A stretch of DNA of 64,000 nt, taken from NCBI RefSeq assembly GCF_000744415.1, contig NZ_JQLW01000001.1, positions 1 through 64,000 of the forward strand, written 5' to 3'. This document shows, one piece after another, positions 1 through 64,000 of this stretch. The DNA is from Ghiorsea bivora (GTDB taxonomy: Bacteria > Pseudomonadota > Zetaproteobacteria > Mariprofundales > Mariprofundaceae). The notes under the pieces are model-generated. The model worked only from the letters and a program-made list of their open reading frames with translations. It ran no database searches and was not told the DNA's origin. The first letter of the stretch is position 1. Each line of letters starts with the position of its first letter. Position numbers and translations under genes: made by a program.

Positions 1-389
1 CTGTGCGTAAGGTTGTCTATAAAGATGAAGAAACAGGTAAGATTTTCACCTTTATAACCAATCATTTTCATTGGTCAGCCAATACTATTGCAGGTATTTA
101 CAGACAGCGATGGCAAGTTGAATTGTTCTTTAAGTGGATTAAGCAAAACCTAAAAATAAAAACATTCATTGGCACCTCTATGAATGCTGTTATCACACAA
201 ATTATGGTCGCACTTTGCACTTACCTTATGCTTGCTTGGATGAAGTTTACATTCAACTTGAAACAAAGCCCGATGCAAATTATTCGATTGCTACAAATGA
301 ATTTGTTCGTGAGTAGAAACTTGATGGAAATCTTCAAGCCTCCCGAACAAAAACTTGAAAATACGAATCAATTGGGGTGGAAGTTTTGA
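1..389 (+). mobile_element. IS4-family transposase, C-terminal part (cut by window edge)
   Basis: The frame is open to the left edge, so only the last ~128 residues of a DDE transposase are visible. It carries the IS4-family Y-(2)-R-(3)-E-(6)-K signature (YRQRWQVELFFKWIK), which holds the catalytic glutamate, followed by the usual hydrophobic stretch after it. The stop is at 387-389, and the insertion sequence end should lie within the next few tens of bases, before lplT ends at 475; the inverted repeat cannot be confirmed without the other end. The fragment is intact as far as seen, so the element may be complete outside the window. Confidence 0.85.
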
Positions 390-474
390 ATACAAATCTA
401 AGTGGGACAGCAGTGGGTCAGAGCCCTTTTTATAAATAACCAACACATCTTCGTACCTTCCCCTTTATCCAAAC

Positions 475-1635
475 CTATGTATTTTCAGGTAATTTTTCCG
501 CAATGATAGTTGTCACCACCAAAATAAAACCACCCAATACCATCATGGATGTGGTTGCAGCCACCCCCATACTCACTGCAAAAGTATACACAGCCGTAGC
601 CGTCAACATTGCCGTATTTTCAAAGAAATGTTGCACTGCAACCGCATGCCCGCTACCCACCGATTGATGCCCAATATCTTGCAATACCGCATTCACCGGC
701 ACAACAAACAAACCACCGCACAAACCTGCAACAAACAACAACGCCCGCGCTACGTTAACATCATCCACCAACATCAAAGCCAAAATACTTAAACCCAAAG
801 CATAAGCTGCAAATCGCACCCGCCTTAATTGGTGCATGGGGATGATTTTAGGGGCTAAAAGTGCGCCGCATGCAATGCCCAGCGCAATAAACAATGAAAG
901 CAGTGAAATATCTTCAGTGGTGGACAATAACAACACCACAGGCGCCCAAGCAATAATAATGAGACGCAAGGATACTGCCGATGCCCAAAACAAACTCACA
1001 CCCAAAGTGGAAAAACGTGCTCTAGGGTTGGAAAGTAAGGTGGTCACTGTTGCCTTAAAACTACCCAAGGCACCCTTGGCTTCTTTTTTATGTGCCGCAG
1101 GCAGCTTGGACATCAACAACGCCACCACAGCCGAGACGGTGTATAAACTTAACACAAAAAGCAGTGCCATATGAATGGAATAATCCGCAACCTTCGCACC
1201 AACCACCGTGCCCACCAAAATCGCAACAATGGTGCTGCCTTCTACCCAGCCATTACCCTTCATTAAATCATCATCATTATCCACAAGCTCAGGTAGAATC
1301 CCATACTTAGCAGGGCTGTATGTCGCAGCCCCGACACCCACCACAGCATAAGCAATTAAAGGCTCCATACCCAACAGCAACATCAATGCGCCCACACCTT
1401 TAATGATATTGGCTAACATCAACACTTTGGGTTTGGAATGAGTATCGGCAAACGTGCCCACCCAAGGGGCTAACACCACAAATGCCACCAAAAAACAACC
1501 TTGAAGCGCAGGCACATACCAATCACCTTGCAATGCACCTTGCATCACCATCGCCACCGCCACAAACAACATCGCATTGTCTGCCATTGCCGTTAAAAAT
1601 TGGGCAGTAAGCAGCTTACGAATATCTTTATTCAT
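475..1635 (-). CDS. lplT: Lysophospholipid transporter LplT (MFS)
   Basis: This is a roughly 386-residue major-facilitator protein that would flip lysophospholipids across the inner membrane for re-acylation by the adjacent Aas. The N-terminus runs MNKDIRKLLTAQFLTAMADN and is followed by about 12 hydrophobic segments, including a GAATYSPAKYGILPEL stretch typical of LplT. The frame is open further upstream to 1740, but the ATG at 1635 is preferred because it overlaps the aas stop by 8 bases (ATGAATAA) and aligns with the family N-terminus. The length is close to E. coli LplT (about 397). Together with aas it forms the salvage pair that is a single fused polypeptide in some bacteria. Confidence 0.88.
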   Translation of the reverse strand: MNKDIRKLLTAQFLTAMADNAMLFVAVAMVMQGALQGDWYVPALQGCFLVAFVVLAPWVGTFADTHSKPKVLMLANIIKGVGALMLLLGMEPLIAYAVVGVGAATYSPAKYGILPELVDNDDDLMKGNGWVEGSTIVAILVGTVVGAKVADYSIHMALLFVLSLYTVSAVVALLMSKLPAAHKKEAKGALGSFKATVTTLLSNPRARFSTLGVSLFWASAVSLRLIIIAWAPVVLLLSTTEDISLLSLFIALGIACGALLAPKIIPMHQLRRVRFAAYALGLSILALMLVDDVNVARALLFVAGLCGGLFVVPVNAVLQDIGHQSVGSGHAVAVQHFFENTAMLTATAVYTFAVSMGVAATTSMMVLGGFILVVTTIIAEKLPENT

Positions 1636-3787
1636 TACCCGCCAACATCTTCTCAGCCAATGCTTGCGCTGCCACATAATGAATTTTACCCGTACCCAAC
1701 AGTGGTATCTCAGAGGTATACAAATATGTTTTAGGCACATTTAACTCATTAATGCCATGTTCTTTAACATATGCCACCAAATCCTTGCGACTTGGTGATT
1801 CTAGGGTACTCATCAGCACAACTTTCTCACCCTTACCCACATCAGGAAAAGCCAGTGCCACATGTTCATGCTCAGACCAACAGTGTTTACATAATTCTTC
1901 CACTGCCGTGAGTGAAATCATTTCTCCTGCCACTTTGGCAAATCGTTTGGCTCTGCCTTGAATATGTACAAAACCTTCATTATCCACTTCAACAATGTCA
2001 CCCGTGTCATACCAACCGTCTTTGGGTGGTTGAATTTCACTCGGATTATCATGCAACAAATAACCTTTCATCACATTGGGTGCTTTCACAAACAACCGAC
2101 CACCTTTGGGAATACCTGGAATATGCTCCAATTTGTATTCAATGCTGGGCATAAATCGCCCCACAGTGCCCAGCTTAAAATGCATGGGCGTGTTCACCGA
2201 TAAGATTGGGCTGGTTTCCGTGGCACCGTACCCTTCCAGCAGACGCACACCAAACTTCTCCATCCACAAATCGCGTGTTTCCTGTTGTAACTTTTCAGCA
2301 CCTGCTACAGCATATTTCATGGTATAAAAATCATAAGGATGCGCATATTTTGCGTATGCTGCTAAAAAGACATTGGTACCAAAAATGATGGTTGCATTGA
2401 TATCATAGGCCATTTCAGGGATAATACGATAATGCAGTGGCGAAGGGTAAAAGAATGTTTTGATACCATTTAAAGTGGTTAACATGGTGCCTGCCGTTAG
2501 CCCGAAAGAGTGAAACATAGGCAGTGCATTCAAACACACATCATTTTCATTAAATGAAATACTAGCACGTACTTGCTCCACATTTGCCAAGATATTTTGA
2601 TGTGAAAGCACCACGCCCTTGGGCACACCTTCTGAGCCCGACGTAAACAATACCACTGCTGCATCATTTGGTTTCACATGTTTAATCAACCTGCGAATAC
2701 CCAAACTTGGGAATTTCGCCATCACCAAACCTTTCAGCTTATGAACTATATTCAGGTTTTCTTTCAGGTCTTCCAAATAAACAACTTCAGCTTTGGTGGC
2801 AATCGCAGCGATAAGTTCATCCAACTCTGCCAATTCAATAAACTTCTTCGATGTTATCACCGTGCTCACACTGGCAGTTTTTAGCGCAGCAAGCACAGCT
2901 TTCTCACCTGCTGAAAAGTTCAACATAGCTGGAATAAGCCCGCGTGCCTGCATAGCAAAAAAGGTTAAAAAGCAACCATTGGCATTGGGTAACATCAAAC
3001 CAACACGCTCACCCTTTTGCAACGACTTGGGCAACAGTTGCTGTAAAACCATGCTGCGCGTAAAAATATCTGCATAATGCAACGGTGTACGCTCCAAATC
3101 TTCAATCACCTCATGTTTTTTACCGTGAATCACAGCCGCATCGAGTAAACTATCCCAAAGCCGTTGTTTATAGTTGGACGATTGAAACACCATGTCCCGC
3201 ATAATATCCGCCAGCTGCTCCCCTGCTTTATGCCTACGTTCACGGCTACTTATACCTTCAGGAAAAACCATGTTTGTTGGCGGTAAAATGGTTAAGGAAA
3301 TTTGCGGAAACCAACGCAATTTAGCCTGTCCTTGCATACGTGAAAGATGAGAGTACTGCGCTCCCTGAATGCACACGGGAAGTATAGTCGCGTCTGCTTT
3401 ATCCGCCACCATACCAGAGCCTGGATATACCTTCATCAATGAACCCGTAGAAGTAATTCTACCTTCAGGAAATACCACAACTCTGTGCCCTTCTTTGACA
3501 TGCTGAATCAAACTTTTCATCGCCATAGGATCGCTATGATCAATGGCAAATAATGACACAATACGTTTAACGGGTGCCATCCACCATTTATTATAATATT
3601 GCCCATGTATTGCAAAGCTGACTTTGATGGGTAAAAACAATGTTAATAAAATACCATCTAAGAATGATGTATGGTTTGCTACAATAAGGGCGCGTTCATC
3701 TAGGTCTTTAAGATGCTCCAAACCTATCACTTTCACCTTAAACACCTGTTTTAATAATATCTTAGCAAAAAACATCAACAATCTCAT
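1628..3787 (-). CDS. aas: Aas: 2-acylglycerophosphoethanolamine acyltransferase / acyl-ACP synthetase
   Basis: The 719-residue bifunctional inner-membrane enzyme has the same length as E. coli Aas. Residues 1 to about 200 form a PlsC-type acyltransferase with the NHTSFLDG (HX4D) catalytic motif near residue 38 and an FPEGR motif near 108. Residues from about 230 form an AMP-binding acyl-ACP synthetase with the P-loop-like LFTSGSEGVPKGVVLS and the later YGATETSP and YDTGD motifs. It re-acylates lysophosphatidylethanolamine delivered by LplT. The start codon overlaps the tetR stop (ATGA, 3784-3787) and its stop overlaps lplT, so the three genes form one transcription unit, probably under TetR control. 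Confidence 0.93.
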   Translation of the reverse strand: MRLLMFFAKILLKQVFKVKVIGLEHLKDLDERALIVANHTSFLDGILLTLFLPIKVSFAIHGQYYNKWWMAPVKRIVSLFAIDHSDPMAMKSLIQHVKEGHRVVVFPEGRITSTGSLMKVYPGSGMVADKADATILPVCIQGAQYSHLSRMQGQAKLRWFPQISLTILPPTNMVFPEGISSRERRHKAGEQLADIMRDMVFQSSNYKQRLWDSLLDAAVIHGKKHEVIEDLERTPLHYADIFTRSMVLQQLLPKSLQKGERVGLMLPNANGCFLTFFAMQARGLIPAMLNFSAGEKAVLAALKTASVSTVITSKKFIELAELDELIAAIATKAEVVYLEDLKENLNIVHKLKGLVMAKFPSLGIRRLIKHVKPNDAAVVLFTSGSEGVPKGVVLSHQNILANVEQVRASISFNENDVCLNALPMFHSFGLTAGTMLTTLNGIKTFFYPSPLHYRIIPEMAYDINATIIFGTNVFLAAYAKYAHPYDFYTMKYAVAGAEKLQQETRDLWMEKFGVRLLEGYGATETSPILSVNTPMHFKLGTVGRFMPSIEYKLEHIPGIPKGGRLFVKAPNVMKGYLLHDNPSEIQPPKDGWYDTGDIVEVDNEGFVHIQGRAKRFAKVAGEMISLTAVEELCKHCWSEHEHVALAFPDVGKGEKVVLMSTLESPSRKDLVAYVKEHGINELNVPKTYLYTSEIPLLGTGKIHYVAAQALAEKMLAGNE

Positions 3788-4380
3788 ACATCACCTCCCT
3801 CAATGTTAAAACGGACCAATAAAGTTTGCACAATATCTTTGATGTGCAAACCATCATCATCCAACTTGTTCAGCAGTGTTAGGGTACAAATCCCATGTAC
3901 GCCCGCCCATAACGCCCTCGCCTCTAAGGCAATGTCTTGATTAGACTTATCAGGATAGGCGCATTTCAACTGTTCTTCAAGCAGACGAAACAATTGTGCC
4001 CTATGTTTTTGATATATTTCAGGAAGCTCTACATCATCAGGCAAACGATGCTCAAACAAAGTCTGCCAGCGATTTGTTTCTTGCAATGCATAATCCACAT
4101 AACGCATCACCATGGCTTCAATCGCCGCATGACAATGTGTCGCATCTTGCACCGCTGCACGTAAATATTTCTCCAAAGCCAACAATGAGCGCATATTGAC
4201 TTCAAAAATAAGCAAATCCATGCTCTTAAATACTTGGTATAATGTACCTACAGCATAACCCATTTCTTTGGCAATATGTCTTGCATTCATCCCCTGCATG
4301 CCATGCTCAACAATACACTGCTCAGCAACATCAATCGCCAGCTGCCTGATTTCTTCACGCGTATGTTTTCCTCTTGCCAT
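3784..4380 (-). CDS. TetR/AcrR-family transcriptional regulator
   Basis: The 198-residue regulator has an N-terminal TetR helix-turn-helix (residues about 8-55, with a MNARHIAKEMGYAVGTLYQ core) and a C-terminal ligand-binding domain of the type seen in TetR proteins with a W-H-G motif (LWAGVHGICTL near residue 165). It is the first gene of the tetR-aas-lplT operon. Two copies of a TGAAC-N3-GTTCA palindrome lie in its own promoter, so autorepression, relieved by an acyl or lysophospholipid-type ligand, is the natural inference. The ligand is unknown. Confidence 0.88.
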   Translation of the reverse strand: MARGKHTREEIRQLAIDVAEQCIVEHGMQGMNARHIAKEMGYAVGTLYQVFKSMDLLIFEVNMRSLLALEKYLRAAVQDATHCHAAIEAMVMRYVDYALQETNRWQTLFEHRLPDDVELPEIYQKHRAQLFRLLEEQLKCAYPDKSNQDIALEARALWAGVHGICTLTLLNKLDDDGLHIKDIVQTLLVRFNIEGGDV

Positions 4381-4395
4381 AAGATCCTCTCAAAG

Positions 4396-4449
4396 TGAAC
4401 GCTGTTCATACCACCGGAACAGTAAAGTGAACACTGTTCATTATGTCAA
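4396..4449 (-). promoter_or_regulatory. tetR-aas-lplT promoter with two TetR-type operators
   Basis: On the minus strand a perfect -35 TTGACA (4449-4444) is followed after 17 bases by TTTACT (4426-4421). The palindrome TGAACACTGTTCA (4428-4440) fills the spacer, and a second near-identical copy, TGAACGCTGTTCA (4396-4408), lies just downstream. The copies start 32 bases apart, about three helical turns, so bound dimers would face the same side. The placement predicts repression by the TetR protein encoded immediately downstream. Confidence 0.75.
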
Positions 4450-4452
4450 GCG

Positions 4453-4490
4453 AAAAAAGTCAGGCTAGTCTAGTTTAGCCTGACTTTTTT
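4453..4490 (-). terminator. Bidirectional rho-independent terminator after pheT
   Basis: A perfect 15-bp stem (4453-4467 with 4476-4490) with an 8-base loop has A/T runs at both outer edges, so it can terminate in both directions. On the minus strand it closes the pheST unit just before the tetR promoter. Confidence 0.9.
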
Positions 4491-4505
4491 ATTTCTAAAA
4501 GGATG

Positions 4506-6863
4506 TTATCCGCGAAGTTCTGCTTTAAACTTCGTTGCCATTGCATCAATTACTGCTTGCATCACCTTGTCTGAATCCTCTTGTGTCAGTGTACGTTTGG
4601 CATCTTGTAATACAAAACGAATACCCAAACTCACCTTACCTTCAGGCACACCTTGACCATCATACAAATCAAAAATAGAGGCATCAACCAGCTGCTGCCC
4701 ACAAGCTTTACGCACAGTTTGTAGAATAACATCGGAAGTGACACCCTTATCAAACAGAAACACCAGATCGCGTTCAATCGATGGAAACTCGGGAATAGGC
4801 TGGAACTTGGCTTTTTTGCCCGTGTGTAATACATCCAAATTGATGGATGCCACAAACACATCATCGGATAAATCAAAACCACCCGCCAAATCACCATCCA
4901 CTTTACCGACATAACCCGCTACGGATTTACCAATAAAAATCTTTGCTGTTTGCCCTGCTTGTAAACCTTGCACATCATCATCTGCCATAAAACGCGCCGT
5001 TAAACCGCGCCCTTGCAACCATGATTCAATCGCACCTTTCAAATCAAAGAAATCAGCTTTTCGAGACTTCGCATACCAAGTATCTTGCTGCACATCACCC
5101 GTCATCAACCAAGCCAACATATTGGTTTCTGTATGTTCATCAAGCGGACCCGTATAAATTCGACCTTGCTCAACCAATGCCACACCTGTTTGCTGACGGT
5201 TCATATTGTATTTTGCCGTATTCAACAAACTTGGAAACATCGAACGACGCATCACGCTCATGGCTTCAGAAATCGGATTGGGTAATATCAAATCTTTATC
5301 ATCAACAGGTACAAATAAACGCTGCTCATCTTTTGAGATAAAAGCATAATTAATCACTTGCACAAAACCCAAACGCACTGCATCAGCAATACCTGTATCC
5401 ACCTTACTTGGTTGAATAGTTGTCAACGGTGGTAACACTGCAGGGATATTGTCAAAACCAATCACACGTGCATATTCTTCAGAAATATCTTCTGCCAACC
5501 GCACATCAGGTCTATGACTGGGTACACTAAAGTTTAAAATATCCCCATCATGTTCAATACCAAAACCCATACGTTCCAGCACTGCATCTGCCGTTTTAGG
5601 CACTTCAATGCCAAGACGTGATTCAATGCGCTGCATATTCACTTTTATTTGCGTGTCTTTAATTAAACTATCCGCATCACCTACGGCTGTAGTTTTGCTA
5701 ACTTGGCCACCAAACAAACTCACAATCATTTGTGCTACTTGATCCATAGCAACCGCAATCATGGCAGGATCAACGCCCCGCTCAAAACGCATGGATGAAT
5801 CCGATACCAAACCGCAAGTGCGCCGCGTAATACTAATGCGCGCAGGTCTAAAGGCTGCGGATTCCAAGATGATATTGCTGGTTTTTTCAGTCACACCCGT
5901 AGGTTCTGAACCCATAATACCCGCCAAAGCAATCACATGGGCATCATCAGCTATCACCAAGTCTTCAGCCTGAAGGCTCACTTCTTTGCCTTCTAAAGAG
6001 GTAAACGTTTCGCCTGCTTTGGCTAAACGCACAGTAATGCTTCCATCCAGTGTGTCCGCATCAAAAGCATGCATGGGTTGCCCCAAATCCAACATGGTAT
6101 AGTTAATCACATCCACCACGCCATTAATCGGACGCAAACCCGCTGCAATTAAACGTGTTTGCAACCATTCAGGTGAATCAACCACTTTCACCCCTTCAAT
6201 GCGGCAAGCCGTATACAATGTGCAATCTTCACTGGCTGTAACCGCAACAGTCGGCGCAACCACACTATCATCGGTTGTTACAACTTCATCACCAGGCTCA
6301 ATCAACGGCAGAGCATAATCTGCTGCCAAATCTCTTGCGATACCTCTTAGACTCATGCAATCACCGCGGTTGGGTGTAATGTCCAAGTCCAATACCGCTT
6401 CTTCAAGCTCGAGGTATTCACCAACTTCTTCGCCTACGGGAGCATCTTTGGGTAGAATCAACAAACCATCTGCATCTTCAGCCAAACCAAGTTCAGCTTC
6501 CGAGCAGCACATGCCAAAGCTAACCTCACCACGGATTTTACCTTTTTTAATTTTTAAACCATTGGGTAAACTCGTACCTACAGTGGCAACGGGTACTTTA
6601 TCGCCTTCCACCATATTCGATGCACCACATACAATGGCAAGATGGTCAACATCACCCAAATCAATTTTAAGCAGTTTCAATTTGTCTGCATCAGGATGTG
6701 GTTTCATTTCCACGATATGACCCACGCGAACGCCTTTCACACCAGCACGCGGTGTTTCAATACCTTCAACTTCATGCCCCAAACGTACCAAATCATCAGC
6801 AACATCTTGCGGTGTTTTTTCAATGGGGCAATGCTCTTTTAACCAAGAAAATGGAATTTTCAT
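4506..6863 (-). CDS. pheT: Phenylalanine-tRNA ligase beta subunit
   Basis: The 785-residue beta subunit of the alpha2-beta2 PheRS is close to the usual ~795. In order it has the EMAP-like tRNA-binding domain (about 40-150), the B3/B4 editing region (about 210-380), the B5 domain (about 400-475), a catalytic-like core and a C-terminal anticodon-binding FDX-ACB domain (about 690-785). It starts one base after the pheS stop and is followed by a strong terminator. It acts in the cytoplasm, charging tRNA-Phe; a tRNA-Phe gene lies elsewhere in the window at 21183. Confidence 0.97.
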   Translation of the reverse strand: MKIPFSWLKEHCPIEKTPQDVADDLVRLGHEVEGIETPRAGVKGVRVGHIVEMKPHPDADKLKLLKIDLGDVDHLAIVCGASNMVEGDKVPVATVGTSLPNGLKIKKGKIRGEVSFGMCCSEAELGLAEDADGLLILPKDAPVGEEVGEYLELEEAVLDLDITPNRGDCMSLRGIARDLAADYALPLIEPGDEVVTTDDSVVAPTVAVTASEDCTLYTACRIEGVKVVDSPEWLQTRLIAAGLRPINGVVDVINYTMLDLGQPMHAFDADTLDGSITVRLAKAGETFTSLEGKEVSLQAEDLVIADDAHVIALAGIMGSEPTGVTEKTSNIILESAAFRPARISITRRTCGLVSDSSMRFERGVDPAMIAVAMDQVAQMIVSLFGGQVSKTTAVGDADSLIKDTQIKVNMQRIESRLGIEVPKTADAVLERMGFGIEHDGDILNFSVPSHRPDVRLAEDISEEYARVIGFDNIPAVLPPLTTIQPSKVDTGIADAVRLGFVQVINYAFISKDEQRLFVPVDDKDLILPNPISEAMSVMRRSMFPSLLNTAKYNMNRQQTGVALVEQGRIYTGPLDEHTETNMLAWLMTGDVQQDTWYAKSRKADFFDLKGAIESWLQGRGLTARFMADDDVQGLQAGQTAKIFIGKSVAGYVGKVDGDLAGGFDLSDDVFVASINLDVLHTGKKAKFQPIPEFPSIERDLVFLFDKGVTSDVILQTVRKACGQQLVDASIFDLYDGQGVPEGKVSLGIRFVLQDAKRTLTQEDSDKVMQAVIDAMATKFKAELRG

Positions 6864-7937
6864 CTACTTAGCCCCCATTCTGCGTAAGAATCGCACATCG
6901 TTTTCAAAGAATAATCGCAAATCAGGAATACCATGTTTTAGCATCACCAAACGCTCCACGCCCAAACCAAAGGCAAATCCAGAATATATACTGCTATCAA
7001 TACCCACCGCTTTCAGCACATTGGGGTGAATCATACCGCTGCCCAACACTTCAATCCAACCGCTGCCTTTACAAATACGGCAACCTTTGTGATTGCAAAA
7101 TACACAACCAATATCTACTTCCGCAGAAGGCTCTGTAAACGGGAAATAATGGGGGCGCAAACGAATCGGTACATCTTTTTCAAAATAAGCTGACAAGAAA
7201 TGTTGTAGCACACCTTTTAAATGCGCCAGCGATACATCTTTATCCACCTTAAACACTTCAACCTGATGAAACATAGGTGAATGGGTCACATCATAATCAC
7301 AACGATAAACACGCCCCGCTGCTACTACCGCAAGTGGCGGTTCACCACCTGCATCCACACAAGCTTGCATAGCACGAATTTGTACGGGTGAAGTATGCGT
7401 GCGCAATAATTTTGTATCGGCGGTGCCTTCAATATCAAAGAAAAAGGTATCATGGTTGGCACGCGCAGGATGTTCTGCAGGAATATTTAAAGCATCGAAG
7501 TTATGAAATTCATCTTCAATTTCAGGACCTTCCGCCAGCGCAAAACCCATTTGAGAGAATATAGCCGTCATTTCATGCAAACCCTGCTGCACAGGATGAA
7601 GTGCGCCGGGCGTTGACGTGCGTCCAGACAAGGTTACATCAATACGCTCTGCATCAATACGCGCTTCTTTTTCTTTGCTCGCCAATAAAGATTCAGCTTT
7701 ATCCAAAGCTTCCGCCAATGCATTTTTGGTCGCATTTACAAACTGACCAATCACAGGTCTATCTTGCGGTGGTAACTTACCCACGCCTTTAAGCACACTG
7801 GTCAGTTCACCTTTTTTACCCAAATAAGCCACACGCAAGGCTTGCAATGCTTTTAAATCAGCTGCATCTGCAAACAAAGCCAACGCTTTCTCTTGCAGCG
7901 CTTGTAGCTGTGCTTTTAAAGAATCAATCTCACTCAT
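6864..7937 (-). CDS. pheS: Phenylalanine-tRNA ligase alpha subunit
   Basis: The 357-residue class II synthetase catalytic subunit has an N-terminal coiled-coil region (1 to about 90) and motif 2 and 3 regions around TSPVQIRAM, FHQVE and GFAFGLGVERL. An AGAGG-type ribosome site precedes the ATG. A hairpin with a U-run at 8041-8073 separates it from rplT, so pheST may have its own promoter or depend on read-through. The leader (7938-8040) holds two short inverted repeats, but no Phe-rich leader peptide was found. Confidence 0.97.
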   Translation of the reverse strand: MSEIDSLKAQLQALQEKALALFADAADLKALQALRVAYLGKKGELTSVLKGVGKLPPQDRPVIGQFVNATKNALAEALDKAESLLASKEKEARIDAERIDVTLSGRTSTPGALHPVQQGLHEMTAIFSQMGFALAEGPEIEDEFHNFDALNIPAEHPARANHDTFFFDIEGTADTKLLRTHTSPVQIRAMQACVDAGGEPPLAVVAAGRVYRCDYDVTHSPMFHQVEVFKVDKDVSLAHLKGVLQHFLSAYFEKDVPIRLRPHYFPFTEPSAEVDIGCVFCNHKGCRICKGSGWIEVLGSGMIHPNVLKAVGIDSSIYSGFAFGLGVERLVMLKHGIPDLRLFFENDVRFLRRMGAK

Positions 7938-8040
7938 ACGTTAAACCTCTGTTTAGCTGTGATGAATTGCCTACTCTCAAGGCAAGAAGTTTACCCCTTG
8001 TGGGTACCGCGCACTATGCGGTTCAAAAAAGTTTTGCACA

Positions 8041-8073
8041 AACAAAAATGGCAGAGTCATTACGACCCTGCCA
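8041..8073 (-). terminator. Rho-independent terminator after rplT
   Basis: An 11-bp stem with one G-U pair (8047-8057 with 8063-8073) and a 5-base loop is followed on the minus strand by TTTTTGT. A smaller palindrome (CCGACA/TGTCGG, 8089-8102) sits between it and the rplT stop. It would end or attenuate the thrS-infC-rpmI-rplT transcript before pheS. Confidence 0.8.
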
Positions 8074-8109
8074 TTCTCCAATCGAACATCCGACATCTGT
8101 CGGGAATAT

Positions 8110-8466
8110 TTATTGAATGTTTGCTTTAGCCGTTGCTGCAAGTTGCGCAAACGCTTCTGCATCACGAACTGCGATATCAGCAAGAACTTTACGATCTAGC
8201 GTGATACCAGCTTGGGTTAAACCAAACATGAAACGTGAATAGCTTAAACCATTCAAACGTGCTGCCGCATTGATGCGAACAATCCACAAACTGCGGAAAT
8301 CACGTTTTTTAACTTTACGGTCACGGTACGCATACTGGCGACCTTTATCTACCGCTTGAGTAGCTACACGGAAACAGCTCTTACGACGACCGTAATAACC
8401 TTTTGCAGCTTTAATAACTTTCTTATGACGAGCATGCGCCTGAACACCTGATTTTACGCGAGGCAT
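8110..8466 (-). CDS. rplT: 50S ribosomal protein L20
   Basis: The 118-residue basic protein is typical of L20 in length and sequence (N-terminus [20 protein letters not shown], then the [10 protein letters not shown] region). It is an early 23S rRNA-binding assembly protein. It sits in the canonical infC-rpmI-rplT order, 21 bases after rpmI. L20 feeds back on this operon in enterobacteria; no specific mimic structure was recognised here. Confidence 0.97.
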
Positions 8467-8487
8467 ATCTTTCTCCTATCTACTAAC

Positions 8488-8685
8488 TTATGCGCCGGGA
8501 ATCAAACGATTCAAAGCTTTAACATCTGATGGTGCAACTAAAGTTGTACCACGGAATCCACGAATACGCTTCGGCGATTTTTTAGTCAAAATGTGTTGAG
8601 CGTTTGCTTTATTACGCTTCCATTTGCCGCTTCCTGTTTTAGAAAAACGTTTTGCAGCACCACTGTGTGTTTTCATCTTAGGCAT
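8488..8685 (-). CDS. rpmI: 50S ribosomal protein L35
   Basis: The 65-residue L35 begins [20 protein letters not shown] and is of full family length. It lies between infC (13 bases upstream) and rplT in the conserved operon. Confidence 0.97.
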
Positions 8686-8698
8686 TGTGTACCAACCT

Positions 8699-9214
8699 CT
8701 ATTTCTTCAACGGATTAATGATCATAATCATTTGCCGTCCTTCCATGTTAGGCATTTTTTCAGGTTTGCCCAATTCCTTTACTTCTTCAGCAATATGTTC
8801 CAATTGCTCACGTCCTTGCCCCGTATACGCCATTTCGCGACCACGAAAACGCAAAGACACTTTAACTTTGTTACCTTCTGACAAGAACTTACGAACATTT
8901 CTAAGCTTTACATCCAAATCATGTTGGTCAGTGGTGGCGCGAACCTTCACTTCCTTCACTTGAATCACATGTTGCTTTTTCTTTGCTTCGTTCGCTTTTT
9001 TGCTTTGGTCGTACTTATACTTGCCATAATCCATAATTTTGCAGACAGGCGGCTTGGCATTGGGTGACATCATAATGAGATCCAGCCCAACTTCTTCTGC
9101 TTTTGCAATAGCCTCATGGCGTTTCAAAACACCAATTTGTTCTCCGTCATGACCAATAACACGAACTTCTGGAGCTTCAATGTCATGGTTCACTGCTAAT
9201 TCTTTCTTGGCGAT
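8699..9214 (-). CDS. infC: Translation initiation factor IF-3, probable AUC start
   Basis: IF-3 prevents premature 50S joining and proofreads the initiator codon. The conserved N-domain ([13 protein letters not shown]...[12 protein letters not shown]) and C-domain ([21 protein letters not shown]) are present. The first conventional start is the GTG at 9193, but it lacks a good ribosome site and trims the N-terminus. In the same frame an ATC at 9214-9212 is preceded by AAGGAG at 9227-9222 with a 7-base spacer, giving a 171-residue protein beginning (M)[19 protein letters not shown]-3 genes are known for AUU/AUC/AUA starts that allow autoregulation, so this start is preferred. The stop is 13 bases before rpmI. 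Confidence 0.9.
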
Positions 9215-9256
9215 AAGTACTCTCCTTGCCAGCTTACGTTTTTTCCAGCTTCCCTG

Positions 9257-11161
9257 TTACAGGTACTGATTTTTCATATTTTGCATCTCTGCAATCCATG
9301 AATCCACAGATTGTACACCTAAGTTATCACCACTTCGGGTACGCACAGATACAGTGTTTTCCTCTTTTTCACGCTCACCCACCACTAAAATGAAGGGTAC
9401 ACGCTGCAAAGTGTGGGCGCGCACCTTATAGCCGACTTTCTCATTACGCAAGTCCGATTCTACTCTAAAGCCTGCAAGCCGCATTTTTTCAGTGATTTCT
9501 TGAACATAATTTGACTGTGAATCCGAGATATTACACACCACAACTTGTGTTGGCGCAAGCCAAAATGGGAATTTACCCGCATGTTCTTCAATCAAAATAC
9601 CGATAAACCGCTCTAATGAGCCCAAGATTGCCCTGTGCAACATCACTGGCACATGTTTTTTGTCATCAGCACCAATATACTCTGCATCCAGACGACCTGG
9701 CATAGAGAAGTCCACTTGAATCGTACCGCATTGCCAAACACGCCCCAAACAGTCCTTGAGCGAGAACTCAATCTTAGGGCCATAAAATGCCCCTTCACCA
9801 GGGTTTAAACCATATTCAATACCCTTAGACTTCAAAGCCTCGTGCAAAGATGACTCAGCCTTATCCCACTGCTCATCTGTACCCACACGTTTTTCAGGGC
9901 GGTCAGACAAGAAGATAATGACCTCTTCAAAACCAAATTTCTTGTATGTTTCATACACCAAGTCGATAAATGTACCGACTTCATCTTGAATTTGCTCTTC
10001 TGCACAGAAAATATGCGCATCATCCTGTACAAAGTTACGCAAACGCATCAAACCATGCAATGTACCCGATGGTTCATTACGATGACATGAGCCGAACTCA
10101 GCCAAACGCAGTGGCAAATCACGATATGAATGTAAATTCTGATTGAACACCTGAATATGGCAAGGGCAGTTCATGGGTTTAATCGCATATTCACGGTTTT
10201 CTGTGCTGGTGGTAAACATATCCTCACGGAACTTTTCCCAATGCCCGGACTTTTCCCAAAGTTTTCTATCTACAACCTGTGGTGTTTTGATTTCTTGGTA
10301 GCCATTATCACGCATGATGGAACGAATTTCATTCTCAACAACCTGCCAAATATTCCAACCTTTAGGGTGCCAGAAAATCATACCTGGCGCTTCTTCTTGA
10401 AGATGGAACAAGTCCAATTGTTTAGCTAACTTGCGATGGTCGCGTTTCTCGGCTTCTTCCAATCGATGCAAATAGGCTTTTAGGTCATCTTTAGATGACC
10501 AAGCCGTGCCATAAATACGGTGAAGCTGCTCATTTTCCGCATTACCTTCCCAATATGCACCGGACACTTTCATCAATTTAAAATGTTTAAGCTTAGAAGT
10601 GTTAGGCACATGTGGACCACGACATAAGTCGCCCCATTCACCTTGTTTGTAAATACTAACTTCTTCGCCTTCAGGAATACGACCAATCAACAATGCTTTG
10701 TATTTTTCGCCAATGTTTTCAAAATGCGCAATCGCATCATCACGCTGCCAAACTTCACGCACAATCGGAAGTTTACGTTTGGCAATTTCTTTCATTTTCT
10801 TTTCAATGACTTTTAAATCATCCGGTGTAAAAGCGCGCTCAAAAGCAAAATCGTAGTAGAAACCATCTTCAATCACAGGACCAATCGTCACTTGCGCAGC
10901 AGGAAACACTTCTTGCACTGCCATGGCTAATAAATGTGCGGTAGAGTGACGAATCACTTCCAAGGCTTCATCAGACTTTTCAGTAATCAAAGCAACACTA
11001 TCGCCATCAGATAAGGCGTATGACAAATCAACAACATCGCCGTTCACTTTCGCTGCAATCACAGCCCTTGCTAACCCTTCGCCAATATCCATGGCTAAAT
11101 CGAATGCTGTTGCACCATCGTTTAAGGTTCGTGTAGAGCCATCTGGCAATTGGATATTCAT
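9257..11161 (-). CDS. thrS: Threonine-tRNA ligase
   Basis: The 634-residue class II synthetase has an N-terminal TGS domain (1 to about 60), the SAD editing domain with [10 protein letters not shown] and the later CRGPH, a zinc-binding catalytic core (MNCPCH near residue 332), and a C-terminal anticodon-binding domain. AAGGAG lies 12 bases before the ATG. It begins 33 bases after the mature tRNA-Val 3' end with no terminator between them, so it is probably co-transcribed with that tRNA. infC follows after a short gap. Confidence 0.97.
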
Positions 11162-11194
11162 AAAAAAGCTCTACTCCTTGCGTCCTACAAAAAA

Positions 11195-11269
11195 TGGTAG
11201 GCTCGGGCGGTTTCGAACCGCCGACCCCCACCATGTCAAGGTGGTGCTCTACCCCTGAGCTACGAGCCT
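11195..11269 (-). tRNA. tRNA-Val (GAC)
   Basis: A full cloverleaf is visible, with 7-bp acceptor AGGCTCG/CGAGCCT, anticodon stem CCACC/GGTGG with loop TTGACAT (anticodon GAC), T-arm GCGGTTCGAAACCGC, and an encoded CCA end. It is the first gene of the thrS transcription unit. Confidence 0.95.
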
Positions 11270-11302
11270 AAATCAATCAACCTGCAGTGTGCAGGGCTGC
11301 GC

Positions 11303-11330
11303 ATTGTAAGAACAAGCCTCCACAAGGCAA
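11303..11330 (-). promoter_or_regulatory. Promoter for tRNA-Val and thrS operon
   Basis: TTGCCT (11330-11325), a 16-base spacer, then TACAAT (11308-11303) on the minus strand, followed by a GC-rich discriminator (GCGCAGCCC) as expected at stable-RNA promoters. No other convincing promoter lies between it and thrS. Confidence 0.6.
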
Positions 11331-11370
11331 GCCTTACTTCACAGTGTTCGACAACCACCTTTTCCAAACT

Positions 11371-11417
11371 TAAAAAACGACCGAAAGCCTACTGTCTTTT
11401 TACACGACAAAAGGCTT
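11371..11417 (-). terminator. Probable terminator after the CHASE2 cyclase
   Basis: A 12-bp imperfect stem (11385-11396 with 11406-11417, two mismatches) with a 9-base loop is followed a few bases on by TTTTTT on the minus strand. It lies 30 bases past the cyclase stop and upstream of the tRNA-Val promoter. Confidence 0.5.
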
Positions 11418-11447
11418 ACGCAAAACACCTCGAAAACTTTATTTTTA

Positions 11448-13709
11448 TTATTTGCTTTTAAGGTTAAACACACCTTCCCAATCGTCAGGCGGTGGTGTTT
11501 GCGTATAAGTCTTCAAACGATTCACCATGACATCATAAAGCCCACATTCAGGGTTTTCTACATACAAGATGCTCATCGCCTGCAGGGCATCTTCATATTG
11601 ACCATGCATCATCAAACTCCAAGCTTGTTCATAAGCCCTACTTTCTTGTATTTGCGCTTGTGTCACCTCGCTCCTCATCCCAATTGGTTGATATAAATCT
11701 ACAGGCTGAGAGCGCCCAACCACACGAACCCGGTCAACAAAACGCGCGGACACCTCGTTACGCACCAACACATACGTGTCCTTGCTCATCAAAATAGGTA
11801 CACGGTAAACTTTACATACACCTTCAAGGCGTGCTGCCAAATTCACATGGTCACCCATAATGGTATAATTCATACTCGATTGTGTTCCCATATTCCCCAC
11901 AACCATAGGCCCAGAGTTGATGCCAATACGCACATGTACTTCTGGTAAACCCTCTTCTTTCCATTCCTCACGCAACAAAGTCAACTTCTTTTGCTGTTCC
12001 AACGCTGCAACGACACAACGCACGGCGTGATCTTCAAGGTCAATGGGCGCACCAAAAAATGAGATAATGGCATCACCTTCATATTTATCGATTGTTCCTT
12101 TTTGCGCCAGAAGAATATCACTCATAGCCGTAAGATAACGGTTTAAAAATGCGACCAACTCCGATGGCGTTAATTTCTCCGAAAAAGTTGAAAATGAAGC
12201 AATATCTGAGAAAAAAGCTGTTAAATGTTTTTCTTCACCACCCAGCTTCAAGGCATCAGGGTTTTTTGCTAAATTCTCTACCACAGACGGTGCCAAATAA
12301 TGTGAAAAAGCATCATGAATAAAAGCGCGTTTTCTCGACTCGATAATATAACCAAACAATGCTGTAGGTAATGTTGCCAACAATACGCCAATAATAAGAT
12401 AGGTTTCTTGAATCCAAATATTTTGTGCCGTAAACATCCACTGCGAAAAAACCATTATCAACAGCGGAATACCTATAATACTCAACCCTTGCACCAAAGG
12501 AGGGCGATGATATACCAAATAACCAGCCAACATGCTCAATAATAACACAGCCAACAACTCCAAAACTTCTACTGAAATTGGTCTGCGCAATTCTTCGCCA
12601 TTCAAAATATTAGCAATCGCAACCGCATGCCCTTCTACCCCTGGAAACACCGAATCAAATGGTGTGGGTCGATAATCATAAACACCAATGGCTGTCACAC
12701 CAAAAATAACAATTCTATCTCTAAGCTCATCACCCTTTAAACGATCATACAAAATATCTGCAGCTGAAATATGCTTAAATGTACGTCCTGGCCCATAATG
12801 ATTAAGCAACATATTACCGCGCTCATCGGTCTGCATAGACAATGGCCCTAACTGAACTTCTTCTACACCAGCTTCGCCCACGACAACAGCCATGCCCGGC
12901 CAATCCAAATACATACGTAAGGTTTGCATAGCCATACTGGGGTACACAAAACCATCCATTTCAGCCATCAATGGGATACGGCGCACCGTACCGTCAGAAT
13001 CAGGAAAGAAGTTAAAAAAACCAATCGCATCTGCCGCCTGCGTAATACGCGGTAAGTTCCCTTCAATGGCAGCAATATGCGGCATGCTCAACATGGCTTC
13101 TTTACTAAACTTCGATATCATCGCCAACGATTGCATCAATTCAGCTTCAGCAGGCATTTGTTTTAAAACCAATTCAGGCACATCTGCACCTTGCGGATAA
13201 AAGAAGTAACCAGGCACCAACTTATCTTTATATTTTTTAATGACAGCTTCAAGCTCACCATCCACATCACCCCATTGGCGATGCTGTTTTAACCATGCTA
13301 AATGATTCAAAGTATAAGGGTCATCTGCTACTGCTGTACGCAAAACGCGTATGGCTTCATCTACTTTATTCACCTGTTTTTCTGAGAACACAATATCAAA
13401 ACCCAAGGCTTTTGCACCGTATTTTCCTACAGCTTTATCAACCACTTGCGCAATCAAATCCCGAGACCACGGCCAACGCCCCACTTCGGCAAGCGAATTA
13501 TCATCCACCGCAATAATAACAACTCTAGGATCGGCAGGGATAGGTCCTCTAGCCTGAAAACGAAAGTCCAAGGATTTCATTTCAAATTGTTCTAAAGCAT
13601 TGGGTTTAATAATCACAAGAGAAAAAGCAACACATGACATCAGCACAACCAGCGGCATACCCAGCCACTTCGCATGTTGCTCAATAAATTTCGTAATGGA
13701 CTGAAGCAA
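11448..13709 (-). CDS. CHASE2-domain class III adenylate/guanylate cyclase
   Basis: The 753-residue membrane sensor-cyclase has an N-terminal transmembrane segment (about 17-35), a large extracytoplasmic CHASE2 domain (about 45-370, with DPRVVIIAVDDNSLAEVGRW and the ARGP/FDSVFPGVEGHA ends), three closely spaced helices (about 380-460), then a catalytic class III domain. Metal-binding aspartates are in FFSDIASF and YEGDAIISFFG, the purine-reading Lys is likely in TIDKYEGD, and the Asp in MGDHVNLAARLE favours adenine. It would make a cyclic nucleotide in response to an unknown periplasmic signal. A CRP-like palindrome at 33957 shows a possible output in the same window. It appears monocistronic. 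Confidence 0.9.
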   Translation of the reverse strand: MLQSITKFIEQHAKWLGMPLVVLMSCVAFSLVIIKPNALEQFEMKSLDFRFQARGPIPADPRVVIIAVDDNSLAEVGRWPWSRDLIAQVVDKAVGKYGAKALGFDIVFSEKQVNKVDEAIRVLRTAVADDPYTLNHLAWLKQHRQWGDVDGELEAVIKKYKDKLVPGYFFYPQGADVPELVLKQMPAEAELMQSLAMISKFSKEAMLSMPHIAAIEGNLPRITQAADAIGFFNFFPDSDGTVRRIPLMAEMDGFVYPSMAMQTLRMYLDWPGMAVVVGEAGVEEVQLGPLSMQTDERGNMLLNHYGPGRTFKHISAADILYDRLKGDELRDRIVIFGVTAIGVYDYRPTPFDSVFPGVEGHAVAIANILNGEELRRPISVEVLELLAVLLLSMLAGYLVYHRPPLVQGLSIIGIPLLIMVFSQWMFTAQNIWIQETYLIIGVLLATLPTALFGYIIESRKRAFIHDAFSHYLAPSVVENLAKNPDALKLGGEEKHLTAFFSDIASFSTFSEKLTPSELVAFLNRYLTAMSDILLAQKGTIDKYEGDAIISFFGAPIDLEDHAVRCVVAALEQQKKLTLLREEWKEEGLPEVHVRIGINSGPMVVGNMGTQSSMNYTIMGDHVNLAARLEGVCKVYRVPILMSKDTYVLVRNEVSARFVDRVRVVGRSQPVDLYQPIGMRSEVTQAQIQESRAYEQAWSLMMHGQYEDALQAMSILYVENPECGLYDVMVNRLKTYTQTPPPDDWEGVFNLKSK

Positions 13710-13826
13710 GAAGCCCTCCTAGCAGCATAAAACCATGCTATTGCAAAGCTTAACGTAGCTGTTCAATTCCTTCTCTTCAAGTTTTCACTGTAAAAACAGC
13801 TTATTACGCACTAAGAAGATTGTGTA

Positions 13827-14972
13827 TCAACGCCCACTCATTTGACGTAATCTTGCTTTTATTTTGCACAAAGCCGCAATTAAAGCATCTACCGTTGTTT
13901 CATCATGCTCCAAACCGAAACTCACACGCAGACTACTTCTCGCCTGTTGTTCAGGCAAACCCATTGCCAGCAAAACATGTGATGGTTCACGTTTACCTGA
14001 TGAACATGCTGAGCCCGAAGCCACGGCAAACCCCATCAAATCCATTTGCATTAATAATGTTTCACCCTCTAACCCTGGCACACAAAACATACTGGTGTTT
14101 GCCGTGCGTTGATGGGTTTGACCAAAAATACAAACATCAGGTAATGCCGCCAACAACTTGCTTTCAAACAAGTCACGCAAATGTTGAATAGGCGCATAAT
14201 CCTGTTGCCCAAGTGCTGCTGCAAAACCAGAAACACCAACAACATTTTCGGTGCCTGAACGACGACCTCGTTCTTGCCCACCCCCTATCATCAAGGACTC
14301 CAATGACACACCTCGACGCATCACCAATGCCCCTACACCACGAGGGCCACCAATTTTATGCGCTGAGAAACTGACAAAATCAGCATCCAATTGTTGAAGA
14401 TTGATTTCAAATTTACCCAAAGCTTGTACGGCATCTACAAAAAATGAAATGCCACGCTCACGGCAATGTTTACTCACTTCAAACACAGGCTGAATCACAC
14501 CCGTTTCATTGTTGACCCACATCAAACAAGCCAACTTTGTATCATCTTGACATGCTGCCATAAAAGTTTCCACATCAATGCGTCCACCTTTATCGGGTTT
14601 CACCAGAGTGAATGACCAATCAGAATAACGCATGCACCACTGCTCCACAGCCTGCAATACTGCAGGGTGTTCAATAGCAGACAGGACAATATGCCCTGAC
14701 TTTGCGCCTGCAACCATACCCTGAATCACCATATTGTTGGACTCTGTGCCACCGGAAGTAAAAACAACACTACCAGCATCCACTGCAAAATACTGGGCAA
14801 TCGTATCTCTAGCATCATCCAATTTACGCCGCGCATTGCGCCCTGCCCAATGTAGGCTGGATGGGTTGCCAAACGCTGTTTCCACAACATCCTGCATCGC
14901 AACGGTTACTTGGGGCAACTGTGGGCATGTGGCATTATAATCAAGGTAAATGTGTTTGTTTTGAAATGTCAT
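13827..14972 (-). CDS. iscS: Cysteine desulfurase (IscS/NifS family)
   Basis: The 381-residue PLP enzyme takes sulfur from cysteine for Fe-S assembly. The Schiff-base lysine is in FSAHKIGGPRGVGAL and the persulfide cysteine is in ASGSACSSGKREPSH, which has the shorter loop of NifS/IscS-type enzymes. TSGGTESNNM binds PLP phosphate. It starts 9 bases after iscR, so it should be IscR-controlled. No scaffold (iscU) or chaperones follow in the window, so the rest of the machinery must be elsewhere; a NifS-like or tRNA-thiolation role is possible. Confidence 0.9.
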   Translation of the reverse strand: MTFQNKHIYLDYNATCPQLPQVTVAMQDVVETAFGNPSSLHWAGRNARRKLDDARDTIAQYFAVDAGSVVFTSGGTESNNMVIQGMVAGAKSGHIVLSAIEHPAVLQAVEQWCMRYSDWSFTLVKPDKGGRIDVETFMAACQDDTKLACLMWVNNETGVIQPVFEVSKHCRERGISFFVDAVQALGKFEINLQQLDADFVSFSAHKIGGPRGVGALVMRRGVSLESLMIGGGQERGRRSGTENVVGVSGFAAALGQQDYAPIQHLRDLFESKLLAALPDVCIFGQTHQRTANTSMFCVPGLEGETLLMQMDLMGFAVASGSACSSGKREPSHVLLAMGLPEQQARSSLRVSFGLEHDETTVDALIAALCKIKARLRQMSGR

Positions 14973-14981
14973 GCCCGCACC

Positions 14982-15434
14982 CTAGTGGTGCATCAAAGTT
15001 TTTTCGACTGCCTTTAATGTATGCATATAGTTTTTATCATCACAAACATCTTGTATGGTGACGGTTTCAAGGAAAAAATTGATATGGTGACCCAATGCTG
15101 TCCATAAGTTATGCGTATCACAGCGGCTTCCACGATGACAACCTTCAGTTTCCAACTTGCACATCGTTGTTTGAATGGTTTCATTCACTGCATGCATAAT
15201 ATCTGCAATGGTAATCTCATGGGTTGGTTTTGCTAAACGATAACCGCCACCAGGGCCGCGCACCGAATCAACCAAACCATTTTCCCTAAGCTTACGAAAC
15301 AACTGCTCCAAATACGATAAGGAAATATATTGCCTTTCAGAAATAGATGACAAGGTAATCGGCCCTTCATCTTGGTGCCCTGCCAAATCTACCATGGCGG
15401 ATACTGCGTACCGCCCTTTGCTCGTTAATTGCAT
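14982..15434 (-). CDS. iscR: Rrf2-family Fe-S cluster regulator IscR
   Basis: The 150-residue Rrf2 regulator has an N-terminal winged helix (MQLTSKGRYAVSAMVDLAGH, ISLSYLEQLFRKL, VRGPGGGYRLA) and three cysteines spaced as in IscR (C-x7-C-x5-C around residues 105-120) that would hold a [2Fe-2S] cluster. It is first in the iscR-iscS unit. A near-consensus IscR type 1 site overlaps its promoter, which supports both the identity and autorepression by holo-IscR. Confidence 0.93.
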   Translation of the reverse strand: MQLTSKGRYAVSAMVDLAGHQDEGPITLSSISERQYISLSYLEQLFRKLRENGLVDSVRGPGGGYRLAKPTHEITIADIMHAVNETIQTTMCKLETEGCHRGSRCDTHNLWTALGHHINFFLETVTIQDVCDDKNYMHTLKAVEKTLMHH

Positions 15435-15471
15435 GGTTCACATACCTCCATGATTTTATTTTTGATGCCGA

Positions 15472-15504
15472 ATTCTGGTATACCTGAGCAAATTAGTCAA
15501 GTAT
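15472..15504 (-). promoter_or_regulatory. iscR promoter with IscR type 1 binding site
   Basis: The 25-base element 15480-15504 matches the known type 1 consensus (ATASYYGACTRWWWYAGTCRRSTAT written in two parts, ATASYYGACTRW and WWYAGTCRRSTAT) at 23 of 25 positions. On the minus strand it contains the -35 TTGACT (15500-15495), with a possible -10 CAGAAT (15477-15472) after 17 bases. Binding would block RNA polymerase. Confidence 0.8.
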
Positions 15505-15555
15505 AGTGCGTACCCACCTTTTGACCTTGTAGCCAATAAAAGCAACACTTAGCCC

Positions 15556-16626
15556 ATGCGACCTGCAACATTAATCATAAACCTTCAACACTTGGCTTGG
15601 AACTACCACCTATTGCAAAAACATGCAGGGGAAACCAATATCATGGCAGTGGTTAAAGCCAATGCCTATGGTCACGGGCTATTACCTATCGCAAACACCT
15701 TATACCAAGAAGGCTGCCGAAATTTTGCTGTAACAGATGCTTATGAAGGTGAAACATTACGCAGTGAAATACCACAGGATAGCAATATTGTGTTATTTTC
15801 AGGTGTTTTTGATGCTGAGGATGCCGCTTTATGTCAAAAATATGCACTTACCCCGGTGATCGCATTACCCGAACAACTCACCTTGCTTCATTGCGCTGGT
15901 TTCACAGGTAAACTTTGGCTTAAGGTAGACACTGGCATGTCACGTATTGGCGCAACATCACCACAAACCCTGATTAAACAAATCCCACCTTCCATGCGAC
16001 TTGCTGGCATGATGTCTCACCTTGCATGTGCTGATGAACCTAAACATGCGCTCAACCAACAACAAATCAAACAATTCAAAACCCTTCAACAAACCATACA
16101 AGCACCCGCATACAGCTTGTTTAATAGCGCTGGTCTGATTGCTTTTGCACAACATATCAACACGGATATTGCCCGCCCTGGACTCGCACTTTATGGCATA
16201 GAACCGATAGCTTCCAAAGCTTTAGGGCTTAAACCTATCATGCAACTGCGTAGCCAAGTCATGCAAATAAGAGACATTCAAAAAGGGGAAACCGTATCTT
16301 ACGGCGCTACATGGTCAGCACCACAAGATATGCGTATCGCGATTGTTGCATTAGGTTATGCTGATGGTTTACCAAGATTATTATCCAACCAAGGGCAAGC
16401 TTGGATACATGGTCAGCTATTACCAATCGTTGGCCGTGTTTGCATGGACTATTGTATGCTCGCTATAAACCAACATCATGTGCAAGTGGGTGATGAAGTT
16501 GTGTTCTTTGGATACCATGATGGTCAACCCTCAGCCAACCACGTCGCTACACAGTGCCAAACCATCAGTTATGAGCTGTTCACGCAAATTCCTTCGCGTG
16601 TACCGCGAACCTATGTTAAGGAGTAA
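15556..16626 (+). CDS. alr: Alanine racemase
   Basis: The 356-residue fold-type III PLP racemase supplies D-alanine for peptidoglycan. The PLP lysine is in VVKANAYGHG near residue 34 and the second catalytic tyrosine is in the VSYGATW region near 255; VGRVCMDYCM is also typical. It is divergent from iscR and ends 3 bases before acs, so alr-acs are probably co-transcribed, an uncommon pairing. Confidence 0.95.
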   Translation: MRPATLIINLQHLAWNYHLLQKHAGETNIMAVVKANAYGHGLLPIANTLYQEGCRNFAVTDAYEGETLRSEIPQDSNIVLFSGVFDAEDAALCQKYALTPVIALPEQLTLLHCAGFTGKLWLKVDTGMSRIGATSPQTLIKQIPPSMRLAGMMSHLACADEPKHALNQQQIKQFKTLQQTIQAPAYSLFNSAGLIAFAQHINTDIARPGLALYGIEPIASKALGLKPIMQLRSQVMQIRDIQKGETVSYGATWSAPQDMRIAIVALGYADGLPRLLSNQGQAWIHGQLLPIVGRVCMDYCMLAINQHHVQVGDEVVFFGYHDGQPSANHVATQCQTISYELFTQIPSRVPRTYVKE

Positions 16627-16629
16627 ACC

Positions 16630-18591
16630 ATGAGCCAAGACAATATTGAATCGACTTTAGAAGAAACCCGTATATTTAACCCGCCAGCATCGGATAGTTC
16701 TTTTGCTTCATTAGCAGATAGACAAGCTTTATGCGATAAGTTTGAGGCTGATTTTGAAGGTACTTGGGGCAACTTGGCAAAAACCGAACTCACGTGGCAA
16801 AAACCATTTACCACTGTGCTCAACAGCGACAAACCACCATTTTATAAATGGTTTGAAGATGGCAACATCAACCTTTCGGAAAACTGTATCGACAGGCATG
16901 TGACAAATGGGTTTGGTGCACGTACGGCTATTATTTGGGAAGGTGAACCCGGCGATGTCCGCCATATTTCGTATGCAGAACTATTGCGTGAGGTGAGCAA
17001 AGCAGCCAATGGTTTGAAAGCGTTAGGCATCAACAAGGGTGACCGCGTGGTGATTTATATGCCTATGGTTCCTGAAGCTGCATTTGCCATGTTGGCTTGT
17101 GCGCGTATTGGTGCCACTCACTCGGTAGTCTTTGGTGGTTTTTCCGCCCAAGCCCTTAAAGACCGTATTGAAGACGCAGGTGCAAAACTGGTCATTACCG
17201 CCGATGGTGGTTATCGCCGTGGCAAAGTGTTTAATCTTAAAGACAGCGTAGATACAGCCACCCAAGAAGGCTGCGCAAGCCTTGAACATGTCTTGGTGGT
17301 TAAACGTGGCAACAATGCTATCACATGGCATGAAAAAGATGTGTGGTGGCATGAGTTGTGTGATAAACAATCTGAAAACTGTGAACCCACCACCATTGAA
17401 GCTGAACACCCTCTGTTTATCCTTTATACCTCAGGCTCCACGGGCAAACCCAAAGGTATTGTGCATAGCACAGGCGGTTATTTGCTTTGGGCACATCTCA
17501 CCATGTTGTATAGCTTTGATTTCAAAGCTGAGTCTGATGTATTTTGGTGTACTGCCGATGTGGGTTGGATTACAGGGCATTCCTATTCCGTGTATGGGCC
17601 ACTATCCAATGGCGGCACGACCGTGATGTATGAAGGTACACCCACCTATCCCGATGCAGGTCGGTTTTGGAAAATTTGCCAAGACCATCAAGTATCCATT
17701 TTTTATACCGCGCCCACAGCTATTCGCGCGTTAAATAAAGCAGGTGATAAATTCCCCAATGCTTATGACTTATCCAAGTTGCGCGTATTGGGTACAGTGG
17801 GTGAACCCATTAACCCCGAGGCATGGATGTGGTACCATGAAGTGATTGGTGGTGGTCGTTGCCCCATTGTGGACACATGGTGGCAGACCGAAACAGGTGG
17901 GCACATGCTTGCACCCATGCCATTTGCCGTACCCACCAAACCAGGCTCTGCCACACTGCCTTTGCCAGGTGTATTTGCTGACATTGTTGATGAAACAGGT
18001 GAGACAGTGGCTCAAGGCGGTGGTTTATTGGTGCTCACCAAACCTTGGCCATCTATGCTCAGAGGCATCTGGGGTGATGATGCCCGTTTTGTTGAGACTT
18101 ATTGGCAGGATTTTGCTGACCAAGCTTATTATTTGGCGGGAGATAGCGCGCGTAAAGATGAAGATGGTTATTTCTGGATTATGGGGCGGGTGGATGATGT
18201 GTTGAATGTATCAGGACACCGTTTGGGCACCATGGAAATTGAATCAGCATTGGTCTCCCATGATGCTGTCGCAGAAGCTGCGGTAGTGGGTCGCCCTGAT
18301 GACATCAAAGGCGAGGGCATCTTTGCTTTTGTTATTCTTAAAGTGGATGCCAGTGAAACATTGGAACAAGAACTTCGCACCCATGTTGCCAAAGAGATTG
18401 GTGCTATCGCTAAACCTGATGTGATTCGTTTTACAGATAATTTACCTAAAACACGTTCAGGTAAAATTATGCGCCGCTTACTCAGGGACATTGCCGCAGG
18501 TCGTGACATCACTTCAGATATTTCCACCTTGGAAGACCAGTCTGTCATCGCCCAGCTTCAAGGTAAATTACAAGGTAAAGGGCTATCGTAA
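16630..18591 (+). CDS. acs: Acetyl-CoA synthetase
   Basis: The 653-residue AMP-forming acetate-CoA ligase activates acetate in two steps. The AMP-binding P-loop is [20 protein letters not shown], the hinge/aspartate region is [16 protein letters not shown], and the C-terminal [14 protein letters not shown] carries the catalytic lysine that protein acetylases target. The length is that of E. coli Acs (652). It follows alr closely. Confidence 0.96.
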
Positions 18592-18635
18592 CCGAACACT
18601 CGGTTTATCATGCGCCCATTGCCAAACCTTCGGCG

Positions 18636-21074
18636 GTGGGTCGTGTGTATTTATCTGTCTCTGGTGTATTACTGCTTTTATTGATTGCATGGCATTATTC
18701 CATTCAAGTGACAGCACATAATACCGCACGAAATCAAGTCACCTCATGGTTACAAAACATGGGCGCAAGCGCAGAACACGTTGATTTCCGCATGTTGCGC
18801 GGCGCATTAACCATCAACAATATCAAAGCGACCTATTTGGGTGGTGATTTGTTTATTCAACAACTTTTCATCAAAGGAAACCCCGCATCTATCACTAGTG
18901 AACACCCCTTATTACAGCAAGTGGTTATCAATCATGCATCGTATGATGCAAGTGGGATCAACAAAACATGGCAACCCCAACACATGACTTTTCCTGATAC
19001 ACTGGCACGTATTTTTTATCATGCAAAACGTGTGCAACTTATCCAAAGTGACATCAAACAGACTTTTGGCATGCCCAAATTTTTGATTAAACAGCTCACG
19101 GTATCTGGCTCACCCAATCAACGCCATATCACAGCGCAAGGCTCTTTAGGCAACACCACCAACACATGGCAAATGAATAGTATTGTACCAACACAAAACC
19201 AACAGCAAACTGGACATATCATCGCCCAATACCAAGACATCACCAGTGATATCAACTGGACAGGTTTTTGGCTTACAAAAAACCTTAAAATACATGTACA
19301 ACAACAGCGTCAAAACAAATCACTGCAACTCAACATCAACCAAGAAGATAATCAATGGCGCACACAATTTACGGCAAATGCTTGGGACATTGTACGCCCC
19401 GATTTACAAACCAGCATTACAGGTCAGGGTGAGATTATCAAACAAGGCAAAACATGGGTAATCAACAGCCCCAAGCTTTCCTTGACCGATACCAGTCTTC
19501 ATGCCTTACAAAGTGAAATCACCAAAAGCACCGTGCATGATGTTCATATCAATACCGCCAAGCAACGCATAGCCATCGACAGTCTACTCATTCAAGATGC
19601 CACATTCACCATAGACACATACAGCACAATCCAGTTGGATAATGGATGGCATATCAATCTCGATAATATCAGCCTGCTTGATATACACCCCACATTACGC
19701 GTACAAAACGCACCCATCACATTTCCAGCACTTAATGGTTATGCTAAAATAAAGAATAACCAACTTGAATTTGATGTATCAGGACAAAGTGCCAACGAAC
19801 AATTCGTGCGTATAAAAAGTCAGGATGGCAACATTCATCTCACAGCCAAAGAAGTGCCGCTGCGTTTGCTGCGAAACCTGCTGCCTAAACCATTGCAAGA
19901 AAAAGCTTTAACCTTACAAGGTGATACCCAGCTTCAGCTTACCATAAAACCTTGGCAACAATGGCAAACAACGGGGAAAGTCAACATACACAATATGCAC
20001 CTTGCATCGAAGAACCAAGCATTTAAGGCTGCTACATTCGATTTGCACATTCAACATGCCGACCTACAAGGTGTTCAACAAGCGACAGCTACCGCCAGTC
20101 AGTGGATGATGCAGCTGCCGCTTACCCCCCGCCAAGCATGGGGCACACCATCTCATTTAGAGAATTGGATGCGCATTCCGTGGCAACTACAAAATATTCA
20201 ACTTCAAGATGGTCGCATTAATATCGGCGGTGAACAGCCATGGTTTAACCAAGCCAACCTGTATATTTCCAACTGGCAAACCAAAAATACCAGCTTAACT
20301 TTTCAAAGTGACTTTGGGTTATCCAAACTCAATGCCACCATGTTACTGCAACCTGATGCACAGCACATGATGCAGTGGAAAAAGATTCAATTATCCATAC
20401 AACATGCCAATATGTTTACATTATCACCTTGGTTATCTTTTTCGGGCATGCCTACGCTCAACAAAGGTCAATTCAGCATCCAAATGCAAGCAACTAAAAA
20501 AACTAACATTCAAGGGACAGCTAAACTTTTGTTTAGCCATTTACAATTCACCGCATTAAATACACAAGATGACTTCCTACTACAAGCAACGGGGCAAACA
20601 GGGCAAAGCATTATTCAACACCTCAGTCGCAATCATCAAATTTCCTACCAACTCAATTTTCAAGGCGAAGCAACACAAGATTTAGGGCAGGTCATCGGTC
20701 AAGCTCTATTGCAAGCAACCATGAACAAACTTAGTCATACACAAAATCCTAAGCCCCATAACGAACAGAGAAAAGTTTTAGGCAGTATTCGTATCCATCA
20801 AAATGACCCCCTATCCCACAATGAACGGACTCGCTTACGCCAAATGATAAAACGAGCCAAAAGACATGGCTGGCATGTCGAACTGCTACCCGACTTAGGT
20901 ACATCCGAGCTCACCTCACAACTCAAAATACAATCCTATCAAACACAGGCGCTTATCAAACATTTTATGTCCAAACGCGGCATAAAACCACAAAACATCT
21001 ATCTTATTGCCGCCCAGAACAAACACCACAGCACAAGCAGCACGGCTTCCATTCATATTCATTTGGTGAAATAA
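18636..21074 (+). CDS. Large AsmA/DUF748-like envelope protein
   Basis: This ~812-residue protein has one N-terminal signal-anchor (about 4-22: VYLSVSGVLLLLLIAWHY) and then a long beta-rich region with repeating amphipathic strands and little charge clustering, resembling AsmA/TamB/DUF748-type proteins that bridge the periplasm. The C-terminal ~110 residues (from about LGSIRIHQND) look like the OmpA-like tail often seen at the end of DUF748 proteins. The GTG at 18636 is the first plausible start but lacks a clear ribosome site; GTG 18645 is an alternative. It follows acs by 44 bases. The family assignment is from overall pattern only. Confidence 0.6.
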   Translation: MGRVYLSVSGVLLLLLIAWHYSIQVTAHNTARNQVTSWLQNMGASAEHVDFRMLRGALTINNIKATYLGGDLFIQQLFIKGNPASITSEHPLLQQVVINHASYDASGINKTWQPQHMTFPDTLARIFYHAKRVQLIQSDIKQTFGMPKFLIKQLTVSGSPNQRHITAQGSLGNTTNTWQMNSIVPTQNQQQTGHIIAQYQDITSDINWTGFWLTKNLKIHVQQQRQNKSLQLNINQEDNQWRTQFTANAWDIVRPDLQTSITGQGEIIKQGKTWVINSPKLSLTDTSLHALQSEITKSTVHDVHINTAKQRIAIDSLLIQDATFTIDTYSTIQLDNGWHINLDNISLLDIHPTLRVQNAPITFPALNGYAKIKNNQLEFDVSGQSANEQFVRIKSQDGNIHLTAKEVPLRLLRNLLPKPLQEKALTLQGDTQLQLTIKPWQQWQTTGKVNIHNMHLASKNQAFKAATFDLHIQHADLQGVQQATATASQWMMQLPLTPRQAWGTPSHLENWMRIPWQLQNIQLQDGRINIGGEQPWFNQANLYISNWQTKNTSLTFQSDFGLSKLNATMLLQPDAQHMMQWKKIQLSIQHANMFTLSPWLSFSGMPTLNKGQFSIQMQATKKTNIQGTAKLLFSHLQFTALNTQDDFLLQATGQTGQSIIQHLSRNHQISYQLNFQGEATQDLGQVIGQALLQATMNKLSHTQNPKPHNEQRKVLGSIRIHQNDPLSHNERTRLRQMIKRAKRHGWHVELLPDLGTSELTSQLKIQSYQTQALIKHFMSKRGIKPQNIYLIAAQNKHHSTSSTASIHIHLVK

Positions 21075-21105
21075 GAGCTCTTAAGAACAAAGTGTAAGGA
21101 AAAGC

Positions 21106-21134
21106 TTGCAACCCAAGCCCAATCACACTAGAAA
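21106..21134 (+). promoter_or_regulatory. Putative tRNA-Phe promoter
   Basis: TTGCAA (21106-21111), a 17-base spacer, then TAGAAA (21129-21134), about 50 bases before the tRNA 5' end. It is a moderate match to sigma-70 hexamers. Confidence 0.4.
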
Positions 21135-21182
21135 TCGCACCTCTGAAAAAAGCAGCTTATTATTTACCTGCTTCTTTTGATT

Positions 21183-21258
21183 GGCTCGATAGCTCAGTCG
21201 GTAGAGCAAGGGATTGAAAATCCCTGTGTCCCTGGTTCGATTCCAGGTCGAGCCACCA
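21183..21258 (+). tRNA. tRNA-Phe (GAA)
   Basis: The 76-base cloverleaf has acceptor GGCTCGA/TCGAGCC, anticodon stem AGGGA/TCCCT with loop TTGAAAA (anticodon GAA), T-arm CCTGGTTCGATTCCAGG and an encoded CCA. An intrinsic terminator and a dead integrase follow directly, the usual arrangement at a tRNA attachment site. Confidence 0.96.
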
Positions 21259-21265
21259 TATAAAT

Positions 21266-21296
21266 AAAGGGATTACAGAAATGTAGTCCCTTTTTT
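21266..21296 (+). terminator. Terminator after tRNA-Phe
   Basis: An 11-bp stem AAAGGGATTAC/GTAGTCCCTTT with one G-U pair and a 6-base loop ends in a T6 run, 8 bases past the CCA end. Confidence 0.85.
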
Positions 21297-21332
21297 ATTT
21301 GCTTTTTGGTCAACAAATGGTCAAATGGTGCA

Positions 21333-21500
21333 ATGGCAAGCATATCAAAACAAGGTCCTTATTAGTGGCGTGTTCGGATTACACGTAAAAGTTATCCCCT
21401 TTAATCAAAAACATTTGAAACCCATGCCGATGCTCAGGCTTGGGCGCAACTATCGAGTCGGAAATCACCCGGAAAAAGCGCAGCCCCCAACCCGAACATA
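21333..21500 (+). pseudogene. Tyrosine-integrase N-terminal remnant
   Basis: Conceptual translation from ATG 21333 gives MASISKQGPY, stop (TAG 21363), WRVRITRKSYPL, stop (TAA 21402), SKTFETHADAQAWAQ, then a frameshift near 21450 to IESEITRK. This is the familiar phage-integrase N-terminus (pattern M-A-S-I-x-K-x-G-P-Y-x-W-x-x-x-I-x-R-K-x-Y-P, then S-K-T-F-E-T-x-A-x-A-x-A-W-A and ESE). Two stops and one frameshift make it non-functional, and the rest of the enzyme is gone. Its position just past tRNA-Phe suggests a lost integrative element. The right boundary is approximate. Confidence 0.75.
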
Positions 21501-21590
21501 GTAGAATTAATAGCATCTCAAAACTTGAAAATTTCTCATATGCACCTAGCAAATATTCCAGGGTAGAACCCCTCAATTTTTATACGATGT

Positions 21591-21623
21591 AAAGCACATG
21601 GCTTGTAAAAAACAATGTGCTTT
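21591..21623. repeat. Inverted repeat / hairpin in the tRNA island scar
   Basis: AAAGCACAT (21591-21599) pairs with ATGTGCTTT (21615-21623) around a 15-base loop. The first 13 bases (AAAGCACATGGCT, 21591-21603) recur exactly in inverted orientation at 22381-22393 near the tRNA-Ala promoter. Confidence 0.55.
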
Positions 21624-21649
21624 ATAACTATGACAAACTCTGGTTAGGC

Positions 21650-21772
21650 TTATTTCTTACAGCCCTGTTTATTTCCGCCATGGTATTTTAAGTACATGTG
21701 CCATAAGGCTGCCACAATGAATGGTGTGGACAGGGTTACCATAAATATTTCAAAGCTATTTAGTTTATCCAT
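21650..21772 (-). CDS. 40-residue single-helix membrane peptide
   Basis: The ATG at 21772 is preceded by GAGGG at a good distance. The 40-residue product begins MDKLNSFEIFMVTLSTPFIV, with one hydrophobic helix (about 8-28) and a basic, histidine-containing tail ending KQGCKK. The topology is that of small accessory subunits of membrane complexes, but no family is recognised. It lies in otherwise non-coding scar DNA, so it may be passenger DNA or a chance ORF; the ribosome site and helix argue for a real gene. Confidence 0.45.
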   Translation of the reverse strand: MDKLNSFEIFMVTLSTPFIVAALWHMYLKYHGGNKQGCKK

Positions 21773-21861
21773 AAAACATCCCTCACTTTTTTATTTTATA
21801 TGCCCGATTATGTATTGAGCATAGTGAACACTTATTTTTTCTCAACCTTAGAATATACCTG

Positions 21862-22002
21862 TCAACCAACAAAACTATAATCAAAACGCCAATATTTTCC
21901 TGATTTTAAAACAAGCAAATACAGCCCTTCTCCATCTGTTAGCTTAATTTGCGACTTACCTTCAGGAAGTTTCACTGCACAAATTTTCACATCTGGAAGC
22001 AT
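21862..22002 (-). pseudogene. P4-type integrase N-terminal stub (DUF4102)
   Basis: The 46-codon frame contains IKLTDGEGLYLLVLKSGKYW followed by RFDYSFVG and a stop. It matches the arm-binding DUF4102 domain that opens P4-like integrases (K-L-T-D-G-x-G-L-Y-L-L-V, W-R-F-x-Y-x-F). The catalytic domain is absent, so this is a truncated, dead integrase of a different family from the remnant at 21333. Confidence 0.7.
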
Positions 22003-22083
22003 ATTATCACCCCATTTCCTCCCCTGTTTGGGAATATTTTTTAATGATTTTTCATGGACTTACAGATATAAAAAACCAAGAAG

Positions 22084-22144
22084 TGACGGTATATTTTCGT
22101 GCCATACTGTCCAATATAGATTTATACCGTCAAATATACCGTCA
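22084..22144. repeat. Three TGACGGTAT repeats upstream of the integrase stub
   Basis: TGACGGTAT occurs at 22084-22092 and, inverted, as ATACCGTCA at 22124-22132 and 22136-22144, the latter two 12 bases apart. Their place 80-140 bases upstream of the DUF4102 stub suits integrase arm-type sites or part of an attachment region. Between them and the tRNA-Ala terminator nothing else is recognised. Confidence 0.55.
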
Positions 22145-22195
22145 TTTTTGTAAGATGTTCACAACCAGCATAAGACAACATAGGCTACAAGGTCA

Positions 22196-22230
22196 AGAAA
22201 AAAGCCGCTAAACACTAGGCTTAACGGCTT
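22196..22230 (-). terminator. Terminator after tRNA-Ala
   Basis: On the minus strand AAGCCGTTAA pairs with TTTAGCGGCTT (one G-U) and is followed by TTTTTTC, about 27 bases downstream of the tRNA. Confidence 0.8.
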
Positions 22231-22256
22231 ATATTGGATGCTGATAGATATTGAAA

Positions 22257-22332
22257 TGGTGGAGCCTAGCGGGATCGAACCGCTGACCTCCACACTGCCA
22301 GTGTGGCGCTCTCCCAGCTGAGCTAAGGCCCC
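22257..22332 (-). tRNA. tRNA-Ala (GGC)
   Basis: The 76-base cloverleaf has acceptor GGGGCCT/AGGCTCC with the alanine identity pair G3-U70, anticodon stem CCACA/TGTGG with loop CTGGCAG (anticodon GGC), and an encoded CCA. It is divergent from trpE. Confidence 0.95.
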
Positions 22333-22376
22333 ATTTTGCGCAGCGGATGGACTTCACGCCAGCAAAAGTGAGCCGC

Positions 22377-22405
22377 ATTTAGCCATGTGCTTTGTTTTGT
22401 GTCAA
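22377..22405 (-). promoter_or_regulatory. tRNA-Ala promoter
   Basis: A perfect TTGACA (22405-22400), a 17-base spacer, then CTAAAT (22382-22377), whose weak hexamer is preceded by TGG (extended -10-like). Confidence 0.5.
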
Positions 22406-22436
22406 CATACGCCCATCTTTATTGTCGAGGTTTGTT

Positions 22437-23873
22437 GTGAAACTGTTTCAACGCATATTATCTGCTGATTGTGATACACCTGTATCTTTGTTTGCCCGTT
22501 TACGCGGCGCACATAACTGCTTTTTATTTGAAAGTGCTGAGGGTGGTGAGCATTGGGGAAGATACAGTATTATCGGCTTCGATCCAGCACAAATCGCCAT
22601 TGAAAAAGAAAATGGTTTAATGATTCAACACCGTGATGGTAGCGAGCAATATTTTGCTGCTGGCGATATGCTGACTTGGATTCGTAATACGGTGATCAAA
22701 CAACCCAAAATTGAAGCCCATGACTTGCCTTTTACGGGCGGTGCTGTGGGTTATTTTTCTTATGACATTATTCACCGCTTTGAGCCTGGTGTTGAACAAC
22801 AAAACACCAATGCGCAAGTGGTTGCAGCATATATGTTGGTTGATCGTTTTGTGGTCGTTGATAATCTCAAAGGCATTGTACACTTATGCGCACTTGAAAA
22901 AGACGCACATCAAGCGCAACAAGTGTTGGATACCATAGAAGCAACCTTAGCAAATCATCCAACACCTGCACCATTTCACCCTGCTGCTGTAACCGATGCC
23001 AAGCTAAACATTCCGCCATCCAGCGTCAGCCAAACCGAATATGAAACCATGGTAGAAACAGCCAAAGAATATATTTTGGCAGGTGATATTTTTCAGGTTG
23101 TGGTATCCCAACGTTTTAGCCAGCCCCTCAATGTTGACCCCTTAAACCTTTACCGCGCTATTCGCCACATCAACCCTTCACCTTACTTGTTTTATATGCA
23201 CATCCAAGATGTGACCTTGATTGGTTCATCTCCTGAAATCTTGGTGCGCAAAGAAGGTAATAAAGCTATTGTTCGACCCATTGCTGGCACACGTCCGCGC
23301 GGCAAAACAAGCCAAGAAGATACGATGTTGGAACAAGAACTGTTGGCGGATACCAAAGAAATAGCCGAACATGTAATGTTGGTCGACTTAGGACGCAATG
23401 ATTTGGGCAGAGTAAGTCAATTTGGTTCAGTTAAGGTCACCGATTCCATGGCAATTGAGCGCTATTCACATGTGATGCATATTGTGTCTCAAGTTGAGGG
23501 GGAGTTACGTGATGATGTAGACGCTTTGGACTTACTCGCGGCAACCTTTCCAGCAGGCACACTTTCTGGCGCACCGAAAATAAGAGCTATGCAAATCATT
23601 GATGAACTTGAAGGGCAACCGAGAGGAGCATACGGTGGCTGCATTGGGCATATCTCTTTTGGTGGTGAAAACATGGATACTGCGATTATCATTCGCACCG
23701 CAGTGATTGAAGATGATATGTTACATGTGCAAGCAGGTGCTGGTTTGGTGGCTGATTCTGTACCCACCAATGAGTACCAAGAGTGTGTAAACAAAGCTTC
23801 AGCTATGTTTAGGGCCGTCGCCCTAGCATCAGCACAGACTTCCTCTGCACAAAGCAACGGAGAAAAATCATGA
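22437..23873 (+). CDS. trpE: Anthranilate synthase component I
   Basis: The chorismate-using large subunit converts chorismate and ammonia to anthranilate. The GTG at 22437, with GAGG six bases upstream, gives 478 residues starting [20 protein letters not shown]; an in-frame ATG at 22392 extends it by 15 unlikely residues. Typical motifs are present: the feedback-site region FLFESAEGG near 30, [27 protein letters not shown] and the C-terminal [12 protein letters not shown]. It overlaps trpG by 4 bases. Confidence 0.96.
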
Positions 23874-24439
23874 GTTCGGCAACATTGGTTATTGATAACT
23901 ACGATTCTTTCACATTTAATCTGGTGCAATATTTGGGTGAATTGGGCGATACCCCCCATGTGTTCCGCAATGATAAAATCAGCATTGCCGAGATTGAAAC
24001 TTTGAATCCATCGCGCATTCTGATTTCACCAGGGCCTTGTACTCCTGCCGAAGCTGGGATTTCCAAAAGCGTGATTGAAACTTTTTCAGGAAAATTACCT
24101 ATTTTAGGCGTATGTCTTGGGCATCAATCCATTGGCGAAGTCTTTGGTGGCAAAGTGATTCGTGCACCACGTTTGATGCACGGCAAGGTCAGCCCTATTG
24201 AACATGATGAATCGGGTATTTTTAAAGGTTTACCTACCCCATTTACAGCAACACGTTACCATTCCTTGATTGTGCAAGAACCATTACCTGAAAGTTTAAT
24301 TCGCACCGCCTGGACAGCAGAAGGAGAACTCATGGGACTGCGGCATAAAGAACACCCCACTTTTGGGCTACAATTTCATCCTGAGTCCATACTCACCGAA
24401 CATGGACACACCATGCTCAAAAACTTTTTGGAGTTATAA
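23870..24439 (+). CDS. trpG: Anthranilate synthase component II (glutamine amidotransferase)
   Basis: The 189-residue class I amidotransferase supplies ammonia to TrpE. The catalytic Cys is in [15 protein letters not shown] near residue 82 and the His/Glu pair is in LQFHPESIL near 170. It overlaps trpE (ATGA) and precedes trpD by 2 bases. It could also serve folate synthesis (PabA), as is common where there is a single copy. Confidence 0.95.
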
Positions 24440-24441
24440 TC

Positions 24442-25476
24442 ATGCCTAAAGTGCGCAAACACTACAACATCCAACAAGCAATTTCTGACACCCAGAAAGG
24501 CATACCTTTAAGTGCAGCACAAGCTGAAACTGTCTTTAATGAAATCATGCAAGGCGAAGCCACCCCCGCCCAAATCGGCGCATTGTTAATGGGGTTAAGC
24601 ATCCGTGGCGAAACCCCTGAATTGGTTGCAGGTGCAGCGCGTGCCATGCGCAGTGCGGCAACTAAAATCAAACCCAAAGCTACGGGACTATTAGATACTT
24701 GTGGTACAGGCGGCGATGGTGCATCAACGTTTAATATCTCCACCACGGTTGCCATTGTCTTGGCGGCATGTGGTGTACCTGTTGCTAAACATGGTAACCG
24801 CGCCATTTCTTCCAAGTCGGGTAGTGCCGATGTGCTGGAAGCTTTGGGTGTAAAATTAGATATTTCACCTGAACAGGTGGCAGCATGCGTGGATGAAGTG
24901 GGCATTGGTTTCTTGTTTGCACCCCAATGTCACCCTGCCATGAAATATGCAGGCCCTGTTCGCCGAGAAATGGGGGTACGTTCCGTGTTTAACCTTCTCG
25001 GCCCCTTAACCAACCCTGCGGGTGCAGAATATCAAATCTTAGGCGTATTTGGTGAAGAAAAGTTAGACCTTGTGGCAGGAGCATTATCCCAACTGGGTAC
25101 CCAACGTGCATTAATTGTGCATGGCAGAGATGGTCTTGATGAAATTACCACCACAACCATCACGGATGCCGTATGGGTAGAAAATGGCACAACCCACCGC
25201 TTTGAAATTGATCCTGCTGCATTTGGTATGCCTTATGCCACACCCCAAGCTTTAGAAGGTGGTGATGCTTCATTTAATGCGGAAGTGATTAAACATATCC
25301 TTGCAGGTGTACAAGGTGCAGGGCGTGATATTGTACTCTTAAACAGTGCTGCAGCCCTTTGGGTAGCCGGCAAAGTAGATAGTATTGCCGACGGATTAGG
25401 CTTGGCTGCGCAAACGATTGATGATGGCAAAGCCACTGCCACTTTGGATGCGTTAATTGCATTCACCAATAAATAA
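24442..25476 (+). CDS. trpD: Anthranilate phosphoribosyltransferase
   Basis: The 344-residue enzyme transfers phosphoribose from PRPP to anthranilate. The PRPP-binding motif LDTCGTGGDGASTFNIST lies near 85-100, followed by AKHGNRAISSKSGSADVLE. It is unfused, full length, and directly follows trpG. Confidence 0.97.
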   Translation: MPKVRKHYNIQQAISDTQKGIPLSAAQAETVFNEIMQGEATPAQIGALLMGLSIRGETPELVAGAARAMRSAATKIKPKATGLLDTCGTGGDGASTFNISTTVAIVLAACGVPVAKHGNRAISSKSGSADVLEALGVKLDISPEQVAACVDEVGIGFLFAPQCHPAMKYAGPVRREMGVRSVFNLLGPLTNPAGAEYQILGVFGEEKLDLVAGALSQLGTQRALIVHGRDGLDEITTTTITDAVWVENGTTHRFEIDPAAFGMPYATPQALEGGDASFNAEVIKHILAGVQGAGRDIVLLNSAAALWVAGKVDSIADGLGLAAQTIDDGKATATLDALIAFTNK

Positions 25477-25480
25477 TAAT

Positions 25481-25597
25481 GAACCGCAGAGGGCGCGAAG
25501 GTACGCAGAGTTCTTATAAGAGGGTTACCACAATAACTAACATAGATCTGAATCTACATTTCATTCCCTCTGCGAAACTCTGCGTCCTCTGTAGTTC
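25481..25597. repeat. Palindromic intergenic repeat between trpD and trpC
   Basis: The ~117-base gap is bounded by 30-base arms that begin GAACCGCAGAGG and, on the other strand, GAACTACAGAGGACGCAGAG, about two-thirds identical, with CGCAGAG and CGAAGG units repeated inside. It resembles the widespread CGCAGAGG/CGAAGG-type dispersed palindromes of bacterial genomes, a non-coding MITE-like or REP-like insertion. It splits an otherwise tight operon. Confidence 0.7.
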
Positions 25598-25612
25598 AAA
25601 AAAGGTTAAAAC

Positions 25613-26413
25613 ATGAGCTCAATATTAAATGAAATCGCAGCCTACAAACGCGAATGGGTGAAAAGCTGTAAAAGCAAAGTCAGCGAACAGACTTTATTGT
25701 CTGAAGCCAAAGCCATTGCACCTTTGGATTATGCAGGTGCCTTGATTAAACGCATTGGCAACAAAGAAAATGCAGTGATTGCTGAAGTCAAAAAAGCTTC
25801 ACCATCCAAGGGTATTATCCGTGAAGACTTTAACCCTGTATCCATCGCCAAGGCTTATGAGGCAGGCGGGGCAACATGTTTATCTGTGCTTACCGATGTG
25901 AAATATTTTCAGGGTGATGACCAATTCGTGTCTGATATTCGTGAAGCCGTAAACATCCCCATTTTACGTAAAGATTTTATGTTAGACCCTTATCAAATCA
26001 TTGAAGCGCGCGCCATGGGTGCAAGTTGTATTCTATTAATTATGGCGATGATTGAAGATAGTTTAGCCCAAGAATTATGTGCAACCGCCAAAGAATTAGG
26101 CTTATCCGTATTGCCTGAAGTACATGATGCCAAAGAATTGGAACGCGCCATGGATTTAGACACCCCTCTACTTGGTATCAACAATCGCAATCTGCACACC
26201 TTTGATATTAGCTTGCAAACCACACTGGATTTATTGGCTGAAATCCCAAGTGAGCGTACCGTGATTACCGAATCGGGTATTTTCGCCCACGATGATATTC
26301 AAATGATGAATCAGCATGATGTGTATGGTTTTTTAGTCGGGGAATCTTTGATGCGCCAAGATGACCCAGAGCTGGCTTTAAGAACACTATTGGAAAGGTC
26401 TTTAATAAAATAG
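25613..26413 (+). CDS. trpC: Indole-3-glycerol-phosphate synthase
   Basis: The 266-residue (beta/alpha)8 enzyme closes the indole ring. Motifs AEVKKASPSKGII (catalytic Lys) near 58, LRKDFMLDPYQI near 118, and INNRNLHTF near 190 are present. AAGG precedes the ATG. It is the last trp gene here; trpF, trpB and trpA are not in the window. Confidence 0.97.
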   Translation: MSSILNEIAAYKREWVKSCKSKVSEQTLLSEAKAIAPLDYAGALIKRIGNKENAVIAEVKKASPSKGIIREDFNPVSIAKAYEAGGATCLSVLTDVKYFQGDDQFVSDIREAVNIPILRKDFMLDPYQIIEARAMGASCILLIMAMIEDSLAQELCATAKELGLSVLPEVHDAKELERAMDLDTPLLGINNRNLHTFDISLQTTLDLLAEIPSERTVITESGIFAHDDIQMMNQHDVYGFLVGESLMRQDDPELALRTLLERSLIK

Positions 26414-26447
26414 TTGAGAGGGAGACTTGCTCCCCCCCCTCTCAACT
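26412..26447. terminator. Hairpin between trpC and a convergent small gene
   Basis: The 11-bp perfect stem AGTTGAGAGGG/CCCTCTCAACT with a 14-base loop overlaps the trpC stop. The outer flanks are A/T-rich rather than pure T, so termination for both converging genes is likely but not certain. Confidence 0.6.
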
Positions 26448-26457
26448 ATAGTAAAAC

Positions 26458-26592
26458 TTATTTCTTTCCTTTATTGTTAGGGTTCATTTGGCTACCCCTG
26501 TTACCTTGCGCTTTATCATATGCAGTATTAGTACCTGAAGTTCCTTTATTGCTGTTTTGTTGATTTGCAGAGTTATCTGAAGGTTTTGTCAT
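26458..26592 (-). CDS. 44-residue polar small protein
   Basis: The ATG at 26592 has an AGGAG seven bases upstream. The 44-residue product begins MTKPSDNSANQQNSNKGTSG, ends in MNPNNKGKK and has a YDKAQGNRG core; it is Asn/Gln/Lys-rich and without a hydrophobic segment. Short proteins with a similar AQGNRG-x-Q-x-NPN ending recur in proteobacterial genomes as uncharacterised genes (recollection, not searched). It is probably disordered and its role is unknown. Confidence 0.6.
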   Translation of the reverse strand: MTKPSDNSANQQNSNKGTSGTNTAYDKAQGNRGSQMNPNNKGKK

Positions 26593-26678
26593 AATTGACT
26601 CCTGTTATATAATTTATTCCCTACGGAATATTTAATGCAGCAGGGAATATAGGATCCAATGTAGACTTCGGAGTTACC

Positions 26679-27059
26679 ATGTCAAGAAATTTCAATAACT
26701 CAACTGTTACCTTTCGTGCGATGCTTGGAAACTGTTTAAAGAACATACGACAACTAAAGCATATTGAGCAGGCATACATCGCTTCCCATGTAGGCATATC
26801 TCAATCCACTTGGTCAAAAATTGAACGTGGCGAAAGTTCCATATCAGTTTCCCAACTCGTGCAAGCTGCAAGATTATTTAATATTCAACCAAGTGACATT
26901 CTCCTAAATGTGGAAACACTCATAAGAGAACTTGAGTCGCAAGGTGTCCATATCGAGTATGAGAAAGTCGTAAATTCAAATAGTACTGCAACCTCCTTTG
27001 TTGGAGGAGCTGCATTAGGAGCTCTTATTACAGCTGTATTAATGAGTGACAAAAAATAA
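26679..27059 (+). CDS. XRE-type HTH protein with C-terminal hydrophobic tail
   Basis: The 126-residue protein has a Cro/CI-type helix-turn-helix (about 15-70; [20 protein letters not shown]) and a C-terminal hydrophobic segment (about 105-121; [16 protein letters not shown]) that would anchor it to the inner membrane. It is immediately followed (2 bases) by the YgiQ-type gene, so they are probably co-transcribed. A membrane-tethered regulator fits; its target is unknown. Confidence 0.75.
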
Positions 27060-27061
27060 TT

Positions 27062-29233
27062 ATGCACAGTACCCCCCGCTCCATTCTCTCTTACCCCAAA
27101 TATTGGGCAGCAGCCCATGAAAAACCTGCTTTTCAGTTACCCATGTGTAAAGCTGATATGGATAAACTGGGCTGGGATAGCTGCGATATTATTTTGGTTA
27201 CGGGTGATGCTTATGTGGATTTACCCAGCTTTGGCATGGCGGTTGTTGGTAGAGCTTTGGAAGCCCAAGGTTTTCGCGTTGGCATTATTGCCCAGCCCAA
27301 CTGGAAATCAGCCGATGAGTTTAGAGCATTGGGTAAACCCAACCTATTTTGGGGTGTAACAGCAGGTAATATGGACTCCATGGTTAATCGTTATACATCC
27401 GAGCGTAAGATTCGTTCGGATGATGCATATACCGTGGGTGATGTGGGCGGCAAACGCCCTGATAGAGCGGTCACTGTGTACGCACAACGCGTGCGTGAAG
27501 CCTTTAAAGGTGTACCCGTGGTGATCGGCGGCATTGAAGCCAGCTTACGGCGCATTGCCCATTATGATTACTGGTCGGACAAGGTTAGGCGCTCTGTGCT
27601 TATGGACTCCAAAGCGGATATTTTGGTCTATGGCAATGGCGAGCGGCAAATTATCGAAATAGCACATGCCCTTGGCGCAGGTAAAAACATCAAAGACTTA
27701 AAACATATTCGTGGCACTGCTGTGATGATGAACCAAGTACCTGATGGCTGGATTGAAATTCCTAGCACCGATGTAGATGAGGTGGGTCAACCTTTTCAGC
27801 ACCCAAACCCCTATGCGATGACAGGCGCAGACAAAGCATGCGATGAAAAGCAACTGCATAGAGTACGTGAACAAGTGCAACCTGTATCCATTTTGGATAT
27901 CAAACAACACCGTAATACCACGGTCATTCGAATGCCATCGTATGAAGCTTTGGTGGATGATGAAATTTTGTATGCTCATGCTTCCCGACTACTGCATTTG
28001 GAGACCAACCCTGGAAATGCGCGTGCTTTAATTCAACAGCATGGCAACCGCGAGGTGTGGATTAACCCACCCGCTATTCCACTTACCACAGAAGAGCTGG
28101 ATAGCGTCTTTGATTTACCCTATTCAAGGCTGCCTTATATGGGTTATGGTGATATCAAAGCCAAAGAAAGCAAAATTCCTGCATATGAAATGATTAAAAA
28201 CTCAGTCAACATTATGCGCGGCTGCTTTGGTGGCTGTACATTTTGCTCGATTACTGAACATGAAGGGCGAATTATCCAAAGCCGCTCTGAAAAATCTGTA
28301 CTCAAAGAAGTGGAAGCCATACGCGATAAAACACCGAATTTTACGGGCGTGATTTCCGATTTGGGTGGACCAACGGCAAATATGTATAGACTCAAATGTA
28401 AGTCTGCTGAAATTGAAGCATCATGCCGCAAGCCATCTTGTGTATTCCCTGGTATTTGTAAAAACTTAGGTACTGATCATAACCCACTGATTCAATTGTA
28501 TCGTAAAACACGCAACCTCAAAGGTATTAAACGCGTGTTTATTGCCTCGGGTTTACGTTATGACTTGGCAGTCGAGTCCCCTGAATATATCAAGGAATTG
28601 GTTACCCATCATGTGGGTGGTTATCTCAAAATTGCACCCGAACACACCGAAAATGCCCCATTGGACAAAATGATGAAACCTGGCATTGGCAGTTACGATA
28701 AATTTAAAACCTTGTTTGAGAAATACTCCAAAGAAGTTGGCAAAAAACAGTATTTAATCCCGTATTTTATCGCCGCTCACCCAGGCACTACCGATGAAGA
28801 TATGCTCAATTTGGCACTATGGCTCAAGCAAAACAATTATAAGGCAGACCAAGTGCAAGCCTTTTTGCCATCTCCGATGAGCACCGCCGCAGCCATGTAT
28901 CGGTCGGGGCGCAATCCGCTCAAAGCTATCAGCCGTGTTAAACCCCGATATAAAGAAGAAGTATTTGTACCCAAACGCAAAAAACAACGTGATTTACACA
29001 AGGCCTTCCTTAGATACCACGACAAAGATAACTGGCCTATGCTCAGGGATGCCCTGAAAAAAATGGGTCGTGCAGACCTCATTGGTAGCGGAGAACATCA
29101 ATTGATTCCTGCATATCAATCTGCACCGCTCAAACAAGGTAGCCGTAAACAGGGCATAAGTTTTCGCACCCAACATAGCCGTGCAGAGCGCAAACCCAAA
29201 CAACATCAATCCCGCCACCGAAAACGCAAGTAA
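27062..29233 (+). CDS. YgiQ-family radical SAM protein
   Basis: The 723-residue protein is of the YgiQ family. It has an N-terminal B12-binding-like region (about 30-200), a radical SAM core with the CFGGCTFCS motif (CxxxCxxC, about 384-391), further cysteines ([12 protein letters not shown]), and a basic disordered C-tail ([13 protein letters not shown]). The molecular function of the family is not established. Confidence 0.9.
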
Positions 29234-29239
29234 CAAAAA

Positions 29240-29278
29240 AAGACCTTATAAAGCTATGCCTTATAAGGTTAAGGTCTT
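29240..29278 (-). terminator. Terminator between ygiQ and the cytochrome cluster
   Basis: A 9-bp stem AAGACCTTA/TAAGGTCTT encloses a smaller inner repeat and, on the minus strand, ends in a T7 run. It would terminate the cytochrome transcript and, less well, ygiQ. Confidence 0.75.
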
Positions 29279-29298
29279 AATATCATAACAGTAAGTTT

Positions 29299-30081
29299 TT
29301 AAGCCTGTTTACGTCTTAACAACAAACCCATAACCAACAAACCAAATGTCATCAAAAGTGGTGTAGATAATGAGCCTGAAACACAACCTTCTTCATCTTC
29401 TCCACCTCGAGGTGATCCTGCTCTAGGCACAATAGGTGTAGCTCTATCCACAACAATATTAACGCTAGCAGCATTGGGCAAACCACTCACTGTCACACTA
29501 CCATCAGCATTAAAAGTTGCCGTGTTCATAAGTGTTGCTGTCGAGTTCGTAAAATCAACCATATACACTTTATCACCAGCATTCACTGCCCGATTAAAGT
29601 AAATAGTTGGTGTTGGTGTAACAGCCGTATTAATCAAGGGTGAAACTCCACCTGCAATGCTATGCCCGGCCGCAAGCGTGATACCTGCTTGCGTATAAAT
29701 ATCTGTGATTGCAGTTTCAGTAACCTGACCACCGCCCACAACCACTACAGTTGTTGATGCTGAACCTTCAGCTGTTTTCGCAAGCGTAAACGGTGACATC
29801 GTATTATAATTAAAATTCGTGCTACCCCCATTTACTTCTTGCGCATTGTTATAACCATCACCATCACTATCTGACAAAGCCAAACTTGCGCCACTGCGCC
29901 ATGTAGCTGCCATGGGTAATACTGCATTGCCACCGCTGGGGCTACCTGAATGACATGCGCTGCAAGACACAGCTGCCCCATTACCCAACCCTGCATTCAA
30001 TGACCCAACATATTGCGGCTGTGCCAATGCTGAAGTGTTTCCCAACACCAACATCAAACCTAAACCCAACACTTTTTTCAT
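29299..30081 (-). CDS. Secreted monohaem cytochrome with Cys-type C-terminal sorting tail (1)
   Basis: The 260-residue protein has a signal peptide (1 to about 20, cleaved near ALA-Q), one haem c motif CSACH (40-44), a calcium-loop-like DSDGDGYNNAQE (71-82, thrombospondin-3/dockerin style), a beta-rich middle with AITDIYTQAGIT, then an acidic linker and a tail GC (232-233), hydrophobic helix, RRK (256-258). The tail resembles the Cys-containing MYXO-CTERM/JDVT-CTERM sorting signals, in which a membrane protease processes the protein at the cysteine. It is paralogous to the next gene. No matching protease is in the window. The function is probably envelope or surface electron transfer (inference). 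Confidence 0.75.
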   Translation of the reverse strand: MKKVLGLGLMLVLGNTSALAQPQYVGSLNAGLGNGAAVSCSACHSGSPSGGNAVLPMAATWRSGASLALSDSDGDGYNNAQEVNGGSTNFNYNTMSPFTLAKTAEGSASTTVVVVGGGQVTETAITDIYTQAGITLAAGHSIAGGVSPLINTAVTPTPTIYFNRAVNAGDKVYMVDFTNSTATLMNTATFNADGSVTVSGLPNAASVNIVVDRATPIVPRAGSPRGGEDEEGCVSGSLSTPLLMTFGLLVMGLLLRRKQA

Positions 30082-30138
30082 CGGTTATCTCCTACCAACA
30101 CAAAACCCTAAAATTTTTACCGTAGTTTTTTTGTTTTA

Positions 30139-31029
30139 TCAAATACTTTGTTTACGACGATTCACTAAACCCAGTGCTAGTAATCCACCAAACATCAGCA
30201 ATGGCAATGTAGGAACGCCCGTGATACAACCACCAACGCCTGAGCCTTCACCATCATTTTCATTGTCGCCACCCAAATTTGGGAAGTTTATACCCGGTTG
30301 AAGCGTTGTTGGGGCAACAGGTATTGTTCGAACCACTGCAATTCTTGCAGGCGTAGATGTACCATTCGGCAATAATTTAATTTGCACACCGCCATTAGGG
30401 GCAATCGCCCAACCTGTTGCTGCAATAGGTGTATTGGTTTGTGCATAAGTATCAATGACATACACCATTGTTGCCATATCAGGTGCGCCAGCCTTAAACA
30501 ATAGCGTGACGGGTGTAATTGCCGAAGGCGTAGCATAAATATCCACAGCAACACCTGCTGTTACCGTTGCCCCACCCATCACTTCTTTACCCGCTGGAAT
30601 TGTAATTCCTGCTTGGGCATAAATATCTGTAATCGCAAACTCAGTGGCTTGCGTATCACCTTGCACAAACACGTTAGGCAACTTCACATCATTCGTTGTA
30701 GCAACAGCTTTGGTAAATGGTGTAACCAACTTATTATTAAAATCCAGTGATGTACCGCTGGCTTCTTGTACATTGGTAAAACCATCTTGATCACTATCTG
30801 TTGTTCCCAACGGTAGTCGAGCTGCTTGAGTTAAACCCATAGGCAATGTAATGGTTGCACGGCTTGGTGCCACTGCAGGATAACCCGCATGGCAAGCTTC
30901 ACATGATAACCCTGTTGTTCCCAAAGCTGTGTTTAAGGGGGAAACATATTGTGCCAACGCACTTGCAGTTGTTGACATACTCAAAAGCCCGCCTGCCACA
31001 GCCAGGGCTTGTATCCATTTGATATTCAT
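30139..31029 (-). CDS. Secreted monohaem cytochrome with Cys-type C-terminal sorting tail (2)
   Basis: The 296-residue paralogue of the preceding protein has a signal peptide (1 to about 26), haem motif CEACH (43-47), a calcium-like loop DSDQDGFTNVQE (78-89), the shared AITDIYAQAGIT segment, an acidic Gly-rich linker, and a tail GGC (266-268), helix, RRK (291-293). GAGG precedes the ATG. The larger middle domain and low-complexity linker suit presentation outside the membrane. Confidence 0.75.
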   Translation of the reverse strand: MNIKWIQALAVAGGLLSMSTTASALAQYVSPLNTALGTTGLSCEACHAGYPAVAPSRATITLPMGLTQAARLPLGTTDSDQDGFTNVQEASGTSLDFNNKLVTPFTKAVATTNDVKLPNVFVQGDTQATEFAITDIYAQAGITIPAGKEVMGGATVTAGVAVDIYATPSAITPVTLLFKAGAPDMATMVYVIDTYAQTNTPIAATGWAIAPNGGVQIKLLPNGTSTPARIAVVRTIPVAPTTLQPGINFPNLGGDNENDGEGSGVGGCITGVPTLPLLMFGGLLALGLVNRRKQSI

Positions 31030-31114
31030 CTATAACCTCACATTTTATTTGAATAACGCATGGCTATAAAAGCAGCTATTCTTTGCCGTGCGTTAAATCA
31101 CAATACTTATAAGA

Positions 31115-31525
31115 TTAACGTTTGCGTCGAACCACAAAACCCAAACTTAACATTGCCAAAAACATCATCAACGGAGTGGATAGAGAGCTTGCAACGCAGC
31201 CAGTTAAAGATGCTGTACCAACAGGTGTTGGTGCCGAAAAAGTCCAATTAGGGTTCACACCACCGTAATTAGTCGCATATTTTATATCAAGTGCATCCCA
31301 ACCTGCTTGTGTGCTAGGACCCGCTTGGCTGCTACCACCCTGGGCTTTCCAATCGACACCTAGTGTAGTAGTAACACCTGGGGTTCCCGTGTGGCAAGAT
31401 GTACAAGTAGCTGGATTAATGTAATGTGCATTAAATGCGTTGTAAGCACCTATATTCGCACTTGCAACTGTAGAACCAATACTGAGTACGCCCAATAAAG
31501 AAGCCATCATTATATTTTTTTTCAT
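31115..31525 (-). CDS. Small secreted monohaem cytochrome with Cys-type sorting tail (3)
   Basis: The 136-residue product starts at ATG 31525, chosen because GGAGG lies just upstream; the longer frame to 31588 would run through a terminator hairpin. It has a signal peptide (1-23), haem motif CTSCH (41-45), a short linker and a tail GC (109-110), hydrophobic helix, RRKR. It lacks the calcium-type loop of its neighbours. Confidence 0.75.
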   Translation of the reverse strand: MKKNIMMASLLGVLSIGSTVASANIGAYNAFNAHYINPATCTSCHTGTPGVTTTLGVDWKAQGGSSQAGPSTQAGWDALDIKYATNYGGVNPNWTFSAPTPVGTASLTGCVASSLSTPLMMFLAMLSLGFVVRRKR

Positions 31526-31556
31526 CTGATTCCTCCATGAATATGTAAAACTGTGT

Positions 31557-31596
31557 AAAAAAAGCCTCTTGAAATAAGTATATTCCAAGAGGCTTG
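31557..31596 (-). terminator. Terminator between cytochromes 4 and 3
   Basis: On the minus strand AAGCCTCTTG pairs perfectly with CAAGAGGCTT around a 12-base loop and is followed by a T run. It separates the gene at 31614 from the one at 31115, so they have separate or attenuated transcripts. Confidence 0.85.
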
Positions 31597-31613
31597 TTCT
31601 TACATACTAAAAC

Positions 31614-32084
31614 TTAGTCTTTTTTGCGACGAACAAAAAAGCCCAAAGACAACATTGCCAATACCATCATTAATGGTGTTGTTAATGATGAAGTCACGCA
31701 ACCGCCACCTGATGAACTAGCTGCTGTAGTAGTTACCACAATGTCAGTAGGCGCTGCCAATGTGCCATTGCCCGCTGGTGCATTACCTGCCGCAATTTGC
31801 GCACCATTCAACACACCATCAGCATCAGCATCCATACCATCAAGAGTTGCCCAGTTAGGCATATAGGCAGTCTTAGCCCCACCAGCGGTTTTAAAGTTTG
31901 CACCAAAGGCGTTTAGTGTGCCAGTCGTCGCATTAGTTGTATGGCATAATGCACATGAAGTTACCGTGGTACCATAGTTAACATTGAAGTTAGACAACGC
32001 TAGAGGTTGAGCACTAACTATAGTTCCACCCATGGTTAATGCACCTGCAATGGCTGCTGTTGTTACAATCTTTTTCAAATTCAT
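31614..32084 (-). CDS. Small secreted monohaem cytochrome with Cys-type sorting tail (4)
   Basis: The 156-residue protein has a signal peptide (1-25), haem motif CALCH (44-48), an acidic loop DADADGVLN (85-93), a Ser/Gly linker and a tail GC (128-129), helix, RRKK. The tail is nearly identical to that of the 136-residue neighbour (TPLMM-x-LAMLSLGF). A strong terminator follows. Confidence 0.75.
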   Translation of the reverse strand: MNLKKIVTTAAIAGALTMGGTIVSAQPLALSNFNVNYGTTVTSCALCHTTNATTGTLNAFGANFKTAGGAKTAYMPNWATLDGMDADADGVLNGAQIAAGNAPAGNGTLAAPTDIVVTTTAASSSGGGCVTSSLTTPLMMVLAMLSLGFFVRRKKD

Positions 32085-32173
32085 ATCTTCTCTCCTATCT
32101 TTCCTCTATAGCAAAAAACTAAACATTTATATTAGCTATATGATGCACAACATATGTGATGCCCCGCACATAG

Positions 32174-32719
32174 CTAATCACCAATATCACTCCAGTAGCC
32201 ATAATTCGGAATCAGAATCGTGTCATCATCAAATATACCCTTATCAATCGCTCTATGGCAAGCATTACAGTTGATTAAAGACTTCACCTTGGGATTATTT
32301 TTAACATATTTATCAGGTAAATTCTTATGTTTACGTTTGATGTATGGCACTTCCGTAATACGTAACGGTGTTACACCCTCGGGGATTGAGCGAACGATTT
32401 TGGTTGAGCGTTTATAAATGGAGGTATCTGCAGCATTATCCACCAGAAATTTAAGCACTTCAACGCGGTCTTCCTCATCCAGCTCTGCATTTTCACCAAA
32501 ATGGTCTTCCAACTCATCAGGCAACATGAGTTTTTCCCAAGAACGTTTGGGTAATAAACCAGGGTAATATGCATAATGACATTCTGAACAGCTATCATTG
32601 TACAAATCATTCATGACTGGTTTTACACCCTTGAAGCGAAAAAGATTCTCAAAGATATTTTCTGCATATGCCTGACTAGAAAAACCAACAATAGCCATCA
32701 CTAATAATATTTTTTTCAT
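32174..32719 (-). CDS. Dihaem cytochrome c (DHC family)
   Basis: The 181-residue periplasmic protein has a signal peptide (1-19) and two haem motifs, CSECH (44-48) and CNACH (151-155). The first is followed by the DHC-like HYAYYPGLLPKRSW, and the sequence ends in a GYWSDIGD-type tail. DHC proteins are the electron donors of SHP-type cytochromes and are usually encoded beside them with a membrane cytochrome b. The SHP-like gene lies 28 bases upstream, matching that set. Confidence 0.85.
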   Translation of the reverse strand: MKKILLVMAIVGFSSQAYAENIFENLFRFKGVKPVMNDLYNDSCSECHYAYYPGLLPKRSWEKLMLPDELEDHFGENAELDEEDRVEVLKFLVDNAADTSIYKRSTKIVRSIPEGVTPLRITEVPYIKRKHKNLPDKYVKNNPKVKSLINCNACHRAIDKGIFDDDTILIPNYGYWSDIGD

Positions 32720-32747
32720 CTGTGAACTCTCTTATTTTATTCTTATA

Positions 32748-33206
32748 TTACTTAAAACTTTTGAAAAACGCCAAGAAATTACCTTTTTCTTGGGCAGTAC
32801 ACTCACGACCATAAGTCCATTTACAGTTGCGTTTAAACCATTTTTTGATTTTCTTCGCTTCCGAAAAACGTGGCACTTGTTCGCCCTTACGGTTAACACT
32901 CACCCCTGAAAGTGTCATGGGAGCAATTTCTTTACCCGTCTTGGCATGTTTGCCAGGCTTGGTTAAATCCACGCCATGACAAGTTGCACAGCTTCTATCT
33001 TTCATCATTTCACCTTTATGCTCAAAAGGCATAACCTTGGTCCACATTTTTTTGCCTGCTTCAGCGCTAAAGTTAGAAGCGCCTTCGGCTTCAAATTTTG
33101 CCATCATTTCAGGAATAGCACTGCCACCTTCTGCTGCATATCCAACGGTGTTTCCCACCAGCGGTGTCATCCATAAAGCAGCCGCTAACATCAATGTTTT
33201 TTTCAT
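32748..33206 (-). CDS. SHP/DUF1924-like monohaem cytochrome c
   Basis: The 152-residue periplasmic cytochrome has a signal peptide (1-25), a single CATCH motif (73-77) preceded by MKDRSCATCHG, and a C-terminal half (MTLSGVSVNRKG, KWFKRNCKWTYGRECTAQEK) typical of the DUF1924/sphaeroides haem protein group, including an extra Cys pair. SHP binds oxygen or nitric oxide through an unusual haem ligand in the characterised members. It lies between the DHC gene and the four-helix histidine protein. Confidence 0.8.
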   Translation of the reverse strand: MKKTLMLAAALWMTPLVGNTVGYAAEGGSAIPEMMAKFEAEGASNFSAEAGKKMWTKVMPFEHKGEMMKDRSCATCHGVDLTKPGKHAKTGKEIAPMTLSGVSVNRKGEQVPRFSEAKKIKKWFKRNCKWTYGRECTAQEKGNFLAFFKSFK

Positions 33207-33241
33207 GGGTCTATCTCCTTATACCTTTATTTATTATTTGT

Positions 33242-33865
33242 TTACCAGGTTAATGCAATGCCTGTAATCATCGCCGCACTACCTAAAATACCATAAGACG
33301 CATGGTCTGTGCTCACTGAACCACTATTGGTATTGTAGTCGCTCACGGCACTGTTCACCGCCAAGTAATAACCAATCACACCAAGTGTTCCCAATAGTAC
33401 ATGCAGATTATCTCGGTCTAACAAGCCATCTTCCAAATGAAAGTCATCCCAGTGTGTCCACAGACCTGTGCCGATCGCCAATGCACCAAGCTGCCAAGCT
33501 GCTTTTGCCGCCACAACATGCACATTACTTTTTAAATTTGCTGAGCCATTATCTTTTGAAACAGAGTCCGCCGTCAAACCTGTAATCCCAGCCAACCCCA
33601 TTGATGCCAAACCCAAATACATATGCGTTTGGTTAAGTGTAATCACTGGTTTTTCAAAAGCTGAGTCGGGAATATTTGGCACCACTGAGTGACTCGAGGC
33701 TGAGACCACATTATTATCAGCAAGCAAAAACTCTGTATGCATATCCTCAATATTTAAGTTTAAATCAGCCAATAAAATATTGTTTTTTGTATCTTGTGCT
33801 GCTGCTGTTGTTATACATGCAAACACCATTGCTAACATTGCTATCGGTCGAACAATAAAATGCAT
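33242..33865 (-). CDS. Four-helix membrane protein with four helix-start histidines (b-type cytochrome candidate)
   Basis: The 207-residue protein has a signal peptide (1-23), a ~55-residue periplasmic stretch, and four hydrophobic helices (about 79-97, 117-137, 153-171, 187-206). One His begins each helix: H81, H116, H155, H188. With alternating helices, H81/H155 and H116/H188 would sit on opposite membrane faces, the geometry of bis-haem cytochrome b561 cores. It is the first gene of the DHC/SHP group, where a cytochrome b561 is normally encoded. No clear family identity; haem binding is inference. Confidence 0.6.
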   Translation of the reverse strand: MHFIVRPIAMLAMVFACITTAAAQDTKNNILLADLNLNIEDMHTEFLLADNNVVSASSHSVVPNIPDSAFEKPVITLNQTHMYLGLASMGLAGITGLTADSVSKDNGSANLKSNVHVVAAKAAWQLGALAIGTGLWTHWDDFHLEDGLLDRDNLHVLLGTLGVIGYYLAVNSAVSDYNTNSGSVSTDHASYGILGSAAMITGIALTW

Positions 33866-33948
33866 AGATCATCCTTTTTCTAAATTTTTTTATTATGTTT
33901 TATACAAGGTCACGAACTCTAATGAGCAAAACCCTCGCCAAGCAAGTT

Positions 33949-34707
33949 TTAGTTTATGTGATATACATCACTTTGTGTGTAGACACTCAAAAACCACTTG
34001 CCCTTCTTGGATATACGCAACTTCCCCCGCACCAATATCTGTTGCCCCAATTTCAAAGTATTGCGCTTGAATGCTCTGCGATAGCTCTTAGGCACAGTTA
34101 CCGTCAACTTACCAAGCTCAAATCGCCAACCATTTTTCTCTACTTTTGTGACAACACCATGAATTAAACGAAACTGACCCAATAAACCAGTGCGCAATTG
34201 CTTGGGTGTTATCACGCGCCAGCGCTTATGTCCCCACATCTTTCGCTTGGCTGCAATGGCTTTTTGCTCTATCCGCAACAACTTCTTTGCTGCACTTATA
34301 TTCGGCGCAAAGGTATACACATGTGCCAAGCCTTGCTCCACCAAAGCTGCATTTACCCACAAGCCATTTCGCAGATATACATGCGCCAATGTGCGCCCAT
34401 ATTTATCTTTCTTTTCTTTATCAAAAGTAAGGCGAACTTGTTTGCCTGCAATCAAAGTAATCAGCGCATTTTTGGCTTGTTGACCAAAGGGTTGGGCAGA
34501 GCTGGTATCGTGCTGTATTTCAGGCGTGTTGATGCCCAACAAACGAATCTTTTCACCTTGGATTGTTTTAAACGTATCCCCATCCACGACCCTATCCACG
34601 GTCACCCATCTATTGTACGTAATCCAAGATAATGAACCTGCAAAACCTGGCTGTATAAATAAAAACAGCACACATAATACAATTCCATGACGTGTCAAAC
34701 CACGCAC
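33949..34707 (-). CDS. Thermonuclease-like (SNase) nuclease
   Basis: The SNase-fold protein has the motifs VVDGDTFKTIQGEKIRLLGI, NTPE and GRTLAHVYLRNGLWVN, followed by a C-terminal OB-like extension. The frame is open to 34872, but that overlaps pyrD; the GTG at 34707, directly after the pyrD stop, gives 252 residues with an N-terminal signal/anchor (HGIVLCVLFLFIQPGFAG), so it is probably periplasmic or membrane-tethered. The start codon choice is moderate. Confidence 0.8.
   Translation of the reverse strand: MRGLTRHGIVLCVLFLFIQPGFAGSLSWITYNRWVTVDRVVDGDTFKTIQGEKIRLLGINTPEIQHDTSSAQPFGQQAKNALITLIAGKQVRLTFDKEKKDKYGRTLAHVYLRNGLWVNAALVEQGLAHVYTFAPNISAAKKLLRIEQKAIAAKRKMWGHKRWRVITPKQLRTGLLGQFRLIHGVVTKVEKNGWRFELGKLTVTVPKSYRRAFKRNTLKLGQQILVRGKLRISKKGKWFLSVYTQSDVYHIN
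33957..33972. promoter_or_regulatory. CRP/FNR-family-like palindrome
   Basis: TGTGATATACATCACT matches TGTGA-N6-TCACA at all but the last base. It lies at the 3' end of the nuclease gene, about 92 bases upstream of the four-helix/SHP/DHC start codon at 33865, so it could activate that operon. Confidence 0.4.
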
Positions 34708-34708
34708 A

Positions 34709-35644
34709 TCAAATACGTAAACTTCCCACCAAATCTTGATAGGCTTCCAGCTTATGTTTGGTAAGGTAGTCCGACAAAGCATGCAATACTTTGCGACACA
34801 ATAGCGGGTCATAAAACAACCCTGTACCCAAACCCAAAGCTGAGGCACCAGTGATCGCAAATTCCAAGGCATCTTTGGGTGTGGTTAAACCACCCTGCCC
34901 TAAAATTGGGATATTGTGCTGATCAGCAACCGCGCGCGTTTGATGAATTTTCCAAAGTGCTACAGGTTTAATCGCAGGCCCTGAAAGACCACCTGAAATA
35001 TTACCAATCACAGGTGTTCGACTTTCGACATCGACAGCCATACCTACCAATGTGTTAATTACCGATAAACCATCCGTGCCTGCTTCTATGCAAAGGCGAG
35101 CTGTCTCTGCAATATCCGCGTTATTTGGGGATAGCTTGGTAATCAAAGGTTTGGATGTTTGCGCCCGCATCACTTCCACCACTTTGGCAGCCATACAAGG
35201 GTCATTACCAAAATGTACACCACCCTCTTTCACATTGGGACACGAAATATTAATTTCAATTGCCGTCACAGGTGAATCATCGTACATGGCTGCCACTTCG
35301 GCATAATCATCAAGTGTTGAACCGTTGGCATTTGCCCAGAATTGGGTGTCCTCATGCGGCAAATGGGGCAACACTTCATCAATCACATAACGTGTACCTG
35401 GGTTTTGTAAACCAATCGCATTCAACATGCCCGATGGTGTTTCATACACCCGGTGCGGTGCATTACCCATACGCGGCTCAACGGTTGTACCTTTAAGAAT
35501 CACTGCGCCCACATCTTTGTTAGAAAAACCTTCAATACGCGTGTATTCCTCACCAAACCCTACACATCCCGATAATAGCACCAATGGTGTTTGTAACTTT
35601 AACCCTGCAAATTCAACACTTAAATCAGGTGTAGATACACTCAT
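34709..35644 (-). CDS. pyrD: Dihydroorotate dehydrogenase, class 1B catalytic subunit
   Basis: The 311-residue FMN enzyme of pyrimidine synthesis is of the soluble PyrDB type: EINISCPNVKEGG places the catalytic base cysteine (class 1), and it has NAIGLQNPG and GQGGLTTPKDALEF. Class 1B needs a PyrK partner, which is not visible here. The start overlaps the stop of a 36-codon upstream ORF. Confidence 0.93.
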   Translation of the reverse strand: MSVSTPDLSVEFAGLKLQTPLVLLSGCVGFGEEYTRIEGFSNKDVGAVILKGTTVEPRMGNAPHRVYETPSGMLNAIGLQNPGTRYVIDEVLPHLPHEDTQFWANANGSTLDDYAEVAAMYDDSPVTAIEINISCPNVKEGGVHFGNDPCMAAKVVEVMRAQTSKPLITKLSPNNADIAETARLCIEAGTDGLSVINTLVGMAVDVESRTPVIGNISGGLSGPAIKPVALWKIHQTRAVADQHNIPILGQGGLTTPKDALEFAITGASALGLGTGLFYDPLLCRKVLHALSDYLTKHKLEAYQDLVGSLRI

Positions 35645-35751
35645 CTGTCTACCTCTATCGCTTCATACGCAGACACATGTAAACTTGGGCTTATGTGTTT
35701 TGCCATCGTATCAATACACCCATGCATTTGGCCTTTTAAATGATATATCAT
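35641..35751 (-). CDS. Small ORF between coaD and pyrD (36 residues)
   Basis: The ATG at 35751 begins two bases past the coaD stop (TAA-C-ATG), with AAGGAA upstream inside coaD. The ORF ends in the ATGA that starts pyrD, so it fills the gap exactly. The product begins MIYHLKGQMHGCIDTMAKHI and is not recognised. It may be a real coupled peptide or only a translational-coupling leader. Confidence 0.35.
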   Translation of the reverse strand: MIYHLKGQMHGCIDTMAKHISPSLHVSAYEAIEVDR

Positions 35752-35752
35752 G

Positions 35753-36235
35753 TTACTTTTTTCCTTTTTGCGGCAAATAAACTCGAACAGCAGCTGGCAC
35801 CAATGCGTTCACATCGCCGCCCATGCTCGAAATTTCGCGAATAAAACTGGATGAAACAAAGGTATATTCTTCACGTGCCATCACAAAAACCGATTCAATG
35901 TCTGCATCCAACTTACGATTCATTGCAGCCAATTGAAATTCATATTCAAAATCTGATGCGGCGCGTAAACCACGCAAAATAGCAGTGGCTTGGTGTGTCT
36001 GTGCCAAATTGACCAATAAACCATCAAAACTTAAGGTTTGGATACGATTTTCATTGGTAAATGTTGCATTCACCATATCCAATCGCGTTTGCACATCAAA
36101 CATTGGGCTTTTTTTAGGGTTATCTGCAACTGCAATAATCACCTTATCAAAAAGTTTTAACCCACGTTGTACAACATCCACATGCCCCATGGTTATCGGG
36201 TCAAATGTGCCTGGATAAATAGCTGTTTTCATCAT
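35753..36235 (-). CDS. coaD: Phosphopantetheine adenylyltransferase
   Basis: The 160-residue CoA pathway enzyme has the nucleotidyl transferase motif GTFDPITMGHVD (HxGH family) near residue 9 and YTFVSSSFIREISSMGG near 123. Its start overlaps the rsmD stop (36232-36235). Confidence 0.97.
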   Translation of the reverse strand: MMKTAIYPGTFDPITMGHVDVVQRGLKLFDKVIIAVADNPKKSPMFDVQTRLDMVNATFTNENRIQTLSFDGLLVNLAQTHQATAILRGLRAASDFEYEFQLAAMNRKLDADIESVFVMAREEYTFVSSSFIREISSMGGDVNALVPAAVRVYLPQKGKK

Positions 36236-36768
36236 GGTGTTTCGGTATTGGCAGCAAAAAAATACAATGTTGTTTCACTGTATTTGCGCGTTTGAACGGG
36301 AAAAATATCTTGTTTCCATTGCAAACGTGAGCGTGATGATTCTTCAATCACCAAATTTTCATAAGTTATGCCTTGTTTGGCTAACCATGTGGGTATTTGC
36401 GCAGCAAGCCCTGTGTTGTAAGGTGGGTCAGCAAAAATAAAGTCAAAATATTGCCCTGCAGGTAAAGCCTTGGGCAATGAAGCAGATTGAATACGCCATC
36501 CTTCAATACCCCATGATTCTTCAATCACCTTCATGGCTTGGCAGGCAGTCCTATCGGATTCGATACTAAGCACACTACTTGCACCACGCGATAAGGCTTC
36601 AAGCCCAATCACCCCACTACCTGCAAACAAATCCAATACCGATGCATCATGCAAATCACCAAGAATATTAAACAATGCTTCACGCACCCGTGAAGGTGTT
36701 GGGCGCAAACCTTCTATATCAGGCACACGCATCGTGCGCCCACGCATATCTCCAGCTGTAATTCGCAC
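36232..36768 (-). CDS. rsmD: 16S rRNA (guanine-966-N2)-methyltransferase
   Basis: The 178-residue SAM-dependent methyltransferase has VLDLFAGSGVIGLEALSRGA for SAM binding and the catalytic FADPPYN (N-D-P-P-Y type). The rsmD-coaD order is widely conserved. Confidence 0.95.
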   Translation of the reverse strand: MRITAGDMRGRTMRVPDIEGLRPTPSRVREALFNILGDLHDASVLDLFAGSGVIGLEALSRGASSVLSIESDRTACQAMKVIEESWGIEGWRIQSASLPKALPAGQYFDFIFADPPYNTGLAAQIPTWLAKQGITYENLVIEESSRSRLQWKQDIFPVQTRKYSETTLYFFAANTETP

Positions 36769-36782
36769 TTTAAATTAAGGTG

Positions 36783-37628
36783 TTACCACTTGCGTTCAAA
36801 CGAGCCAAGATTCTTTTTCAGAATCGCCAAAGCATTATCATCGCCAGGCGATAAATCATCACAGGTAAAACCAATATCTACCGCAATGTTTTGCTCTGTT
36901 TCAGGCCAAACCAAAGATAAGTCCCACTCTTGATTTAAACGCTCAGCCCAAGTTTTCGCTTTTTCAGCCTTCACATTGGGCAACAAAGCAGCAAACCGAC
37001 CTTGCCCCATATCTGCGACCACATCATAAGAACGTGTTTTCTCACGAATTAAGCTACCCGCTTCTCTTGCCGCACTTTCAGCAAACCAATCGGCATGACC
37101 GCGCACCAGAGATACATAGTTGCCAATGCCAATCACCACCAAACTCAATGGCTGCTGAGCTGCACGACAGCGATCAACCTCTTGATTAAACCGCTGATAA
37201 AAATACTGCTCTGTTTCAAGGTCTGTAACAGGGTTGCGGTAAAAATATTGCTCCAACCGCTCGCTGCGCATCAATGCTGTATTCACCCGAGCAATCAGCT
37301 GCATAGGAGTCACGGGTTTCACCAAATAGTCATCTACACCCAAGGTTAACCCTTTAACTTGATCATCAATTTCATCCAACACAGAAAGAAAGACAAATGG
37401 TGTCAGGTTAAAACTTTTGTCCGCTCGAATTTCTCTGTATAATCCCCAACCATCCAAATTAGGCATCATAATATCGGTTAAAATCAAATCTACATGACGG
37501 CTACGCAAAATATTTAAGGCATCTTCACCATCTTCAGCTTCCAAGACACGAAAACCACCTTGTTGTAAAAAGTGGCTGGTTACATCACGACTGGTATTGG
37601 AATCTTCAACCACTAATACTGTCTTCAT
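36783..37628 (-). CDS. Response regulator with degenerate GGDEF domain
   Basis: The 281-residue protein has a receiver domain (1 to about 120; phospho-acceptor Asp in LILTDIMMPNLDG, Lys in DDYLVKPV), a short linker and a GGDEF-like domain (about 130-275). The signature position reads MGQGRF instead of GGDEF, and the preceding metal aspartate pattern is not intact, so no diguanylate cyclase activity is expected; it may bind a nucleotide or a partner. No histidine kinase is adjacent. Confidence 0.82.
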   Translation of the reverse strand: MKTVLVVEDSNTSRDVTSHFLQQGGFRVLEAEDGEDALNILRSRHVDLILTDIMMPNLDGWGLYREIRADKSFNLTPFVFLSVLDEIDDQVKGLTLGVDDYLVKPVTPMQLIARVNTALMRSERLEQYFYRNPVTDLETEQYFYQRFNQEVDRCRAAQQPLSLVVIGIGNYVSLVRGHADWFAESAAREAGSLIREKTRSYDVVADMGQGRFAALLPNVKAEKAKTWAERLNQEWDLSLVWPETEQNIAVDIGFTCDDLSPGDDNALAILKKNLGSFERKW

Positions 37629-37664
37629 TTTTCCCTCACCTTGCCCATGACATCACTTGTTTTG

Positions 37665-38969
37665 CTATTGTACCCCATCAGGGCCAACCAAAACACGCTT
37701 CCAATCTTTGGGCTGTAAATATTGTTTTGCCACCCGTTTAACATCTGCAAGTGTGACTGAACTCACGCTTTTCGTCCAGTTTTGCAAATAATTCAAAGGG
37801 CGTTTATATACCCCCATCATGGCCAACAGACCTGCCCGCTCCCGATTAGAATCCATACGCTGTGCAAAGCTACCCATCAGATTTCGCTTGCTTTTATTCA
37901 AGTCTGTTTGACTAATATGCCCATCAGCTAAATCTTTCAACACATCTCGCAACACCGCCTCTGCTTCAGCAGCTTGGTTTGCCTTGGTTAACAAACGTAT
38001 GGTGTACGCACCATTGGTCTCTAACGGTTGAAAGAATGAATATACACCATACACAAGCCCACGTTTTTCACGAATCTCCTCCATCAACCGAGAGCCAAAC
38101 CCACCGCCGCCCAACATATGGTTTAACACCAACAAAGCCTTGTAATCACGATGATGACGCGATGGGCCAAGCCGCACCCACTCAACCAAAGCTTGATGTT
38201 TATCTAATGTTACAAACGCTGATTGTTGCGCACTGGGTTGGGGTGACTTGATATCAGAGAAAACATGCACAGGTTTACCTTGCCAAACATTTAAATACGG
38301 TTTTAGAGCCGCAACCAACGCATCCATCGTAATGTCACCACTGACTGCCAACACCGCACCGTTCGGTTTCACTTGTTGCTGGTACACCTGCTGTAAGTCT
38401 TTCAAATGGATACGCTTCAACGACTGCACATCACCCGACACAGCATGTCCATAAGGGTGGTTGGGAAACAATAGTTTATTCACTTCTTCAGCCGCATAAG
38501 TTGTGGCCTCTTCTCTTGCTTTGGTGACTGCTGAAATAGCATTTTGCTGTAAAAATTCAAATCTTTGCTGATTCCAACCCGGCTGCAATACCGCTTCTGA
38601 CAACGCCTGCACACCTTCATCCAAAGCCTCGCGCAAAACCGTGAGCGAAAAAGACATGGTATCTTTATCCACGCCACTAGCCAAACGAATCGCTGCATCA
38701 TCCAACTTGGCTGCCCATGCTTGATCATCATGTTTTTGTGTATGGTCAGTAAGCATGGCTGACAATAGTGCTGCTGAACCCGCCTTACCTTTCGCATCAA
38801 AACGGCTGCCCGCTGGCACGACCAATTTCATCGCCACCATGGGCACATTGTGTGCTTCTATCAATAAAATATTTAACCCATTATCCAGTATTTTTTGTTG
38901 TACCACAGGTGCTGCAACGGCTTGACTGCTCACCAATAAACCTAAACAAAACATCCAAACTTTCATCAT
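37665..38969 (-). CDS. M16 peptidase family, inactive-type subunit
   Basis: The 434-residue secreted protein (signal peptide MMKVWMFCLGLLVSSQAVAA) has the M16 fold but the position of the zinc motif reads SAMLTDHTQ, without HxxEH, as in non-catalytic partners. The C-terminal half keeps the RGLVYGVYSF region. It is coupled to the next gene, a catalytic M16 protein, with adjoining stop and start (38969). Confidence 0.88.
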   Translation of the reverse strand: MMKVWMFCLGLLVSSQAVAAPVVQQKILDNGLNILLIEAHNVPMVAMKLVVPAGSRFDAKGKAGSAALLSAMLTDHTQKHDDQAWAAKLDDAAIRLASGVDKDTMSFSLTVLREALDEGVQALSEAVLQPGWNQQRFEFLQQNAISAVTKAREEATTYAAEEVNKLLFPNHPYGHAVSGDVQSLKRIHLKDLQQVYQQQVKPNGAVLAVSGDITMDALVAALKPYLNVWQGKPVHVFSDIKSPQPSAQQSAFVTLDKHQALVEWVRLGPSRHHRDYKALLVLNHMLGGGGFGSRLMEEIREKRGLVYGVYSFFQPLETNGAYTIRLLTKANQAAEAEAVLRDVLKDLADGHISQTDLNKSKRNLMGSFAQRMDSNRERAGLLAMMGVYKRPLNYLQNWTKSVSSVTLADVKRVAKQYLQPKDWKRVLVGPDGVQ

Positions 38970-40309
38970 TATGCCCCCTTTCTTGCTACGTTATGTTTCG
39001 GTTGCAATATACCCGTGGTGGCACGATTGGGTTTCAACCAACGTGCAATAACATCACGCACATCTTCAGGTTTGACGGCACGAATCAAATCCAACCATTT
39101 ATCTTGTTGTGCCGCACCAATGCCTACTGTTTCTAAAATACCAATATGCTTAGCGCGTAGGTATAAAGAGTCTTGTGCAAACACTGCATTGGCAATCAAG
39201 CTACGTTTGGCTGCTGCAAAACGACGTGCATTCGGTAAATGTTTGCCCATATCACTAATCAGTGCCCAGAAGTTGGTTTCAAACGTCGCCACGTTTTGCC
39301 CAATACCAAGCGCACCATAGGCATACCATAAATCCAGCCCCATTGTAAATGGGTCATAACCTGCTCCCACCCCTGCCGCAGAACGCTGCTCATTAACCAA
39401 CACCTGATGTAATACTGCTGATTTTCCACCAGCCAAAATCTCTGTCGCCAAAGCTAAAGCTGCCGCTTCTTTATCATTCTGACCGGGCACCCAAGAAGGC
39501 ACGGGCAACGTGAAAGCAACCATAGGTAATTGAGCTGGAAGCTCTACAATCACCCGTTTTGCACCCAAAGGCTCTGGCTCCGTGGGATTGAACCTTGGTT
39601 CAACAGCTCTTTTTTTCATCTTGCCAAAGGTTTTACCCACAACCTTTTTAACCTGCTTAAAGTCCACATCACCCACCACCACAACTGTCACATTGGCTGA
39701 TACATAATGTTTATTGTAAAAGGCTCTTACATCATCAATGGTTAATGCTTGTAAATCCTGCATCCAACCAATCACAGGGTTGCGATATGGGTGTAAACGC
39801 AGCGATGCAGCGGATAACTCTTCAAACATACGCGAATTAGCATCATCTTCAGTGCGCATCCTGCGTTCTTCCATAATCACTTTAATTTCGCTCTGAAAAT
39901 CTTTGTCCCTCAGTTTAAGATTAGCGAAACGTTCGGCTTCCATCTTTAAAACACGGTTAACTTCGGCTGCAGGCACAGTCTCAAAATACGCCGTATAATC
40001 CGTGGATGTAAAGGCATTATCATTGCCGCCCATGGCTGAGATGATTTTAGAGTATTCACCTGCCGCCAATTTTTTAGAACCTTTAAACATCATATGTTCA
40101 AACACATGTGCCAGCCCCGTTTTACCTGGCACCTCATCACGCCCACCCACTTTAAGCCAAACCTGCACCATGGCCACTGGTGCAGAATGGTCCTCTTCTA
40201 CAATAAGTTTGACACCATTGTTAAAACTTGCCTGTTGTAATTCCGCCTGTGCAGTTGTCGCAAAACTCAGAAAAAATACAGTGATCCATAATAATTTTCG
40301 CATCAACAA
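38969..40309 (-). CDS. M16 zinc peptidase, catalytic subunit
   Basis: The 446-residue secreted zinc peptidase (signal MRKLLWITVFFLSFATTAQA) has HVFEH (HxxEH) near residue 68 and the downstream glutamate in the AEVNRVLKMEAERFANL region near 140-150. With the partner gene it forms the usual two-gene M16 active/inactive set, probably a periplasmic heterodimer. Confidence 0.9.
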   Translation of the reverse strand: MLMRKLLWITVFFLSFATTAQAELQQASFNNGVKLIVEEDHSAPVAMVQVWLKVGGRDEVPGKTGLAHVFEHMMFKGSKKLAAGEYSKIISAMGGNDNAFTSTDYTAYFETVPAAEVNRVLKMEAERFANLKLRDKDFQSEIKVIMEERRMRTEDDANSRMFEELSAASLRLHPYRNPVIGWMQDLQALTIDDVRAFYNKHYVSANVTVVVVGDVDFKQVKKVVGKTFGKMKKRAVEPRFNPTEPEPLGAKRVIVELPAQLPMVAFTLPVPSWVPGQNDKEAAALALATEILAGGKSAVLHQVLVNEQRSAAGVGAGYDPFTMGLDLWYAYGALGIGQNVATFETNFWALISDMGKHLPNARRFAAAKRSLIANAVFAQDSLYLRAKHIGILETVGIGAAQQDKWLDLIRAVKPEDVRDVIARWLKPNRATTGILQPKHNVARKGA

Positions 40310-40396
40310 TAACTCCAGCCTTAAAATTTGAATCTGAAAGCTAACCTATGCTTTCATGAAGGTTAAGCATTCTGAAAAAACAGCGATGAATAGAAG

Positions 40397-40684
40397 ATGA
40401 AGAAAATTCGTGAACAGCAAGCCGCCGTCGCCATTGGTTATGATACCCAAACCCATGCTGCACCAAAAGTGTTAGCCTCAGGTTATGGTGAGGTTGCCAA
40501 AGCAATCCTCAATTTAGCCAAAGAAAATAACATACATATTCATAATGACACCCAGCTTGCACAACTCTTAGCACAAGTGCCTGTTGGACAAGAAATCCCC
40601 GAAGAAGCATACCAACTGGTTGCTGAGCTCCTTGCCTTTCTCTACAACATGGATCAAAAAATGGGCAAACCTACGCCACCATAG
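40397..40684 (+). CDS. Orphan FlhB C-terminal-like protein
   Basis: The 95-residue protein matches the cytoplasmic FlhB/YscU tail in its AVAIGYDTQTHAAPKVLASG, then a HNDTQLAQLL-VGQEIPEE-YQLVAELLAFLY series. The NPTH autocleavage motif and the membrane part are absent. Such stand-alone FlhB-like proteins occur without clear export roles. It is divergent from the M16 genes. Confidence 0.8.
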   Translation: MKKIREQQAAVAIGYDTQTHAAPKVLASGYGEVAKAILNLAKENNIHIHNDTQLAQLLAQVPVGQEIPEEAYQLVAELLAFLYNMDQKMGKPTPP

Positions 40685-40771
40685 CAGGTTGGTTATATCA
40701 CCCACTTCAGTGATTCAGCAGCTATAAACCACTTATACGCCAGAAACATTGCGCACTAAACTACCCCTCAT

Positions 40772-41149
40772 TTAGCAGTTGTTTTGTATTTGGATTAACT
40801 CAACCGCGTTACCATCAAAATCATAAAAGAAAATTGCCTCACGACCTGACTTACTTTGCGTATAGACTATATCATTGTGTTCAAGTTTCATTTTAATGGC
40901 TTCAAGATTGGAAACAGACAAGGCAAAGTGACGATAACGTCCACCATGTTTAGGTTTTATACTTGCTGAATCTGGATTATCCAACAGCATAATATGCAGC
41001 TGCTGCCCACCACCCAAACTATAAAACAACCCAGCAAAATTGAGGTCTGGGCGAATATCTTGTTCTAAACCCAATATATCGCCATACACTAACTTCGCCT
41101 TAAGCAAGTCGGAAACGATGATAGCCACATGATGAAAAGCAGTGCTCAT
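40772..41149 (-). CDS. Glyoxalase-fold (VOC) protein
   Basis: The 125-residue protein has the two VOC half-modules (FHHVAIIVSDLLKAKLVY, then RYRHFALSVSNLEAIK and FFYDFDGNAVELIQ), with the H/E metal ligands. Its substrate cannot be deduced. It overlaps the deformylase stop/start by 4 bases. Confidence 0.75.
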   Translation of the reverse strand: MSTAFHHVAIIVSDLLKAKLVYGDILGLEQDIRPDLNFAGLFYSLGGGQQLHIMLLDNPDSASIKPKHGGRYRHFALSVSNLEAIKMKLEHNDIVYTQSKSGREAIFFYDFDGNAVELIQIQNNC

Positions 41150-41637
41150 ACATCCATCCTACGAATCAAGTCTTTGGTCGACACCACTTTATCGATAAAA
41201 AGAATACCGTCCAGATGGTCGATTTCATGTTGAATCACCCGCGCTTCAAAAGCTTTGGTAGACAGTTCATGTACTTGCCCATCTAAACCCTGATAGCGCA
41301 CAGTAATCCGCCTCGCCCGTGGTACAGTACCCACCCATTCAGGCACAGACAAACAGCCTTCACGCCCCAAGGCTTCGCCATCGTGTTCAATGATTTCAGG
41401 GTTCACCATAATTAAACGACCATGGTTTTTATTTTTATGTAAACCCAAGGAGCAATCCACAATAATAATACGCTGCAACACCCCCAACTGTGGAGCCGCA
41501 ATACCTACACCGCCAGCACCCGCCAACATCGCCGCTTCCAAGCGCCTCACAACATCATGCAGCTTGGCATCAAACTGGGTAACAGGTAATGATTTTTTCC
41601 GCAACCGTTCATCAGGCAAAGTAAGCAATTCATACAT
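41146..41637 (-). CDS. def: Peptide deformylase
   Basis: The 163-residue metalloenzyme removes N-formyl groups from nascent proteins. All three family motifs are present: GVGIAAPQLG near 46, EGCLSVPEW near 93, and QHEIDHLDG (HEIDH) near 134. Overlaps the VOC gene. Confidence 0.96.
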   Translation of the reverse strand: MYELLTLPDERLRKKSLPVTQFDAKLHDVVRRLEAAMLAGAGGVGIAAPQLGVLQRIIIVDCSLGLHKNKNHGRLIMVNPEIIEHDGEALGREGCLSVPEWVGTVPRARRITVRYQGLDGQVHELSTKAFEARVIQHEIDHLDGILFIDKVVSTKDLIRRMDV

Positions 41638-41646
41638 GGGTAAAGT

Positions 41647-42171
41647 TTACATCACCCCATCATCAAGCGAATGCACCTCAATGGATACACCAAGCTTATC
41701 TGCAACCACTTTAAGCTTATCAGATAAACCTTGCAGATGCTCACCCACAACCACTTCCAACGCCATCATATACACCCCACTACGCTCACGCGTGGATACA
41801 TCGGCAATGGACACATCCATATTCGCCAACGCATCAGTCACTGCAAACACAATACCCGACTGGTCTGCACCACTGACCGTAATCACGCAATCAGGCTCTT
41901 GCGGAATCAAGCTTGCTTCATCATCGCTCAACACTTGTGATTGCACGCTTAAACCTGTGCGTTGCTCTAATGCTGCGAGCGAAGCTTTTAGGGCTGTAAC
42001 ATCACCACCTGCTGCCAATTCCACAATCAACATCATGGTAAACCGCCCACGCAGCACCGCCATGGATGAATCTTCAATATTTGCTTGCGCATGAAGCAGC
42101 ACTTCACTCACATCTCGTACAATACCTGCTCTGTCTTTTCCTGAAATGGATAATAAAATAGACTGTTTCAT
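41647..42171 (-). CDS. GcvR-like two-ACT-domain regulator
   Basis: The ~174-residue protein is made of two ACT domains (about 1-80 and 90-170; KDRAGIVRDVSEVLLHAQAN and DQSGIVFAVTDALANMD). It resembles the glycine cleavage repressor GcvR. The ATG at 42171 with GAGG upstream is preferred over the longer frame to 42207, which overlaps the next gene. Confidence 0.78.
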   Translation of the reverse strand: MKQSILLSISGKDRAGIVRDVSEVLLHAQANIEDSSMAVLRGRFTMMLIVELAAGGDVTALKASLAALEQRTGLSVQSQVLSDDEASLIPQEPDCVITVSGADQSGIVFAVTDALANMDVSIADVSTRERSGVYMMALEVVVGEHLQGLSDKLKVVADKLGVSIEVHSLDDGVM

Positions 42172-42190
42172 GTTTGCACCTCGTTTACTT

Positions 42191-42751
42191 TTAGTGGGAA
42201 ACCCCATCCTTACGCATCACTTTGATAAAGGTTAACCACAAAATATAAATATCAAAGAAAAATGATTGTTTATCACTGTATTCCACATCCAAATCTACCT
42301 TCTGCGGAATCGGAAGCTCATCGCGCCCGTTGACCTGCGCCCAACCAGTCAAACCTGGCACAAGCTGATGCACACCCTTTTCTGTGCGTAGGGAAACCAA
42401 GTCATCTTGATTAAACAAAGCAGGGCGCGGCCCCACAAAACTCATGTCCCCTTTCAAAATACACCACAGTTGCGGCAACTCATCCAAACTTGATTTCCGC
42501 AAGAAATCACCAATCGGTGTAAGCACACTTTTAGGGTCTTGCAGCAAATGTGTCGCAACAGCTGGTGTATCCACCTTCATACTACGAAACTTGGGCATCT
42601 TAAATATTCGGTTATCTTTGCCTACCCTGTCCGACCAATACAGCGCAGGCCCTTTGGATGTTAAACGCACAGCCATTGCCACCAAAATAATCGGCACAAG
42701 CAAAATTGCCGATGCAATCAAAGCGAGAGTGAAATCAAATAGTCTTTTCAT
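42191..42751 (-). CDS. Bacterial sugar transferase (PglC-like initiating phosphosugar transferase)
   Basis: The 186-residue enzyme transfers a sugar-1-phosphate to undecaprenyl phosphate. It has an N-terminal re-entrant/transmembrane helix (about 12-32), then KFRSMKVDTP, RKSSLDELPQLW and FVGPRPAL, the catalytic-domain signature of the small monotopic type. As the last gene of the locus and the only such enzyme seen, it likely starts repeat-unit synthesis, possibly with a FucNAc- or QuiNAc-type sugar. Confidence 0.88.
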   Translation of the reverse strand: MKRLFDFTLALIASAILLVPIILVAMAVRLTSKGPALYWSDRVGKDNRIFKMPKFRSMKVDTPAVATHLLQDPKSVLTPIGDFLRKSSLDELPQLWCILKGDMSFVGPRPALFNQDDLVSLRTEKGVHQLVPGLTGWAQVNGRDELPIPQKVDLDVEYSDKQSFFFDIYILWLTFIKVMRKDGVSH

Positions 42752-42774
42752 GCGACTCCCCCCCTCCCATGAGC

Positions 42775-43146
42775 TTATTCATTTAGCATCATAATTTGAT
42801 TTAACCGTTCACAAACCACGCGAAAAAGAGATTGCTCCAACATGCCTAAAGGATGGGGCTTCGCTCGTCTTGCACGCCAATCAAATGATTTGGGTTGATG
42901 ACAAAGCACATAGCCAACTTTATTTGCCTTAGCTTTTCCCACTGCTACGGCAAAGGGGTTATCCGCATTGTATGCTGCGCTTGTCATCGGCAAACCAATG
43001 ACCAAAGATGTTTTATCATTAAAATTTTGTGGGCTTAGCACTAAAAATGGATGCATATCCCTCATTTCACGACCAGCCTGTGGGTTACAGTCCATCCAAA
43101 TCACTTCTTTTCTTGATGGTATCCAATGCTTAGCTGGCTTCACCAC
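42775..43146 (-). CDS. PemK/MazF-type toxin
   Basis: The 123-residue MazF/PemK-fold protein (KEVIWMDCNPQAGREMRDMHPFLVLS, then VIGLPMTSAA) would be an mRNA interferase. It overlaps its antitoxin's stop by 7 bases and sits within the polysaccharide locus. Confidence 0.85.
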   Translation of the reverse strand: MVKPAKHWIPSRKEVIWMDCNPQAGREMRDMHPFLVLSPQNFNDKTSLVIGLPMTSAAYNADNPFAVAVGKAKANKVGYVLCHQPKSFDWRARRAKPHPLGMLEQSLFRVVCERLNQIMMLNE

Positions 43147-43394
43147 TTCTCAGCACCCAAATGTTCTTCAACACTCATCACTTCGCCACCATGCCTAGCT
43201 CGGTCAAACTTTTCTAACCGCTGCTCCAGCGTTAAAGAGGCTTGTTCAACAGGCGTGATAATAACCTTATCGTCGATAACCGACACTTTAACTTTTTGGT
43301 CATTATGCAAATGTGCTTCACGGGCAATCACTGCAGGCAAACGAACACCCAAACTGTTTCCCCACTTTTTAATATCTAGCATGACTTCTTTCAT
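43140..43394 (-). CDS. MazE/AbrB-type antitoxin
   Basis: The ATG at 43394 with AGGAG upstream gives 84 residues. The N-terminal swapped-hairpin DNA-binding domain (KKWGNSLGVRLPAVIAREAH) is followed by a C-terminal toxin-binding tail. It neutralises and co-represses with the overlapping MazF-like toxin. Confidence 0.85.
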   Translation of the reverse strand: MKEVMLDIKKWGNSLGVRLPAVIAREAHLHNDQKVKVSVIDDKVIITPVEQASLTLEQRLEKFDRARHGGEVMSVEEHLGAEKW

Positions 43395-43416
43395 AAGCTG
43401 ACTCCTAAGCACGCAC

Positions 43417-43436
43417 GTTTAAACATAAGTTTAAAC
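43417..43436 (-). promoter_or_regulatory. Twin GTTTAAAC operator upstream of the antitoxin
   Basis: The 8-bp palindrome GTTTAAAC occurs at 43417-43424 and 43429-43436, about one helical turn apart, in the 12-base direct repeat just upstream of the antitoxin. It is the expected place for MazE autoregulation. Confidence 0.55.
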
Positions 43437-43462
43437 ATAGAGGCAGGGTTATGCAAGGATTT

Positions 43463-44410
43463 TTACTTCCTAAGATATGGATAAACAGTTTTCTTTAACT
43501 GTTTATCCATCGTTACTACAGGCTGCCAGCCCAATAACTCGCGTGCCTTACTGCTGTCCACTTGCAACGAACCAAACAACCGCTCTGCTACATCTTCTTT
43601 GCCCACAAGTTTGGCTGCAAATGTCATTAAACTTACAGGCACCGGAATAAGGCGCGCAGGTTTACCCAAAGCTTTGCCAATTTCTTGCAATAACTCGGTG
43701 GTTGAAACATCTTCACCATCTGAAACCAAGAAGGTTTCATTGGCTGCCTTGGGGTGTGTCGTACACAGCACAATAAAGTCCACCAAATTATCCAACGCAA
43801 CTAAACTACGTTGATTATGCACCGCGCCCAAAGGCAAGGGAACACCCTTATCTACCGTTTCAATCAGTTTTCTAAAGTTCGCCTTCACGTTTGGACCATA
43901 AATCAACGGTGGACGAATCACGACTACTTCCATACCTGTTTCCTGCGACAGCCTGAATAAACCTTGTTCAGCTTCAAGCTTGGATAATCCGTAAGGGTCA
44001 GTCGTTTGATAGATATCATCTGGCAAAAAAGGTGGCTTACCCGTTGTGGTTTCACCATTTACTTTAATCGAACTGATAAATACAAATCGCTTCACACCTG
44101 CATCAGCAGCCTGCCTTGCTAAGTTCAATGTGCCATGTACGTTCACTTTGCGAAACTCAGCCAAAGGGTCTACTGAATCATCATCCATCACATGTACACG
44201 CGCAGCAGTATGCACCACAACATCCATATGTTTCACTGCACCGGTGTAATCGGTGTCTACTGTCAAATCACCAACGATGACCTGCTTCACTTCTTCAGAA
44301 AACATATCACTTGGCTTACGAACAGCGGCATAAACATGCCCTTGCTCACTGAATCGTTGAACCACCGCTGAACCAACAAAACCCGTTGCTCCTGTAACCA
44401 AAACATTCAT
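43463..44410 (-). CDS. NAD-dependent sugar epimerase/reductase
   Basis: The 315-residue short-chain dehydrogenase has VTGATGFVGSAV for NAD binding and catalytic DPYGLSKLEAEQ (Y-x3-K). It resembles UDP-glucose 4-epimerase-like and 4-keto-reductase proteins found beside the initiating transferase in such loci, for example making a precursor on UDP-sugars. Overlaps the next gene by ATGA. Exact reaction not determined. Confidence 0.8.
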   Translation of the reverse strand: MNVLVTGATGFVGSAVVQRFSEQGHVYAAVRKPSDMFSEEVKQVIVGDLTVDTDYTGAVKHMDVVVHTAARVHVMDDDSVDPLAEFRKVNVHGTLNLARQAADAGVKRFVFISSIKVNGETTTGKPPFLPDDIYQTTDPYGLSKLEAEQGLFRLSQETGMEVVVIRPPLIYGPNVKANFRKLIETVDKGVPLPLGAVHNQRSLVALDNLVDFIVLCTTHPKAANETFLVSDGEDVSTTELLQEIGKALGKPARLIPVPVSLMTFAAKLVGKEDVAERLFGSLQVDSSKARELLGWQPVVTMDKQLKKTVYPYLRK

Positions 44411-45627
44411 GATACTGATTTCTGCATGTGTTGTTCCAATTTTTGAACCAAGTATTCCCTATCAAAGTGAACAAGGTAATATTCTCGCGCTGCTTTCCCC
44501 ATTTGAGCTCGCTCATCTGCTGAAAGCTTACTCATGTTTAAAACATATTGAGCAAAACCATGCTCATCCCCTGAATCCACACAGTAACCCGCACCACTCT
44601 CTTGAATGACAGTTTGCCCAGAGCCATTAAGAGCACCAATAATAGGCTTACCACATGCCAAATACGATTGAACTTTACCTGGAATGGTTGTTGCCATTAC
44701 TGGGTCATCTCTAAGTGTTACCAACATCACATCTGCCAGTGAAAAATAGGCTGGCATGGTTTCCATTGCTTTCCGCCCAAGCACCTTAACCTTTGTCAGA
44801 GCTTGTTCAGAAACTTCTTTCTCTAACCATTCTCGCCTTCGCCCATCACCCAAAAAGACCCAATAAATATTTTCATCTTTTAATTGCTTCGCAGCTTCAA
44901 CAATCGTTTCCAACGATTGCGCGGAGCCTAAGTTTCCTGCAAACATCGCCACAAAACCATCACTTGGCACTTCTTCTCGCTCTTTTGCATGAGAAGGTAG
45001 TGTTATAGGCTGATATAAAGCCTCAGCCCAATTCGGAAAGTAATAAACTTTCTCCTCTTCTGCCCCTGCTACAACCGCAGGTTTGATAAAACCTTTGGAT
45101 TGCACCAAAATAATGTCGCAATGTTTATAAATCCAACGCACCAACCGCCCAACAGCCGATAATATTTTAGGTGATTGAACTGCCCCAGTGGCAGAAAGTG
45201 TTTCAGGCCATAAGTCTTGAACCCAAAAGAAGTGTTGGGCTGACTTCAGCTTTGCCATCAAAATTGCAGGGATACCAACGGTGACGGGTGAGACTTCAAA
45301 GGTAAGAACAACATCAAAAGATTGCTTGCGTAACATCCAAGGAGCTAACAAGCAGGCAAAGAAAACAAACGACAAATAATTTAAAGCCAACTGCCAACCT
45401 TTACTTTCCCGCCGCGCAAAAAGAGGAACGCGTACAACAGGAATACCATCCATGTTGTCTCTGCGCTTTGACCACCATGTATACCCATCATACACCTTTC
45501 CCGCTGGATAGTTTGGTATACCTGTGAGCACAGCAACATCATGCCCTTTTTCTTTTAGAGCGAGCGCCAAATCATTAATACGAAAGCTTTCTGGCCAGAA
45601 ATACTGTGATACAATTAAAACTTTCAA
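44407..45627 (-). CDS. WbuB-like family 4 glycosyltransferase
   Basis: The ~406-residue GT-B protein has VLIVSQYFWPESFRIND at the N-terminus, as in WbuB-type L-FucNAc transferases. The TTG at 45627, right after the fnlB stop, is the best start; the frame extends to 45693 but then overlaps fnlB by over 60 bases. It follows the FucNAc nucleotide genes, which supports a FucNAc transferase. Confidence 0.8.
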   Translation of the reverse strand: MKVLIVSQYFWPESFRINDLALALKEKGHDVAVLTGIPNYPAGKVYDGYTWWSKRRDNMDGIPVVRVPLFARRESKGWQLALNYLSFVFFACLLAPWMLRKQSFDVVLTFEVSPVTVGIPAILMAKLKSAQHFFWVQDLWPETLSATGAVQSPKILSAVGRLVRWIYKHCDIILVQSKGFIKPAVVAGAEEEKVYYFPNWAEALYQPITLPSHAKEREEVPSDGFVAMFAGNLGSAQSLETIVEAAKQLKDENIYWVFLGDGRRREWLEKEVSEQALTKVKVLGRKAMETMPAYFSLADVMLVTLRDDPVMATTIPGKVQSYLACGKPIIGALNGSGQTVIQESGAGYCVDSGDEHGFAQYVLNMSKLSADERAQMGKAAREYYLVHFDREYLVQKLEQHMQKSVS

Positions 45628-45631
45628 TGCA

Positions 45632-46489
45632 TTAAAGGGTGTAATGCGGATACAGTCTTTTGTTCTCTCGCATAAACACAACCATATCTTCAATCATTTG
45701 ATTATAATCAGGAACCAAGTTTTGCAGAAGCTTTCTGCTATCTAGGAAGCTTTTGTTCACATGTTTTCCCTCAACGGGTAGCACTTCCACTTTATGCCCC
45801 GTATGCTTCTTAAATAGCAACAAAAGTTCATACTTATTAATGGGGTGACCATTGGTTAGATGGTATAAACCTGACACATCATCACTGATGGCTTGCACAA
45901 CAACTTGCGCCAAAGTTATTGTTGTTACACCTGACCATATAGCCTGAGTATACCCATGAAGCGTACCCTGCTGCTTGAGAAAGAAGTCAAACAAGCTTGT
46001 ACCATCATTTTTTAATTCAGGACCAATAATTGAAGTGCGAATCGTTAAGTGTTGATCGCTGATGACCTCACCCAAAGCTTTGGAACGCGCATAATTATCA
46101 TCGCCATCACGAAATGATGACTCTGTATATGCACCTGTTTTACCTGAAAACACACAGTCCGTACTAATATGAATAAGTTTAAAACCTTCTTGGCCACCAA
46201 GCTCTGCCAAAAAGTGAGGCAGGTAGCTATTCAATAAAATTGCAGTTGTGATGTTTTCTTGCGCTTGGGCAACAAGCACCCCTACACAGTTCACAATATA
46301 GTCTGGTTTCAACTTTAGAATATAGGCTTTTAACGCTGGGAAATCAGAAACATCTAAAACTTCATCAACAAAAGCACCCTCTTGTCGCGCAACACCAAAC
46401 ACTTTAAACTCTCTTTGCTTGCGTAAAGTATGAACCATCACATGCCCTGCCATACCCATGGAGCCTAAAACCAAAACTTTTTTGCCCAT
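45632..46489 (-). CDS. fnlB: UDP-sugar reductase of UDP-L-FucNAc synthesis (FnlB/WbjC)
   Basis: The 285-residue RmlD-like reductase has GSMGMAGH for NADPH binding, STDCVFSGKTGAY and NYARSKALGE (Y-x3-K). In the FnlA-FnlB-FnlC path it reduces the 4-keto sugar before the final 2-epimerisation. It lies between fnlC and the FucNAc transferase-like gene, as in WbjB-C-D loci. Confidence 0.85.
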   Translation of the reverse strand: MGKKVLVLGSMGMAGHVMVHTLRKQREFKVFGVARQEGAFVDEVLDVSDFPALKAYILKLKPDYIVNCVGVLVAQAQENITTAILLNSYLPHFLAELGGQEGFKLIHISTDCVFSGKTGAYTESSFRDGDDNYARSKALGEVISDQHLTIRTSIIGPELKNDGTSLFDFFLKQQGTLHGYTQAIWSGVTTITLAQVVVQAISDDVSGLYHLTNGHPINKYELLLLFKKHTGHKVEVLPVEGKHVNKSFLDSRKLLQNLVPDYNQMIEDMVVFMRENKRLYPHYTL

Positions 46490-46490
46490 C

Positions 46491-47618
46491 TTAATTTTTC
46501 TGCCAAACTGTACGATTGATATAATCCGTGTAAGAAAGAATAATTCTTACAATTTTTTTCGATACATTATCCACATCATAGTCAGCAACCACTTTCATCG
46601 GTCTATGAGTATCATCATGCTGTTTTGTAACCACTTCAATTGCCTGCAACACCCTTTCCTTCTTCAAGCCCGACATAATTAACGTGCCTTCATCCATGCC
46701 TTCAGGTCGCTCATGCGCTTGGCGAATGGTAATCGCAGGGATATTGAGAAGAGATCCCTCTTCGGCAATCGTACCACTATCGGAAATCACACAAAATGCT
46801 TCCATTTGAAGTTTGTTGTATTCATGAAAACCATAAGGCTTAGAAAAACGAACCAATGGGTTGGTCGATGTATAATTCATCATTTCAAGCTTTTTGCGTG
46901 TCCTAGGATGCGTAGAAACAATAATGGGCATTTGATAAACATGGCTCATCTCATCAATCGACTCTAATAAGTCTGAAAAATTGCTCTCCGAATCAACGTT
47001 TTCCTCTCTATGAACACTCATCAGAATGTACTGCTTAGGCTCTAATCCTTCTTTTTCTAAAATATCCGAAGCCAATATTTTATCCATATTTGCATTCAAG
47101 ACTTCCAACATGGATGAACCTGTTTTGATAATCGTTTCAGGGCGTATTCCCTCGGCAATCAAATAGTCTCTAGCCTGCTCAGAAAGCGGCATATTAATAT
47201 CACTTAAATGATCAACAATTTTCCGATTAATCTCTTCAGGAACCCTTTGATCAAAACAACGGTTTCCAGCTTCCATATGAAAAATAGGCACTTTTCTTTT
47301 CTTGGCTGGAATCACAGATAAACAACTGTTGGTATCCCCATACACCAAAATTGCATCTGGTTTTTCCGCAACAATAACCGCATCTGCTTTAGCAATAATG
47401 TCACCGATTGTTTCTGATGCTGTGCCCTTCATGGCTTCAAGAAAAAAATCTGGTTTACGCACACCCAACTGCTCAAAGAAAATTTCATTCAGTTCATAAT
47501 CATAATTCTGGCCTGTATGTACGATGATATGCTGAGTGAACTTATCAAGCTCTTTTATCACTTCACTAAGCTTAATAATTTCAGGTCTTGTGCCTACGAT
47601 CGTCATTACTTTTAGCAT
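46491..47618 (-). CDS. fnlC: UDP-HexNAc 2-epimerase (FnlC/WbjD)
   Basis: The 375-residue GT-B-like epimerase has the WecB-family features VGTRPEIIKLSEVI, VHTGQNYDYEL, DTNSCLS, HREENVD and SDSGTIAEEGS. Beside FnlA and FnlB it should carry out the last step, giving UDP-N-acetyl-L-fucosamine. Confidence 0.85.
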   Translation of the reverse strand: MLKVMTIVGTRPEIIKLSEVIKELDKFTQHIIVHTGQNYDYELNEIFFEQLGVRKPDFFLEAMKGTASETIGDIIAKADAVIVAEKPDAILVYGDTNSCLSVIPAKKRKVPIFHMEAGNRCFDQRVPEEINRKIVDHLSDINMPLSEQARDYLIAEGIRPETIIKTGSSMLEVLNANMDKILASDILEKEGLEPKQYILMSVHREENVDSESNFSDLLESIDEMSHVYQMPIIVSTHPRTRKKLEMMNYTSTNPLVRFSKPYGFHEYNKLQMEAFCVISDSGTIAEEGSLLNIPAITIRQAHERPEGMDEGTLIMSGLKKERVLQAIEVVTKQHDDTHRPMKVVADYDVDNVSKKIVRIILSYTDYINRTVWQKN

Positions 47619-47627
47619 GTTTTTGTC

Positions 47628-48653
47628 CTATAAAACTTGAAAATCTCTGAGGTCACTTTGAATTTCTCGTAAATTCAGGAGCATTTCACTCAATTCATTT
47701 GCTGACAACTGTCTTGTATTATGCGAGTGGTATTCGTGTGCTTGGGTCACAACCTCTTCACCTTCTTCAAAGAACTTGGCATAATTCAAGTCTCTTACAT
47801 CTGCAGGGATACGATAATAGTCACCCATATCTTCAGCAGCAACCATTTCCTCTCGGCTCAACAACGCCTCATATAATTTCTCACCATGACGCGTGCCAAT
47901 AATACTGATGGGATGGTCGGGGTGTCCTAATAATTTTGTGAGTGCTTTCGCCAATAAACCCACTGTGGCGGCAGGTGCTTTTTGCACAAAAATATCACCA
48001 CTATTACCATGTTCAAATGCAAACAGTACCAACTCAACCGCTTGATCCAGCGTCATCATAAAACGTGTCATCGCTGGGTCTGTAATGGTTATATCTTTAC
48101 CCTGCCTAACTTGATCAATAAACAAGGGAATGACTGACCCTCTTGATGCCATCACGTTACCATAGCGCGTAATCGCAATCATCGTATCCTGCTCATCAAG
48201 ATTACGCGATTTAGCTACAGCAACCTTTTCCATCATCGCCTTGGATACACCCATAGCATTAATCGGGTAAACCGCCTTGTCTGTACTTAATACAATCACT
48301 TTCTTCACATTCGCAGCAATCGCACAGTTCAGCACATTCTCTGTGCCAATCACATTGGTTTTTACAGCCTGCATCGGGTAAAATTCGCATGAAGGAACCT
48401 GCTTGAGAGCTGCAGCATGAAACACATAATCTACACCACGCACCGCATCAGCAATAGAGTTCACATCACGCACATCACCAATATAGAACTTTAACTTCGA
48501 GTTGTTGTACTTTTTTCGCATATCATCCTGTTTTTTCTCATCACGAGAAAAAATGCGGATTTCCTTTACTTCAGTTTCTAAAAATCGCCGAAGCACAGCA
48601 TTGCCAAAAGAGCCCGTTCCACCTGTTATTAATAATGTTTTATTCTTAAACAT
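47628..48653 (-). CDS. fnlA: UDP-GlcNAc 4,6-dehydratase/5-epimerase (FnlA/WbjB)
   Basis: The 341-residue extended SDR has ITGGTGSFGNAV at residue 7 and AVYPINAMGVSKAMMEK, where the usual YxxxK tyrosine is Met, as in the FlaA1/CapE/WbjB group. It starts UDP-L-FucNAc synthesis. It heads the fnlA-fnlC-fnlB run. Confidence 0.88.
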   Translation of the reverse strand: MFKNKTLLITGGTGSFGNAVLRRFLETEVKEIRIFSRDEKKQDDMRKKYNNSKLKFYIGDVRDVNSIADAVRGVDYVFHAAALKQVPSCEFYPMQAVKTNVIGTENVLNCAIAANVKKVIVLSTDKAVYPINAMGVSKAMMEKVAVAKSRNLDEQDTMIAITRYGNVMASRGSVIPLFIDQVRQGKDITITDPAMTRFMMTLDQAVELVLFAFEHGNSGDIFVQKAPAATVGLLAKALTKLLGHPDHPISIIGTRHGEKLYEALLSREEMVAAEDMGDYYRIPADVRDLNYAKFFEEGEEVVTQAHEYHSHNTRQLSANELSEMLLNLREIQSDLRDFQVL

Positions 48654-49787
48654 TTATACCTCACTACAAACCTTTTCGCATAAGTCTCTATGTTTCTGCG
48701 CTGAAATAGTCCAAGTATAGTTCATTTGAATAAAACTTTTAGCTTTAAGTCCCATTTCACCCAGCATGTTTGCATTTCCCATTAATGTATTCATCGCTTC
48801 AGCCAAGGCCTCACTGGTTACAGGAACCTCTAGTGCCCCTCCTGCATCAACCAATTCTGAAAAGCCACATTCATTTGTCATAACAACAGGAGTTGCACAT
48901 ATAGCTGCCTCAAGTGCCACAATAGACATGGCCTCTAGCCTTGATGGAACGACTAAAATGCTAGCAGCATGATATAAACCTGATTTATCATTACCTGATA
49001 CAAAACCTAAAAAATGAACATTCTGACCTAGCCCTGCCCCTTGAGCTGTGCTTTTGATCAATACCTCCATACCACCATCAGGGCCAGCAAACACCAAGTG
49101 CCAGTCTGGAAACTGTTTTGCTGTTAATAAAAAAGCATCCATTAAAATATCTGGCCCTTTAATCTCATTCAGCCTGCCAACAAACAATAAAAAAGGAGCT
49201 TCCCCCAGCCCATGCTTTGCTCGGATACTCATAGTATCATGATGTTTAAAATCTTCAGGGGAAATACCATTGGGAATTAAGGCTAGTTTATGGTTATCCA
49301 CACCCAGCTTGTAAAATAACTTTATTTCATCTTTGGGGATTGCAATCACCGCATCAGCATGTTTTAAGATAGCATTACCTACCAAAGCATTATAGGCTCT
49401 CTTGAAAAAACCAGACCTTCCAAAAATATGTAATGCACCAGCTGGACAAAACAAATAAGGTCTCCCCACAAGTTTATTCACCCAATAAACCAATGCATTT
49501 AAAAGTGTCCAATGTCCAATAATAACAACCGCATCTGCCCACTTAATACTTCGATATATCTTACCAAAATACGGTGCTGGGACATACCAACGCTTATTCA
49601 TACATGGTAGTAAAATATATTGTTTATCTTTGAAAACTTCTTCATCATTCAGGTTTGCAGTGGTGCTCAATACTTTGGCTTCCGTATGGGGAAGTTTTTG
49701 CAGCTCTTTGGCCAACTGTCGCGTGCGTTCAACAGTTCCTCCACCTAAAACTGCATCCACAGACATATTCACAATCAATATTTTCAT
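48654..49787 (-). CDS. Family 4 glycosyltransferase
   Basis: The 377-residue GT-B transferase has N-terminal GGGTVERTRQLAKEL, the C-terminal nucleotide-sugar site LLFVGRLNEIKGPDILMDAF, and PSRLEAMSIVALEAA (E-x7-E). Acceptor and donor are unknown. Its stop abuts fnlA. Confidence 0.88.
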   Translation of the reverse strand: MKILIVNMSVDAVLGGGTVERTRQLAKELQKLPHTEAKVLSTTANLNDEEVFKDKQYILLPCMNKRWYVPAPYFGKIYRSIKWADAVVIIGHWTLLNALVYWVNKLVGRPYLFCPAGALHIFGRSGFFKRAYNALVGNAILKHADAVIAIPKDEIKLFYKLGVDNHKLALIPNGISPEDFKHHDTMSIRAKHGLGEAPFLLFVGRLNEIKGPDILMDAFLLTAKQFPDWHLVFAGPDGGMEVLIKSTAQGAGLGQNVHFLGFVSGNDKSGLYHAASILVVPSRLEAMSIVALEAAICATPVVMTNECGFSELVDAGGALEVPVTSEALAEAMNTLMGNANMLGEMGLKAKSFIQMNYTWTISAQKHRDLCEKVCSEV

Positions 49788-50719
49788 AGCTTATTTAATG
49801 CTTTGCCACATACATCTGAAATAGCTTTTTCTAACCCTAGTGAGAACATAAAACCTGCACTTCTAAGCTTCTTTTCTGAAAAGCGTACTCGCCCATGTAA
49901 ACTTTTACCCTGCTTACATTGGCGCACAAAGTGTGAAATCATATTGGGTAAAGCAAACAGTATCTTTGCCCCCAGATTCCCTTGCATTGAACAGCATAGG
50001 TTATATACACCCAATACAGTATTTCTCGTATCATCATCATAAGATACAAAGAAAACCTCAGGCTTCATTAACCTTTTATCCATAAAATATAACCCTGCCT
50101 CCGCCACATCTTTTGCATGCACCAAGTGCGCACCCTCATAACCTTTCATAAAAACAGAAAGCTTATCTTTGAGCGAGTGATTCTGAGCATAACTCAACAC
50201 GCCAGGCTTGTGTACATCAAACACATTGGCTGGACGCAAGACGCATACATTCATTGCTAAATCAGCATTCAGAACCAACTGCTCCGCCTCAAACTTACTT
50301 CGTTCATAGGCATTATTTGGCTCACATATTGTTTCTTCATCCACAATCAAGTCACTCGTTGGGCCAACAACACCCGCAGAACTTAGATAGCAAAAGTATT
50401 GAATTGTAGAAACAGCCTTCATTGCTTCTAATAATATGTGCGTTCCCTTCACATTCACATCAAACATTTTAGTTTCATCATTAATTTCTGCGGCACAATG
50501 AAAAACAACATCAGCATCTTGCAACATCTTCTCCAAAATATTCGCTTCACTCAAACTACCTTTAAAGCACTCCACACTTTCAAGTACAAAAGCCGTGTTT
50601 CTAGTTAAAACCCGTACAAGGTACCCCATCTTTAGTAATCGCTGCGTAATATGTAAGCCAATCATTCCTGAGGCACCTGTAATACAAGCTATTTTACCAT
50701 TACCTCCTTCGTTTTTCAT
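49784..50719 (-). CDS. NAD-dependent epimerase/dehydratase
   Basis: The 311-residue SDR has ITGASGMIGLHI and NNAYERSKFEAEQL (Y-x3-K), with a C-terminal part rich in basic residues. It overlaps the GT4 gene by 4 bases. The substrate is unassigned; epimerisation or 4-keto reduction of a nucleotide sugar is likely. Confidence 0.8.
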   Translation of the reverse strand: MKNEGGNGKIACITGASGMIGLHITQRLLKMGYLVRVLTRNTAFVLESVECFKGSLSEANILEKMLQDADVVFHCAAEINDETKMFDVNVKGTHILLEAMKAVSTIQYFCYLSSAGVVGPTSDLIVDEETICEPNNAYERSKFEAEQLVLNADLAMNVCVLRPANVFDVHKPGVLSYAQNHSLKDKLSVFMKGYEGAHLVHAKDVAEAGLYFMDKRLMKPEVFFVSYDDDTRNTVLGVYNLCCSMQGNLGAKILFALPNMISHFVRQCKQGKSLHGRVRFSEKKLRSAGFMFSLGLEKAISDVCGKALNKL

Positions 50720-50758
50720 TAGAACTGAAAACCACCTGTATCATCAACATACCTTTAT

Positions 50759-51652
50759 TTACCACCAACCCATTTTTCTTAATTTAAAAGCGAGCGTTCT
50801 CCATAGCCTTGAAGGGGAAGAAATATAAGTTCGTAACATTATGAAAAAAACTTGAATAAACTTTCCTTTTGCCAGCAGTAGCTTAGCTCTTTCTACGTCT
50901 AATTGATTGCGCCTTCCTTTTTTTATCGACTGCTCATAGCCTGCATATTCGGTTTCTAAAATATCGAATGTTCTTTGCAGGTCTTCATAGCAACGCCAAC
51001 TATCATTGGTTACATTCTGTGAGTGTCGTCTATAACTTGCATAAACACCTTGAATATAACCAAACTCTTTATTTTCACCACGAAGGCAGTCAATCCATAA
51101 CATATAATCAGAAACTGATGGTAAACGCTCATCAAAGCCTTTGCTTGGTATACTCTCTGCTCGCACCATAATGGATGTTGCACCATATGGAACACCATTC
51201 TCAATAAGCCAACTTGCCCCTTTCCCCGATGGCAAACTAGGGAGAAGCAAGTGGCTAGGTGAGCCATCTTCGTAGAAAACTTCAACTTGGTGTCCACACA
51301 GCACCCGCGTGTCATCTTCTTCCATCCAAGCAACTTGGGCAGTTATCTTCCCAGGAAGAAGAACATCATCCCCTCCTTGGAATGCTACATACTTACCTTC
51401 ACATAAACGAAGCCCCCTATTGCTGTTTCCCGTGATACCTAAATTGGGCTCTCCAACAATGGCAATCAAACGTCCTTTGTATCTCTCGGCATAACTTAAA
51501 ATAATATCAGGGGTACGGTCTGTAGACCCATCATCAGCAACGACCACTTCAAGATTTTCATAATCCTGCTCCAAAGCACTTTTCAAGGCTTCTTCGATAA
51601 AAGCCTCTTGGTTAAAACTTATGATGAGTATCGAGACTAAAGGTTTTGACAC
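50759..51652 (-). CDS. Family 2 glycosyltransferase
   Basis: The 297-residue GT-A protein opens with VSILIISFNQEAFIEEALKS, then VADDGSTDRTPDII and the metal site FQGGDDVLLP. It is separate from but similar to the GT2 half of the next gene. Confidence 0.88.
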   Translation of the reverse strand: MSKPLVSILIISFNQEAFIEEALKSALEQDYENLEVVVADDGSTDRTPDIILSYAERYKGRLIAIVGEPNLGITGNSNRGLRLCEGKYVAFQGGDDVLLPGKITAQVAWMEEDDTRVLCGHQVEVFYEDGSPSHLLLPSLPSGKGASWLIENGVPYGATSIMVRAESIPSKGFDERLPSVSDYMLWIDCLRGENKEFGYIQGVYASYRRHSQNVTNDSWRCYEDLQRTFDILETEYAGYEQSIKKGRRNQLDVERAKLLLAKGKFIQVFFIMLRTYISSPSRLWRTLAFKLRKMGWW

Positions 51653-53668
51653 TTATGATTTCCTCACAAACTGTACCAATTTAAATAATAGTGGTACTCT
51701 ATAATACAAGAATGTACTCAAAACCCGCTTAAACCACAATACTCCGTCTTTAGAAAAACCTTTCCTGTATAATATTCTAAATAACAATAAAAATACTTGG
51801 TTATATGACACATTCAATACTTCTAACTGGCTTTCATGAGTTTCTTCGTGCAATTGCAATATTGTCTTTGCCCATTCAACATCACCTTCCGTTAAATAGC
51901 CCGCAGCGTAGGCTACTTGAATATCTTTCCTCCAATTTTGGTACATAACCAAGTCAAACTTAATGACTTCTTTACCCAAATCCTTCAATGCTTTCCCAGA
52001 CACATTTTTTCTTTGTGCCCAAAAGGATATATTTTTCCCGTGATCCCTATATTGCACCAACGGTTCATCTATATATGCAACCTTACCCAAAAGCGCACAG
52101 CGAAAAGGGATACTTGCATCTTCACCCAAGATATTGACTGGTATTGGCCCAAAAACTTCACATATTTTTCTGTCCCAAGCAAAGCTGCAACCCCATGCGC
52201 CATGCCCTCCCAAAGCAACCATATCTTTCCAACTTGTAAGGTGCTTATACCCTTGATGCATAAACAGACCACAAGGCCTTCCCCTAGAATCAATAACTTC
52301 TGCATTTGAAAATATACCAACAGCTCCGTGTTCCCATTCTTCAACAATGCGCTCTACCCTGTTGGGCATAGAAATATCATCGCCAGATGCAATCACCACC
52401 AAACGCCCCGTACACTTCTTTGTAGCTTGGTTTATATGTGCGTTGATACCCATATTAACCGTTTGAGAAATGACTTTAACAGGCACGATGCTTTCCACTT
52501 CCAAACATGCCTCTATTTGTTGAAATGTTTTATCAGGTGAGCTGTCATCTGAAATAACAACCTCAAGGTTTTGAAAATTCTGATTCAGAGCTGAGTTTAA
52601 TGCACTTTCAATATATTTCTCATGATTATAAGTAATCAGGCATAAGGATACCTCTGGCGTAACATGACTATGCTGTTTTTCAAACTGCATATAATTATAT
52701 TTCACCAGCTTCTTAATATCTAAATTTAATACACCTGCCCAGTTCTTTTTTAAAAACAAACATGACTTTAAGCTATCCAGTTTATCTTGGCCCAAAGGTT
52801 TATGCTCAATAGCATCACTAAAGGATCTATCATTTAACCAAAACAAAAACTTTTTATATATTGAATAAAGACGTTTAAATTGCTTCAGTCTATGCAGGCT
52901 AGATTTTCCAAATAGTAACGACTTAAGTGCTTGGAAATTTTCAAGCAACGAAACTTTCCTACTAAGTTTTCCTGATTCACCTCGAACGCCCTTATTTTGT
53001 TCTTTTACAAAAAAATGCTCTTGAATAAACGACTGTTCTAACCCAAAGAATTCCGAAATACCCTTAATATACTGATCTCGATCCTGCTTTATATCCTCAA
53101 ATAATAAGGCACTTAAGTCAGGAAATAACATTCTCAAGTGTGTAAGAAACCTATCTAAACATACAATGTCAAAATCTTGGTTAGATGGGTTAGTCAGCAC
53201 TGCCAAAGCAAACTTTTCAAGTGAATCCAAGCTCTTCATATGTACAAAGGTTGTTGGATAAAGTTCAATGTAATACGAATAAAAGAAATCAACAGGCGAC
53301 CGTAGTGAAATAAGGACCTTCACATCAAAGGGGCTTAATATTCTCTTAAGGTTCTCTAACCTAACATAATGAAACCCATGCGTTAATGAAAGAGACTCTT
53401 CACTAATAACATTCAGCTTACCCACATCCAAACTGCGTTCAAGCTTCTTACGTAAAGCCACAACCTTATTCTCACTTAATGGTGATTCGCCCAGTTGTGA
53501 AAAAATGGATTCAAAGGGGTAAAAATAGCCCTTCTCAAATATCACCCCTGATCTACCAAGAAAATTAATGTCTCCATTTTCATGAGCTGCATGAAGCACA
53601 TTTTTTTGTAAACTGGTTGTTGCAGTCTTTGGTAAACCAATATGTAGCGCTATCCGATATGCTTTCAT
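51653..53668 (-). CDS. Sulfotransferase-glycosyltransferase 2 fusion protein
   Basis: The 671-residue protein has an N-terminal sulfotransferase domain (1 to about 300) with the 5'-phosphosulfate loop GLPKTATTSLQK (11-22) and a VLISLRSPVDFFYSYY 3'-phosphate region near 120. It is joined to a GT2 domain (from about 340; SLCLITYNHEKYIESALNSA, VISDDSSPDK, ASGDDISMPNRVERI). The product could add and sulfate a sugar in one polypeptide. Its N-terminal ATG overlaps the flippase stop. Confidence 0.85.
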   Translation of the reverse strand: MKAYRIALHIGLPKTATTSLQKNVLHAAHENGDINFLGRSGVIFEKGYFYPFESIFSQLGESPLSENKVVALRKKLERSLDVGKLNVISEESLSLTHGFHYVRLENLKRILSPFDVKVLISLRSPVDFFYSYYIELYPTTFVHMKSLDSLEKFALAVLTNPSNQDFDIVCLDRFLTHLRMLFPDLSALLFEDIKQDRDQYIKGISEFFGLEQSFIQEHFFVKEQNKGVRGESGKLSRKVSLLENFQALKSLLFGKSSLHRLKQFKRLYSIYKKFLFWLNDRSFSDAIEHKPLGQDKLDSLKSCLFLKKNWAGVLNLDIKKLVKYNYMQFEKQHSHVTPEVSLCLITYNHEKYIESALNSALNQNFQNLEVVISDDSSPDKTFQQIEACLEVESIVPVKVISQTVNMGINAHINQATKKCTGRLVVIASGDDISMPNRVERIVEEWEHGAVGIFSNAEVIDSRGRPCGLFMHQGYKHLTSWKDMVALGGHGAWGCSFAWDRKICEVFGPIPVNILGEDASIPFRCALLGKVAYIDEPLVQYRDHGKNISFWAQRKNVSGKALKDLGKEVIKFDLVMYQNWRKDIQVAYAAGYLTEGDVEWAKTILQLHEETHESQLEVLNVSYNQVFLLLFRILYRKGFSKDGVLWFKRVLSTFLYYRVPLLFKLVQFVRKS

Positions 53669-54939
53669 ACCGTTCTATCTCTATACTTAGCGTCACTTTT
53701 AAAGTAATAACGCATTATAATAACAAGCCATATCAAATTCACGCTGTATGTTACAACATACGCATAAGTCACTCCAATCAAACCCCATTGGTCTACACAT
53801 ACATACGTCGAAAATACAAACAGCACATTGATTATGATTTCCTTAATAATATATATTGTTGTTAGCCCTTTTGCCAAAAGCACAAAACCCATAAGAAAAC
53901 AGCCAATTTTTATAACATCCCCAACAAGCTGCCAAAAAAATAACTCCCTCATCGCAGAGAATGCATCCGTAAATAGTAAGGCAACAATCCAATCTCTTAA
54001 TAAAAAAATAACCAATGATGACACAATGACAAAAGGCATAATCAATTTGTAACCATACTTCATTTCAGCAAGCAAATCGTTTTTATCTGCTAGCGATGAG
54101 AGCTTAGGTAAATAATAAACGGATAACGTCATGGTTATCACCAACAGATATGCTTCCGACACCCTCCACAACCCTGTCCATAGTCCCGCTCCTTCAATGG
54201 AGACTGACTCTCCCAAATAGATTCGTATAAAAATATGCGCTAAAGGCACACTGACGGCAGTTGTTAATGCCATCAAAGCAAACTTTCCTAAACGACGAGA
54301 ACTCTCGCTGTCTACACTTTCCCAAAGCCAACCCCAAGAAAAAAAAAGCACTTTAGATAAGTACCATATTGAAAGAATTAAAACAAAAACAGGCGTTAGC
54401 AAAAGGCCTGCAACAGCTCCTGATGCCCCCCACTCAGGAATTAAAAAAAGAGCCAGCCCTATCCCTAGGAGACTACTTATCACACCAATTAACGTTAAGT
54501 ATCGAATCTCCCCAAGACCGTTAAGTGCCGATACAAACAATAAACCTAATGCCGCAGGAACAAGGCTTACAGATAACCCCTGCAACCAGGTTTCATACTC
54601 ACTTGTACTAAATAAAAGCTCTGACAAATTGCTGGAAAATACAAACACTAAGATTGAAAGTGGAAGCAACAGCAAACAAACTAACTTGACTGCTGTTGCA
54701 AAAATATATTTACACCTAGCAGCATCCTTTTTAAATTCTGCCAAGTATTTTATAAGACCTTGCCCGAAGCCTGCCGTTGCTATGCCCACCAAAGAAGCCT
54801 GAATATTTTGAAACTGCCCCACAAGCGCAATTGCCGAAGCTCCGCCATAAACAGCAAGCAACTTATTCACCACTAAACCAAACGATATTTTAAAAACTGT
54901 AGCAACGAAGGATAATACCGATGTCTTAATGAGCGTCAT
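53665..54939 (-). CDS. Wzx-type polysaccharide flippase
   Basis: The 424-residue MATE/Wzx-like membrane protein has about 12 hydrophobic helices (NKLLAVYGGASAIALVGQFQ near the N-terminus, GSASGAVAGLLLTPVFV-type segments later). It would flip lipid-linked repeat units. Present alongside an ABC exporter in the same locus. Confidence 0.85.
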   Translation of the reverse strand: MTLIKTSVLSFVATVFKISFGLVVNKLLAVYGGASAIALVGQFQNIQASLVGIATAGFGQGLIKYLAEFKKDAARCKYIFATAVKLVCLLLLPLSILVFVFSSNLSELLFSTSEYETWLQGLSVSLVPAALGLLFVSALNGLGEIRYLTLIGVISSLLGIGLALFLIPEWGASGAVAGLLLTPVFVLILSIWYLSKVLFFSWGWLWESVDSESSRRLGKFALMALTTAVSVPLAHIFIRIYLGESVSIEGAGLWTGLWRVSEAYLLVITMTLSVYYLPKLSSLADKNDLLAEMKYGYKLIMPFVIVSSLVIFLLRDWIVALLFTDAFSAMRELFFWQLVGDVIKIGCFLMGFVLLAKGLTTIYIIKEIIINVLFVFSTYVCVDQWGLIGVTYAYVVTYSVNLIWLVIIMRYYFKSDAKYRDRTV

Positions 54940-54970
54940 AAACTAAAAGCTTCCCTAATCCACACAGACA

Positions 54971-55387
54971 TCATTCATAATTCCCCCAAGCCATTACACC
55001 TGCAAACATCTCTTCAACCTGAGATACCTCAGCCTCCGATAAATCTTTTTCAAGCCACCTTAGCGAAGCTGCTGTAATATCACTACCGTAATTCACAGAT
55101 GAAAAAAGATTTGCTTTATCAAACTCAAAAGAACGCTTTGAATAAGGGTTGTCCATGTCTACTTTACAACCTGTAAAGTGTGCCAGCTCATAAGCACCCT
55201 CATTACTCTTAATAAAAGAAGTGAATCTTGTTTTATCAGGGTATGTCTTTATTTTATGACATAAAGAAATAATACGCGTAAGGTATATACACTCTGGCAA
55301 CATCGGGTACGCCTCCTCACCCTGAAGTAGACCTGAGATTAAAGTAGTACCACTTCTTGGTAGGCCAGCAACAAATACAATATCCAT
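54971..55387 (-). pseudogene. Sulfotransferase with internal deletion
   Basis: The 138-residue product has a normal sulfotransferase start (FVAGLPRSGTTLISGLLQGE) and a normal family end (SSVNYGSDITAASLRWLEKD, then LSEAEVSQVEEMFAGVM), but only ~70 residues between them, so the 3'-phosphate/PAPS and catalytic middle (about 100-150 residues) is missing. The reading frame is intact. It is most likely a deleted remnant, though a minimal variant cannot be excluded. GGAGG precedes the start within the upstream gene. Confidence 0.7.
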
Positions 55388-56955
55388 TATGACCTCCTAA
55401 GCAGAGCCTCTAACACTTGAAACAAACGAAAAGGAACAACCCATTTTGCAAAAGCTTTGAGCTTATATACAATAGCCCTTGCTTTTATAAAAGTCATCTT
55501 ACTCTCAGCTTTATTATCACCCTCCACGGACAACACCTTCACTCTAGGCTCCCACATTTTAATAACATTATATGGAAGGAACCACTGACTTGAACTGTAA
55601 AGCCTTGCCTCAATAAGCATTGCTCTCGTAATTTTCTCAGCCTCACCAGTAATATCTGAGCTACTAACCCATCTACCACCTCGGAACTGAAGGTATGACA
55701 CTGATCCGCTTAGACTACTATCAAGCCGAACTCCTGCCTCATCACAATAAGACTTCGCTCTATGCTCAAAAGTTATACCCTTGTCTTTAATCAACTGATT
55801 GCACTGTTCAACAATTGCCCTTCGCTCACTTTCATGCTCGAGGAAGTAGGCAACCAACTCGCGTAGCTCTGTAGCATTCTTATACATAGGGACGGGCATA
55901 TCTTGACCAAATAACACGAACAGCTCAGAGTCTTTGTGGTACTCTGTAATAAGTAATGCACTTGATGCCATAATATCATATACACGATATGGCATCCCTG
56001 CTCCTGCCTGATGATGAGGGATATTCAAGGCTATCCTAGAACGCTGATAAAGCTTGATAAGCTTATCTCGGCTATCAATAAACTCATCAAATTGAAAACT
56101 TTGTAAAAGCCTCATTGAAAACTGGCTAACCTGCACCCAGTTGGATGTACCAAATAATTTCAAACCCATATCAACCACTGCATCTAAATAATGAACGCGC
56201 TTATTTAAAGCATGCACATTAGAAATTTGCATACGCAAAAACTCAGAATCTACACCCAACTCTTTACATAATACCTCAATATCATGGCTATAACTAAGCT
56301 TTTCAAAATTTATATGGAAATTATTTTTGATATCATCACTAAGCTTAAGAAAGGTCGACCTTAGTCTGGGAGCATTCTTCAAGTCTGATAAAATATTGGT
56401 GATTAAGTCCGCATAAAAATAAGTACCTACAAAACTAACTGAAATATCCTTTTCAACACCACAATAACGCACAAAAGCCGAAGGGTCTGTTGCGAAAGGA
56501 AGATATGACACCTTACCTTTCAAAATAGGGTGTTGCTGCTCAAAGCTTTTAACACTTTCTAGTGTAGGTACAAACACATAATCTCTATCACAAAACAATG
56601 GATAACCTAAACCGCCCTGATGGTAAAATGGAACCAAATCAACCATTCTAGTAATAATAGGGCACTCAGTTTGCGACATAATCTCTTGTGTGATGCCGCC
56701 ACGGTTTGTTGTGAATATAAATAGCGGGTTTAAATAATTAATAAAATCAACCAGCTTATTTATATTAACCCCAACGCCTATATGCGTTGATGCTAGACTA
56801 GGAACAAGATCATTTGTGCGTATAACATGCACATTTAAACCGATACTCTCAAACCCTTTCACTACTGAAACCATATAAGGGTCAAACTCACCATCAGCTT
56901 GATATGTATGAATAAAAGCGATGATACTAAGAGGCTTACTTACCTGTTCAATCAT
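55387..56955 (-). CDS. CgeB-like GT-B glycosyltransferase
   Basis: The 522-residue protein has a variable N-half and a C-half with the conserved RSRIALNIPHHQAGAGMPYR and YDIMASSALLITEYHKD stretch of CgeB-type glycosyltransferases. It ends in a TM-like basic tail (about 490-522). It overlaps both neighbours. Donor sugar unknown. Confidence 0.75.
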   Translation of the reverse strand: MIEQVSKPLSIIAFIHTYQADGEFDPYMVSVVKGFESIGLNVHVIRTNDLVPSLASTHIGVGVNINKLVDFINYLNPLFIFTTNRGGITQEIMSQTECPIITRMVDLVPFYHQGGLGYPLFCDRDYVFVPTLESVKSFEQQHPILKGKVSYLPFATDPSAFVRYCGVEKDISVSFVGTYFYADLITNILSDLKNAPRLRSTFLKLSDDIKNNFHINFEKLSYSHDIEVLCKELGVDSEFLRMQISNVHALNKRVHYLDAVVDMGLKLFGTSNWVQVSQFSMRLLQSFQFDEFIDSRDKLIKLYQRSRIALNIPHHQAGAGMPYRVYDIMASSALLITEYHKDSELFVLFGQDMPVPMYKNATELRELVAYFLEHESERRAIVEQCNQLIKDKGITFEHRAKSYCDEAGVRLDSSLSGSVSYLQFRGGRWVSSSDITGEAEKITRAMLIEARLYSSSQWFLPYNVIKMWEPRVKVLSVEGDNKAESKMTFIKARAIVYKLKAFAKWVVPFRLFQVLEALLRRS

Positions 56956-57800
56956 GATTCTAAGAGGTGTTTCAATCCCATTGTCTCCACTCTTTCTAAC
57001 AAGGCTTCATAATTAGAAACAGTAGACTTCATATCTTTTATCATTATAGAGTACTCAGACTCTTTTGGAAGTTCAAAGTCTACTCCGATAAACTCAAACA
57101 ACTCTCGAAGAAACGTATTACGATTCTGTAAAAAGTCTTCATATGAAACCGACAGTAAATCAAAGCCAACTTTCCTCAGCATATCTTTTTCTTTTTCAAC
57201 CAAAACTAACTCAGACCGCACTCTCATTTCAAAATCATCCAAGTCTATTTCAAAATTCTCACTCACATGTTGGAAGTTCTTCCTGTTATAAACGCCTCTT
57301 TTTGATGCCACGATACCCGACAGCACCTTTCTTACAACATTCTTCCTTTCCAAGTATACAACTACATATCCACCTTCATATAAGACCTCTGAAAGCTTTG
57401 GCCAGTTATCCAAGTGGTTCACTAAAAGTTTAAATCCAAAAGCGACCTTCCTTTCCATTCCTTTATTTATCGCATTCAATTCTAAATCTCGAAGATAGCT
57501 TCTCAAAATGCCCTTTTCTCCAACAAGCCTCAATCTTCTCCAATAAAAGCGTTTCCGGAGAAAACAAAAGATCCTCCATTGCTTTAACCACAGTTCAAAT
57601 GGAACAAACTTTCGAGTTTTACTTACAGACTCATACGACTCTCCACTTTCTAGAGCCTTCATTAACTCTTTTATACCTTCTAAAGGGATAAAAGGTTCCT
57701 GAAGGCAGAGTGCCTTTGTATGTGAATCAATTTCATCAACAATTGCAGTCGAACCTGTCCTTCCCCGAGTAAAAACAATAAACTTTTTACAACTTGTCAT
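56952..57800 (-). CDS. Stf0-like carbohydrate sulfotransferase (paralogue 1)
   Basis: The 282-residue enzyme has the PAPS loop FTRGRTGSTAIVDEIDSH (8-25), a YLERKNVVRKVLSG segment near 150 that marks the 3'-phosphate site, and SYEDFLQNR near 225. It is a tandem duplicate of the next gene and overlaps it by 4 bases. Confidence 0.85.
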   Translation of the reverse strand: MTSCKKFIVFTRGRTGSTAIVDEIDSHTKALCLQEPFIPLEGIKELMKALESGESYESVSKTRKFVPFELWLKQWRIFCFLRKRFYWRRLRLVGEKGILRSYLRDLELNAINKGMERKVAFGFKLLVNHLDNWPKLSEVLYEGGYVVVYLERKNVVRKVLSGIVASKRGVYNRKNFQHVSENFEIDLDDFEMRVRSELVLVEKEKDMLRKVGFDLLSVSYEDFLQNRNTFLRELFEFIGVDFELPKESEYSIMIKDMKSTVSNYEALLERVETMGLKHLLES

Positions 57801-58633
57801 GCAAGCATATCTCCCATGCCAAGCTCGTGCACCCTAGCTGCAAACTCGGTGTAATTCTCAACAACCTCATGGATAGGTTTATTAATCATTTTTGAATAAT
57901 CCGATTGAGTTGGTAGCCTATACTCAACCCCAAGAAACTCAAAAACAGGTGTAAAAAAAGCTTCTCTATCTGCAACAAAGTCTTCATAACTGACTTCTAG
58001 AAGAGGAAACCCTGCACTCTTGAGCATTTTCTTCTCTGTCTGAACACCCTCTACCGTACATTGAACCTTAAGTATAAAGTCATCCAAATCTATAGTGTAA
58101 GTCTCTTCCGGCACAACAAAGTCTTTGCGGTTGTAAACACCGCGTTGTTCAGCCACAACGCCAGATAGAACCTTATTCACAACGTTCTTTCTTTCCAAAT
58201 AAAGCACTTGGTAATCACCCTGACGTAGCTTTTCTAAAATACCAGGGTGTGCATCAACATGATTTGTTAATGCTTTAAACCCAACTGCAGTCGCCCCCTG
58301 CTCCTTACCATATTGCTCTATAGCATCTAGATAATCTAACATTATCTGCCCGAAACGTTTAAACTTACCTGAACGCCTGTATACATCCATAGGAAAGGAA
58401 AAAACTTTCTTATACTGCAAACGAAACACCTCAAAAGGCACCAAAGGATAAGGGCTATCAACGTGCTCCAAGAAATTTTCAGCATACTTTTCATGAGCAT
58501 CCATCAATATCGGAGCATTCACCTTTGGAATAAAAAGCTCTTGTAAACAGGCTATTTCAGGGTGCTTATTTAACTCATCAATAATAGCAGTAGAACCTGT
58601 TCTCCCCTGCGTAAACATAAAAAACTTTTCCAT
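57797..58633 (-). CDS. Stf0-like carbohydrate sulfotransferase (paralogue 2)
   Basis: The 278-residue enzyme has the PAPS loop FTQGRTGSTAIIDELNKH (7-24), YLERKNVVNKVLSGVV near 145 and SYEDFVADR. Clearly homologous along its whole length to the neighbouring gene, including the RGVYNRK and DLDDF blocks. It follows the ABC ATPase gene by 11 bases. Confidence 0.85.
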   Translation of the reverse strand: MEKFFMFTQGRTGSTAIIDELNKHPEIACLQELFIPKVNAPILMDAHEKYAENFLEHVDSPYPLVPFEVFRLQYKKVFSFPMDVYRRSGKFKRFGQIMLDYLDAIEQYGKEQGATAVGFKALTNHVDAHPGILEKLRQGDYQVLYLERKNVVNKVLSGVVAEQRGVYNRKDFVVPEETYTIDLDDFILKVQCTVEGVQTEKKMLKSAGFPLLEVSYEDFVADREAFFTPVFEFLGVEYRLPTQSDYSKMINKPIHEVVENYTEFAARVHELGMGDMLA

Positions 58634-58644
58634 TCTTACCTCAA

Positions 58645-59403
58645 TTAAACGTTAATTAACTTATGGTAAAATTCATAACCTTCATCAATTGAGGTATCTT
58701 TTACTATTTTACCATGATCCATCACCACCATTCTATTGCATACATCTCTAATAATGGATTCTTGGTGTGAAACCATGAGTACAATTTTACAGTTATCGAT
58801 CATCTCTTCCATTTTTGCCTTTGCCTTTTTCACAAAAGCCACGTCACCTGTCGCAAAGACCTCATCTAAAAGCAGTATTTCAGGGTTTAAAAATGATGCC
58901 ACGCTAAAACCCAGCCTACTTCTCATCCCAGATGATAAACTGATCATGGGCTGATCAGAAAAATTGCCCAATTCAGAGAATGCTAGAATATCTCCTTCAA
59001 GCTCTTGTACTTTTTCTTTAGGCAAACCTAGGATTGCTCCATTCAGGTAAATATTTTCCCGTACACTCATCGCCATAGAAAAACCAGCACCAAGCTCAAG
59101 CAAAGGAATCATCATACCATTCACTTCAATCATACCCTCAGTAGGCGGGTAAATACCAGCGATACACTTGAGGAGTGTAGACTTACCTGCACCATTATGA
59201 CCAACAATAGCAACCCTCTCTCCTTCTGACGCACTAAAATTAACATGATCTAATGCGAGAAAGCTCTTGGGTCCAACCTGTTCTCTGCGTAATATACGGT
59301 TTAAAGTCTCCCTAAATGACGATGCTAAACCTGCATGACGCATAAATGTCACGCTTAAGTTATCAACATTAATACCTACTGCACTACTTTGATTCATAAT
59401 CAT
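58645..59403 (-). CDS. wzt: Polysaccharide ABC exporter ATPase (Wzt-like, short form)
   Basis: The 252-residue ATPase has Walker A GHNGAGKST, the signature LSSGMRSRLGFSVA and Walker B EILLLDEVFATGD. It lacks the C-terminal carbohydrate-binding domain found in many O-antigen Wzt proteins, so substrate recognition likely depends on the permease or on a different chain-end. It overlaps wzm (ATGA). Confidence 0.9.
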   Translation of the reverse strand: MIMNQSSAVGINVDNLSVTFMRHAGLASSFRETLNRILRREQVGPKSFLALDHVNFSASEGERVAIVGHNGAGKSTLLKCIAGIYPPTEGMIEVNGMMIPLLELGAGFSMAMSVRENIYLNGAILGLPKEKVQELEGDILAFSELGNFSDQPMISLSSGMRSRLGFSVASFLNPEILLLDEVFATGDVAFVKKAKAKMEEMIDNCKIVLMVSHQESIIRDVCNRMVVMDHGKIVKDTSIDEGYEFYHKLINV

Positions 59404-60236
59404 AACCTAAATACGAGTTGCCTGCCCAGGCGCCTATGCATGGCCAAGCCAAGTAAGAACACAACTATCGCTAGACCCAACGGAGCAACCATATAGCCCC
59501 AAACAGGAGGGGAAGAGCTATATATTGCTTGATGAAAAAGCCTTACAAATTGAAACATCACATTAAACTCCATGAATACATGGTATTTTTCTGGAACCAT
59601 CATAATTGGATAAACAATCGGAGTTAGGTAAAATAAACCTTGCACAGCCATTTCTAATATTTGCTTAATATCTCTATAGTAAACAACAAAAAGGCTAAGC
59701 AATGAAGCTAACCCAATGCAAAAAAACAATGTAATCACTATTGATACAAACAAGTATAAAAGGTGTGTGTTAATTTCAAAAGAAAAAGCTAGTGCAACAA
59801 AGTGCAATGCGACCATTACTAATAAAAAATTCGCAAATTCAACGGCAACAATTACTGTAGGGTAAAGCATCGAGGGCAAGGCAACTTTTGAAATCAGCGC
59901 TTTATAGCCAACAACGGCATTGCTACCCATACTAATCGTACTAGAAAGAAGACGAAACACAACTAAACCAGAAAACAAATATACTACATAGTTTTCTACT
60001 CTCATCTTCATAATCAGCGGAAAAATTATAGCCATAATCACCATCATCACAACTGGCGTAATCACAGACCACAATACTCCCAGAACCGAGCCTTGATAAC
60101 GCTCTGATAGCTTCACACGAAACAAGTTTACACCCACATACCGGCTACGCCATAAGTCTCCTATCTCCGCAAGCATTCCTTGAATAAAATTTTCTTTAAA
60201 CCTCGGGCGGTATACCACAACTTTTCGACTATACAT
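59400..60236 (-). CDS. wzm: Polysaccharide ABC exporter permease (Wzm-like)
   Basis: The ATG at 60236, overlapping the fdtB stop (ATGTATAG), gives 278 residues, shorter than the open frame. An ABC-2 permease with six helices and the family start [20 protein letters not shown] followed by [20 protein letters not shown]. Partner of the adjacent ATPase. Confidence 0.9.
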
Positions 60237-61332
60237 GTACCAACGCCTTCTTAACAACCTCAACCACACGCTCTGCACCTTCAGCAGCTAGGTGTGGCCC
60301 CATTGGAATACTAAACACTTGCTCAGCCAGCATTTCACTTACTCGCAAGTGGTGCTTGTAGTTTACATATGCTTTTGTTTTATGGCATGCATGCGGATAA
60401 TGAATTAATGTCTCCACGCCCTGTTCTCGCATATAACGGCAAACCTGATCACGCTTAGGGTGGCGCAATACAAATAAATGCCAAACATGTTCGGCACCTT
60501 GAGCGCATTCGGGTAAGATTAAATCATCACTAATCCCCTGAAATGATGACAAGTAACTCGACGCAACCTGTTGCCGCCGCTTATTCCATTCATCCAGCAC
60601 CTTCAGCTTTACGCGCAACATTGCAGCCTGTAATTCATCAAGCCTTGAGTTCACACCCTGTACATCATGTTCATACTTAATCTTTGAACCGTAATTGCTT
60701 AACATGCGAACCATTTCAGTCAACGTTTTATCAGAGCTGACAACGGCTCCTCCATCACCAAATGCACCAAGATTTTTCCCCGGGTAGAAGCTAAAAGCAG
60801 CAGCATCCCCTAAGCTTCCAACACGATGTCCATTGTATCGCGCACCATGTGCTTGCGCTGCATCTTCAATAACCTTCAAACCATGTTTTTTAGCAACCGT
60901 ATTAATCGCATCCATATCTGCAGGCTGACCATAAAGGTGAACAGCAATAACCGCCTTCGTTTTTTTTGTTATCGCACTCTCAATCAGGCTAGCGTTGATA
61001 TTGTATGTTATTTCGTCTGGTTCAACAGGTACTGGTATTGCACCTACTTGAGACACTGCCAACCATGTTGCAATAAATGTATGAGAGGGAACAATTACTT
61101 CATCTCCTTCGCCAATGTTCATGCCGCGAAGAATCAACACCAGCGCATCTAACCCGTTGCCAACGCCCACACTAAAATTGGAACCGCAGAACGCAGAAAA
61201 ATCCTTCTCAAAAGAAGATACTTCTGACCCATTCACATACCAGCCCGAAGACATAACATGCTCATATGCACTATTCAACTCAGCCTGCAGTTCAACAAAT
61301 GGGCTTTTCAAGTCCAAAAATGGTACTTTCAT
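60229..61332 (-). CDS. fdtB: dTDP-3-amino-3,6-dideoxy-hexose aminotransferase (FdtB/QdtB-like)
   Basis: The 367-residue DegT/DnrJ/EryC1 aminotransferase has [20 protein letters not shown] with the PLP lysine near 186 and [11 protein letters not shown]. In this cluster it aminates the 3-keto sugar made by FdtA. Fuc3N versus Qui3N stereochemistry cannot be told from the sequence alone. Confidence 0.88.
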
Positions 61333-61375
61333 ATCCTATTTAAACCCCTAACCTTTCTCGCGCAACAAGCATTTA

Positions 61376-61948
61376 TCAACTAACCTCTAAGCACAAGTTC
61401 TTTGCAATATATTTTTTATCACAGCACACCGTACAATTATGTTCATCAAACTGTAATTTCTTTCCACATATACAAACCCAACCGTTCTGAACTGCAGGGT
61501 TCCCATAAACCAAAGCATGAGCAGGCACATCCTTGGTCACAACACTACCCGCGCCAACCATAGCAAATGCACCAATAGTAACACCCCCAATAATGGTTGC
61601 ATTCGCACCTATAGAAGCGTTCTTTTCAATATGCGTATTTAGAAAATGTGCAGGCCTTACTTTTGATCTAGGCAGAAAGTCATTGGTAAACGTGACATTC
61701 GGGCCAATAAAAACATCATCTGCAATCCTTAAGCCATCCCAAACCTGAACACCTGACTTAATTGTAACGTTATCCCCAATAGAAACATCATTTTCCACGA
61801 GCACAAATGCATTGATATTGCAGTTCTCACCTATCTTAGCTTCTGGGAGAACAACACAATATTGCCAAACATATGTGCCTTTCCCAATGTGCTCACTTTG
61901 CACATTTGCCAGAGCATGAATATTAACTTGCTTCTTTGATAAACTCAT
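61376..61948 (-). CDS. fdtC: dTDP-3-amino-sugar N-acetyltransferase (FdtC/QdtC-like)
   Basis: The ATG at 61948, inside the end of fdtA, gives ~190 residues; the frame reaches 61987 but overlaps more. It is a left-handed beta-helix acyltransferase with hexapeptide repeats ([31 protein letters not shown] and others) and a C-terminal zinc-ribbon-like cysteine tail (CICGKK, CTVCC). It should N-acetylate the FdtB product. Confidence 0.85.
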
Positions 61949-62321
61949 CATAGTCCCGAATATAATCAGATTCATCATAGTGCTCACTAGCCAACACCAT
62001 CAATACACAATCTTCACTAAAATCATACATTTCACGCCACATCATATGCTCAATCAATAAGCCGTGGTTTGGTGATGCCAACACCACTTCTTCTTTACGC
62101 CGACCATTATCCAGCACAAAGCGACAGCTTCCACTCACACAAACCGCAACTTGCCTTAAGGCTTTATGAGCATGAAATCCTCGTGCAACACCTGGGTTTG
62201 TCCCAAAAATATAATATACCCGCTTTATATCGAAGGGAATCTCCTTCCCTGTTTCTAAGGCAACCAAAGATCCCCTGTCATCCCCTAGGACTTGAAAATC
62301 TACTATTTGCATCAAGCTCAT
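61923..62321 (-). CDS. fdtA: dTDP-4-keto-6-deoxyglucose 3,4-ketoisomerase (FdtA/QdtA-like)
   Basis: The 132-residue WxcM-type cupin ([34 protein letters not shown]) isomerises the 4-keto sugar from RfbB to the 3-keto form. The start overlaps rfbA (ATGA at 62318-62321). Confidence 0.87.
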
Positions 62322-63190
62322 AGTTTACCTTCAACAAGCGAACTCAAATAGCGTCCATAGCTATTTTTGGATAAGTCTGCAGCCACCCTTTTAACATCTT
62401 CATCAGAAAGCCAGCCTTGATGCCACGCAATCTCTTCTAGGCAAGCAATCTTATAACCTTGACGTTTTTCGATTGTTTCAACAAACAATGCAGCTTCCAA
62501 TAAACTTTCATGTGTACCTGTATCCAACCAAGCAAAACCACGCCCCAAGACCTCAACATGCAAATCCCCTCGCTCCAGATAAGCTTGGTTGACGCATGAT
62601 ATTTCCAACTCCCCCCGAACAGAAGGCTTGACAGACTTTGCTATCTCAACCACTTGGTTATCGTAAAAATAAAGACCTGTTACAGCATAGTTGGACTTGG
62701 GGTTTTCAGGTTTTTCTTCAATCGACAGTGCCTTACCCTCAGCATCAAAATCAACTACACCAAACCGTTCAGGGTCTAAAACCTGATAACCAAACACCGT
62801 CGCACCAAACTCTCTTTCCGCGGCATCCATAAGCTTAGGGCTAAAGCCTTGTCCCCAGAAAATATTATCACCCAAAACCAAACAAACCGAATCATTACCA
62901 ATAAAGTCTTCACCAATAATAAAGGCTTGGGCTAGCCCGTCAGGACTTTCTTGTACCGCATAACTTAACTGAATACCAAAATATGAGCCATCTCCAAGCA
63001 AGTTCATATAACTTTGCTGGTCATGAGGCGTCGTAATCATGAGTACCTCTCGGATACCCGCCAGCATCAAAACAGACAAGGGATAATAAATCATTGGCTT
63101 GTCATACACTGGTAACAACTGCTTCGACACACCTTTTGTGACAGGGTAAAGCCTAGTACCTGAACCGCCTGCTAATATAATTCCCTTCAT
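62318..63190 (-). CDS. rfbA: Glucose-1-phosphate thymidylyltransferase
   Basis: The ATG at 63190, overlapping the rfbB stop, gives 290 residues beginning [20 protein letters not shown]. It is the full-length RmlA-type enzyme ([31 protein letters not shown]). It makes dTDP-glucose for RfbB. No rfbC or rfbD follows, so the product goes to the Fdt enzymes rather than rhamnose here. Confidence 0.95.
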
Positions 63191-64000
63191 GCCGATTCTC
63201 CCAAACGCTCTCCTTGATAGGAACCATCTTGAACATGCTGGCACCATTGCTTATTACTCAAGTACCATTCCACAGTTTTCCTCAGCCCTGACTCAAATGT
63301 TTCCTCTGGCTTCCAGCCAAGTTTACGCTCAATTTTGCTCGCATCAATAGCATAACGCATATCATGACCAGGTCTATCCGAGACAAAAGTAATTAAATCT
63401 GTGTATTGGTACACGCCTTTAGGTTTATGTGGTGCCAGCTCTTCGAGCAGCTCGCAAATCAACCGAACCACTTCAATATTTTTCTTTTCATTGTGCCCAC
63501 CAATATTATATGTTTCCCCTATCTCACCTTGCCCAGCAACTAACGCAAGAGCCCGAGCATGATCCTCAACATAAAGCCAATCTCTAATTTGTTCTCCTTG
63601 GCCGTAAACAGGCAGAGGTTTGCCTTCAAGCGCATTTAAGATAACCAAAGGGATAAGCTTCTCTGGAAAATGATATGGCCCATAGTTGTTTGAACAGTTC
63701 GTTACCAATGTTGGAAGCCCATAAGTTCGTTGCCAAGCTCGCACAAGGTGATCAGAGCTTGCCTTGCTCGCCGAATATGGTGAACTTGGCGCATAAGGCG
63801 TATCCTCGGTAAAGAAACTATCCAGTCCTTCAAGGTCACCATATACTTCATCAGTTGAGATGTGATGGAAACGAAACCTTTCTTTCTTTTGAGCATCAAG
63901 CGTTAACCAATATTCTCTGGTAGCTTCAAGCAATGTATATGTACCAATAATATTAGTTTGAACAAACGCTCCAGGACCATCAATTGATCGGTCAACATGA
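63187..64000 (-). CDS. rfbB: dTDP-glucose 4,6-dehydratase (5' end outside window)
   Basis: The reading frame runs without a stop to the right edge, so about 270 C-terminal residues are visible. [13 protein letters not shown], the catalytic [16 protein letters not shown] (Y-x3-K), and [18 protein letters not shown] are typical of RmlB. It provides the dTDP-4-keto-6-deoxyglucose used by FdtA. It is the first visible gene of the locus. Confidence 0.95.

Follow-up and report, generated by a model that had tools for sequence, protein, structure and literature searches.

The stretch of Ghiorsea bivora DNA analysed here, a window of 64,000 nucleotides, contains an array of four genes, T4 to T1, each encoding a signal peptide with an AxA end, exactly one CxxCH motif and a C-terminal tail of the form GC-x(~22)-RRK. 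We cautiously favour the reading that the products are exported monohaem c-type proteins bearing a genus-specific sorting or anchoring tag, namely a myxosortase-like cysteine anchor, which would hold them in the envelope, probably at its outer surface, and that they are fed by a neighbouring module of a candidate dihaem cytochrome b (CytB), an SHP (sphaeroides haem protein)-type cytochrome and the dihaem cytochrome c DHC. Four consecutive minus-strand genes of this build had been proposed in an earlier note made from the DNA letters, and all four open reading frames (ORFs) were recovered, together with the motifs LSTPLLM, LPLLM, LSTPLMM and LTTPLMM quoted from their tails.

Features of the tailed array, its neighbourhood and related loci elsewhere in the genome
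Feature	Position	Strand	Description
Terminator-like hairpin after T1	29243..29269	-	array end; consensus match only
T1	29299..30081	-	tailed monohaem protein, 260 aa; tail helix 239-259
T2	30139..31029	-	tailed monohaem protein, 296 aa, extra domain; tail VGGCITGVPTLPLLMFGGLLALGLVNRRKQSI
T3	31115..31525	-	tailed monohaem protein, 136 aa from ATG; tail LTGCVASSLSTPLMMFLAMLSLGFVVRRKR
Terminator-like hairpin between T4 and T3	31562..31595	-	15 pairs and T-run; consensus match only
T4	31614..32084	-	tailed monohaem protein, 156 aa; SCALCH at residues 43-48; tail GGGCVTSSLTTPLMMVLAMLSLGFFVRRKKD
DHC	32174..32719	-	dihaem cytochrome c, PF09626 E 5.5e-34; directly upstream of T4
SHP	32748..33206	-	SHP-type monohaem cytochrome, DUF1924, PF09086 E 1.1e-31; PDB 1dw0 E 9.3e-16
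CytB candidate	33242..33865	-	four-helix membrane protein, candidate dihaem cytochrome b; invariant H81, H116, H155, H188
Fifth tailed protein	G000:C6:354699		436 aa, signal peptide, one CxxCH, DSDGDG loop
CPBP protease	L001:1468-2118 (contig C9)		216 aa, EELIFR and HMGAN motifs
Cyc2-like gene	L185:5055-6233		392 aa

The presence of four tagged CxxCH genes in one array is confirmed. The tail pattern, defined as GC, 14-28 residues with a hydrophobic end and R[RK][KR] near the C-terminus, occurs in exactly four of the 196 window ORFs of at least 60 aa, all of which also contain CxxCH, a motif present in only seven of these 196. Residue-shuffled ORFs yielded the pattern once in 58,800 cases (about 1 in 59,000). 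The strong hairpin between T4 and T3 suggests that T3 to T1 may form a transcription unit apart from T4; for T3 a longer form with a TTG start at 31588 is the alternative to the ATG start.

The whole genome (2.15 Mb in 13 contigs, rated 100% complete) was searched for further tails, and a fifth tailed monohaem protein was found on contig C6, with an E value of 0.0135 using a model of the four tails and 1.1e-10 using a broader tail model. All five tail carriers detected in this genome thus contain CxxCH. Relatives of T4 are present in 13 of 15 other genomes of the genus and in 0 of 25 genomes outside it; 11 further Ghiorsea genomes contain T4 orthologues (alignment of 12), and the closest named relatives belong to Ghiorsea and to Mariprofundus-labelled and Zetaproteobacteria metagenome-assembled genomes. 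Ghiorsea, a marine genus of the Zetaproteobacteria, is described as an oxidiser of Fe(II) and H2 (PMC10734525). In about ten Ghiorsea genomes, the number with enough sequence at the locus, the gene order is PyrD, nuclease, four-His membrane protein, SHP, DHC, tailed CxxCH proteins and YgiQ, with three to five tailed proteins per array. The flanking PyrD and YgiQ share about 80-95% identity with the window proteins, whereas the tailed proteins reach only about 30-83% and vary in number; the array thus keeps its place, and the cytochrome bodies diverge fast.

SHP and DHC are recognised by sequence in this neighbourhood, DHC also by its matches to PDB entries 3u99, 2fw5 and 2fwt (E 5e-30 to 3e-25). 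A chain that takes electrons from quinol to SHP has been proposed for proteobacteria, made up of SHP, DHC and a dihaem cytochrome b (PMC2909971), and the Ghiorsea locus resembles that operon in that SHP and DHC are preceded by a four-His membrane protein. The four histidines are invariant in 11 orthologues, and each of the four predicted helices has one of them close to its start; the protein gave no match in Pfam or NCBIfam, and its predicted model consists of four helices at low confidence (pLDDT 56), from which no significant fold match was obtained. Gene order and the four invariant histidines make it a candidate for the CytB of the SHP operon. Unlike the published operon, the Ghiorsea version adds the three to five tailed monohaem proteins, and no family match was obtained for its CytB candidate.

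Within the tailed proteins conservation is highest in the tail. In an alignment of 36 tailed homologues the mean pairwise identity is 55% for the tail, 36% for the haem segment, 34% for the signal peptide and 31% for the middle part, and the only invariant columns are a signal-peptide Ala, the C, C and H of CxxCH and the tail Cys, the tail Pro and RRK being nearly invariant. As only proteins with a tail were admitted to the alignment, Cys and RRK are in part there by selection; this does not apply to the conserved positions that lie between them. The tail consensus is G-C-[VI]-T-S-S-x-[TS]-T-P-L-[ML]-M-x-x-A-[ML]-L-x-L-G-F-x-x-R-R-K, and all 36 homologues display the features of a Cys-type CTERM signal, that is an invariant Cys, a helix and a basic cluster at the extreme C-terminus of a protein with a signal peptide.

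None of the window tails attains the curated cut-off of a known tag family. The JDVT-CTERM model (NF033191, cut-off 27 bits) scores 22.3 bits for T4 and 17.6 bits for T3 and gave no match to T1 and T2 in the NCBIfam search of the window proteins. Sub-threshold matches to it were found in 17 of the 36 homologues, and its best E value in the genus set is 1.3e-5, an estimated 25 bits or so and thus also below the cut-off. It is nevertheless the curated tag that best fits those members that are most conserved, and the best sorting-tag match of T3 and T4, in an alignment that pairs the Cys residues. The MYXO-CTERM model (TIGR03901, cut-off 20 bits) scores highest among the window proteins for T1, with 14.4 bits. 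The scores exclude formal membership of the MrtJ/JDVT-CTERM or MYXO-CTERM systems, and weak, sub-threshold matches to LPXTG, PEP-CTERM and phage GPL models, implausible here, were taken as noise. The earlier proposal that the tails are MYXO- or JDVT-type anchoring signals therefore holds as far as a conserved tag with an invariant Cys and JDVT-CTERM as its closest model is concerned, and fails as a family assignment, the profile matches to both models being sub-threshold.

Related tags are found on other proteins of the genus and of sister genera. The sister genome G022 encodes a choice-of-anchor protein whose JDVT tag scores 38 bits, with an MrtJ of 107 bits directly after it; a comparable pair is present in G041 (MrtJ 111 bits, JDVT 23 bits). 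A peptidase S8/Ig-like protein in the Ghiorsea metagenome-assembled genome G005 has a JDVT tag of 47.4 bits, above the cut-off, and other tailed proteins of Ghiorsea genomes contain FG-GAP or Ig-like repeats. Taken together, this indicates that tags of this type are an established feature of the family and extend beyond haem proteins; a strictly haem-specific tag is accordingly rejected for the genus.

Another reading would treat the tails as ordinary uncleaved anchors: the helix and RRK would tie monohaem cytochromes of the periplasm to the inner membrane beside CytB, SHP and DHC, with no sorting protease involved. A positive-inside C-terminal helix suffices for anchoring, no window tail reaches a curated tag model and the only protease candidate of the genome (see below) is generic. 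Plain anchors, however, keep hydrophobicity and not a fixed G-C-V-T-S-S-x-T-T-P-L-M-M; in the present proteins no segment is conserved better than the tail, whose Cys is invariant in 36 of 36 homologues, and on surface-type proteins of the same genus related tags exceed the JDVT cut-off. We regard ordinary anchoring as improbable, albeit the strongest of the competing explanations. The conservation and the invariant Cys argue for a sorting-type tag instead, and the view that the tails represent a recognised sorting-type signal, as a better fit than a plain anchor or four coincidental anchors, is well supported by the alignment. The tag looks like one that works in the manner of a Cys-type CTERM sorting signal, related to but formally outside JDVT-CTERM and MYXO-CTERM. 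In a literature search largely limited to papers outside subscription, no paper was found that treats Zetaproteobacteria together with any CTERM tag.

With respect to the bodies of the proteins, CxxCH follows the signal peptide in 36 of 36 homologues, as expected of exported c-type cytochromes, and from this motif covalently bound haem is predicted. T4 combines its signal peptide with an LNAFG motif and a DxDADG loop. In T1 the haem segment is followed by a DSDGDG (TSP3-like) loop, a beta-rich domain, a disordered linker and the tail helix, and the AlphaFold2 model (mean pLDDT 83.8) depicts a helical haem segment, the beta-rich domain, the disordered linker and the tail helix; no significant PDB match was found for the predicted fold. 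The segment comprising haem motif and DSDGDG loop matches the GEGP motif-containing dihaem protein (NF041762) in 23 of the 36 members, although with 34 as against 300 bits and with a single haem in the tailed proteins. A gene of the same genome, which we take to be Cyc2-like because of its AFARQTG..CxxCH..LNAYGRAFK motif and which gave no match in Pfam or NCBIfam, shares with the tailed proteins the single CxxCH followed by LNA[FY]G..FK. Unlike the fused cytochrome-porin Cyc2, the tailed proteins have no porin domain, and the Cyc2-like protein in turn has no tail; after removal of the signal peptide the similarity is weak (E ~0.01), and kinship of the haem segment with Cyc2 was not adopted.

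No distal haem ligand, neither Met nor His, is common to all members of the 36-homologue alignment, so their redox behaviour is not predictable and they may have non-redox roles. It is conceivable, if rather doubtful, that the products are surface adhesins or matrix proteins whose CxxCH domain has a structural role, as a calcium domain of temptin/TSP3-like type, and is not an electron carrier, a reading compatible with a sorting tag. Weak Temptin_C and TSP3 matches, the DxDxDG loops, the beta-rich domain of T1, the lack of a universal distal ligand, the fast-evolving bodies and the tags borne by adhesin-like proteins of other genomes in the genus are in line with it. The invariance of CxxCH including its His in all 36 homologues speaks against it, as do the NCBIfam matches, which are to dihaem and cytochrome models, and the regular position of the array beside DHC and SHP.

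The search for a matching protease narrowed down to a single gene. The genome contains exactly one CPBP (PF02517) intramembrane protease gene, whose product scores 71 to 74 bits against a cut-off of 22.4 and has the EExxxR and HxxxN motifs of CPBP/Rce1-like enzymes. No rhombosortase and no exosortase (PF09721) match was obtained in the genome, which excludes both as the tail-processing enzyme along with the GlyGly-CTERM and PEP-CTERM systems to which they belong. Through the elimination of these sortases and its gene context the single CPBP is the best candidate for a tail protease, a pairing we infer. A type II secretion secretin (581 bits) is encoded as well. The interpretation in the earlier note thus gains from the presence of one CPBP and the secretin, while an assignment of the former to MrtJ does not hold: its match to MrtJ (NF033192) is generic, 46.6 bits against a cut-off of 75, with the MroQ and ABC_perm_CPBP models scoring equally, and it gives no match to MrtX at E 0.01.

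A close relative of this CPBP is found in 13 of 16 Ghiorsea genomes, where in nearly all cases one or two DHC cytochromes directly follow, and hslV precedes in several. In the present genome, too, the CPBP gene lies next to genes for other haem proteins. CPBP relatives with 38-47% identity in the genomes G016 and G048 lie without hslV and DHC neighbours, and a search of both genomes for matching tails found none. Three Ghiorsea genomes with tails are without this CPBP, two of them 88% and one 56% complete: no CPBP was detected in G009 (56%) and G013 (88%), and G010 has only a different one. That the tails are plain JDVT-CTERM substrates scored low by the model is quite unlikely. JDVT-CTERM is indeed the best sorting-tag match of T3 and T4, and sister genera have pairs of the MrtJ/JDVT type; in this genome, however, neither an MrtJ above the cut-off nor a tail above 27 bits was found. 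The published system consists of two paired genes with one target (PMC11980579), as against at least five targets here, four in the array and a fifth on contig C6, none of them beside the protease on contig C9.

The preferred reading, a cysteine-type sorting tag on exported monohaem proteins, can be put as a sequence of steps. The tailed proteins would be exported by Sec and loaded with haem at CxxCH in the periplasm, while the tail helix would hold them transiently in the inner membrane with RRK in the cytoplasm. The tail Cys would then be lipidated, the single CPBP, a putative glutamic intramembrane protease, would remove the helix, and the type II secretion system (T2SS) would deliver a lipid-anchored protein to the surface. 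There the anchored proteins may serve as one-electron carriers, for which the adjacent four-His membrane protein, SHP and DHC would provide the link to the quinone pool, electrons presumably passing from that module to the carriers. Display at the cell surface and extracellular electron transfer, as suggested in the earlier note, are predictions rather than findings.

Precedents for parts of the scheme are known. For MYXO-CTERM, cleavage by MrtX and its dependence on the Cys are experimental, lipidation is predicted and the T2SS is used (PMC11980579); the Ghiorsea tails share with it the invariant Cys, the helix, RRK, several substrates per genome and the presence of a T2SS, but differ in scores of at most 14.4 as against 20 bits on window proteins, in a CPBP without an MrtX match and in a host that does not belong to the Myxococcota. 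With MrtJ/JDVT-CTERM they have in common the Cys signature, the helix, the Arg/Lys cluster, a CPBP candidate and cassettes in the same family, and differ from it by the sub-threshold tails, the TPLMM core, many substrates, a protease that is not adjacent and its insufficient MrtJ score. GlyGly-CTERM/rhombosortase (TIGR03902) is similar in its tripartite tail and T2SS-linked surface sorting, whereas here a rhombosortase is missing and the invariant Cys replaces GG. More tentatively, and less probably than the general reading, Ghiorsea may possess an as yet undescribed Cys-type tag together with its own CPBP, which would represent a new branch of the myxosortases with its gene in an hslV-CPBP-DHC block; an expanded set of monohaem cytochromes would thereby be anchored as a lawn at the outer surface and connected to the quinone pool through CytB, SHP and DHC.

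What is known of how neutrophilic iron oxidisers arrange the electron carriers of their envelope comes largely from Cyc2. Surface anchoring of monohaem cytochromes by the tag, if real, would give Ghiorsea a second set of carriers, lipid-anchored and with one protease gene in control. Myxosortase-type sorting would then extend to electron-transfer proteins, and a new pair of tag and protease would be found outside the Myxococcota.

In the genome of G. bivora, hslV is followed by the sole CPBP protease gene, the candidate intramembrane protease for the tail, and then directly by two DHC-like dihaem cytochrome genes, an arrangement that is kept across the genus Ghiorsea. Sister genera within the family carry two-gene cassettes of the known MrtJ/JDVT-CTERM type, on L132 and L138; MrtJ scores above the cut-off in both, the JDVT tag only in that of L132 and not in that of L138.

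A fifth tailed CxxCH protein of 436 amino acids contains a left-handed-helix (hexapeptide) region and has orthologues in other Ghiorsea genomes, at times two in tandem. Gly-Cys/helix/RRK tails also occur there on large non-haem proteins of the peptidase S8, Ig-like and FG-GAP types (L143, L144, L145, L147 and L149); in the G. bivora genome itself no such proteins were detected. The haem segment of a Cyc2-like protein is weakly similar to that of the tailed proteins.

Just upstream of the YgiQ gene, which closes the array, lies a gene for an XRE/Cro-type HTH regulator whose C-terminal segment is hydrophobic. Inspection by eye only points to a polysaccharide cluster that includes several genes for sulfotransferase-like proteins and glycosyltransferases. 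The membrane protein with four helices and four invariant histidines, which has no match in Pfam or NCBIfam, may be a new cytochrome b belonging to the SHP operon.

Positions of the features in the window and in retrieved stretches of DNA (L)
Feature	Position	Genomic location
hslV-CPBP-DHC block	L001:285-2118	G. bivora, contig C9, about 202.7-204.5 kb
MrtJ/JDVT-type cassette	L132:3407-4490	sister genus
MrtJ/JDVT-type cassette	L138:414-2779	sister genus
Fifth tailed CxxCH protein	L066:13476-14786	G. bivora, contig C6, close to contig end
Cyc2-like protein	L185:5055-6233	G. bivora, contig C6, about 85-86 kb
HTH regulator	26679-27059	window
Four-His membrane protein	33242-33865	window
Polysaccharide cluster	about 42-64 kb	window
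Sulfotransferase-like and glycosyltransferase genes	51653-58633	window
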